NCBI GenBank assembly: GCA_009784975.1
Contig: WQXG01000030.1
Span: 1-38,307, forward strand
From: Treponema sp.
GTDB lineage: Bacteria; Spirochaetota; Spirochaetia; Treponematales; Breznakiellaceae
DNA: 38,307 bases
Reading direction: 5' to 3'
The position numbers were made by a program, and so were the translations under genes. The number at the start of each line of letters is the position of its first letter. Position 1 is the stretch's first letter. Positions 1 through 38,307 of the stretch are shown in pieces. Under the pieces are notes generated by a model. It searched no databases and had not been told where the DNA came from. It saw nothing but the letters and a program-made list of their open reading frames with translations.

Positions 1-1104
1 ACAAATCAAGTTTTCGAAAATGCAACTACATATACTTGCTTATTATTTCTATCTAAAAATGCCAATAACAATTTTAAATATCAAGAAATAAAATTAGGAG
101 ATAGCATTGCAGACTCGTTAAACTTAAAAAATTTTGATAAAATTGAATCATCAAAACTATCCGGCAAATGGACATTTAATAATTCTGCAAAAGAAATGAT
201 ATTAGATAAAATAAATCAAAAATCAGCTTCATTAGCGACGATAAGCAGAAAAATATTCAAAGGTTCTTCTACAGGGAATGATGATGTTTATTTAGTACAA
301 CTGATTTCCACGCATAAAAAACATTCGGTTGTTTATTCAACAATATTAGATGAAAATATTAAAATCGAGAACGAACTTTTAAAACCTTTTATTTATGGAC
401 AGGATGTAAGGCGTTTTTATGTCAATAATACCGTTAACTATTTAATATTTCCTTATGAAGTTGGAGAAAAAGCAACTTTAATTGATATAAATGATTTAAA
501 ATCCAATTATCCGTTAGCTTTTTCTTATTTTGAAAAAACACGGAAGGTTTTAGTAAAAAGAAAATTGGAATTCAATAATAGTGATTTCTATAAATATTCT
601 GCTGGAAGAAGTCTTTCAGAATATCATCAAAAAAAGATACTTATACCTGATATGCTTGTAGAAAATAGAATTGGAATAGATATTAGTGGTGAGTATTATC
701 ATGGTCCTGCAATACATAGTTTTATTATTAATGAAAAATATAGTTATCTACACTATAATTATATCCTTGCTTTACTTTCTTCAAAAATATTCTGGTTTTT
801 TATATCTAATACAAGCACAGCCTTGAGAGGAAATGCTTATAGATTGACACCTGAATATATTAATCCCTTTCCTATTAAATTGATTGATAACAACAATAAA
901 AAGGAATTACATACATACAATACTCTTGTTTCTCTGGTTGACAAAATGTTAGTGCTAAAGAAAGAAGAAGCTTCTGAGCAGAATGACAAGCTAAAAACGA
1001 TGATTTCAAGGCAGATTGACGGCATTGATAGAGCGATTGATCAGGCGGTGTATGAGTTGTATAATTTAACTGAGGATGAGATTAAGGTTGTGGAGGGGGG
1101 ATGA
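1..1104 (+). CDS. C-terminal part of a type IIG / Eco57I-like adenine DNA methyltransferase (5' end outside window)
   Basis: The frame is open from the first base of the window to TGA at 1102-1104, so the gene starts upstream; the ATG at 196 is internal. About 367 residues are visible. They resemble the TaqI-like C-terminal specificity region of class I N6-adenine methyltransferases: FIYGQDVRRF, a stretch around ILIPDMLVENRIG, the run LLSSKIFWFF, then RLTPEYINPFPI. The tail, with a long polar helix and IDQAVYELYNLTEDE, is typical of the end of type IIG restriction-modification enzymes. The catalytic NPPY and SAM motifs would lie upstream and are not seen, so whether a nuclease domain is present is unknown. 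The AT-rich base use differs from the housekeeping genes to the right and fits a transferred defence block. The next gene begins one base after the stop. Confidence 0.75.
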   Translation, partial: TNQVFENATTYTCLLFLSKNANNNFKYQEIKLGDSIADSLNLKNFDKIESSKLSGKWTFNNSAKEMILDKINQKSASLATISRKIFKGSSTGNDDVYLVQLISTHKKHSVVYSTILDENIKIENELLKPFIYGQDVRRFYVNNTVNYLIFPYEVGEKATLIDINDLKSNYPLAFSYFEKTRKVLVKRKLEFNNSDFYKYSAGRSLSEYHQKKILIPDMLVENRIGIDISGEYYHGPAIHSFIINEKYSYLHYNYILALLSSKIFWFFISNTSTALRGNAYRLTPEYINPFPIKLIDNNNKKELHTYNTLVSLVDKMLVLKKEEASEQNDKLKTMISRQIDGIDRAIDQAVYELYNLTEDEIKVVEGG

Positions 1105-1105
1105 G

Positions 1106-2242
1106 GTGGCAAAAGATATAAATCAAGACAAATTTACAGATGAAACGCAGCTTAAACTTCAAATATTTGCAGAATGCTTTCGAGAATGGATCCCTGTATT
1201 TATCCATGACTTATATACAAAAGGCGTATTTATTTTTGATTTTTTTGCAGGAACTGGAAAAGATCCAGATGGAAATTATGGCTCTCCGCTTATATTGTTA
1301 AATGAAGCAAAAGGGGAAAATTGCAAATACTGTAATGTTGTAAAAAAGAATAATAAAAAAATATATTTTGTATTCAATGAAAAGATTGAAAGCAAGCAAA
1401 ATGAATTAAAACAAAATATCGAAGAATATCTAGAAACATGTAAAAAACAAAATAATTGTGGAGAAAATTGTATCTACCAATATAGATGTGATCAAAAAGA
1501 ATTTAAAGATGCACTGCAAGATGAATTATTAGAAAAATATTTACACGAAAAAGATTATGCTAAATTTGCATTGTTGGATCAATATGGATTTAGTCAAGTC
1601 GACGAACAAGTGTTTTCAAAATTGATATCGTCTCCAAAAACAGATTTCATTTTTTTTATTTCATCATCTTTTATCAATCGTTTTAAAGAATTACCGCAAA
1701 CAAAACGTTATATTGATACAAACAAAATACAATTTGATGAAGAAAGACCTATGGATTGTCATAGACTAATTACAGATTATTATCGAAACCTTATTCCAGA
1801 AGATAAAGAATACTATCTTCATCATTTTACAATTAAAAAAGGTGCGAATTATTGGGGATTAATATTTGGTACAAGCCATTCGTTTGGTATGGAAAAGTTT
1901 TTAAGAGTATGCTGGAATAACGATCCTTTATCTGGTGAATCAAATTTTAATATAAATAATGATTATTCGGAAGATTCTCTTTTTTATGATAAAAACAATA
2001 CTGTAAAAAAACAGAGTATTAAGAACGAAATAAAAGATAAGATACTATCCAGTGAAATTACTGATAATATAACTGGATTTAAGTTTACATTAAAGAATGG
2101 ATGTTTACCAGAATTATTTACTGAAGTCGTCAAAGAATTAGAAAAAGAAAATATTATTAAAAGAACAGGAGAATTAAATTATTCATCTACTCAAATTCAT
2201 AGAGTTGATAAATATGATATTTCTTTAGTAGGTAAAATATGA
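1106..2242 (+). CDS. tcmP: Three-Cys-motif partner protein, TcmP-like
   Basis: I place the start at GTG 1106, one base after the upstream stop, because the purine run GGAGGGGGG at 1092-1100 is then correctly spaced. The ATG at 1076 lies inside the previous gene. The 378-residue product has DFFAGTG at residues 45-51, like motif I of Rossmann SAM methyltransferases, and LLDQYGF at 156-162 where such enzymes carry motif IV. Between them is a cysteine-rich insert (C73, C76, C112, C118, C122, C128) that could bind metal. From memory this matches the TcmP family, which is named for co-occurring with a Gp37/Gp68-family protein carrying three cysteines. That partner is exactly the next gene, overlapping by ATGA at 2239-2242. 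The biochemical role is unknown; the link to defence is inferred from the neighbouring methyltransferase. Confidence 0.75.
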   Translation: MAKDINQDKFTDETQLKLQIFAECFREWIPVFIHDLYTKGVFIFDFFAGTGKDPDGNYGSPLILLNEAKGENCKYCNVVKKNNKKIYFVFNEKIESKQNELKQNIEEYLETCKKQNNCGENCIYQYRCDQKEFKDALQDELLEKYLHEKDYAKFALLDQYGFSQVDEQVFSKLISSPKTDFIFFISSSFINRFKELPQTKRYIDTNKIQFDEERPMDCHRLITDYYRNLIPEDKEYYLHHFTIKKGANYWGLIFGTSHSFGMEKFLRVCWNNDPLSGESNFNINNDYSEDSLFYDKNNTVKKQSIKNEIKDKILSSEITDNITGFKFTLKNGCLPELFTEVVKELEKENIIKRTGELNYSSTQIHRVDKYDISLVGKI

Positions 2243-3012
2243 AAACAACAAAAATTGAATGGACAGATAGAACATGGAATCCGATTACAGGATGTTCAAA
2301 AATATCATCTGGTTGTGCAAATTGTTATGCAGAGATAATGGCACGCAGATTAAAAGCAATGGGACAAAAAAAATATAAAGATGGTTTTACCCTAACTTTG
2401 CATGAAGAATGCCTTGATGAACCACTTACATGGCAAAAACCTCATACTGTATTTGTATGTTCAATGAGTGATATTTTTCACAAAGATGTTCCTATATCAT
2501 TTATTAATAAAATAATGAAAACCATCAAAGCAACACCTTATCATCGATATCAATTACTTACAAAAAGAAGTGAACGTATGCTTGAATATTTTAAAACTCA
2601 TGATATACCCCAAAACGTTTGGTTAGGTGTAACAGTAGAAGCAAAGGAATACAAAAAACGGATAGATGATTTACGTCTATTAAAAAATGCTTCCATTAGG
2701 TTTTTATCTTTCGAGCCATTATTAGGAGATTTAGAAGAATTAAATTTAACAAATATAGATTGGGTTATTGTTGGTGGCGAAAGTGGTGTAAGTGGAAGAC
2801 AAATGAAAAAAGAGTGGATATTAAATATAAAACAACAATGTGAAGAGCAAAACGCATCATTTTTCTTTAAACAGTGGGGAACATGGGGAAGTGATGGAAA
2901 GAAAAGAAACAAACAAGCCAATGGTAAAAAGTTAGATGGAAAAATAATACAAAATATCCCAGAATTTGAAACGTCTATTTCTATTCCACAAGGTTCACTT
3001 GTTTATGTTTAG
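2239..3012 (+). CDS. Phage Gp37/Gp68-family (DUF5131) protein with three-Cys motif
   Basis: This is a 257-residue protein. Near its start it has WNPITGC followed by GCANCYA, giving C19-x6-C26-x2-C29, which recalls but does not equal the CxxxCxxC motif of radical SAM enzymes. Further marks of the family are FVCSMSDIFH, YQLLTKRSERM, NVWLGVTVE, FLSFEPLLG, WVIVGGESG and FFKQWGTWG. The family is common in phages and accessory regions. It overlaps the TcmP-like gene by 4 nt, so the two are probably translationally coupled and act together. The reaction is not known to me; a radical-SAM-type modification is only an inference from the cysteines. It is followed by a repeat-rich spacer with no clear terminator. 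Confidence 0.85.
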   Translation: MKTTKIEWTDRTWNPITGCSKISSGCANCYAEIMARRLKAMGQKKYKDGFTLTLHEECLDEPLTWQKPHTVFVCSMSDIFHKDVPISFINKIMKTIKATPYHRYQLLTKRSERMLEYFKTHDIPQNVWLGVTVEAKEYKKRIDDLRLLKNASIRFLSFEPLLGDLEELNLTNIDWVIVGGESGVSGRQMKKEWILNIKQQCEEQNASFFFKQWGTWGSDGKKRNKQANGKKLDGKIIQNIPEFETSISIPQGSLVYV

Positions 3013-3024
3013 TCTTCCTTCCTC

Positions 3025-3058
3025 CTCTGCGATCTCTGCGTCTCCGCGTCTCTGCGAG
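3025..3058 (+). repeat. Tandem CTCTGCG-type intergenic string
   Basis: About four imperfect 8-9 nt units stand in a row (CTCTGCGAT, CTCTGCGT, CTCCGCGT, CTCTGCGAG). I recall similar strings scattered between genes in many unrelated bacterial genomes, often near accessory genes. It begins 12 nt after the Gp37/Gp68-like stop codon. Its GC content contrasts with the AT-rich surroundings. Confidence 0.6.
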
Positions 3059-3082
3059 AAAATTTAACCAAGGAATCCACCA

Positions 3083-3136
3083 ATGACTGACACCCAATTC
3101 AAAGCAACACTGGAAATGCTAATACCCCTAAGGTAG
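3083..3136 (+). CDS. Orphan 17-codon ORF, possible 5' remnant of a lost gene
   Basis: The reading frame ATG ACT GAC ACC CAA encodes MTDTQFKATLEMLIPLR and ends at TAG 3134-3136. It has a purine-rich AAGGAA upstream at 3070-3075, so it could be translated. The opening MTDTQFKATL resembles the first residues I associate with some restriction-modification methylase subunits, so it may be the stump of a deleted gene. It could equally be a leader peptide or chance. It ends 8 nt before the DUF2442 gene. Confidence 0.3.
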   Translation: MTDTQFKATLEMLIPLR

Positions 3137-3144
3137 GTAAAACC

Positions 3145-3432
3145 ATGTACGAAAAAAACGGCATTATATATTCCGACAATCCAACACCATTAATTACGGT
3201 CAAGCAAGTGTATCCTCAGGATAATTACATACTTCGTTTGCGTTTTTCTAATGGTGAAGAAAAGAAAGTAGATATATCTTCATTTTTTAATGAGAAAGTA
3301 TTTAAATCCTTGCAAGATATTAACTTGTTCAAAAGTGTTTACATTGACTACGGTACTGTTGTCTGGCGAGATGGAACGATAGACATTGCGCCTGAGTATT
3401 TGTATGAAATAGGGGTTCCAATAACTAGTTAA
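3145..3432 (+). CDS. DUF2442 domain protein
   Basis: A 95-residue protein with the pattern of DUF2442: an N-terminal strand around ITVKQVYPQDNYILRLRF, then GEEKKVDISSFF, then WRDGTIDIAPEYLYE close to the end. The start is ATG 3145, preceded by AAGGTAGG at 3129-3136. Members are often paired with DUF4160 in modules that resemble toxin-antitoxin pairs. No DUF4160 gene is present here, so this copy is solitary. It lies at the right edge of the AT-rich accessory block. Function unknown. Confidence 0.75.
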   Translation: MYEKNGIIYSDNPTPLITVKQVYPQDNYILRLRFSNGEEKKVDISSFFNEKVFKSLQDINLFKSVYIDYGTVVWRDGTIDIAPEYLYEIGVPITS

Positions 3433-3463
3433 AATAATGGGAAAAATCGCAGGCAACTGACCC

Positions 3464-3492
3464 TTGACGCAACCCCCTCATTTTAATAATCT
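3464..3492 (+). promoter_or_regulatory. Predicted sigma-70 promoter of the PBP1A gene, leaderless geometry
   Basis: TTGACG at 3464-3469, a 17-nt spacer, then TAATCT at 3487-3492. The -35 is strong and the -10 weak (3 of 6). The -10 ends 8 nt before ATG 3501, and no Shine-Dalgarno sequence is present. Confidence 0.4.
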
Positions 3493-3500
3493 ACCTATAT

Positions 3501-6176
3501 ATGGGAAAATTTGCGGGTAGAAGCATTATTTCTTCGCTTGTTGTCAGATTAATTGCCGCTTTTACGATAATTCTTGTGATAGTTATAGGCGTTGGGCTTG
3601 GACTCTCTCTTGCCTTGACCGCAAATACCAAAAATAATGAGAATTTTACCGAATTTGCGCCTGCGCTTCCTACCAAACTTTTGGATATTAACGGGACGCT
3701 TATTACCGAATTTGCATCTGACGAAAAAAGGGAGCTGGTTTCGCTAAGCGAGCTGCCCAGGCATTTGATTCATGCCGTTCTTGCGAGAGAAGATCCGGAT
3801 TTTTACAATCACCGCGGATTCAGCATCAGGGCAATTTTGCGCGCTGTTATGGGACAGGTGCTTCGGAAAGGCTGGGGCGGCGGGTCTACAATTACCCAGC
3901 AGGTAGCGGGAACATTGTATTGCGACAGAAACGAACGTACCATAAAACGTAAAATCAGGGAACTATGGTGGGCTTTTCAGATAGAACGCCGTTATACCAA
4001 AAACGAAATCCTGGAAATATATCTGAATTATATGCCTATGGGACCCGGTACTTACGGAGTTGAAACAGCCAGCAAATATTTCTTTGAACGCAGCGCAAGG
4101 GATGTCACTCTGGCGGAGGCGGCGGTTTTGGCGGTTCTGCTTTCCGGTCCAAACCGTTTTGATCCTATCAGAAACCCAAGCCTTGCCATGAACCGGCAGC
4201 ATTTTGTTCTGGAGCGAATGATTCAATTCGGCTATGCCGACAAAGACGAAGCCGAAGCTTCATACAATGAATTCTGGGAAAACTTTGACTGGACAAAACC
4301 TGCCCTGTCTGCATATCTGACCCGTGAAGACAAAGCGCCGTGGTTCAGCGAATATGTACGCCGCGAACTTGATGCGCTGATGTACGGCACAATGGATTAT
4401 TACCGCGATGGTTATATTGTGCATACCACTTTAAATCTTGAACATCAGCAGGCAGCGGAAAGATATATGGCGGAAGGTTTGGAAAGAGCAAACAGGGAAT
4501 ATGCCGCGTTAAGCAGAAGAAGCAATTTTTTCGGCGAACGGACATATATGCCCATTGTCGATTTGCTGACATTGGCTTTTGATGTTACAGAGATTCGCAC
4601 CGTATCATCATCGCAGAATGAAAACAGGGCTCTTTCCCGGTACACAAGAACAATCAATCCTATCGTAGATATGGCTGCTTTGGTTTTTGGTATTTCTGAA
4701 TTAAAAGATATAACAACTCCCGGTTATACAAGGCTAAGGGAAAATACTCAGCAGAATGTTGTAGAAGGCGCGCTTGTCTCAATAGAAAATGAAACCGGAT
4801 ATATTACTGCCATTGTAGGCGGATCAAAATATGATGAATCAAATCAATTGATCCGCGCAAGTCAGGCGAATGTTCAGACAGGGTCTGCATTTAAACCATT
4901 GTATTATTCTGCGGCATTGGACACCAGGAGATTTACAGCAGGAACCATGATTAATGATATGCCGATTGTCTTCTACAATGAAGATAACACTCCCTATGTT
5001 CCGGAAAATTATGCGGGAGCCTGGAGAGGTTCCATCCTTCTGTATAATGCGCTCTCTTTGTCACTTAATATTCCGTCTATCACAATACTGGAAACCATAG
5101 GTTTTAATGCCGCAATCGACAGGTCTGCCGCGCTTTTGGGTTATACAGATGAAGCTGCAATCCGCCGTCTTTTCCCGCGGGTTTACCCGCTTGCATTGGG
5201 CATAACATCAACTTCTCCTATACGTATGGCAAGAGCATTTGCTGTTTTCGGCAATGAGGGACGGGATGTTACTCCAATTGCCATTCGTACAGTAGAAGAT
5301 CGTAACGGCAAAATTGTTTTTGATATCGAAAGAGATGTGCGGCAAAGACAACAGCGGATGGGCAGCAGGAATCAGGTTATCAGCCCTCAGAATGCCTTTA
5401 TCATGACAAAGATAATGGAGTTTGCCGGAGTATCCGGAACGCTTATGGGCGGCGTACGTGAAAGATTTACTTTCAGGAGCGATGACGGCAGAACATACAG
5501 GATACCTGTAGCCGGTAAAACCGGAACAACTCAAAACTGGACAGATGCCTGGACGGTGGGATACACACCTTACTATACCACGGCTGTTTGGTTTGGTTTT
5601 GACAGACTTGGCAATTCATTGGGTGTTTCGCAAACAGGCGCACAGCTTGCGGCTCCCGTTTGGGGCGATGTAATGCGGGAAATACACCGCGGATTACCGC
5701 AGAGAAATTTTCAAAGACCAGCCGGCGTTATTGATGTTACTGTCTGCAGAAGATCCGGGCGCTTAAGAACAGAATTTTGCAATGAAGGTGAGGTAACGCT
5801 TCCGTTCATGGAAGGAACATTATCTTCCGCGCGCTGTGATATTCACAGAGACCCTGCGTCTCATTCAAGGCCTCCAATATCGCCGGTAGGCGTTGTAGAT
5901 GATGAATTATGGAATTTGCTTCCGCCGCTTCCTACATTGCCGTTGGATCTGTTTCCGGAAATTCAGGAAACTCCCAGGGGAGGAGGAGGAAACAGAACGC
6001 CTGCTGCAAGTACCAGAGGACAATCATCTGCTTCACTGTCAGATAATCCGTTCCTGGATGACGAAGTACCAGGCACTCCGCCGGATAATCCCAGAACACG
6101 CGAGCCTGCAGTTCTTCCAGGGGGCACCAGAGATGATGATGACGAAGATTTGCCGTCATGGAATCCGCTGGATTAA
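3501..6176 (+). CDS. mrcA: Class A penicillin-binding protein 1A (glycosyltransferase/transpeptidase)
   Basis: This 891-residue bifunctional peptidoglycan synthase polymerises lipid II and cross-links the strands at the outer face of the inner membrane. One N-terminal TM helix spans about residues 15-40. The GT51 domain shows EDPDFYNHRG at 97-106 with catalytic Glu97, GGSTITQQ at 127-134, and a helix beginning KRKIRELWW near 149. The transpeptidase domain shows SAFK at 462-465 (active Ser462), SLN at 521-523 and KTGT at 673-676. The insert at about 330-415 between the domains is long. The C-terminal tail after residue 820 is proline-rich and ends in a run of aspartates. No SD precedes the ATG. 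It ends 2 nt from the convergent exonuclease gene, with no room for a terminator between them. Confidence 0.93.
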   Translation: MGKFAGRSIISSLVVRLIAAFTIILVIVIGVGLGLSLALTANTKNNENFTEFAPALPTKLLDINGTLITEFASDEKRELVSLSELPRHLIHAVLAREDPDFYNHRGFSIRAILRAVMGQVLRKGWGGGSTITQQVAGTLYCDRNERTIKRKIRELWWAFQIERRYTKNEILEIYLNYMPMGPGTYGVETASKYFFERSARDVTLAEAAVLAVLLSGPNRFDPIRNPSLAMNRQHFVLERMIQFGYADKDEAEASYNEFWENFDWTKPALSAYLTREDKAPWFSEYVRRELDALMYGTMDYYRDGYIVHTTLNLEHQQAAERYMAEGLERANREYAALSRRSNFFGERTYMPIVDLLTLAFDVTEIRTVSSSQNENRALSRYTRTINPIVDMAALVFGISELKDITTPGYTRLRENTQQNVVEGALVSIENETGYITAIVGGSKYDESNQLIRASQANVQTGSAFKPLYYSAALDTRRFTAGTMINDMPIVFYNEDNTPYVPENYAGAWRGSILLYNALSLSLNIPSITILETIGFNAAIDRSAALLGYTDEAAIRRLFPRVYPLALGITSTSPIRMARAFAVFGNEGRDVTPIAIRTVEDRNGKIVFDIERDVRQRQQRMGSRNQVISPQNAFIMTKIMEFAGVSGTLMGGVRERFTFRSDDGRTYRIPVAGKTGTTQNWTDAWTVGYTPYYTTAVWFGFDRLGNSLGVSQTGAQLAAPVWGDVMREIHRGLPQRNFQRPAGVIDVTVCRRSGRLRTEFCNEGEVTLPFMEGTLSSARCDIHRDPASHSRPPISPVGVVDDELWNLLPPLPTLPLDLFPEIQETPRGGGGNRTPAASTRGQSSASLSDNPFLDDEVPGTPPDNPRTREPAVLPGGTRDDDDEDLPSWNPLD

Positions 6177-6178
6177 TT

Positions 6179-8128
6179 TTACTTTTCTGTTTTCTGCATA
6201 AAAATTGCTTCCCCGCGGGGAATATTTACGGATTTTAACTGCAATTTTACATTTTCATTCGGTATAACATTTTTTTGCAATGCTACCTGTGTTTCAAGAG
6301 CAAGAGCGGGAATTATTACCTGCATCCGGTTTCCCTTGTTTTCAAGAGCGACAGCATCCCACACAGAATCTTTTTTATTGGCAAGATAAACCATTAGCCA
6401 GTGGTTTTCTGAAGCGCGTTCCGCCTGAACAGCGGCGGCTGCTGCCGCTTCACAAAAACCCAGCCGCGCAGAAACTTCGTCTATGCTTAACGGCGCCTGT
6501 GGGGTGCCCCCAAGCGATCGCCCCGTGCGCAAAAAAGCGCGTATCTGAAGATGAGCCAGAAGATCTGTATAACGGCGAAGCGGACTTGTAACCTGCGAGT
6601 AAACATCAAGACCAAGCCCCTGATGAAAACCTGGTTTTGCCGAAAGAATACGCGGTCTCATACAACGGCGCAGCTGCCATGAACCTGCCAGCCCTTCAAA
6701 ATTTTGTTTGTTCGTTTCCGGCATTTCCACTTCCTGGCTGATGTAAGGAAAAGCAATATTTTTGGAAGCTGCCCATATTCCCGCGCCTTCGCCGGCAATC
6801 AGCATACATTCCCTAACCAAAGAAACCGAACGGTAGTTTACAATGGGCTCTATCTCAACATTCCCATCGCTGACTTTAATATGAACATCCGGCAGCTCAA
6901 TATTCACTGCTCCCTGATTAATACGCCGCCTGTAAATCTTCTGTGATAATTCATAAAGCGCGCGCAAAGAATTATTACTGCCTATTTCCGCATCTGCGTC
7001 TTCATAAGTAATGCGCTGCACCTTTACAACCGAAGGAAAAATTTCCGTATCAATTACAGATGCGCTTTCATCAATTGTCATTTTAAATGTGAGCGCCAAA
7101 GATTTCTCTGAAAGCCCAAGCGCAAACATTGGCAGAGAATCTTCGGCTAACATCCGCACAGCGCCTTCCGGAAGATAAAGGGTAGCGCCTCTGTCTCTGG
7201 CTTCTTTTTCTGCGGGGCTGTCAAAAGTAATGGAAGAGGCAGGGTCTGCAACATGAACATAAAGGTTATACAGGGTTTTGCCGCTTTTTTCGCAGATTGT
7301 GTTTTCCAAAGATACAGCATCATCAGGATCATTGCTCCATGCGTTGTCGATAGCGAATGCTGCAAGATAACAAAGGTCGCGCCGTTCTTCCTGCTCCGGC
7401 GCATCGGGGCAAATGTGTGCGCTGACCGGCGAAAGACCAAAGCGGCTGGGGTGAGGATTAACTGTTTCTGCCCAGAAACCGGTTTTAAGAAGGAGTGAAT
7501 GCGCCTCTTCCGGAGTTTCGCCAAGACCCAATTCTTTCATGGTGCGGCTTTTTGCAGATTTGCCGTAAGCAAGCGCTTCAACATCCTGCATAAAACGCGC
7601 GTAAACAGGATCTGTAAACAAGCTGCTGATATTATTGGGTTTCTTTAAACATGCTTTTATTTGTTCCAAAAATTGAGCGCGCTCGCCTGTTTCGCGCATT
7701 TTTTCATTTCGCTTTGTTTCTTCCGCTTCAACCTCGTTTACGGGACGCGGCAGAATTTCTGCAATGGAACCGGTAAAATAAAGACCGTCCCGCAATATTA
7801 AATATACGGAATAAGCTGCAGCAGGCGTGAATTCGCTGAAAATAAGCGCAGCCAGCTCTTTTAAAGAAAGATCGGGGGACCCCCGCGCGCAATCATCGGA
7901 CAACAGCTCCCAAACTTCCCGTACTGCTGCTTCAGAAATATGACATTCAATCTGATTAAAATCCTTTACAGGACCAACATGGATAAGCTCAATATCTTTT
8001 TCCCGGACTTTGATATGTCCGCTATTTTGAAGAGAAATGGTAATTTTTCCGTCTGCACAGTCTTTTACAAGCGCAGGTTTACCCTTGTAAATAACAAGCG
8101 CATTTGCCGGCACCGGATCGTTTATCAT
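6179..8128 (-). CDS. RNase II / RNB-domain 3'-5' exoribonuclease
   Basis: This 649-residue protein has the RNB catalytic domain. NDPDDAVSLE near residue 265 carries the Mg-binding aspartates, VHVADPAS follows, and SQVTSPLRRYTDLLAH near 516 is the family's C-terminal RNB signature. The N-terminal 250 residues, beginning with a small beta-rich segment (VIYKGKPALVKD), replace classical cold-shock domains, and a short C-terminal part stands where an S1 domain would be. It should degrade single-stranded RNA processively in the cytoplasm. RNase R is usually longer, so an RNase II-type or VacB-like name fits better. The start ATG has no SD and lies 6 nt after a perfect TATAAT. It is convergent with PBP1A. 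Confidence 0.88.
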   Translation of the reverse strand: MINDPVPANALVIYKGKPALVKDCADGKITISLQNSGHIKVREKDIELIHVGPVKDFNQIECHISEAAVREVWELLSDDCARGSPDLSLKELAALIFSEFTPAAAYSVYLILRDGLYFTGSIAEILPRPVNEVEAEETKRNEKMRETGERAQFLEQIKACLKKPNNISSLFTDPVYARFMQDVEALAYGKSAKSRTMKELGLGETPEEAHSLLLKTGFWAETVNPHPSRFGLSPVSAHICPDAPEQEERRDLCYLAAFAIDNAWSNDPDDAVSLENTICEKSGKTLYNLYVHVADPASSITFDSPAEKEARDRGATLYLPEGAVRMLAEDSLPMFALGLSEKSLALTFKMTIDESASVIDTEIFPSVVKVQRITYEDADAEIGSNNSLRALYELSQKIYRRRINQGAVNIELPDVHIKVSDGNVEIEPIVNYRSVSLVRECMLIAGEGAGIWAASKNIAFPYISQEVEMPETNKQNFEGLAGSWQLRRCMRPRILSAKPGFHQGLGLDVYSQVTSPLRRYTDLLAHLQIRAFLRTGRSLGGTPQAPLSIDEVSARLGFCEAAAAAAVQAERASENHWLMVYLANKKDSVWDAVALENKGNRMQVIIPALALETQVALQKNVIPNENVKLQLKSVNIPRGEAIFMQKTEK

Positions 8129-8134
8129 TTTTTA

Positions 8135-8140
8135 ATTATA
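8135..8140 (-). promoter_or_regulatory. Perfect -10 hexamer just upstream of the RNB exonuclease
   Basis: Read on the minus strand, TATAAT at 8140-8135 lies 6 nt before ATG 8128. No good -35 was found at 16-18 nt. The area is very AT-rich, so chance is possible. Confidence 0.35.
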
Positions 8141-8189
8141 ATTAACTATTATAATATTTGATAGTCCTGTGCTAAAGCGCAAACTCGGT

Positions 8190-9038
8190 TTACATGGCTT
8201 CTACGTAGACGCACTCGCGCAGTTCGTCGGCATGTTTGCGTATTTTTTTTAATGCGCGCATTTCTATCTGGCGTACGGTTTCCGGAGAAAGATCGAGTTT
8301 GTCGCCGATTTCCCTTAGCGTGTAACGTTCGCAGCCGTTTAACTGGTAACGATAGCTGATAATACGCTTTTCATTATCTTTAAGTTTATTAAGAATACGC
8401 ATAGTGCCGTCACGGGAAAATTGTTTCATAAGATTTCTTTCCGGACTGTAGGTATAATCTTCGTGAGTATCCATCGCGCTGACAGAATCATCATTTACAT
8501 TCTGATCAAACGACAGCGAATCAGCAGCCATATTGATGAAAGCATCAACATCCTTGACAGGAATGCCTATTTCATTGGCAATATCAATATTTTTAGGCTG
8601 ATGCATCAGGGTTTGACAGAGGATATGATATGCGCGCTGTATTTTACGCAGAGTTTCTTCTTTTCGCTGGGGCAGACGCACCATGCGGCGTTTGTTGGTA
8701 ATATAACGGCTGATATACTGCCTAATCCACCAGCTTGCATATGTGCAGAAACGCACATTTTTCTGGTGATCATATTTTTCCGCTGCCTGAATCAGCCCGA
8801 TATTTCCCTCCTGGATAATATCTAAAATGGGAATATCTGATATGTTGAACAAACCGGCAATTTTTACTACCAGCCGCAAATTGGAATTTACCAGTTTGTG
8901 CAGAGCTTTTTTCTCCCCGTTCTGTATCTGCCGGGACAATTCCAGCTCTTCTTCAAACGATAAAAGAGGAAAAACCTTAATCTGCTTAAAGTAAGTTTCA
9001 AGCAGATCATCACTTGATTTTGGCACTTTCTTCTGCAT
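8190..9038 (-). CDS. Alternative sigma-70 family RNA polymerase sigma factor (RpoS/RpoH-like, group 2/3)
   Basis: This 282-residue protein lacks the long region 1.1 of the primary sigma factor. Region 1.2 begins at DLLETYFKQI. Region 2, about residues 50-115, contains NLRLVVKIAG, DIIQEGNIGLIQA and the -10 recognition segment YASWWIRQYISR. Region 3 follows, and region 4, about 215-270, ends in the HTH LREIGDKLDLSPETVRQIE. The ATG has a strong TGGAGG at 9045-9050. About 14 nt further upstream begins a sigma-54 type -24/-12 element, so this factor is probably itself under RpoN. I cannot tell RpoS from RpoH from sequence alone. It is monocistronic, and 61 nt separate it from the next gene. Confidence 0.88.
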   Translation of the reverse strand: MQKKVPKSSDDLLETYFKQIKVFPLLSFEEELELSRQIQNGEKKALHKLVNSNLRLVVKIAGLFNISDIPILDIIQEGNIGLIQAAEKYDHQKNVRFCTYASWWIRQYISRYITNKRRMVRLPQRKEETLRKIQRAYHILCQTLMHQPKNIDIANEIGIPVKDVDAFINMAADSLSFDQNVNDDSVSAMDTHEDYTYSPERNLMKQFSRDGTMRILNKLKDNEKRIISYRYQLNGCERYTLREIGDKLDLSPETVRQIEMRALKKIRKHADELRECVYVEAM

Positions 9039-9062
9039 ATCAAGCCTCCAGTCTATTTATAT

Positions 9063-9079
9063 AGCAAAATGTATGCCAA
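9063..9079 (-). promoter_or_regulatory. Sigma-54 (-24/-12) promoter of the alternative sigma factor gene
   Basis: Read on the minus strand, the element is TTGGCATACATTTTGCT. It matches the RpoN consensus TGGCAY-N5-TTGCW, with GG (9077-9076) and GC (9065-9064) exactly 10 nt apart. Transcription would start near 9052, just ahead of the SD at 9050-9045 and ATG 9038. The enhancer-binding protein and its sites are not visible here. Confidence 0.75.
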
Positions 9080-9243
9080 GTCTTATATTGATTATTTAAA
9101 TGAGCGTAACTCCTTATTATATCAGGAATTACGAAAAAGCATCAAAAAACAAAGCCAAGAATATGTCTGAACTGTATCGTTTTTCATACAATCCCTATTC
9201 TTTTTGTATAGAAATTTTATTTTTAATATGCTAGAGTTAAAGC

Positions 9244-9687
9244 ATGGCTGGTATAACCGCAACAGAAAAAAAAGGTGATATTTACTATTTTGTGCAATGG
9301 TCTGCGCTTTCCAAAGCAGATCGTTATGAAATAATAGCAAAAGTGCCGGCGCTTGCCGGGGTTTTTGAAGTTTACTGGATGGATGAAAAAGGCCACCTGC
9401 GGTTATTCGCCGTAGGCCAGACAAATTACGGAGGGTTAAGAAGCGAATTACGCCGGATAACCGATCCGGAATTGTGCGTAAACGATGAAAAAACAAAAAA
9501 AATCCTGGAAGAAAAAGAAATCTGGTACCGTTATTCCCCGACAAATTCGGCAAATGTAATGTCTGATGTAATCTGGTTTTTTATGCAAAAATATTTTCCG
9601 GAAAATACATCTGTAAAAAACTCCGGCCGCTTTGAGAATATCTTTTTAAAAGAATCCGCGCCCGATAAATTAATTTGGGTGCCATGA
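9244..9687 (+). CDS. Conserved hypothetical protein, possibly a degenerate GIY-YIG fold
   Basis: I do not recognise this 147-residue protein with certainty. The segment AGVFEVYWMDEKGHLRLFAV followed by GQTNYGGLRSELRRI (about residues 37-72) is laid out like the start of a GIY-YIG domain: a strand ending GVYE, a strand ending VGQT, then a basic helix. The first Tyr of the motif is Phe here. A later helix carries MSDVIWFFMQKYFP. The catalytic Arg and Glu cannot be assigned safely. No SD precedes ATG 9244. The stop overlaps the next start as ATGA, so it is coupled to the YciO-like gene and may share an RNA-related role. Confidence 0.6.
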   Translation: MAGITATEKKGDIYYFVQWSALSKADRYEIIAKVPALAGVFEVYWMDEKGHLRLFAVGQTNYGGLRSELRRITDPELCVNDEKTKKILEEKEIWYRYSPTNSANVMSDVIWFFMQKYFPENTSVKNSGRFENIFLKESAPDKLIWVP

Positions 9688-10355
9688 TAGAATATATTGT
9701 TCCTTCCAATATTGATGACAGAGTGCTTAACCGCGCGGCGAAAATTCTTGCCGACGGCGGATTGCTTGCCCTCCCCACAGACACAAGCTGGAGTATTGTC
9801 TGTTCAATAAAATCTCCTGCAGCTATCAAAAAACTAAGAAAGCTTTCCGGAGAAAGGGATGAACGGCACTTTACCCTCCTGTGTTCAAACATTTCCCAAT
9901 TTGTAGATGTGGTAAAAATGGACAATTCCCGCTTTAGGGTGATAAACCGCCTGTGTCCGGGACCTTATGTTTTTATTTTAAAAACCCTGTCCGGAACCGA
10001 AAAATTCCTGGATATACGCCGTCAGGAACTTGGAGTGCGTATCCCTGATTACCCGGTGCCTATCCGCCTGATTGAAACGCTGGCACATCCGCTTTATTCC
10101 ATAACAGCAAAAAAAAGCATGACGGGCAGTGATGAATGGAGCGCCGATGATGATGAAGCAGACAAACAGGAATTGCTTCCGCAAATCCCGGAAGATGAGC
10201 TTTTTGAGAGCGGCTGGGAACTGGAAGACATTAACGGGCTGGACATGATTTTGGACAGCGGCGAAGAGCGGGAACGTATATTTTCCACAATTCTTGATAT
10301 GTGTACAGACGAGATAAAAGTGCTGCGTCAAGGCGCCGGTCCATGGCCAATTTAA
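9684..10355 (+). CDS. YciO/YrdC/Sua5 family protein
   Basis: I start this at ATG 9684, which overlaps the upstream stop as ATGA; the in-frame ATG at 9675 would add only three residues. The 223-residue protein has the YrdC fold signature LPTDTSWSIVC at about 31-41, then a basic segment RKLSGERDERHFTLLC, PGPYVFILK, and LGVRIPDYP. These match the YciO branch (HNFTLMC and PGNYTFILK in E. coli YciO, from memory) better than TsaC/Sua5. It is therefore uncertain whether it makes threonylcarbamoyl-AMP for tRNA t6A. A strongly acidic insertion at about residues 150-195 near the C terminus is unusual. Confidence 0.82.
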   Translation: MIEYIVPSNIDDRVLNRAAKILADGGLLALPTDTSWSIVCSIKSPAAIKKLRKLSGERDERHFTLLCSNISQFVDVVKMDNSRFRVINRLCPGPYVFILKTLSGTEKFLDIRRQELGVRIPDYPVPIRLIETLAHPLYSITAKKSMTGSDEWSADDDEADKQELLPQIPEDELFESGWELEDINGLDMILDSGEERERIFSTILDMCTDEIKVLRQGAGPWPI

Positions 10356-10356
10356 C

Positions 10357-10369
10357 AGGGGGTCCCCCT
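10357..10369 (+). terminator. Short GC hairpin after the YciO-like gene
   Basis: AGGGGGTCCCCCT directly follows the stop codon and can fold into a 5-bp stem. There is no U-run after it, so termination is only possible, not shown. Confidence 0.25.
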
Positions 10370-10376
10370 AATTTGC

Positions 10377-10405
10377 TTGTTTGTTCATGCATGTTAGTTT
10401 ATCAT
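10377..10405 (+). promoter_or_regulatory. Predicted promoter of cls, leaderless geometry
   Basis: TTGTTT at 10377-10382, a 17-nt spacer, TATCAT at 10400-10405, then 7 nt to ATG 10413. No SD is present in those 7 nt. Confidence 0.4.
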
Positions 10406-10412
10406 TAAAATA

Positions 10413-11954
10413 ATGATAAGGAAAAAATGGTTTAATTTAGTATTCAGAAGACGGGCGCTGGTTATTCTGTCTCTTCTTGTTCAGATTGCCCTGTTTATTT
10501 CTCTGCTGGTCGGTACCGGCATATATGTTAAAAATATTTTTATTTTCCTTAATATCATAAGTATTATTGTCTGTATCTATCTTATTAATAAAAATGAAAA
10601 AGCCGGTTTTAAGCTTACATGGATATTTTTAATTCTTTTATTCCCGTTTTTTGGCGGAATACTTTACATCATGCTGAATATCTGGTCTAACCCAAAAAAA
10701 ATCAGAAGATCCCTTCAGCGGAATATCAGCGAAAGCCGGGATGCATTTTACCTTTCCGGAAACAGGCTGGAAGAATTAATAAGTATGTATCCGGAATTTA
10801 AAACTCATGCGCATTATTTGCAGGAATACGCCGGTTTTCCTGTTTACAGCAATACAAGACAGGTTTATTTTCCATCCGGAGAATCATTTTTTTACAATGT
10901 GCTTGAAGAACTGGAAAAAGCCCAAAAATATGTTTTTCTGGAATTTTTTATTATAAAAGAAGGGCATATGCTCGATTTTATTTTAAAAACACTGGAAAAA
11001 AAAGCAGCTGCAGGCCTTGATATAAGAATTATGTATGATGATTTAGGCTGCTTTTTTACCCTGCCGCCTGATTTTCAAAAAAGGCTGAAAAAGAAAGGCA
11101 TTAAAAGTTATGTATTCAACCGGTTCAGGCCGATTGTTTCGTCGCTGCAGAACAACCGTGATCACCGCAAGATTATTTCCATAGACGGAAAGGTTGCCTT
11201 TACCGGCGGATTAAATCTTGCTGACGAATATATCAATGTTGTGAAACGTTTTGGTCACTGGAAAGATGCCGCAATTATGATTGAAGGTGATGCGGCATGG
11301 TCCCTTACATTAATTTTTCTGCAAATGTGGAATTTGGGTTTTAAAGAAAAAGATGATTATGCTTCTTTTTTCCCCTGGAAAGAAAATTTAATTAAAGGTC
11401 ATGAATCCTGGGGATACGTGCAGCCTTATGCGGACAGTCCTATCGATCATGAAAATGTGGGAGAGCATGTATATATCCAGATTATCAATAAGGCAAAAGA
11501 ATATGTATATATCAATACCCCCTACCTGATTGTAGATGATAATCTTCTTTCTGCATTAACGCTTGCGGCAAAAAGCGGAGTAGATGTACGGATAATAACT
11601 CCGCACCGCTGGGATAAATGGATTGTAGCAATTACATCCCGTTCATATTACCGCAGGCTTATAAAAGCGGGCGTAAAAGTCTATGAATATACATCCGGTT
11701 TTAATCACGGAAAAACTTTTGTTTCAGACGATAAAATAGCTACTGTAGGCACAACCAATCTGGATTTTCGCAGCTTGTATCTGCATTTTGAATGCGGCGT
11801 GATAATTTACGCAAGCAAAACCATCATGGAAATTAAAGAAGATTTTATGCGTACATTGCCAAAGTCTCAGGAGATAACTTTAAAAGATTGTGCGCGCAAT
11901 GTTTTCCAAAGGATCATTCAGGATATACTGCGTATTTTCGCTCCGTTAATGTAA
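10413..11954 (+). CDS. cls: Cardiolipin synthase (phospholipase D family)
   Basis: This 513-residue membrane enzyme makes cardiolipin from two phosphatidylglycerol molecules. The N terminus has hydrophobic segments at about 13-32, 38-57 and 67-88, the last containing the FPFFGGILYIML run typical of bacterial Cls. Two HKD motifs follow: HRKIISIDG from about residue 250, with FTGGLNLADEY just after, and HGKTFVSDD from about 431, with GTTNLDFRSLYLHFE just after. Length and order match ClsA-type enzymes. It appears monocistronic, and it is convergent with the LuxR-family regulator 17 nt away. Confidence 0.93.
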   Translation: MIRKKWFNLVFRRRALVILSLLVQIALFISLLVGTGIYVKNIFIFLNIISIIVCIYLINKNEKAGFKLTWIFLILLFPFFGGILYIMLNIWSNPKKIRRSLQRNISESRDAFYLSGNRLEELISMYPEFKTHAHYLQEYAGFPVYSNTRQVYFPSGESFFYNVLEELEKAQKYVFLEFFIIKEGHMLDFILKTLEKKAAAGLDIRIMYDDLGCFFTLPPDFQKRLKKKGIKSYVFNRFRPIVSSLQNNRDHRKIISIDGKVAFTGGLNLADEYINVVKRFGHWKDAAIMIEGDAAWSLTLIFLQMWNLGFKEKDDYASFFPWKENLIKGHESWGYVQPYADSPIDHENVGEHVYIQIINKAKEYVYINTPYLIVDDNLLSALTLAAKSGVDVRIITPHRWDKWIVAITSRSYYRRLIKAGVKVYEYTSGFNHGKTFVSDDKIATVGTTNLDFRSLYLHFECGVIIYASKTIMEIKEDFMRTLPKSQEITLKDCARNVFQRIIQDILRIFAPLM

Positions 11955-11957
11955 TTT

Positions 11958-11972
11958 GTGTCTGACAGACAC
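11958..11972. other. Small palindrome between convergent genes
   Basis: GTGTCTGACAGACAC is a perfect 7+1+7 palindrome filling the 17-nt gap between cls and the convergent regulator gene and reaching the latter's stop codon. It may act as a weak bidirectional stop or a binding site. Confidence 0.3.
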
Positions 11973-14506
11973 TAATAAACAATTTTATGTTCGGCTGCGA
12001 TACGGATTGCATCTGCCAGATTTTCCGCGCCCAGCTTCATGTAAATATTATTTATCATCATTTTAACCGTATTTATGGAAAGACCGCGGCTGGAAGCTAT
12101 TTCTGCGCGCGAAAGACCATGCGAAAGATCTTTTAATATTTCTTTTTCTCTTGGAGAAATAGCTATACCGTCTGCCACTCCGGCAGTTCTTTTATATTTT
12201 GCTGTAATATGAGTCTGGCGTTTTGCATAAGATGCTGATTTTCGGTTAATGTTTTCCAGCCATAATTTTGGAATTTTTCCTGTCTTTTTTAACGCAAAAG
12301 CCGTAAGAGTGCGCATATCTTTTCCAAGTTCTATAAACGGCATAATAATGCCGTTTGGTGATGCAGTTTCGTATGCTTCCTCCAGCGCGTAATACGCTTT
12401 TTCCTTTTTTTTCATTTTATAGTGAATGCAGGCTTCTAAAACAAGCATTTCTATCCTTCCAAACAAATAAGATTCGCGCTGCTTCATATCATTGATATAA
12501 GAAAGCAATAAAGAGTAATTTCTTGTTATGTAGCAATAGCGCGCCTTCATTTGATTTGCATAATTTTCTATAAAGCCTGCATAAGCATAGAGAGAAAAAT
12601 TTTCTTTTAACCAATCCGGAGATTTTTCCGGCATTCCCAGCATACACTTGTACCAGCACATGGAAATATCATAATCAATAAATCGGTTAAAATATTTGTT
12701 ATCATCCATATTAATCTTCATGTCTTTTAATGCCTGTTCTGCTTTTTCGTAATTGCCCTGCAAAACAGCAATTCTTAATGTGTAAAATAAAGCTCTGTGA
12801 ACAATTTCGGATCGTTTCATTTCCCTTGCCCGGCTTAAACCGCCGGCTATTGCAGGTTCAGCAGCCTGTATATCCCCCTGATAAAATTTTAATTCTCCCC
12901 ATCCCAGACTGTCTTCTCCCGTTTCAAAAGCAAGAAAACACCTTGATAAATGTTCACCGCTGCGCATTACAGCGTTAATAAAATCTTCCGGTGCGCCTTT
13001 TCTTGATGAGCCAACTGCGCAAATCCAGGGACCCGGAGTGCGGGTTATTAAATCTCCCGGATCTACCGGCACTGCGCAGCATTGACTCAATTTCTCAAAA
13101 TAAAGATCAAAATCGTAAATATCATTTTTTGCGCACATTAAAACGCGCACAATCGCCCAGCAATAATATATGCTGCTTAATGTACTCATTCTGAACAGAT
13201 CTTCTTTTGGCAGATCAATATATCTTGCTTCGTAATATGCGGCTTTTTTTTCCGCTTCTTCCAAAAGCCCCTGGCAAGTAATTGCACGTAAATGCACAGA
13301 AGCAAGATATGTAACTGAATCAAAAATATGCTGCGGAGTGCGATCAAGAATTGCCGCAGTGTAACACGCAATATCATAAGGTGTCTGCGTTGGAGATCCA
13401 ATAAATACATTTACAATAGATTTATAATCTTCTATTTTTTCATAGTACGACAAAGCGTCAATTTTAAATCCGTTTAAATTACACCAGCGCCCCGCTATTG
13501 TATAAGTTTCATGTCTTTGTTCCTGTGAAAGAAGATTTTGTTTTGTAGCAAGAAATTCCAGAAACAGAGGGTGAATCAGAAATGCATTGATATAACAATC
13601 ACGCCGAATATAGGCGTTTTTACGTTCCAGTTCGTCAATCAATTCTTCGTTTGTTCCTGCCAATAACGCAATAAGTTCAACCGAAAGATGATCTATAAGG
13701 GAAAGCTGCACTAAAAAGATTTGCAGTTTTTCTGATGTTACATTCCATACTTCTGTTTCCATAAACCGGAAGATATTTGATTTCATGGCATTACGCAAAT
13801 ATCCTTCGTAACCCGGCGCTTTTTTGTATGAACGCGCTACATAGTTAATTGCAAATGCCCAACCTTCGGTATCCTGCATAAGCTTGTGCAGATTATCAGG
13901 CTGAAGCGAAATATCCTGCACAAGAAAATACTGCGCTATCTCACTGTCTGTGAACAGTAATTCATTTTCGCTGATATTGAATATTTGATCGCTGGATATC
14001 AGGCTTGCGATATTAAGACGGGGAGTAGAACGTGAAATTAAAAACAGGGTAATCCCAACAGGCAAATTACGGATCGCTTCTTCTACAAATCTTATTACAA
14101 CCGGATTTTCTATATAATGACAATCATCAAAGACTATAATCTGCCTCTTTTTATCTGCATGAACATGCAAATAATTATGAAATTGTTTAAGTTTTTCTGT
14201 TGTGTCCGGAAAACCAAGTTTTTTAATTGATGCTGCAAAGGGAGCATTTATCTGCATCATGCTGTGAATAAAATTTTCCCAAAAACGTCCGCCGACATTA
14301 TCACGTTCAGAAAGCTGCATCCATAATGTAGGGGTTTGATACTCCTGAACAAAATCATGAACAGCAGTTGTCTTGCCGTAACCTGCTCCGGCGCAAACAA
14401 TAATCAGAGGATGTTTCATTGCTTCTGTAAATAACCGGTTTAATCTGTCGCGTTTAAAATAAAAATCGCCGTTTTTTGTTCCGGTTTTTTGTGTAGTTTT
14501 TAACAT
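11972..14506 (-). CDS. MalT-like ATP-binding LuxR-family transcriptional regulator (LAL/STAND type)
   Basis: About 844 residues with three parts. The NTPase has P-loop GAGYGKTT at about 40-47 and Walker B IIVFDDCHY about 80 residues later. A long helical middle resembles TPR repeats (for example KAEQALKDMK and KAYYALEEAYETA). The C-terminal LuxR HTH contains ISPREKEILKDLSHGLSRAE and INTVKMMINNIYMKLG. Such proteins bind a small inducer with ATP and then activate transcription. I chose ATG 14506 over the in-frame ATG at 14515 because a TTGACA promoter lies so close that 14515 would overlap its -10. Targets are unknown; the divergent ABC permease gene 121 nt away is the obvious candidate. Confidence 0.88.
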   Translation of the reverse strand: MLKTTQKTGTKNGDFYFKRDRLNRLFTEAMKHPLIIVCAGAGYGKTTAVHDFVQEYQTPTLWMQLSERDNVGGRFWENFIHSMMQINAPFAASIKKLGFPDTTEKLKQFHNYLHVHADKKRQIIVFDDCHYIENPVVIRFVEEAIRNLPVGITLFLISRSTPRLNIASLISSDQIFNISENELLFTDSEIAQYFLVQDISLQPDNLHKLMQDTEGWAFAINYVARSYKKAPGYEGYLRNAMKSNIFRFMETEVWNVTSEKLQIFLVQLSLIDHLSVELIALLAGTNEELIDELERKNAYIRRDCYINAFLIHPLFLEFLATKQNLLSQEQRHETYTIAGRWCNLNGFKIDALSYYEKIEDYKSIVNVFIGSPTQTPYDIACYTAAILDRTPQHIFDSVTYLASVHLRAITCQGLLEEAEKKAAYYEARYIDLPKEDLFRMSTLSSIYYCWAIVRVLMCAKNDIYDFDLYFEKLSQCCAVPVDPGDLITRTPGPWICAVGSSRKGAPEDFINAVMRSGEHLSRCFLAFETGEDSLGWGELKFYQGDIQAAEPAIAGGLSRAREMKRSEIVHRALFYTLRIAVLQGNYEKAEQALKDMKINMDDNKYFNRFIDYDISMCWYKCMLGMPEKSPDWLKENFSLYAYAGFIENYANQMKARYCYITRNYSLLLSYINDMKQRESYLFGRIEMLVLEACIHYKMKKKEKAYYALEEAYETASPNGIIMPFIELGKDMRTLTAFALKKTGKIPKLWLENINRKSASYAKRQTHITAKYKRTAGVADGIAISPREKEILKDLSHGLSRAEIASSRGLSINTVKMMINNIYMKLGAENLADAIRIAAEHKIVY

Positions 14507-14514
14507 TCTTTGCA

Positions 14515-14542
14515 TTTTTAAAAGATTTTACCGGAATGTCAA
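14515..14542 (-). promoter_or_regulatory. Predicted promoter of the LuxR-family regulator
   Basis: On the minus strand, consensus TTGACA (14542-14537) is followed after 16 nt by TAAAAA (14520-14515). The -10 ends 8 nt before ATG 14506, and no SD is present, so a leaderless mRNA is predicted. Confidence 0.5.
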
Positions 14543-14627
14543 GGCGCTAATTTTATTATTTTTCAAATATCCTGTTTTATTTTTATTAAAACCTATAATT
14601 TATTTATTTTTTTTAGTATAAAAAAAT

Positions 14628-15290
14628 ATGGATACTTTAAAAACAATAATTTTTTCATGGACTCCCCAGCTTCTGGAGGGTGCAAAAATCACCGTTGGTT
14701 TAACGGTTGTATCTGCTGCTGCAGGATTGATAATGGGACTTTTTCTGGCATTGGGAAAAATTTCCAAAAATGTGTTATTAAGCAAATTATCCGGCGCATA
14801 CATTTTCTTTTTCCGCGGCACCCCTTTATTAATGCAGTTGTTTTTTATTTACTATGCATTGCCGAAAATTTTCCCAATAATGACAATCAACAGCCGTTTT
14901 CTGGCGGCATTTATTGCCTTTTCGTTAAACTGCGCGGCATATTGCGCGGAAATAATCAGGGCGGCAATTTTAAGCATTGATAAGGGACAATTTGAAGCAT
15001 CCCGCGCTTTAGGATTGTCCTATTTCCAGACTATGTATTTTGTGATAATTCCCCAGACAATACGCAGGCTTATTCCGCCTGTCGGAAATGAATTTATCAT
15101 GATGCTTAAAGATGTTTCCCTTGTATCAATGATCGCGCTGGTAGATATTACAAGGGTTATGAGAAATATCGAAGGTTCGGCAGGTTCGGCTCTTGTATAT
15201 ATTCCTGCAATGATGCTTTATTTGATAATAACTGCTGTTTTTGAATTTATTTTCCGCAGGTTGGAAAAAAAATATTCGGTTTATGAGTAA
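14628..15290 (+). CDS. Amino-acid ABC transporter permease (HisM/ArtQ-like)
   Basis: This 220-residue inner-membrane protein of the polar amino-acid family has about five TM helices. Family signs are FFRGTPLLMQLFFIYYALP near residues 62-80 and the cytoplasmic EAA loop EASRALGLSYFQTMYFV leading to IPQTIRRLIPPVGNEF. That loop contacts the ATPase. The solute-binding protein and ATPase genes normally adjacent are absent on both sides: upstream is a divergent regulator, downstream an unrelated glycosyltransferase 43 nt away. It must pair with components encoded elsewhere, or be an orphan. No SD is seen; TATAAT at 14594-14599 and TATAAA at 14617-14622 are possible -10 elements in an AT-rich run. 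Confidence 0.88.
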   Translation: MDTLKTIIFSWTPQLLEGAKITVGLTVVSAAAGLIMGLFLALGKISKNVLLSKLSGAYIFFFRGTPLLMQLFFIYYALPKIFPIMTINSRFLAAFIAFSLNCAAYCAEIIRAAILSIDKGQFEASRALGLSYFQTMYFVIIPQTIRRLIPPVGNEFIMMLKDVSLVSMIALVDITRVMRNIEGSAGSALVYIPAMMLYLIITAVFEFIFRRLEKKYSVYE

Positions 15291-15296
15291 GATATC

Positions 15297-15325
15297 TTGC
15301 CGTAAACGGTCTTCTGGTATAGAAT
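15297..15325 (+). promoter_or_regulatory. Predicted promoter of the GT4 glycosyltransferase gene
   Basis: TTGCCG at 15297-15302, a 17-nt spacer, TAGAAT at 15320-15325, then 8 nt to ATG 15334. No SD lies between, so this again suggests leaderless translation. Confidence 0.4.
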
Positions 15326-15333
15326 ACTGAGTA

Positions 15334-16524
15334 ATGAATATAGCAATTTTTAGTGACTGTTACACTCCTCAAATTAATGGAGTAGTAACGGTGATAAGGG
15401 CGCTCAAAACAGAACTGGAAAAGCGCGGACATCGTGTCTATATTTTTACTGTCCAGCACCCAAAAGCTTCAGAAATCGGAGGGTCCGATGAAGAAAACAT
15501 TTTCCGCGTAAGTTCCATTCAATTTCCCAATGAACCGCAGCATCGTATCGGTATTTTTCTCGCTCAGCAAATGATTAAAAAAGTCAGGGCTTTGGACATT
15601 GACATTATCCATACACATACGGAATTCAGCCTGTATCTCGCTTCGCGCATAGTAAGCCGCAAGCTAAAAATTCCTTCTGTTCATACGTTGCATACTTTTT
15701 ACAAAGATTATGTAAAATACGCGCCCTTCCTGCTGGAAATATATTTTAGAAAAAATTTGGGCGCCTATTTACGCAGAATATTACGCAGTCAAAAATGTAT
15801 TATTGCTCCTTCTGTCAAAATAAAAAATTATCTGGAAGAAATTAAACTTACGCTTCCGGTACAGATTGTCCCTAACGGAATCGACCTTTCACTGTTTTAT
15901 GAACATTCAGATAAAATAAAAGCAGATGCTGCTAACATGCGCAGAAAATTTAACATTGACACTGACGAAGAAATAATTGTATTTGTCGGCAGGCTTGGAG
16001 AAGAAAAAAATCTGGAAACACTGCTTGAGAATTTCAGGGAAATTTGTTTGCAGCGGAAAAAAGTTAAATTAATGCTGGTGGGAGACGGTCCTGATAAAAA
16101 AGCCTTGCAGGAACGCTGTTACGAGCTAGGGCTTACCAATTCTGTAGTGTTTACAGGATATTTGCGCTGGCCGGATGAAATACGGCTGGTTTATACCATG
16201 GCGGATATATTTATGAGCGCTTCTCACAGCGAAGTTCATCCAATAACTTTTATAGAAGCGATGGCTTCCGGGCTTCCGGTTGTCGCAGCTGCGGATAAAA
16301 GCATCGAAGGAATGATAATTAACGGAGATAACGGCTGGGCAGTTGAAGATGACAGAAAACTCTGGGAAAAAGCAATACAAATTTTATCCAACAAGGAAGA
16401 AATGACACGAATGGGAAACCGTTCAGAAGAAATTTCCCGCAATTATTCGGTCGATCGTTTTATTGACAATATGCTGGTTATTTACAGAAAACACCAGCGT
16501 TTAACAACAGGTCAGAAGCGTTAA
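15334..16524 (+). CDS. Glycosyltransferase family 4, probable diacylglycerol glucosyltransferase-like
   Basis: A 396-residue GT-B enzyme. The N-terminal acceptor domain opens with [18 protein letters not shown] and carries [14 protein letters not shown]. The C-terminal nucleotide-sugar domain has [35 protein letters not shown], and the E-x7-E type segment [15 protein letters not shown] at about 298-312. This domain set matches enzymes that put glucose on diacylglycerol and related GT4 proteins, so a glycolipid role at the inner membrane is likely but the sugar and acceptor are not proven. Its stop TAA overlaps the next start as TAATG, so it is coupled to the helicase gene. Confidence 0.82.
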
Positions 16525-17750
16525 TGACAGACAATTTTGCGCAATTGGGCGTATCATCATTTTTTATTAAGCGGCTGGAAGAACGTAATATCATAAAACC
16601 AACTGATATACAAAACAAGGTCTCTCCTTTGCTTGCAGCAGGCGAGAATATTCTTTTTACTTCTGCCACAGGGACAGGCAAAACTTTTGCATATCTTCTG
16701 CCTGTTTTAAGCAGCCTATTGTCACCGAGCCGGGAAGCGGGGATTAATCCGTATTTTGTAATTGTTGCTCCCACGCTGGAATTATGCACACAGATTAAAT
16801 CTGAGCTGGATTTTCTGCTGGCAGATACCAAAATTAGCTCTTCATTGCTGACAGGAAGCGTAAACCTGGAGCGGCAAATAGAAACATTAAAAAAAGAAAA
16901 AACAGACATTATCGTAGGAAATCTTGGCAGGCTGCATGTTCTGGCAAAGATGGGAAAAATAAAATTTTCAGGCTTAAAATATCTTGTTCTTGATGAAGCC
17001 GATCGCCTTGTAAGCGGTGAAATGATGGATGAAACCAGCGAACTTTGCAAAATTATCCGCCGTGAAGCGAAATCAGGTTTTACTTTTGCCGCCTGCTCTG
17101 CGACACTAAATAAAAAATGCAGGGAAAAACTGCTTGTTAATTGTTTTGGCAGCAATACTGCAAACATTAAATTTATAGAAGCCAAAGACAGCGAAATCCT
17201 GTTCGACAAAATAGAACACTGGGCAATCTTCAGCGAGAAGCGCCGCAAAGATCAGGCTCTGCGCTCTCTTTTATCCGCACTTAAAGCGAAAAACAAACGT
17301 AAAGGTTCACCTAAGGCGCTTATATTTACAAGCCGCAATGATGAAGCGCTTTTTGTGCTTTCGCGCCTTCAGCACCATCATATTCCTGCCGCAGGTCTTT
17401 TTGGAAAGGTCAGTAAAAAGCCAATTTCCGGCGAAAACCGCAAAGCGGCGCTGGACTCATTCCGTGACGGAACGGTAATGGCTTTAGTCTCCACAGATTT
17501 GGCTGCCCGCGGACTTGATATCCCTGACATAACACATGTCATAGCCCTTGATGTTCCATCCGACAGCGAAGTTTACATTCACCGCTGCGGGCGAACAGGG
17601 CGCGCTGGCAAGAGGGGCACAATGATCACAATCGGAGATGAAACACAAATGTTTCTTCTTTCCGCACTGGAAAAAAAGTTAAAAATTAAAATATACCCAA
17701 AAGAACTGCACTACGGGCAAGTTTGCGCCCCCATGCCGGACGAAGACTAA
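16524..17750 (+). CDS. DEAD-box ATP-dependent RNA helicase
   Basis: 408 residues with the core helicase motifs in order: a Q-motif region FFIKRLEERNIIKPTDIQ, motif I SATGTGKT from about residue 47, Ia PTLELCTQ, motif II DEAD near 157-160, motif III SAT near 191, then ALIFTSRN, VSTDLAARGLDIPD and motif VI HRCGRTGRAGKRG near 353. Motif Ib reads GNLGRLH where TPGR is usual. There is no basic or RRM-like C-terminal extension, so it is a minimal helicase. It probably unwinds short duplexes in ribosome assembly or RNA decay. Start ATG 16524 shares one base with the upstream stop. Confidence 0.9.
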   Translation: MTDNFAQLGVSSFFIKRLEERNIIKPTDIQNKVSPLLAAGENILFTSATGTGKTFAYLLPVLSSLLSPSREAGINPYFVIVAPTLELCTQIKSELDFLLADTKISSSLLTGSVNLERQIETLKKEKTDIIVGNLGRLHVLAKMGKIKFSGLKYLVLDEADRLVSGEMMDETSELCKIIRREAKSGFTFAACSATLNKKCREKLLVNCFGSNTANIKFIEAKDSEILFDKIEHWAIFSEKRRKDQALRSLLSALKAKNKRKGSPKALIFTSRNDEALFVLSRLQHHHIPAAGLFGKVSKKPISGENRKAALDSFRDGTVMALVSTDLAARGLDIPDITHVIALDVPSDSEVYIHRCGRTGRAGKRGTMITIGDETQMFLLSALEKKLKIKIYPKELHYGQVCAPMPDED

Positions 17751-17755
17751 TCCAT

Positions 17756-17789
17756 GTCTGTCTATAATGTAGACACATTATAGACAGAC
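17756..17789. terminator. Perfect 15-bp stem-loop between convergent genes
   Basis: GTCTGTCTATAATGT at 17756-17770, loop AGAC, then its exact reverse complement at 17775-17789. It fills the 40-nt gap between the helicase and sigma-like genes. It lacks a U-run, but its position suggests a bidirectional terminator or an mRNA 3'-end stabiliser. Confidence 0.6.
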
Positions 17790-17790
17790 T

Positions 17791-18663
17791 CTAATTTAAG
17801 CCCGCTTTCTTTGCCATTTTATTCCATTGTAATTTTAATCTGTGAAGACTTGCGTCTACAGTGCCTTTGGAAGTGCCGATAATAACGGCAACCTGATTAT
17901 TGGTTGCATCTTTGCGAATACTCGTTACACGTTTGCGCATTCTTTGCAGCCTTTCTCTTGCTTTATCCAATTTCCTTTCCTGCTTTTTGTATGCAGTAAC
18001 ATCTTCAAACATAAGCGAAAGTTTTTTTTCGTAAGCAAGACATCTGAAAAATTGACTGTATATACATTCTTTCATGAAATAAATTTTATCATCTTTTTTT
18101 TGCCTTAAAGCGCGGATCTTTTTAAGCATTTCAAGCAAATCTTTGGCTTTAATACCAATCCTTGGAGCAATTTTTTCTGCAAAATCATCTGACACATAGT
18201 AATAACATTTAATGATAAGCGCTAAAATACGCCTTGTATTTTTTCTGCCTTTTTTATCGACAATTAAACTGGATATTCTGTTCTCCAAATCTTTATGAAT
18301 ATAAACAGGAGTATCCTCGCTTACATACATATCCGGAACCTGTGCGCTCCATGTAGAATATTCTGTTATTTCTTTGGACTTTGTGCGAATACGGTATTCT
18401 TTTGAAGAAATAAGAATAAACTTTGCCATAAAAGCATCAAATGATGATCCAACATCCCTGTATGAATCTATTGCTTTACGAAGGTTCAGATAAAACCACG
18501 ATAAATAATCTTCGTACTCATCGCTTTCCCAATGACTAAGGCAGGTTTTATCCTGATTATAGAATAAAAAATGGTATATGGAACCTTCAAAATCAGAACG
18601 TGATATTTCTCCGGAAAGAAAATCTGAATACAATTTATTTAATAATTTCTGCATGTTAAACAT
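17791..18663 (-). CDS. Divergent sigma-factor-like protein with C-terminal HTH
   Basis: I do not know this family by name. ATG 18663 is preferred to the TTG at 18684; neither has a clear SD. Residues of about 45-100 include YEDYLSWFYLNLRKAIDSYR and GSSFDAFMAKFILISSKEYR, laid out like sigma region 2 (a folded helix pair, then the segment that in sigma factors reads FSTYAYWWI). A basic coiled-coil-like stretch (ERKLDKARERLQRMRKRV) precedes the C-terminal helix-turn-helix NNQVAVIIGTSKGTVDASLH, which resembles region 4. Between them is a long domain I cannot place. A sigma factor or DNA-binding regulator is a reasonable inference, not a proven call. It has its own promoter overlapping the end of nrnA. 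Confidence 0.55.
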   Translation of the reverse strand: MFNMQKLLNKLYSDFLSGEISRSDFEGSIYHFLFYNQDKTCLSHWESDEYEDYLSWFYLNLRKAIDSYRDVGSSFDAFMAKFILISSKEYRIRTKSKEITEYSTWSAQVPDMYVSEDTPVYIHKDLENRISSLIVDKKGRKNTRRILALIIKCYYYVSDDFAEKIAPRIGIKAKDLLEMLKKIRALRQKKDDKIYFMKECIYSQFFRCLAYEKKLSLMFEDVTAYKKQERKLDKARERLQRMRKRVTSIRKDATNNQVAVIIGTSKGTVDASLHRLKLQWNKMAKKAGLN

Positions 18664-18725
18664 ATCGGTCTTGAAAAAATTCAAATGCAGAATAAGTCAA
18701 GGAGAATATTTTTTAAATGATGTTA

Positions 18726-18754
18726 GTTATATCAAAACAAATTTAATTTAACAA
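18726..18754 (-). promoter_or_regulatory. Predicted promoter of the sigma-like gene
   Basis: On the minus strand, TTGTTA (18754-18749), a 17-nt spacer and TATAAC (18731-18726). The -35 overlaps the stop codon of the upstream phosphoesterase gene, so the sigma-like gene can be transcribed separately from it. Confidence 0.45.
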
Positions 18755-19746
18755 GCGAAGATATTATGAAAGGAATCCAATATATTTTTTTTAGCAATTG
18801 AAACATCTCCTTTCATAGTGAGACCGGCTGCATTTTTATGGCCGCCGCCTCCGAACGAAGAAGCAATTTGCGACACATTAATTTTATCTACAGATCTTAA
18901 ACTCACAGTACAATTATCGGCACACTCCTGGCGGACTATTACAAAAGCTTCTACTCCTTCAATGGATAACAGCAATTGATTCAGGCTGTCCGAATCTCTG
19001 CTTTCAAAACCAAAGGCATTAAACTCTTCCAGAGTTTCATAAGAAAATAAAAGTTTTCCGCCGTAATAAGATTCTATTCTGGAAAGAACATTCCCCAATA
19101 ATATTCTGGAATTCAGTTTTTTGCCGCCGTGAATATTGTTAAAAGTTAATTTAGGATTTGCCCCAAAACGCACCATTTCTGCCGCCGCCTCAAACACAGC
19201 TGCGTTTTTTTCTGTAAGGTAACGGAAAAAACCTGTATCTGTACAAAGACCAAAAAAGAGCAATGTTGCCTCTTCTTTTGTCAGCTCAAGACCGAGCTCT
19301 TTTATTAATTTGTAAACCAATAATGTGCTGGACGGAGAATTTTCATCAACATAAACAGGTTCTTCAGCAGAAGACTGCGGATGCGTAACAGATGCATGAT
19401 GATCAATGATGGCGCAGGGAAACTTCTCAAGAGATTCCAGAATGTCGCCTGTCCTATCCCTGCTTGTACAGTCTATGATAACAACTCTTGGCGGATCCCC
19501 CGCATCTTCCTGTTCGAGAATTTGATCTGTAAATTGCCCTGAGTATTCCCGTAATTCTGTGCGTTTAAACGGACCTGCTGAACAAGCAATCGCTTCCTTG
19601 CCAAGACGCAAAAGCGCGCTGCGCAGGGCAAGCTGGCTCCCTACGCAGTCCCCGTCAGGTTCCTTATGTCCGGCTATTATAAACCTTGAACCAGTATTTA
19701 TAAACTGAACAAGCTCCTGCGGCGGATTTTTTATTTCATAACACAT
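18748..19746 (-). CDS. nrnA: DHH/DHHA1 phosphoesterase, NrnA-like nanoRNase / pAp phosphatase
   Basis: 332 residues. The DHH domain has GHKEPDGD at 26-33 (metal-binding His/Asp), VVIIDCTSRDRTGD near 88-101 and IIDHHAS at 113-119 with the DHH triad. The C-terminal DHHA1 domain ends with SFGGGGHKNAAGLTM, the substrate-binding glycine loop. All key residues are present. The family degrades 2-5 nt RNA and dephosphorylates pAp, and some members cleave cyclic dinucleotide intermediates; which applies here cannot be read from sequence. Its ATG shares one base with the stop of the upstream exported protein (TAATG), indicating one operon. Confidence 0.88.
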   Translation of the reverse strand: MCYEIKNPPQELVQFINTGSRFIIAGHKEPDGDCVGSQLALRSALLRLGKEAIACSAGPFKRTELREYSGQFTDQILEQEDAGDPPRVVIIDCTSRDRTGDILESLEKFPCAIIDHHASVTHPQSSAEEPVYVDENSPSSTLLVYKLIKELGLELTKEEATLLFFGLCTDTGFFRYLTEKNAAVFEAAAEMVRFGANPKLTFNNIHGGKKLNSRILLGNVLSRIESYYGGKLLFSYETLEEFNAFGFESRDSDSLNQLLLSIEGVEAFVIVRQECADNCTVSLRSVDKINVSQIASSFGGGGHKNAAGLTMKGDVSIAKKNILDSFHNIFAC

Positions 19747-20141
19747 TAGAATTGAAGTTTAAACGTGTCTCCGTCCGGAAAAAATCTGCTTACATCTGTA
19801 CCCTGCGGAACGCTGCCCCATGTTTGATGAGCTTTTACAGGCGATACATACAATCTTACATGGGAAAATTCCCCATTGTTGTAGAAGACAGACATTGTAG
19901 GCCAATCTTTTGCTGTCGGCAAACGTACTAAATCTCCTTTGCCTGCTGCTTCCGAAAACCATACATTGGGAATACCAATGGTGCGTATTCCGGTCTGACC
20001 GCGGTATTGAACTATATAACCCTGACTGGAAGGGAATATTTTTTCAACACTTACATTGACATAATACATGTTAGGACTTTCTTCGGCAAAAATCGGTGAA
20101 ATTAATGCCAGGAAAAATAATACGATAATTAGTTTTTTCAT
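19746..20141 (-). CDS. Small exported protein of unknown function
   Basis: 131 residues beginning with a clear signal peptide: MKK, then a hydrophobic core LIIVLFFLALISPIF, then a likely cleavage near AEES around residue 20. The mature part is beta-rich (YYVNVSVEKIFPSSQGYIVQ, IRTIGIPNVWF, FSHVRLYVSP) and would be periplasmic. There is no lipobox cysteine. I do not recognise a domain; it looks like a conserved treponemal exported protein. ATG 20141 has GGAGG seven nt upstream. It is translationally coupled to the DHH phosphoesterase, a cytoplasmic enzyme, so the pairing does not by itself reveal a function. Confidence 0.7.
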   Translation of the reverse strand: MKKLIIVLFFLALISPIFAEESPNMYYVNVSVEKIFPSSQGYIVQYRGQTGIRTIGIPNVWFSEAAGKGDLVRLPTAKDWPTMSVFYNNGEFSHVRLYVSPVKAHQTWGSVPQGTDVSRFFPDGDTFKLQF

Positions 20142-20161
20142 TAATGACCTCCAGATCTTAT

Positions 20162-20190
20162 ATATTAGCGGATCTTTAAGAGAAATTCAA
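20162..20190 (-). promoter_or_regulatory. Predicted promoter of the exported-protein/nrnA operon
   Basis: On the minus strand, TTGAAT (20190-20185), a 17-nt spacer, TAATAT (20167-20162). It lies back to back with the promoter of the dehydrogenase gene. Confidence 0.45.
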
Positions 20191-20198
20191 GGATCTCA

Positions 20199-20228
20199 TT
20201 GCAATAATTGTCAAAAACTCGGTATACT
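20199..20228 (+). promoter_or_regulatory. Predicted promoter of the dehydrogenase gene
   Basis: TTGCAA at 20199-20204, an 18-nt spacer, TATACT at 20223-20228. A second possible -35, TTGTCA, lies at 20208-20213. The leader contains AAGGAGA for ribosome binding. Confidence 0.4.
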
Positions 20229-20257
20229 ATGATAAGAAAACCTTTAAGGAGACTTCC

Positions 20258-21856
20258 ATGAAACTAAACGCCGAATCATTAAAAAACGCAGCTTTTTGGG
20301 AAAAAGCAGAAATCAAACTGCCCCGTTTTGATCGTGAAAAAATGATAACTGCTACCAAAGCGGCGCCCAAATGGATTCATTTTGGACCGGGCAATATTTT
20401 CCGCGCTTTTCCGGCGGCAATGGCGCAGCAACTGCTTGAAAATGGAACAGAAACCACAGGTATCATCGTGGCAGAAGGCTATGATGGGGAAATTATCGAT
20501 AAATGTTTTACTCCTCTGGATAATTTGACCATCCTTGTTACCTTAAAAGCCAATGGAACTACGGAAAAACAGGTAATTGCCTCCATAGCGGCTTCTTACA
20601 GAATGGACAAGGAATTCAATGCCCTTAAAGATATTTTCGCAATGCCCTCTTTGCAGATGGCTAGTTTTACCATTACAGAAAAAGGATACAGTTTAACAGG
20701 ACGTGATGGCTCGTTCTTTCCCGACATTGCAGAAGATATAAAAACGGGACATGCGGCTCCCAAAAGTTATCTGGGACGCATAGCCGGTCTTTTACATGAA
20801 CGTTTTGTTCGCGGCGCGTCTTCCCTGGCGATGGTCAGCATGGACAACTGTTCGCACAACGGAGACATCCTCTTTGCCGCAATGGAAACATTCGCGAAAG
20901 GCTGGACAGAAAACGGCACTGCCGGCAAGGGCTTTTTGGAATATATCCGCGACAAAAACAAAGTTTCATTCCCCTGGTCAATGATCGACAAAATCACACC
21001 CCGCCCGGATGACAGCGTACGCGAAATGTTAACCTCTGCCGGTCTTGAGGATATGCAGGGCATTGTCACAGAAAAGAATACCTATGTAGCGCCGTTTGTT
21101 AATGCCGAAGAAACCCAGTATCTTATTATAGAAGACGCTTTCCCTAACGGAAAACCCGCTCTGGATAAAACCGGCGTATTGTTCACGAACAAGGAAACCG
21201 TAGACAGGGTAGAAAAAATGAAAGTTTGCACCTGTCTGAATCCTCTGCACACAAGCCTTGCGGTTTTCGGCTGCATGCTGGGTTACACAAGAATCAGCGA
21301 AGAGATGAAAGATGCCGATTTAGTCAAACTTATCGAAGGCGTCGGTTATACCGAAGGGCTGCCGGTAGTAACAGATCCCGGCATAATAAAGCCGAGGGAT
21401 TTCATCGATCAGGTGATAAAAGTACGTCTTCCCAACCCGTTCATGCCGGATGCTCCCCAGCGCATTGCCATGGATACATCTTTAAAAATACCCATCCGTT
21501 TCGGCGAAACTTTAAAGGAATACCAAAAATCAGGCAAAAATTGCGCCGAACTTAAATTCATCCCGCTTGTTTGCGCCGGATGGCTTCGTTACCTGCTCGG
21601 TATCGACAACGACGGCAAACCTTTTGATGTTAGCCCCGATCCTCAATATGAAACACTTGCCGCTGCTCTCTCCGGGATCACTCTGGGCCAACCCGGTCCA
21701 TTCACCGATAAATTAAAACCGATCCTGTCAAACACGGCATTTTTCGGCGTAAATTTATACGATGTAAACCTGGGCGAAAAGGCAGAACTGCTGTTTACGC
21801 AGATGCTGGCAGGTTCCGGAGCGGTAAGAAAAGTGCTTTCCCAGACTGTTAACTGA
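20258..21856 (+). CDS. Mannitol dehydrogenase family oxidoreductase (UxuB-like fructuronate reductase)
   Basis: 532 residues of the long-chain polyol dehydrogenase family. HFGPGNIFRAF at 41-51 is the NAD(P)-binding loop, SMDNCSHNG at 194-202 and FPWSMIDKITPRP at 238-250 are family signatures, and KVCTCLNPLH at 322-331 carries the Lys, Asn and His expected at the active site. The product should interconvert a keto-hexonate and its polyol form. Fructuronate reductase in glucuronate breakdown is the closest fit, with mannitol-type substrates the alternative. No uxuA or sugar transporter is adjacent, so the pathway is not confirmed by context. ATG 20258 has AAGGAGA upstream. It ends 37 nt before the MCP gene, which has its own promoter. 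Confidence 0.85.
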   Translation: MKLNAESLKNAAFWEKAEIKLPRFDREKMITATKAAPKWIHFGPGNIFRAFPAAMAQQLLENGTETTGIIVAEGYDGEIIDKCFTPLDNLTILVTLKANGTTEKQVIASIAASYRMDKEFNALKDIFAMPSLQMASFTITEKGYSLTGRDGSFFPDIAEDIKTGHAAPKSYLGRIAGLLHERFVRGASSLAMVSMDNCSHNGDILFAAMETFAKGWTENGTAGKGFLEYIRDKNKVSFPWSMIDKITPRPDDSVREMLTSAGLEDMQGIVTEKNTYVAPFVNAEETQYLIIEDAFPNGKPALDKTGVLFTNKETVDRVEKMKVCTCLNPLHTSLAVFGCMLGYTRISEEMKDADLVKLIEGVGYTEGLPVVTDPGIIKPRDFIDQVIKVRLPNPFMPDAPQRIAMDTSLKIPIRFGETLKEYQKSGKNCAELKFIPLVCAGWLRYLLGIDNDGKPFDVSPDPQYETLAAALSGITLGQPGPFTDKLKPILSNTAFFGVNLYDVNLGEKAELLFTQMLAGSGAVRKVLSQTVN

Positions 21857-21885
21857 TTGATCAAGAATATTGGTTTTGCTATACT
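21857..21885 (+). promoter_or_regulatory. Predicted promoter of the MCP gene, leaderless geometry
   Basis: TTGATC at 21857-21862, exactly 17 nt, TATACT at 21880-21885. ATG 21894 follows after 8 nt with no SD. The start site would be about G21892, leaving a leader of about 2 nt. Confidence 0.55.
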
Positions 21886-21893
21886 AATTTAGT

Positions 21894-23480
21894 ATGAAAA
21901 AGACTAAACAGCCCAGTGCATTTAAAACCCTGTTTATGGGGAAGCGTTATTTCCAGCTTACTAACGTAAACGATCAAGTAAGATACATGATCATGAATAC
22001 GATATTTATGATCGCCGTAGTTCCTTTAACGATATTCGGAATACAAGGATTATCTACAGACACTACCAGAGCCGCAATCAACTTTGCAATAGCATTTGCA
22101 GCATTGGCAACTTTGATTGCTATGCGTTCAAAGATACCATTAAAATTTATACCGATACCGACCGTTATAATGTACGGAGCATATTGCGTCTTCCTGCTTT
22201 ATAACGGCACTCTTCATTTATGGGTATCAATTTGGTTATTTTCATTCCCATTAATATCAATTTTTTTATGCAAGATGACCCTGGGAGTAATAAAATCTAC
22301 GATGGTAATAATTGCGGCTGCTGTATTGCTATACAGGCCCGGGACTGCGGCTTTTGAATTTGAAACTGCAATAAAGTTCAGGTACATTGCCGGTTATATT
22401 TTTATTTTTGCTTTAACAATGATTTTTGAGTATGTTGGAATATTAAAAGACAGAAAAGAAGCAATCCTGAGCAATGAGCTAAACAAAGAACGGGACAATC
22501 TAAAAAAAGAAGTAGAAAAAGCAACTGCTGATATTTCCGCTCACTTGGATAAAGCAACCGCAGACGGAGAAAAACTAAATAATGTTATTATGGACTCTTC
22601 CAGAGCTCTAAATATAATTCATGGAAATACCGAAGAAACATTAGCTGAGACTACTACACAGTTAAAATCAGTTGATCAAACTTCTGAATATATTTCTGAA
22701 ATAGTAAAAGCCATAAATAACCTTGAAGAAGCGGTTGAATCGCAGGCTTCACATATAAGCACTTCTTCAGCATCAATAGAAGAAATGGTAGCAAATATTG
22801 CTTCTATCCGTTCGATAACAAATGAAATAACCAAAACTGCAGATAAACTGGCTCAAGCATCAGCATCCGGTAATGAAAAAATGCTAAAGCTTGCCGCAGA
22901 AGTAGAAAACCTGCATGTAAGAGCAGAAACATTGCAGGAAGCGAATAAAATAATTCAGGATATTTCCGCAAAAACCAACCTTCTTGCCATGAATGCCGCC
23001 ATTGAAGCAGCTCATGCAGGAGAAAGCGGAAAGGGTTTTGCGGTTGTTGCAGATGAAATACGAAAACTCGCGGAAATGGCGGGCAAAGAATCAAAACACA
23101 TAAAAGAAGAAATTAAAAATATGGATAATTCCATTAAAAGCATCAGCGGTGTAACAGGGGAAACGGTCAAATCCATGAGTTTAATATTTAACGAAATAAA
23201 AGCAATGGACAGCGCCTTTGCTCAAGTAAATAACGCAGTAGAAGAACAGGCAGAAGGCGGGGTTCAAATTCTTAAAGCAATTTCTTCAATTAAAGATGAA
23301 ACCATTATCGTACGTAAAGGAAGTGAAGATATACAAACACAAAGCGGTTCAATTTTTAATGAAATGCAAAAACTACAGCAAATTTCCGGAAACGTCACCC
23401 GAAAAGTAAACGAAGTAAATGAAGCCAGCAAACAAATATCAACAGTATTGGAAAACGCCAAGGAAATTATTGCTTCTTAG
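21894..23480 (+). CDS. Methyl-accepting chemotaxis protein with multi-TM sensor domain
   Basis: 528 residues. The first 180 form about six TM helices (near 33-51, 60-77, 86-103, 108-126, 130-147, 160-180) with very short loops, so there is no periplasmic ligand domain and the signal is probably sensed in or at the membrane. A cytoplasmic coiled coil starts at about 185; there is no clear HAMP domain. The signalling tip [20 protein letters not shown], continuing [13 protein letters not shown], spans 362-394 and is the CheA/CheW contact site. The gene should feed the chemotaxis pathway that controls periplasmic flagella. Its last codons and stop form half of a 21-bp direct repeat found again at 24082. 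Confidence 0.92.
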
Positions 23481-23492
23481 AAACTCTAAAAA
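23472..23492 (+). repeat. 21-bp direct repeat, copy 1 (at the MCP stop codon)
   Basis: Begins GCTTCTTAG (the last codons of the MCP gene) and continues AAACTCTAAAAA. An identical 21-nt copy lies at 24082-24102, 610 nt away. The toxin-antitoxin cassette lies between the copies. Confidence 0.85.
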
Positions 23493-23495
23493 GGG

Positions 23496-23527
23496 GCGAA
23501 ATCGACCTACGGGGATTTGCTTTTTTT
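23496..23527 (+). terminator. Intrinsic terminator after the MCP gene
   Basis: GC plus AAATC at 23496-23503 (one bulged G) pairs with GATTT plus GC at 23514-23520, with an inner CC-TAC-GG, followed by seven T at 23521-23527. The T-run overlaps the -35 of the next promoter. Confidence 0.5.
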
Positions 23528-23545
23528 CTGTAAATACGTTATATT
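23517..23545 (+). promoter_or_regulatory. Predicted promoter of the toxin-antitoxin operon
   Basis: TTGCTT at 23517-23522, a 17-nt spacer, TATATT at 23540-23545. The leader carries GAGGA at 23552-23556 before ATG 23564. Confidence 0.5.
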
Positions 23546-23563
23546 GATATTGAGGAAAATACT

Positions 23564-23788
23564 ATGACTATTCAAGAAACTGTAAAAAAAGAAATAGATA
23601 CTCTTTCAATTGAGGCGCTTAATGCGGTGCGGGATTTCTTGTTGTTTCAGAAATACCGAAGTATTCTGGAAATTGATGATACTACTTATTTAAATTCGAT
23701 CTCAGGTATGTCAGGTTCTATAAAAGATGGCATAGATGAACCCCTCTCAAAATGCGTTCCTCTGTCCGATGTGTGGGCTGATGTATAA
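23564..23788 (+). CDS. Antitoxin of a YoeB-type toxin-antitoxin pair
   Basis: A 74-residue protein opening with MTIQETVKKEIDTLSIEALN and VRDFLLFQKY, a helical N terminus. The C-terminal tail LSKCVPLSDVWADV is probably the flexible toxin-binding part. I do not see a clear Phd/YefM HTH fold, so the exact family is uncertain; the call rests on size, an SD (GAGGA), and an 8-nt overlap with a recognisable toxin gene. As in other such pairs it probably neutralises the toxin and may autoregulate the operon. The whole cassette sits between 21-bp direct repeats. Confidence 0.65.
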   Translation: MTIQETVKKEIDTLSIEALNAVRDFLLFQKYRSILEIDDTTYLNSISGMSGSIKDGIDEPLSKCVPLSDVWADV

Positions 23789-24074
23789 CATAGTTCTTAC
23801 TCGTCAGGCAACAAAAGATGCTCAAAAATTGGAACAAGCAGGTTTAAGACTTAAAACATCTGAACTGCTCAGAATAATACGACAAAATCCTTTTCAAAAT
23901 CCGCCGCATTATGAAAAACTTAAAGGCTATGACGATACATATTCTAGAAGAATAAATATTCAACATCGTCTTGTATATCAAATAATACCTAATCAAAATA
24001 ATGATATTGATCCTAATGGAGATACTTATCAAGGGATAATAAAAATTATCCGTATGTGGACTCATTATGAGTAA
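23781..24074 (+). CDS. YoeB/Txe family mRNA interferase toxin
   Basis: I start at ATG 23781, which overlaps the antitoxin end by 8 nt; the upstream ATG at 23736 lies inside the antitoxin gene. The 97-residue product fits a YoeB/RelE fold. It has YEKLKG at 44-49, SRRINIQHRLVYQI at 55-68 and RMWTHYE at 91-97. Residues matching the YoeB catalytic set are present: Glu45, Arg63, His95 and Tyr96. An insertion of about 15 residues at 69-84 (NQNNDIDPNGDTY) between the last strands is unusual. It should cleave mRNA in the ribosomal A site when free of antitoxin. It looks intact. Confidence 0.82.
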   Translation: MYNIVLTRQATKDAQKLEQAGLRLKTSELLRIIRQNPFQNPPHYEKLKGYDDTYSRRINIQHRLVYQIIPNQNNDIDPNGDTYQGIIKIIRMWTHYE

Positions 24075-24081
24075 AAACATC

Positions 24082-24102
24082 GCTTCTTAGAAACTCTAAA
24101 AA
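24082..24102 (+). repeat. 21-bp direct repeat, copy 2 (after the toxin gene)
   Basis: Identical to 23472-23492. It starts 7 nt after the toxin stop. Here the sequence is not coding, which suggests it was left when the cassette entered at the MCP 3' end. Confidence 0.85.
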
Positions 24103-24131
24103 AACCCCCTGTTTTTCCGCATGAATTGACA

Positions 24132-24166
24132 CTGCCCACCCTGATCACTTAACGTGATCAGGGCAG
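24132..24166. other. Stem-loop in the scarred region
   Basis: CCCTGATCAC (24139-24148), loop TTAAC, GTGATCAGGG (24154-24163), with CTG/CAG pairing outside a 4-nt bulge. On the minus strand it lies just downstream of the surface-protein tail and may have been its terminator. There is no U-run. Confidence 0.45.
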
Positions 24167-24189
24167 ACGGTCTTTTGCTGCAAATAAAA

Positions 24190-24312
24190 TTACCTGACAG
24201 CTCCTGGTACGCCGGGCCATGTTCTGGCATTACCGTAGAAGTCTGTGGCTGGGAAACCTGACAAGCCGGAGGGGATGATCCGAAGGGAGGTATTGGTAGC
24301 TGGTACAAAGGT
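24190..24312 (-). pseudogene. C-terminal remnant of a surface/beta-helix-type protein
   Basis: A 40-codon minus-strand frame, open from about 24312 to TAA at 24192-24190. It reads IIPSGLSGFPATDFYGNARTW then PGVPGAVR and stop. The G-x-PATDFYGNxR-x-WPGxPGAV pattern is what I remember at the C terminus of repeat-rich bacterial surface proteins (parallel beta-helix types). No start codon or upstream domain remains; the frame closes with TGA at 24315-24313, where the U32 remnant begins on the other strand. It is read as a tail left after recombination. Identification is from memory and moderately sure. Confidence 0.45.
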
Positions 24313-24866
24313 TCAGAGAGTTTGAAAAAACAAGGTTGATCGCAGGACCATGGCTTTATATGTTCAATTCATGGTCACTTTCATTTGTTGCTTCACTAGG
24401 CGTAGATGGTTTTGTTTCGCCATTGGAAAACAACAGGCAAAATCTTGAGCGCACCATTAAAGAAAGTTTGATTTCCGGCGCCGGCAGTCATAACAGTAAA
24501 CGCAAGAGCAGCAATTTATTACATTCAAAGTTTTTTATAACTGTTTTTGCGTATCCGCCGTTATTCAACATCAGAACAGATCTTGGCTCTATTTTTAAAT
24601 TTAAATCGTTTACAGATAACATGGGCGAAAGTTTTTCTTTTGTTACAGACCTGGATGGGTCCCGCGTTTATTCACAAAAACATTTTTCTATAACCGATAA
24701 AATCCCATTTTTAAAAGAAGCAGGTTTTGGACGATTTATAATTGACCTCTCCGGTATAACTATAAAAAAATCAGAGTATAAAGATCTTATGCGCTCTATC
24801 AGTAAAAATTCTCCTCTTCCCAATTCAAGCAGGTTTAACTGGAAAGACGGATTTTACAGCGGATAA
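24303..24866 (+). pseudogene. 3' portion of a U32-family peptidase gene
   Basis: The frame is open from 24300, just after a TAG at 24297-24299, to TAA 24864-24866. Apparent homology starts near FEKTRLIAGPWLYMFN at about 24320, with no ATG and no SD; the TTG at 24336 is not convincing. Segments such as GVDGFVSPLENNRQNLE, FFITVFAYPPLF, DKIPFLKEAGFGRFIIDLSG and SRFNWKDGFY match my memory of the C-terminal half of treponemal U32 peptidase-family proteins. The usual N-terminal U32 domain is absent. The surviving frame has no internal stops, so the truncation may be recent. Confidence 0.6.
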
Positions 24867-24898
24867 AAAAAGCCCCCTAACCAAAACGGCTAGGGGCT
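24865..24898 (-). terminator. Intrinsic terminator, minus strand, of the PFOR remnant
   Basis: On the minus strand an AGCCCC-TA-CC stem, a GTTTT loop and GG-TA-GGGGCT are followed by seven T (24871-24865). Plus-strand pairs are 71-76 with 93-98, 78-79 with 91-92 and 81-82 with 88-89 (add 24800). It may also stop U32 transcripts. Confidence 0.65.
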
Positions 24899-24920
24899 GT
24901 ATTCAATCTACAATGCTAAC

Positions 24921-24947
24921 CTAGAACGGTCTTTCTGCCAGATACTA
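24921..24947 (-). pseudogene. Terminal codons of a second pyruvate:ferredoxin oxidoreductase gene
   Basis: On the minus strand this reads YLAERPF and stop, the same seven codons that end the intact PFOR gene at 26655. Three bases differ from that gene in those codons and the stop, and all three are silent third-position changes, as expected for a diverged copy once under selection. Its own minus-strand terminator follows at 24898-24865. Upstream of the tyrosine codon the frame hits TAG and homology stops. Confidence 0.6.
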
Positions 24948-24980
24948 GTTGACAGGGATAATTAAATGTATTATCTTTTT

Positions 24981-25021
24981 ATTATAGTATACTCGTGATT
25001 ATACTATTCATGATTATACTA
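24981..25021 (+). promoter_or_regulatory. Iterated TGATTATACT boxes upstream of the ATPase gene
   Basis: TGATTATACT occurs at 24996-25005 and 25011-25020 (15-nt period), with a related inverted form ATTATAGTATACT at 24981-24993. TTGACA at 24949-24954 with TATCTT at 24972-24977 (17-nt spacing) is a candidate promoter just upstream. The boxes look like an operator or additional -10 elements. Confidence 0.4.
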
Positions 25022-25037
25022 AATACGGAGGTATAGC

Positions 25038-26429
25038 GTGTTTTTTGGAAGAATAAAAGAGCTGGAAATACTGGAAAAACTGTATAAAAAACAAGGATTT
25101 GAACTTCTTGTATTATACGGCCGCCGCCGGATTGGAAAAACAACACTAATCTCACATTTTATTCAGGGTAAACCGGCGATTTTTTTCTCTGCACAGGAAG
25201 CAAACGATAAAATTAATCTGGAAATATTCTCAAAGCTGTTATTTCAATTTTTTGGTTTGGAAAAATCAGGATTACCTGCCTTTACAGACTGGAACAGCGC
25301 ATTTTTGTTTCTCGCCGAAAAAGCACGTAATAAACGTCTAATAGTTGTCTTTGATGAATTTCCTTATGCTGCCGGAGCAAACAAAGGGCTTAAATCTATA
25401 CTGCAAAATGTAATAGATCATAAATTAAAAGAAACTAATATATTTATTATTCTCTCCGGCAGTCAAATCAGTTTTATGGAAAATGAAGTATTGGGCAGTA
25501 AAAGTCCGTTGTTTGGCAGACGTACAGCACAAATGAAACTTGCCGGTTTTGATTATGTTGATGCTGCGCAGATGCTTTCAAAATACAACAACGAAGAAAT
25601 AATTAAGTTTTATTCCTGTATCGGCGGAACGCCTTATTATATTTCCAGAATTGATAAACACCTAAGCTTTGAAAAAAACATAGAATCTCTTTTTTTTGAA
25701 TCTTCCGGTTATTTATATGAAGAACCATTAATGCTTCTTAAACAGGAATTAAGGGAAGGAGCTATATATAATTCGATTATTTCTGCTATTGCTTTAGGAG
25801 CAACAAAATTAAATGATATTGCTGTAAAAATCGGTGAAGATCGAGCAAAGGTGATAAAATACATAGATACACTAATAGGACTTAATATTTTATACAGAGA
25901 ATTTCCTTTTGGAGAAAATCCGGAAAAAAGCAGAAAAGGTCTTTACCGTATCAAAGATAATTGTTACCGATTCTGGTATCGTTATGTATTTACAAATAAG
26001 ACTGTTATTGAACAAGGTGCAGGTATTGCTCTTTTTAAATCGTTTTTGCCTGAACTTAACAGCTATATTGGCATTCCATTTGAAGATATTTGCATGCAAT
26101 ACATGATTCGAATGAATAATTTATCAGCTTTGCCTTTTATTTTTACAAAGTCCGGCAGATGGTGGGGGGCGGATGACGAAGAAATTGATATTGTATTTTC
26201 TGATACAAGCAAAAAGCAATTTATTTTTGCTGAATGTAAATGGCGCAATGAATTAAAGGATACCGCTGCTTTAAAAATACTTGTGGAAAGGTCTAAATTG
26301 TTATATGCTGCCGCAAATGTCTATTATTTTATGTTTTCCAAAGTGCCTTTTTCAAAATCCTGCGAATCCCTTGCAAATGAAATGGGCAATGTCAAATTAA
26401 TCAGCCTGAAAGACCTTTTTACTTTTTAG
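25038..26429 (+). CDS. AAA-type ATPase with DUF234 / PD-(D/E)XK-like C-terminal domain
   Basis: 463 residues. The ATPase_2-type domain has GRRRIGKTT at 28-36 (Walker A) and RLIVVFDEFPY at 100-110 (Walker B). IILSGSQISFM (sensor) and PLFGRRTAQMKLAGF follow, which are typical of this archaeal-style ATPase family. A winged-helix-like stretch at about 245-290 precedes a C-terminal domain with RFWYRYVF and then EEIDIVF...FAECKW near 378-398, the D and ExK of a PD-(D/E)XK nuclease fold. Such genes occur as solitary, mobile-looking copies in many anaerobes and their role is unknown. The start is GTG 25038 with GGAGG at 25026-25030. It stands alone between PFOR remnants and PFOR itself. Confidence 0.85.
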   Translation: MFFGRIKELEILEKLYKKQGFELLVLYGRRRIGKTTLISHFIQGKPAIFFSAQEANDKINLEIFSKLLFQFFGLEKSGLPAFTDWNSAFLFLAEKARNKRLIVVFDEFPYAAGANKGLKSILQNVIDHKLKETNIFIILSGSQISFMENEVLGSKSPLFGRRTAQMKLAGFDYVDAAQMLSKYNNEEIIKFYSCIGGTPYYISRIDKHLSFEKNIESLFFESSGYLYEEPLMLLKQELREGAIYNSIISAIALGATKLNDIAVKIGEDRAKVIKYIDTLIGLNILYREFPFGENPEKSRKGLYRIKDNCYRFWYRYVFTNKTVIEQGAGIALFKSFLPELNSYIGIPFEDICMQYMIRMNNLSALPFIFTKSGRWWGADDEEIDIVFSDTSKKQFIFAECKWRNELKDTAALKILVERSKLLYAAANVYYFMFSKVPFSKSCESLANEMGNVKLISLKDLFTF

Positions 26430-26457
26430 ACTCATTTTACCGGCTTCCAATCGCTTC

Positions 26458-26489
26458 AAAAAAAAGCCCCCCAGCAAAGCCAGGGGACT
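26458..26489 (-). terminator. Intrinsic terminator of the PFOR gene (minus strand)
   Basis: On the minus strand AGTCCCC pairs with GGGGGCT around an inner GC-TTT-GC, followed by eight T (26465-26458). The ATPase transcript from the other side may also end here. Confidence 0.6.
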
Positions 26490-26492
26490 ATG

Positions 26493-26567
26493 GCGGTTTA
26501 CGACGTTCTGCCGAAGGCAGAATGTCCAGGCGACGGTGCCGCAAGGCACTCGTCGCCCGTAAACCGC
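26493..26567. repeat. Nested palindrome 1 (three-way junction)
   Basis: Outer stem GCGGTTTACG (26493-26502) with CGTAAACCGC (26558-26567). Inside are two hairpins: TTCTGCC-GAA-GGCAGAA (26506-26522), and GGCGACG/CGTCGCC enclosing GTGCC-GCAA-GGCAC (26529-26557, GNRA-type loop). Confidence 0.85.
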
Positions 26568-26570
26568 TGA

Positions 26571-26603
26571 GTTTAACGACGTTGCACCGCAATGTCGTTA
26601 AAC
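26571..26603. repeat. Nested palindrome 2
   Basis: Outer stem GTTTAACGAC (26571-26580) with GTCGTTAAAC (26594-26603), inner TTGC-ACC-GCAA (26582-26592). It shares the layout GAC-GTT-stem-AAT-GTC with its neighbours. Confidence 0.85.
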
Positions 26604-26605
26604 GT

Positions 26606-26651
26606 GTTTGTAAGCGATCGTTGCGCCGAAGGCGCAATGTCGCTTACAAAC
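26606..26651. repeat. Nested palindrome 3
   Basis: Outer 12-bp stem GTTTGTAAGCGA (26606-26617) with TCGCTTACAAAC (26640-26651), inner TTGCGCC-GAA-GGCGCAA (26621-26637). It ends 3 nt from the PFOR stop codon, so it lies in the PFOR 3' untranslated region. Confidence 0.85.
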
Positions 26652-26654
26652 TTA

Positions 26655-29600
26655 CTAGAATGGTCTCTCCGCCAGATACTTAAGCTCTTTCCACTTCCGT
26701 TCGGCGTTTGCTTTAGCCAGTGCAAGCAGCTTATCGGCGCGTGCACGGTCGGCATCTTTAAGGCTTCTGAAGCGGGTTTCCTTGTACATGAAATCTTCCA
26801 GAGCGGTGGTTGGATCTTTGGAGTCAAGCTGGAAGGGGTTCTTGCCCTGTGCTTTGAGTCTTGGATCGTAGCGATACAGAGGCCACAAGCCGCTTGTTAC
26901 TACCGCTTTGCCCTGCTCAAGACCCTTGCTCATGTCGATGCCGTGGGCGATACAGTGCGAGTAAGCGATGATGAGCGACGGACCATTGTAGGATTCCGCT
27001 TCACGGAAAGCCTTGATGGTTTGCGCCATGTTTGCGCCTAACGAAATTGAGGCGACATAAACATGACCGTAACTCATTGCAATAGCGCCAAGGTCTTTTT
27101 TGCCGATGCTTCTTCCGCTGTATGCAAACTTTGCAATTGAACCTATCGGTGTAGCTTTTGACATCTGACCGCCTGTGTTGGAGTATACTTCGGTATCCAT
27201 ACAAAGCAGGTTTACGTTTCTGTCGGATGCAATAACGTGATCCAATCCGCCGAAACCGATGTCGTATGCCCAACCGTCGCCGCCGAAGCCCCAAACGGAC
27301 TTAACGATAAAGTGGTCTGCTACGGAAAGCAGCATTTTTGCTGTTGAGCTATTGTTGCCTTTTAATGCAGCTCTTAAATCTTCGACATTTTTGCGCTGTG
27401 CTTCGATAGCGGCATCGTCTGCCTGATTGTTGGCAAGAAGTTTGTCGATGATTGCAGTTGCAAGACCTTCGCCTTTTGCTTTTACTGCCATTTCACGTGC
27501 ATGTTCGGCAAGTTTATCAGCTGTCAATCTGAAGCCGTATGCAAATTCTGCTGTGTCTTCAAAGAGGCTGTTTGACCATACCGGTCCGCGTCCTTGCGCA
27601 TTCTGACAATAGGGAGTAGTCGGCAGGTTTCCGCCGTAGATTGATGAACAACCGGTGGCGTTACCGATAATCGCTCTATCACCAAAGAGCTGGGACATAA
27701 GTTTGATATAAGGTGTTTCACCGCATCCGCCGCAAGCGCCGGAGAATTCAAACAATGGACGTTTGTAGGCAAGAGACAGAGCATTGTTAAGCTCGCCTGA
27801 TATTGGAGTGTCGGGGAGACTAAGGAAGTAATCCCAAACCTTTACCTGTTCAGCGCGGAACTCGGGAGCATCGGAGTATGGTACATACTTAAGAGCCTGT
27901 TTGCTGCCGTCTTCTTTGCACTGCGGACAAGCTGTAAGACACAGACCGCATTCATAACAATCTTCGTAAGCGATTGCCAATGTTGCCTTGTCGCCTTCTA
28001 CTGCTTTTTTGTTTACGATGTCGGCAGTTAAGAGACCTTTAGGCGCTTTTGAAACCTGATCATTTGTAAGAGTTTTCATTCTCATACAAGCGTGAGGACA
28101 TACAACTGTACAAATACCGCACTGGGTACAATCAGCGGGGTTCCACAATGGAACGCGTTCTGCAACAGAGCGTTTTTCGTACTGGCTGGTTGCTGTTGGG
28201 AAAGTTCCGTCTGCGGGGATTTTGCTGACAGGCAATGTTTCGCCGAACTGGAACGATACTGCTCCAAGTGTTTCCTGAATCCATTTTGCATCCGGGCGTG
28301 AATCGTTTTGCGCTGTTGCAAAGGGTTTCCTCATGTGTTTGCTGCCTTCTGTGCCGGTATACTTTACTTCTTCTACTGCGTTTAATGAAGCGTCTACAGT
28401 GGCATAATTCTTTTGAACAACATCTTTCCCTTTTTTACCATAGGATAATTCGATATGTTCTTTCATGCGTGTTACAGCTTCTTTTTCATCCAATATGCCG
28501 GAAATTTTAAAATAAGCAGCCTGCATAACGGTGTTAATGCGGTTACCCATTCCGGTATTACGTGCAATTTCGGCTGCATTGATAACATAGAATTTCAGCT
28601 TTTTATTGATTATTTTTTCCTGAACTTCAATCGGGAGTTCTTTCCATACATCCGCTGCTTTAAAAGGGCTGTTAAGAAGGAAGGTTCCGCCTGTTTTTAC
28701 CCTTGGAAGCATGTTGTACATATCCATGTAGGAGAACTTGTGAACAGCAAGGAAGTCCGCAGAGTTTATAAAATACGGGCGGCGAATCTTGCCTCCGCTC
28801 TTGTTAAAGCGAAGATGAGAAACTGTAAAGCCGCCGGATTTTTTTGAGTCGTAGGAGAAGTAAGCCTGAACACTGTATTCCGGTTTTGCTTCGCTGATTA
28901 TTTTGATTGAGTTCTTGTTCGCACCGACTGTTCCGTCTGCGCCAAGGCCGTAGAAGAGAGCTTCGTACATATCTTTTTCGTCAAGAACGAAATCCATATC
29001 GTAATCAAGGCTCTTGCCAAGTACGTCGTCTTTAATACCGACAACAAAGTTGGCGATTTTTTTACCGGACAGGTTATCAAATACAGCCCTGACCATGGTT
29101 GGAGTAAATTCTTTTGAACCAAGTCCGTAGCGTCCGCCCAGAACAAGCGGATTGGCTTTAAATTCACCGGAGAACTGCAACTCTGCAATGGCAGTGCGTA
29201 CATCCTGATAAAGCGGCTCACCATTGGCGCCCGGATCTTTTGTGCGATCAAGGACGGCTATCGACTTTACTGTTGACGGCAGAGCTTTTACAAATGCCTT
29301 TGCATCAAAGGGGCGGTACAGGCGAACTTTAATCATACCGGTTTTTTCGCCTTTGGCGTTCAGATAGTCAATTGTTTCTTCGACAGTGTCTGCGCCGGAA
29401 CCCATTATAATGATGACCTTTTCTGCGTCTTTTGCGCCGTAGTAGTCAAATAACTTATATGCTCTTCCTGTCAATTTGGCGTATTTATCCATTTCTGCCT
29501 GAACGATACCGGCGCAAGCTTCGTAGTACTTGTTTACGCCTTCTCTTCCCTGGAAATATGTGTCCGGGTTCTGGGAAGTTCCGCGGATCATCGGTTTTTC

Positions 29601-30233
29601 AGGGTTTAATCCGCGTTCGCGGTGTGCTGCAACAAGATCATCATCGATCATCTGGCGCATTAAATCGTAAGAAGCTTCCTCTACCCTCTGAGTCTCATGA
29701 CTGGTGCGGAAACCGTCAAAGAAATGAAGGAAGGGAACCCTGGATCTAAGAGTGCTCGCGTGGGCGATAACTGCAAGGTCCATTACTTCCTGAACATTGT
29801 TTGAAGACAGCATACCCCAGCCGGTCTGGCGGCAGGCTAAAACATCCTGATGATCGCCGAAAATACAAAGGCTGGATGTAGCCAATGCCCTTGCGGAGAT
29901 ATGAAATACCGTGGAGGTAAGTTCCCCGGCAACCTTATACATAGTGGGAATCATGAGCAGCAAGCCCTGAGAAGCGGTAAATGTGGTGGACATTGCGCCG
30001 GTTGTAAGCGCTCCGTGCACTGCCGCTGCTGCGCCCGCTTCGGACTGCAATTCTACGACATCCGGGATAGCTCCCCAGATGTTTTTACGCCCCTGGGCTG
30101 AAAACTCGTCTGAGAGTTCCCCCATTTGGCTGGAAGGGGTAATCGGATAAATCGCGATTACTTCGCTTAACGCGTGGGCAACATGCGCCGCCGCAGTATT
30201 ACCTTCGATTGTTACAAAATTTTTTTCTGCCAT
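26655..30233 (-). CDS. nifJ: Pyruvate:ferredoxin (flavodoxin) oxidoreductase
   Basis: This 1192-residue homodimer-type PFOR oxidises pyruvate with CoA to acetyl-CoA and CO2, passing electrons to ferredoxin or flavodoxin in the cytoplasm. The N-terminal domain opens with TIEGNTAAAHVAHALSE and YPITPSSQMGE. Two 4Fe-4S sites lie near residue 700 (CTQCGICTVVCPHACM) and 760 (CYECGLCLTACPQC). The TPP domain has a third cluster start CGGCGETPY near 836, GDGWAYDIGFGG near 988, and MDTEVYSNTGGQMSKATP. All domains are present and full length. ATG 30233 has AGAGGA upstream and its own promoter. The 3' UTR holds three nested palindromes and a terminator. A remnant of another PFOR 3' end lies at 24921. Confidence 0.96.
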   Translation of the reverse strand: MAEKNFVTIEGNTAAAHVAHALSEVIAIYPITPSSQMGELSDEFSAQGRKNIWGAIPDVVELQSEAGAAAAVHGALTTGAMSTTFTASQGLLLMIPTMYKVAGELTSTVFHISARALATSSLCIFGDHQDVLACRQTGWGMLSSNNVQEVMDLAVIAHASTLRSRVPFLHFFDGFRTSHETQRVEEASYDLMRQMIDDDLVAAHRERGLNPEKPMIRGTSQNPDTYFQGREGVNKYYEACAGIVQAEMDKYAKLTGRAYKLFDYYGAKDAEKVIIIMGSGADTVEETIDYLNAKGEKTGMIKVRLYRPFDAKAFVKALPSTVKSIAVLDRTKDPGANGEPLYQDVRTAIAELQFSGEFKANPLVLGGRYGLGSKEFTPTMVRAVFDNLSGKKIANFVVGIKDDVLGKSLDYDMDFVLDEKDMYEALFYGLGADGTVGANKNSIKIISEAKPEYSVQAYFSYDSKKSGGFTVSHLRFNKSGGKIRRPYFINSADFLAVHKFSYMDMYNMLPRVKTGGTFLLNSPFKAADVWKELPIEVQEKIINKKLKFYVINAAEIARNTGMGNRINTVMQAAYFKISGILDEKEAVTRMKEHIELSYGKKGKDVVQKNYATVDASLNAVEEVKYTGTEGSKHMRKPFATAQNDSRPDAKWIQETLGAVSFQFGETLPVSKIPADGTFPTATSQYEKRSVAERVPLWNPADCTQCGICTVVCPHACMRMKTLTNDQVSKAPKGLLTADIVNKKAVEGDKATLAIAYEDCYECGLCLTACPQCKEDGSKQALKYVPYSDAPEFRAEQVKVWDYFLSLPDTPISGELNNALSLAYKRPLFEFSGACGGCGETPYIKLMSQLFGDRAIIGNATGCSSIYGGNLPTTPYCQNAQGRGPVWSNSLFEDTAEFAYGFRLTADKLAEHAREMAVKAKGEGLATAIIDKLLANNQADDAAIEAQRKNVEDLRAALKGNNSSTAKMLLSVADHFIVKSVWGFGGDGWAYDIGFGGLDHVIASDRNVNLLCMDTEVYSNTGGQMSKATPIGSIAKFAYSGRSIGKKDLGAIAMSYGHVYVASISLGANMAQTIKAFREAESYNGPSLIIAYSHCIAHGIDMSKGLEQGKAVVTSGLWPLYRYDPRLKAQGKNPFQLDSKDPTTALEDFMYKETRFRSLKDADRARADKLLALAKANAERKWKELKYLAERPF

Positions 30234-30272
30234 TTTTTTCCTCTGCTTTTTATTCTTGTTAATAATAAGTAG

Positions 30273-30301
30273 ATTTTAGCATGAACTTGAGGCTTTGACT
30301 A
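30273..30301 (-). promoter_or_regulatory. Predicted extended -10 promoter of nifJ
   Basis: On the minus strand, TGCTAAAAT (30281-30273) is an extended -10. TAGTCA at 30301-30296 stands 17 nt upstream as a weak -35. The leader before ATG 30233 is about 35 nt and includes an SD. Confidence 0.5.
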
Positions 30302-30336
30302 GTGGGATAAACCGGCATACATACGTTATGTATCTT

Positions 30337-31053
30337 TTACCTGAGTGTCCCCAGCCGAGCCGCCTTCGTAATAATTTCCCCAAAGTAGCGGCATTCCCTC
30401 TCCCCCAAACCTGCCCGCGCTATAACATCGTGCAAAAAGCGCGTTTGTTCCTCTCTGCCCGGATTTTTGTAAAAACCAAGACTTGCCAGCGTATCGGTGA
30501 TTGAGCTGACATGGGCAGCGATTTCCGCCTGGTTTATGGGAGACCACTCTCCTTTAACAGGAAGCTGCTGCTCCAGGGCAAGAAACAGTTCGTAAGCATA
30601 AAGCTGCACCGCATGGGACAGATTGAGGGAAGGGCACGCCTCAGAGACCGGGATGTGGGAGGCAAAATTGCATAGTTCCAGTTCTGCGTCTTCAAGACCG
30701 GTGCGCTCATTACCGAAAACAATGGCGGCGGGGCCCGGGCGCTCGGAGAGCCAGGCTGCCAGGGTACGGGGGGTCATGGATACGTTTTTACGGTAATTGC
30801 CCCGGCGGCGGGTTGTACCGATTACAATGGGACAATCGGCGACAGCTTCGGCTAAATTGCCGAAAATTTGGGCATTTTCCCAAATATCCCGGGCATTTAC
30901 TGCCCTGGAATGGAGTTTTTCAAGGTCGAGGGGGTGAGGGGACGCTAACCTGAGCCGTGTTAACCCCATGTTTTTCATCGCCCTGCAAACCGCTCCTGCG
31001 TTACCGGGTTCTGAGACATTGGAAAGGACTATATAGACATCTGTTAAGATCAT
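30337..31053 (-). CDS. trmJ: TrmH/SpoU family RNA 2'-O-methyltransferase, TrmJ-like
   Basis: 238 residues with the trefoil-knot SPOUT fold. Motifs: LSNVSEPGNAGAVCRAMKN at the N terminus, the SAM-site loop IVFGNERTGLEDAEL near 110-124, and PSLNLSHAVQLYAYEL near 140-155. This pattern is the TrmJ branch that methylates the ribose of tRNA position 32, though other TrmH enzymes share much of it. The N-terminal half matches the family length, while the C-terminal extension of about 75 residues is helical. It precedes nifJ on the same strand but a nifJ promoter separates them. ATG 31053 has no SD and lies 5 nt after an extended -10. Confidence 0.82.
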   Translation of the reverse strand: MILTDVYIVLSNVSEPGNAGAVCRAMKNMGLTRLRLASPHPLDLEKLHSRAVNARDIWENAQIFGNLAEAVADCPIVIGTTRRRGNYRKNVSMTPRTLAAWLSERPGPAAIVFGNERTGLEDAELELCNFASHIPVSEACPSLNLSHAVQLYAYELFLALEQQLPVKGEWSPINQAEIAAHVSSITDTLASLGFYKNPGREEQTRFLHDVIARAGLGERECRYFGEIITKAARLGTLR

Positions 31054-31058
31054 TCATT

Positions 31059-31067
31059 ATTATAGCA
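31059..31067 (-). promoter_or_regulatory. Extended -10 element of trmJ, leaderless geometry
   Basis: TGCTATAAT on the minus strand (31067-31059) is a perfect extended -10, only 5 nt before ATG 31053. No -35 is recognisable, as is usual for extended -10 promoters. Confidence 0.5.
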
Positions 31068-31105
31068 CAATCCGGCGTCCGGCATCCGGCTTTCGTCTGT
31101 CCGTC

Positions 31106-31134
31106 TTGACATTTTTTTTAAAAAACACTATTAT
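31106..31134 (+). promoter_or_regulatory. Strong sigma-70 promoter of the STAS-EF-G operon
   Basis: Consensus TTGACA at 31106-31111, exactly 17 nt, then TATTAT at 31129-31134. The spacer is an A/T tract. The leader to ATG 31192 is about 50 nt and carries AAGGAAG. Confidence 0.75.
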
Positions 31135-31191
31135 TAAGCTGAATATCCTCATTGCGGTGTGCTTGGGGGTAAATTTGGATAAGGAAGTGAA

Positions 31192-31743
31192 ATGCTTAAT
31201 AATGATATCGTTCCTGGGTTCGATGACGAAAAAGATGAAAGCCTCAAAATAAAACTTGATAAAATTACCGAGGCGCCTAGATGTCTGTTATTGACTTTGA
31301 CCGGGTATATCGACACGTATAATTCCAATTTTTTCCAGAAGCGTGTTCAAAAAGCCATTGAATCAGGATTTGTTAGATTAATTTTTCAGTGCGGTAGTTT
31401 AAATTATGTTTCATCCACAGGTATTGGTTCATTTACGACCTTTCTAAAGGCCGTTAAACCGCAGGGCGGGGATCTTGTCCTACTGGACATTCAACCTAAA
31501 GTTTTTGAAGTTTTCCAGTTGCTGGGTTTTTCTCAATTTTTTAACATCAAGGAAAGCATGACCGATTCTATACGGTTTTTTAATTCGGATCAGGTGCAGG
31601 AAAAACCATCGATTTTCCCGAAAGTTGTATCCTGCCCAATCTGTTATAAAAAATTAAAAGCCGTTAAACCGGGACGTTTCCGCTGTTCGGAATGCAAGAG
31701 CATACTTGCAATTGATGACGGCGGTCAGGTCTTACTGGGGTAA
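31192..31743 (+). CDS. STAS-domain anti-anti-sigma-like protein with C-terminal zinc ribbon
   Basis: 183 residues. The STAS domain (about 20-125) has the signature SSTGIGSFTTF from residue 74, with the serine that partner-switching kinases phosphorylate in SpoIIAA-like proteins, and LLDIQPKVFEVFQLLGF. The C terminus carries a four-cysteine zinc-ribbon pattern, C148-x2-C151 and C165-x2-C168. The fusion of STAS to a ribbon is uncommon. It probably takes part in a partner-switch signal, but no kinase or phosphatase is encoded nearby. It is the first gene of a tightly packed operon (gaps of 5 and 3 nt, then overlaps). Confidence 0.8.
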   Translation: MLNNDIVPGFDDEKDESLKIKLDKITEAPRCLLLTLTGYIDTYNSNFFQKRVQKAIESGFVRLIFQCGSLNYVSSTGIGSFTTFLKAVKPQGGDLVLLDIQPKVFEVFQLLGFSQFFNIKESMTDSIRFFNSDQVQEKPSIFPKVVSCPICYKKLKAVKPGRFRCSECKSILAIDDGGQVLLG

Positions 31744-31748
31744 TTTTT

Positions 31749-32147
31749 ATGGCAGATAATAAAATAGAACAATACTTAATAGATTTAATGTTAACGTATC
31801 AGCAGGTAGACGATAGTTTATGGCTGCTGGACGATGAAGAGCACGTATTACAGGGTGTAGCCATTGTGTATGCCGAACCTCTGGTTGTTATCAGGGCAGA
31901 AATAATGGATATTCCAAAAGAAAATCTTTTGGAGCTATACACCAGGCTTCTTGGATTAAATGCCACGGATGTTGTACACGGAGCTTATGCGGTTGATAAC
32001 GACAATAAAAAAATAATTTTAATTAATACTCTGCAATATGACAGTATGGACTATGAAAATTTCCGGGCAGCGCTGGAGTCGTTCAGTCTTGCTTTGGCAG
32101 AGCATTATCCAATTCTTTCCAAATACAGGGAAAAATCAGGAGCCTAA
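31749..32147 (+). CDS. YbjN / Tir-chaperone-like small protein
   Basis: 132 residues with the alpha/beta layout of the YbjN and CesT-like fold: a first helix IEQYLIDLMLTYQQV, strands DSLWLLDDEEHVLQGVAIVY and PLVVIRAEIMD, helix ENLLELYTRLLGLNA, then strands YAVDNDNKKIILINTLQY and a last helix. It starts 5 nt after the STAS gene and ends 3 nt before pspA. In several bacteria such proteins are found next to pspA homologues, so it may be a PspA-associated chaperone or regulator. That function is inferred. Confidence 0.65.
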   Translation: MADNKIEQYLIDLMLTYQQVDDSLWLLDDEEHVLQGVAIVYAEPLVVIRAEIMDIPKENLLELYTRLLGLNATDVVHGAYAVDNDNKKIILINTLQYDSMDYENFRAALESFSLALAEHYPILSKYREKSGA

Positions 32148-32150
32148 AGC

Positions 32151-32840
32151 ATGGGTATCTTTTCTAGACTTAAAACGCTTATAGCCGCGAATGTAAACGC
32201 TTTGATTGGCAAAGCGGAAAAACCGGAAAAAATGTTAAATCAGCTTATTATCGAGATGAACGAACAGTTAATCGAATCCAAAAAAGCTGTCGCTATGGCA
32301 ATTGCGGACGAGAAAAAACTGGAACGCGAAAAAGATAATCAATTTGCGCAGTCAAAGGAATGGGAACGCAAGGCGATGCTCGCTGTAACAAGCGGCAAAG
32401 ATGATCTTGCAAAAGAAGCTCTTTTGCGCAAACAGGAATATGACAATGCCTCTGCCCAATATCAAAAACAATGGGAAGCCCAGAAACTTTCGGTAGATCA
32501 ATTAAAAGAAAGCCTGAGGGAACTGCAAACCAAAGTCGAAGAAGCCAGGCGTAAAAAAAATCTGCTTATTGCGCGCGCCAAACGCGCCGAAGCCCAGCAG
32601 AAAATTCAGGACACCATCTCCTCTGTATCAGTTAATCGCAGCGCTTTTGATGCATTTGACAGAATGGCTGCCAAAGTTGATGAAATGGAAGCAATGGCTG
32701 ATGCCTCCAAAGAACTACAGGATCTTAGCAGCGGCGCCAATCTGGAAAGACAATTCAGGGAATTGGAAAAATCAGATGCTTCTGCTGATATTATGCTGTT
32801 AGAACTAAAAGAAAAAATGAAAGCGCTGCCAGAAAAATAA
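32151..32840 (+). CDS. pspA: PspA/IM30 family membrane-stress protein
   Basis: 229 residues, almost wholly helical with long coiled coils, as in the ESCRT-III-like PspA/Vipp1 family. The family N-terminal helix is visible as [19 protein letters not shown], followed by [18 protein letters not shown]. The central heptads run from about 25 to 155, and the C-terminal half has [19 protein letters not shown]. It should assemble on the inner membrane and help preserve it under stress. Its stop TAA shares a base with the EF-G start (TAATG). No pspF or pspBC genes are here; control probably comes from the STAS-led promoter. Confidence 0.88.
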
Positions 32841-34927
32841 TGACCAAAAATAATGTAAATAAAATGCGCAATATAGGTATAAGTGCGCATATCGACTCAG
32901 GAAAAACTACCCTCTCGGAACGGATTTTGTTTTATAGCAAAAAAATTCATGCCATCCACGAAGTCCGGGGCAAGGACGGCGTCGGCGCCACAATGGATCA
33001 CATGGAACTTGAGCGCGAACGCGGCATTACAATTCAATCCGCCGCAACTCAGGTGACATGGAAAGACTATACAATTAATGTAATTGACACGCCCGGTCAC
33101 GTAGATTTTACCATCGAGGTGGAAAGATCGCTGCGTGTGCTGGACGGCGCAGTCCTTGTATTGTGCGCAGTGGGCGGAGTGCAGTCTCAGTCCATCACTG
33201 TTGACCGTCAGCTTAAACGCTACAATGTGCCGCGCATTGCATTTGTTAACAAGTGCGATCGCACGGGAGCAAATCCTTTTAAGGTGCGGATTCAATTATG
33301 CGAAAAGCTCGGGCTTAATGCCGAGATGATTCAAATCCCAATCGGACTGGAAGATAAATTCGAAGGCGTTATAGACCTGGTAACAATGAAAGCCGTTTAC
33401 TTTGACGGACCTCAGGGCGAAACGCTCAGAACAGAAGAGATACCGGCTAATTTAAAAGCAGATGCGGAAAAATACCGCGAAGAATTGATGGATGCAATTT
33501 CAATGTTTGATGATGAGCTTGCGGAAAAATTTCTTGGCGGCGAAAAAATCCCGGAAGAAATGATTTATGCCGCAATACGCAAAGGAACTCTCGCCGAACA
33601 ATTTGTGCCTGTAATGCTGGGTTCCGCTTACAGATTTAAGGGTATTCAGCCGCTGCTGGACGGGGTAACATATTATCTTCCCGATCCGACAGAAATAAAA
33701 AATTATGCTCTTGATCTTGATAAAAACGAAGAAAAAACAGAATTAAACACCGATGAAAAAAGTCCCGTTGTTGCGCTTGGTTTTAAGCTGGAAGACGGCC
33801 AATACGGTCAGTTAACCTATGTGCGGGTATATCAGGGTAAAATTAAAAAAGGCGAAGAGCTAATAAATACCCGTTCAAAAAAAAGGTTTAAAGTCGGCAG
33901 GCTTGTGCGAATGCATGCAGACAGCATGGAAGATATAAGCGAAGGCAGCCCCGGAGATATCGTTGCTCTTTTTGGAATTGAATGTGCAAGCGGCGATACT
34001 TTCTGCGACAGCAGTTTAAATTACGCAATGACATCAATGTTTGTTCCTGCGCCGGTTATCTCGCTTGCAATTATGCCAAAAGATAAAAAAAGCGCAGATC
34101 AGCTTGCAAAGGCATTAAATCGTTTTACAAAAGAAGATCCTACTTTTCAAACTTTTGTAGATCCTGAATCCAACCAGACCATCATTAAAGGAATGGGGGA
34201 ACTGCATCTTGAAGTGTATATCGAGCGTATGCGCCGCGAATATAAATGCGATGTAGAAACAGGAATGCCGCAGGTTGCATACCGTGAGGCAATTACGCAG
34301 AAAGCGGAGTTCAATTACACTCACAGAAAACAAACAGGCGGCGCAGGCCAGTACGGGCGCGTGGCAGGATACATGGAACCGTTTACGGATGGTGATTACG
34401 AGTTTGAAGATTTGATTAAGGGCGGCTCAATCCCGACTGAATATGTGCCTAGCTGCGACAAAGGATTTAAAGAGGCGGTTAAAAAAGGCAGTTTGATAGG
34501 TTTCCCAATCGTTAATATCCGCTGTGTAATAAACGACGGCCAAAGCCATCCGGTAGATTCATCGGACATTGCTTTCCAGTCTGCGGCAATCGGCGCTTTC
34601 CGCGAAGCATACAATAAGGCGAAACCCTGCATTCTGGAACCAATCATGAAAGTATGGGTAGAAGGTCCGACAGAGTTTCAGGGAAACATTTTTGGCTCGA
34701 TCAACCAAAGACGCGGAATAATTATATCTTCTCTGGAAGACGGTCAATTTTCCCGCGTAGAAGCCGAAGTTCCGTTAAGCGAAATGTTCGGGTATTCCAC
34801 AATATTGCGCTCGCTTACACAGGGCAAAGCGGAATTTACAATGGAATTTGAAAAATACGCAAAAGTACCCCAAAATGTATCCGAAGTGTTAATCAACAAG
34901 AAGGAGAAAAACCATGGAGTTAAGTGA
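32840..34927 (+). CDS. fusA: Elongation factor G, spirochaete/mitochondrial EF-G1-like type
   Basis: 695 residues. GTPase motifs: AHIDSGKTT at 16-24, [10 protein letters not shown] at 61-70, DTPGH at 83-87 and NKCD at 137-140 (the usual M of NKMD is C). The segment [20 protein letters not shown] is more like mitochondrial EF-G1 than canonical bacterial EF-G, fitting the spd/mt clade known in spirochaetes, where one of two EF-Gs does translocation. Domains II to V follow, with GGAGQYGRV and [20 protein letters not shown] intact. It overlaps pspA by 1 nt and the next gene by 14 nt, so expression is tied to a membrane-stress gene. Confidence 0.93.
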
Positions 34928-35630
34928 ATTAATTCAAAGAAGTCCCATCCGCATTTTTGAACAATCCATCAACGGCGGCCTTAAGCCCGGCGAAATCGGC
35001 GTAATCGCTTCACCCAATGGAGTGGGAAAAACATCGGTACTGGTGCAGCTGGCTCTTGATAAACTTCTTCACGGTAAAAAAATTATACATGTTTCCTTTA
35101 CCCGCTTTCTTGGACAGCACAACAATTATGTAACACTGTGGTATGAAGATATTTTTAACGAATTTATAAAACCGGACGAAGAAGATTTGGAAAATACTGC
35201 GGAAATAAAAAATGACCTTATAAAAAACCGCGTACTAATGAATTTCAGCCAGGACGGCGTTACAAAAGAGCAAATTTTAAGAAGCCTGCGCGCAATGATA
35301 ATTGAAGGCGGCTTTAAAGCCGACTCCATAATAATTGACGGATATGATTTTTCCCGCATAGATAATGCGAGTTTAACCAATGTTAAAAATTTCGCAGTAG
35401 AACTTGGGGTTAACGTCTGGTATAGCTGTTCTGTAAATGAAGAAAGCTATGATAAAGAAAACATACCGCAGGTATTAAGCGGTTTTGCAGATCAAATTGA
35501 TATTGTAATTGTGCTTCAGCCTAAAACAGATTATGTTGAACTTTCCATTTCCAAAGACAGGGGTTCAATAATTTCCAGATCCATGGCAATGAAACTGGAT
35601 CCTAAAACACTTTTAATTCTGGAAGCGTAA
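34914..35630 (+). CDS. RecA/KaiC-like P-loop ATPase of unknown role
   Basis: 238 residues. Walker A is SPNGVGKT at 33-40, preceded by the [12 protein letters not shown] strand typical of RecA/DnaB/KaiC folds. Walker B is SIIIDGYDF near 137-145. [21 protein letters not shown] then resembles the L2 and final strand layout of RadA/DnaB-like ATPases. There is no N-terminal zinc finger or Lon-type domain, so it is not RadA itself. SD AAGGAG precedes ATG 34914 inside the EF-G end, a 14-nt overlap. I do not know its function; the position after EF-G suggests a translation or stress role. Its 3' end overlaps the convergent HD gene by 18 nt. Confidence 0.7.
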
Positions 35631-36809
35631 ACTGCGGTAAGGATTACGCTTGTTTCTTAAAAACTGCTGATAAACCGCGCTGCTTTCATAGTAACAATCC
35701 AAACCTTTAAAAGACGAAGATTCATCACAGCGGTAAAGTTCCATGAGAAGCGGGAACAGCGGAGAGGACATTATCTGTTCGGTACGGAACAGCGGCAGAC
35801 GGGGCAAGGCGGCGGGGAGCATGTGGTTTCTTACGAGAAAGCAAATATCCTTTGTTATAGACGCGCCGAATCCCAGCCGTTCAAGAAAGCGCCGCGCCTG
35901 CATTTCTCCCAATTCGGCATGGCCGTCATAGCGGTGATAACTTGTGGAAGGAGCGATTGGTTTTCCGGAATCGTGCAGTAAAAGTCCCAGGGAGAGACGG
36001 AGATCGCTGCGGCCCCCGCCGGAAACTTTTCTGTGGCGGAAAGTTTCCATTGTGTGCACCCATGCGTTTCCTTCAGGGTGAAAATCTTTTGAATGATCGG
36101 CGTTTTCGATAATAGCCAGCTCCTTCCAAAACTTGCCTATAAAACCGCTTGCTTTTAATAATTCTAAACCCAGCCAGGGATTGGGAGAAGTAATCAGTTC
36201 CGAGAGAAAAACACGCTGATGTTCCTTGCTGGGCACCATGCTGTTGCCGTGAAGACCCAGATGAACAGCAATATTTTCAATAGTGCCAGGCGCCAGATCA
36301 GCATCCGCATCAAAATATTTTGCCAAAATTAAAGCTGCATCCATCAGCAGGAGAGTATGATCGATTTCAGAATCGAATCTATCTTTAATAATTTGCAGCG
36401 GGTCAATTTGCTCAACAGAAGGATTTCCGGGGAGCGTGCCTCTTTTAATTTTTTTAAGCAGCGGATGAATTCCGCGCGGATAATAAAAAGCGCTGGTTTT
36501 GCAATCCCGGTAAAAATCCAATAAAGAAAAAGAAGGATTATTATCTTTTATGGAATCTACGCATCTAAAATACCAGGTACGCGGGCAGTCGCCTGCTTCA
36601 TCCAGCGCCGCATCCGCAAGATCAACTCCTGGATAACGCAAGTCTTCAAAAAGCCCGGCTAATTCCGCAATCCCCGCATCAGTAAGAACATGAACACAAC
36701 CATTATTTTCCCCGCAGGAAAACGCACCTCTCCCCAGCCAAACATCGATCGCCCCAAATCCATAAAGATACGCAAAGAATTTTTTTGAGATCGAATCTAA
36801 AATATTCAT
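35613..36809 (-). CDS. HD-domain protein related to tRNA nucleotidyltransferase/poly(A) polymerase, head domain degenerate
   Basis: 398 residues. The C-terminal two thirds follow the CCA-adding/PcnB layout: a helical segment with SPNPWLGLELLKASGFI, then HPEGNAWVHTMETF, LGLLLHDSGKP near 279, and YDGHAELGEMQARRFLERLGF. These supply the HD metal ligands. The N-terminal 130 residues lack the GGxxRD and DxD motifs of the nucleotidyltransferase head, although VWLGRGAF and FSLLDFYRD stand where parts of it should be. It may thus be a phosphohydrolase that has lost nucleotide addition. ATG 36809 has AAAGGA upstream, 27 nt after rny. Confidence 0.7.
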   Translation of the reverse strand: MNILDSISKKFFAYLYGFGAIDVWLGRGAFSCGENNGCVHVLTDAGIAELAGLFEDLRYPGVDLADAALDEAGDCPRTWYFRCVDSIKDNNPSFSLLDFYRDCKTSAFYYPRGIHPLLKKIKRGTLPGNPSVEQIDPLQIIKDRFDSEIDHTLLLMDAALILAKYFDADADLAPGTIENIAVHLGLHGNSMVPSKEHQRVFLSELITSPNPWLGLELLKASGFIGKFWKELAIIENADHSKDFHPEGNAWVHTMETFRHRKVSGGGRSDLRLSLGLLLHDSGKPIAPSTSYHRYDGHAELGEMQARRFLERLGFGASITKDICFLVRNHMLPAALPRLPLFRTEQIMSSPLFPLLMELYRCDESSSFKGLDCYYESSAVYQQFLRNKRNPYRSLRFQN

Positions 36810-36836
36810 TGCGTATCCTTTTATAAATAAAACTCA

Positions 36837-38307
36837 TTACCTTGCGTATTCGGTTATTCTCGTTTCGCGTATCATCGTAACCTTTATACGGCCGGGATAC
36901 CGAAGATCGTTCTCTATTTTCTTGGCAATTTCCTTGGCAAGATCCTTTGTTTGCTCATCGTTAACAGCTTCGTTATTCACAAGTATACGCAGCTCACGGC
37001 CTGCCTGAACTGCAAAGGATTTTTCTACGCCGGTAAAGGCATTGGCAATACTTTCCAGATTTTCCAGGCGCTTCATGTAATTGTCCAGAGTTTCCTTGCG
37101 GGCACCCGGACGCGCTGCGGAAATTGCGTCGGCAATTTGCACAAGAACCGCTTCTATGCAGGTTGGCTCAATATCATTGTGGTGACTGCCGATAGCATTG
37201 ATGATACGCGGATCCTCGCCCATTTTACGCGCCATATCCATGCCGATTTCCGCATGGTTCTGATCGGAATCTGATTCAACACCTTTTCCAATGTCGTGCA
37301 GCAAGGCAGCGCGTTTCGCAAGATCTCTGTTGCAGCCGACTTCTGCAGCCAGCATACCGGCAATAATTGCCACTTCTCTTGAATGCTGGAGTACATTCTG
37401 ACCGTAACTGGTGCGGAAATACAAACGGCCAAGCGCGCGGACAGCGTCCTGCTTGATGTTGTGAATACCCAAATCAAAAAGAACCCTTTCGCCTTCTTCA
37501 AATATTTTCTGCGAAATGTCCTTGCTAACCTTAATTACGATTTCCTCGATTCTGGCCGGATGAATCCGCCCGTCAAGAATCAGCCGTTCAAGAGCAACCT
37601 TTGCTATTTCACGGCGCACCGGATCAAAGCAGGAAATTACAACCGCTTCGGGCGTGTCGTCAATGATAATGTCTGCGCCTGTTAAGGTTTCCAGGGTTCG
37701 GATATTTCGTCCTTCCCTTCCTATGATGCGCCCTTTCATTTCATCATTGGGCAGCGTAACAGTTGTTACTGTTACATCACCTGTCACTTCCGTAGAAAGC
37801 CGCTGAATCGTTGCAACAAGAATATCACGCGCTCTTTTTTCTGCCGCATGATTGGCTTCCTGCTCAATCTTGTTAATCAGCGTTTGAGCATCATGTTTTG
37901 CTTCGCTTTCCAGGTTCTTGATTATCAGAGCTTTTGCCTCATCAGAGGACAGCCCGGAAATACGTTCAAGTTCCGCACGATAACGCTGTTCCTCTTTGGA
38001 AAGCGCATCGTCCCGCTGCTGAAAGGTTTTTTCCTTCTCGACAAACAACTGTTCAGTATGCTCAATTTGAGCTATTTTTTTATCCAGTGTTTCTTCTTTT
38101 TGCACAACACGGCGTTCATACCGTTGCAATTCCGCCCTGCGTTCCCGAGTCTCCCTCTCCTGCTGGTTCCTTTCACGGATTATTTGTTCTTTCGCTTCAA
38201 GAAGAAGTTCTTTCTTCTTTGCCTCCGCTTCTTTTATTGCATCATGCTTTATTCGTTCTGCAAATTGCTCCGATGCCGTAAGTTGAAATCTGGCGTAAAG
38301 CCATCTA
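36837..38307 (-). CDS. rny: Ribonuclease Y (5' end outside window)
   Basis: The minus-strand frame is open to the window edge, so the TTG at 38129 is internal and the N-terminal membrane anchor lies outside. About 489 residues are visible. The first 150 or so, from WLYARFQLTASEQ, form the charged coiled coil. Then come a KH domain (GRIIGREGRNIRTLETLTGA, then IIIDDTPEAVVIS), the HD domain with ALLHDIGKG and HAEIGMDMARK, and GSHHNDIEPTC. The ending RYPGRIKVTMIRETRITEYA is the family's C terminus. It is the endonuclease that starts mRNA decay at the membrane in bacteria lacking RNase E. The HD gene follows 27 nt later, probably in one operon. Confidence 0.95.
   Translation of the reverse strand, partial: RWLYARFQLTASEQFAERIKHDAIKEAEAKKKELLLEAKEQIIRERNQQERETRERRAELQRYERRVVQKEETLDKKIAQIEHTEQLFVEKEKTFQQRDDALSKEEQRYRAELERISGLSSDEAKALIIKNLESEAKHDAQTLINKIEQEANHAAEKRARDILVATIQRLSTEVTGDVTVTTVTLPNDEMKGRIIGREGRNIRTLETLTGADIIIDDTPEAVVISCFDPVRREIAKVALERLILDGRIHPARIEEIVIKVSKDISQKIFEEGERVLFDLGIHNIKQDAVRALGRLYFRTSYGQNVLQHSREVAIIAGMLAAEVGCNRDLAKRAALLHDIGKGVESDSDQNHAEIGMDMARKMGEDPRIINAIGSHHNDIEPTCIEAVLVQIADAISAARPGARKETLDNYMKRLENLESIANAFTGVEKSFAVQAGRELRILVNNEAVNDEQTKDLAKEIAKKIENDLRYPGRIKVTMIRETRITEYAR

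Follow-up and report, generated by a model that had tools for sequence, protein, structure and literature searches.

A sigma54 promoter conserved before an RpoS-type sigma factor gene across the Spirochaetia points to a likely RpoN-to-sigma cascade in Treponema

The window analysed here, a stretch of 38,307 nt from the gut spirochaete Treponema sp. (contig WQXG01000030.1), carries on its minus strand, at 8190..9038, a gene for an alternative sigma70-family factor of 282 aa, recognised by its Pfam regions 1.2, 2, 3 and 4 and by its place in protein trees, and hereafter called sigma-B. Its best NCBIfam match is TIGR02394 (RpoS), at 222.1 bits and below the curated cut-off of 378.7. A protein search for related loci returned 32, of which 25 are spirochaetal and form our near set. 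Downstream of sigma-B and on the same strand lies a gene for an RNase II/R-type exoribonuclease (6179..8128, minus strand, RNB domain), which by tblastn adjoins sigma-B in 16 of the 25 near loci, some of them being too short to contain it. On the other side, a divergent ORF of 147 aa without a family match (9244..9687, plus strand) has its upstream region in common with sigma-B and adjoins it in 17 of the 25 (tblastn). Further along the window there is an 847-aa MalT-like LuxR-family regulator at 11972-14515(-).

Just before sigma-B, at 9079-9063 on the minus strand, stands TTGGCATACATTTTGCT, a sigma54 (-24/-12) promoter by its sequence and its conservation, which agrees with the generally known sigma54 consensus at every fixed position; in the sequence read its GG lies at 9077-9076 and its GC at 9065-9064, 10 nt apart. 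With C(9064) as the -12 position, transcription is predicted to start at ~9052. The predicted leader up to the ATG at 9038 would measure 14 nt and hold a Shine-Dalgarno sequence, GGAGG, at 9049-9045 (start and Shine-Dalgarno together spanning 9045..9052, minus strand). The first-pass annotation had described an RpoN-like element here, with GG and GC exactly 10 nt apart, and had placed the start about 14 nt before the ATG with a Shine-Dalgarno sequence between; the element is indeed present with that spacing and fits at all fixed positions, and the predicted leader agrees in its positions. The element at 9079-9063(-) is real.

Sigma54 promoters follow the consensus YTGGCAYNNNNNTTGCW, the pattern used in our scans. 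Its only exact match in the whole window is the one at 9079-9063(-), and allowing up to two mismatches gives 20 matches where 25.3 are expected, which leaves only the exact, in-place match as notable. Across the whole genome the 15-base core is matched exactly 16 times, and 325 times with at most one mismatch, compared to 213 for the reversed pattern. The motif alone is therefore weakly specific and proves little, and conservation becomes the decisive evidence. Four of the 16 exact cores fall outside any ORF of at least 100 aa, and these stand 27-118 nt before an ORF: the window's sigma gene, genes on contigs C66 and C61, the latter encoding a second sigma70 factor, and one that by eye looks Hsp20-like.

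Among the near loci the element precedes the sigma-B orthologue in 24 of 25, every time as TTGGCAY-N5-(T/C)TGC; the one locus without it, L024, is a second sigma-B copy in one MAG. Two MAGs carry two copies each (L019 with L024, and L016 with L026); both copies of the latter pair have the promoter, and in the former the second copy is the one without. On the scale of the class, a sample of 218 Spirochaetia genomes yielded 102 matches at E 1e-55 or better, our own genome included, and the upstream DNA of 100 loci was scored after exclusion of the own genome and of G033 (contig edge). The score is the number of fixed positions of YTGGCAYNNNNNTTGC that agree, 11 at most, GG and GC being obligatory; the E-value cut, the 10/11 score limit and the two-mismatch limit applied to palindromes below are our own choices, the last two set after the data had been seen. 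The maximum of 11 was reached by 72 loci, 22 scored 10, two scored 9, two scored 7, and two had no score, with no GG-N10-GC at all. In sum, 94 of 100 orthologues keep at least 10 of the 11 positions, against 2 of 100 when the sequences are reversed and 0.65 per 100 in mononucleotide shuffles, and 57 of 58 genera have at least one locus scoring 10 or more. Conservation of the element within the class Spirochaetia is far beyond chance.

Upstream activator sites of sigma54 promoters lie about 80-150 bp away. In the window a palindrome, TGTATGAAAAACGATACA (9173..9190, minus strand), has its centre 102 nt upstream of the TTGG and is our candidate enhancer (UAS-B). Of the 25 near promoters (24 relatives plus the window, L024 without promoter being left out of this and the TATAAT count), 19 have an exact copy of its core, TGTAT-N8-ATACA, with centres 101-106 nt upstream of TTGG. 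With one locus taken per genus, it occurs within two mismatches at 95-120 nt upstream in 43 of 57 genera, compared to 2.35 of 57 on shuffling the same stretch; three other stretches gave 1, 2 and 1 of 57. This suggests that TGTAT-N8-ATACA is a likely enhancer and a candidate activator site. In our own genome the palindrome is present at four places within one mismatch, and besides the window only the copy on C66 (one mismatch) lies before a sigma54-like promoter, ~115 nt upstream of TTGGCACAGTTATTGC and ahead of an unannotated 207-aa ORF for which no family matches were found. Of the palindrome matches elsewhere in our own genome, three were set aside: C44:23480, before a pair resembling phd/doc (by eye); C18:32738, where no ORF of at least 80 aa starts; and C33:25157, where a tRNA-like sequence is followed by a hairpin with a T-run (by eye).

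A second palindrome, TAATTCCTGATATAATAAGGAGTTAC (9106..9131, minus strand), is centred ~40 nt upstream of TTGG and in our own genome contains an extended -10-like sequence, TGATATAAT. When up to 5 mismatches in 22 positions are allowed, 22 of the 25 near promoters have it in the form GTAATTCCTTA-N5-TAAGGAATTAC; class-wide it is weak, its 14-base core occurring within three mismatches in 12 of 57 genera versus 2 and 0 in other stretches. Its sole other place within three mismatches in our own genome is the hairpin with T-run after the tRNA-like sequence on C33. We considered this palindrome as a conserved sigma70 promoter and rejected the idea, TATAAT being found in 2 of 25 near promoters and the -35 being unconserved.

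The genome itself (2.6 Mb, 73 contigs) has a single rpoN, whose product is complete, with activator-interacting, core-binding and DNA-binding domains (TIGR02395, 379.5 bits versus a cut-off of 277.35); rpoN is also found in 21 of 22 relatives, a set that does not take in the genome of L031, and the exception is a 1.6 Mb MAG. A search with PF00158, a family that also matches in all 14 control genomes, gave five matches in our own genome, two of them strong (250 and 245 bits) and three at 27-37 bits that look like general AAA proteins; this search found no further strong activator there. Both strong activators combine AAA+ and Fis-type HTH domains in a response regulator, and their genes lie beside histidine kinase genes. 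One, EBP1 (contig C44, L002), comes nearest to NtrX, its best NCBIfam match (435 bits versus a cut-off of 600); the other, EBP2 (contig C5), comes nearest to AtoC, below the curated cut-off. All 22 relatives have EBP1. For EBP2, 17 of them have a full-length copy and 2 a fragment, and none was found in the other 3 (G005, G010 and G015). In 21 of the 22 relatives we also observed at least one activator-like match beyond EBP1, EBP2 or fragments, many of them in frames of ~510 aa.

EBP1 resembles NtrYX/NtrC-type activation systems in its best NCBIfam match and in that its gene follows one for a HAMP histidine kinase; it differs in falling below the NtrX cut-off and in having GAFTDA, not GAFTGA, as its L1 loop. 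GAFTDA is shared by our own protein and 20 of the 22 relatives (EBP1 loci L140-L159), with GAFTGA in the two most distant. In EBP2 the L1 loop is GAFTGA for our own protein and for 14 of 17 relatives, the other 3 having GSFTGA. The same change in NorR (G266D) is described as giving constitutive activity in a section of PMC2941729, and a section of PMC4641369 places GAFTDA among the competent variants in Desulfovibrio.

A second sigma70 gene of 280 aa on contig C61 (L059, L111), which we call sigma-A, has a sigma54 promoter with an exact core match at C61:7073-7087 (minus strand). This promoter and that of the Hsp20-like gene on contig C8 have in common, by eye, the palindrome TGTGTCA-N3-TGACACA or a near form of it, plus a half-site. 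Sigma-A orthologues occur in 21 of 22 relatives (22 loci); with L138, which is without upstream DNA, left out of the promoter counts, all 21 promoters score 10 or 11 (15 at 11), and operator A (TGTGTCA-N3-TGACACA) is present within two mismatches at 16 of 21, as opposed to 0.02 of 21 in shuffles. The conserved sigma54 promoter of sigma-A, combined with a different operator, suggests that RpoN may feed two sigma70 factors in two parallel cascades, and two activators with two operators would suggest one activator per operator. A pairing of EBP2 loss in G010 with loss of operator A was considered and is weakened, as L123 keeps half-sites further upstream.

A sigma-B profile search covered 80 of the 116 genomes without an earlier match; in family f20 it picked out 14 genomes that encode a sigma in an open frame spanning 273-304 aa. 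We take this family to be Borreliaceae-like, partly from the gene order flgI-flgJ-sigma at one locus, L312, where the sigma gene follows genes resembling flgI and flgJ as named by eye. A flgI-flgJ-sigma layout is described for B. burgdorferi rpoS in part of PMC1976401. At 13 of these 14 loci the element scores 11/11; no element was found at the remaining one, L310, and none of the 14 has TGTAT-N8-ATACA within two mismatches at 95-120 nt. The other 16 loci from the profile search, largely sigma-A by the 71-row tree, all score 10 or 11.

Trees of 71, 65 and 47 rows were built from the 92 sigma proteins collected, with FliA left out of the latter two and E. coli RpoS and RpoD included in the 47-row tree. 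In the 65-row tree the Borreliaceae-like RpoS proteins group with sigma-B (31 rows versus 34, support 100/99), and their grouping with sigma-A is rejected (p-AU 8.3e-5, the AU-test groups in both trees having been defined with an earlier tree already in view). The 47-row tree again gives a clade of sigma-B and Borreliaceae RpoS (25 rows versus 22, 100/99), and joining Borreliaceae RpoS with E. coli RpoS is rejected (p-AU 0.011). Inside the sigma-B clade the place of the Borreliaceae-like proteins has support of 75/0 and 66/0, and their branches, at 1.4-1.5 changes per column, are long enough for some attraction in the trees to be possible. Judging from this single clade at 100/99, sigma-B is orthologous to Borrelia RpoS (BB0771).

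A further variation is seen in genus g5 of group f2 (five genomes: G188, G044, G064, G158 and G196), which we take to be the T. denticola genus. All nine of its sigma-A and sigma-B promoters that were fetched (L330-L336, L372 and L373) read TTAGCAY-N5-TTGC, with AG for GG at -24 and the rest kept, and each of the five sigma-B loci retains TGTAT-N8-ATACA without mismatch, at a distance of 95 or 146-147 nt. GG is kept in f2 loci of other genera (13 in one set, 5 in another). With two distant promoters showing one and the same single change, an altered sigma54 seems a likelier cause than promoter decay. No element was found before the second sigma match of G164 (family f1). In the presumed T. pallidum genome the sigma-B profile matched only a 621-aa RpoD at E 1e-35; the presumed T. 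pallidum RpoN has the RpoN box ARRTVNKYR, close to the ARRTVAKYR of our own genome. Rrp2 of T. denticola is named as a predicted, unstudied sigma54 activator in part of PMC12070737.

Starting from what is directly observed, namely the element, the palindrome, the conservation of both, intact rpoN and activator genes and the sigma clade, we infer a two-step RpoN-to-sigma cascade and consider it very likely that sigma-B is transcribed via RpoN from an activator-opened promoter at 9079-9063. The sigma54 polymerase would wait at this -24/-12 promoter in a closed state until an NtrC-type activator, most likely bound at TGTAT-N8-ATACA ~100 nt upstream, opens it using ATP. This activator would probably be one of the two response regulators with partner kinases, the NtrX-like EBP1 being the first choice. 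Sigma-B would then redirect polymerase to its own genes, in a step that would be orthologous to the sigma step of Borrelia RpoN-RpoS. Promoter firing, the palindrome's role, the activator's identity and control of genes by sigma-B are all predictions from sequence. The first-pass annotation had proposed such a cascade, with Borrelia as a parallel, and had tied it to conservation of GG-N10-GC before the orthologous sigma genes and to the presence of rpoN and of an enhancer-binding protein gene. Conservation was found at 24 of 25 near and 94 of 100 class-wide loci, rpoN is complete in our own genome and present in 21 of 22 relatives, two strong activator genes accompany it, and the parallel goes beyond analogy, with Borreliaceae RpoS in the same clade as the window's sigma factor. 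The cascade reading is thus supported as likely, and the case is larger than had been claimed, with its class-wide reach, a second sigma and the palindrome. Pointing the other way are the 6 of 100 class-wide loci below 10/11, the absence of elements at L024, the second match of G164 and L310, a sigma70-like promoter upstream in the window and the commonness of the motif alone in the genome.

A chance match of the consensus before sigma-B might be suspected from the 16 exact cores in 2.6 Mb. An element kept in place and in sequence in 57 of 58 genera does not fit such an origin; the class-wide counts refute it, and we give it next to no probability. More substance attaches to the sigma70-like promoter TTGATG-N18-TATAAT at 9116..9145 (minus strand), rival or additional, which scores 10 of 12 in a consensus scan with TG before the -10; sites of such quality number 2 in 9000-9300 versus 1.4 expected in shuffles. 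That this extended -10 promoter (9145-9116) mainly drives sigma-B, leaving the sigma54 element a secondary role, we consider improbable, as TATAAT occurs near that place in only 2 of 25 near promoters (the window and L034) and the information content at the would-be -35 does not exceed 0.08 bit over 57 genera.

With transcription by RpoN as the preferred reading, the role of the palindrome and the choice of activator have rivals of their own. TGTAT-N8-ATACA could serve another regulator or the divergent gene at 9244, with RpoN activated enhancer-free as in Borrelia; the divergent gene does adjoin sigma-B in 17 of 25 near loci, and the Borreliaceae-like loci, having the promoter without the palindrome, indicate that activation without it is possible. 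This is nonetheless unlikely, given a distance to the promoter that stays within 95-109 nt in 43 of 57 genera, the one-mismatch copy before another sigma54-like promoter on C66 of our own genome, and the exact copies at all five T. denticola-genus sigma-B loci, at 95 or 146-147 nt. As to the activator of sigma-B, its universal presence in the 22 relatives, compared to full-length EBP2 in 17 and no EBP2 in 3, weakly favours EBP1 over EBP2. The opposite assignment, with AtoC-like EBP2 (C5) and not NtrX-like EBP1 (C44) acting at this promoter, is a serious possibility that falls somewhat short of probable: our own genome encodes both proteins, as do most of the 22 relatives, but the three relatives in which EBP2 was not found all have the exact TGTAT-N8-ATACA, and EBP1 as well. 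Operator A is kept in two of these three, so the misses of EBP2 may be assembly gaps.

Among known systems, the B. burgdorferi cascade Rrp2-RpoN-RpoS (BB0763, BB0450 and BB0771) resembles the one proposed here in having a sigma54 promoter directly before an alternative sigma70-family gene, sigma proteins of one clade and an NtrC-type activator gene in the genome. Borrelia rpoS starts at an experimentally shown sigma54 promoter, according to the relevant part of PMC1976401, and that promoter also figures in parts of PMC3037356 and PMC11109971. The two differ in that the window has a conserved palindrome ~102 nt upstream, suggesting enhancer-bound activation, whereas Borrelia Rrp2 is reported in part of PMC1976401 to act enhancer-free, and in that our own genome has a pair of strong activators and a pair of sigma70 genes behind sigma54 promoters, whereas Rrp2 is the only sigma54 activator in B. 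burgdorferi according to a section of PMC11109971. With gammaproteobacterial RpoS (sigma38), sigma-B shares the sigma70 family, regions 1.2 to 4 and the best NCBIfam match TIGR02394; unlike it, sigma-B lies below the TIGR02394 cut-off, and E. coli RpoS falls outside the spirochaete clade.

As the sigma-B clade takes in Borreliaceae RpoS, the RpoN-RpoS cascade looks ancestral in the class Spirochaetia. With the sigma54 promoter of that clade in 57 of 58 genera, the cascade would predate Borrelia, and the enhancer-free form would be derived. A fuller reconstruction, which we hold to be as apt to prove wrong as right, would give the Spirochaetia ancestor two RpoN-to-sigma70 cascades with their own activators and operators (TGTAT-N8-ATACA for sigma-B/RpoS, TGTGTCA-N3-TGACACA for sigma-A); Borrelia would have kept only the sigma-B arm and lost the enhancer, T. 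pallidum would have lost both sigma genes, and the T. denticola genus would have changed GG to AG at both -24 sites together, which would imply that its sigma54 recognises the -24 site differently. The cascade is central to Borrelia's tick-mammal cycle (part of PMC11109971), and whether Borrelia RpoS counts as a true RpoS has been disputed; section 23 of PMC6719511 reviews such doubts and places the protein in a broad grouping with diverse bacteria. In the open-access literature we found no earlier report of a class-wide spirochaete promoter or cascade: the terms 'Treponema' and 'other spirochetes' are absent from the main text of PMC6719511, as are 'Treponema' and 'Borrelia' from that of PMC12316311, a survey of sigma54 regulons, and passages of PMC9481697 and PMC12236494 have no bearing on a class-wide cascade. 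A circuit known from Lyme bacteria thus looks ancient and common among spirochaetes, and the origin of the cascade, the missing Borrelia enhancer and the role of the second sigma become testable, also in culturable treponemes.

A separate observation concerns the apparent primary sigma of our own genome (L007, C3:30094-30303(-)), which has an open frame of only 337 aa, compared to frames of ~525-834 aa for the RpoD-like matches of other genomes.
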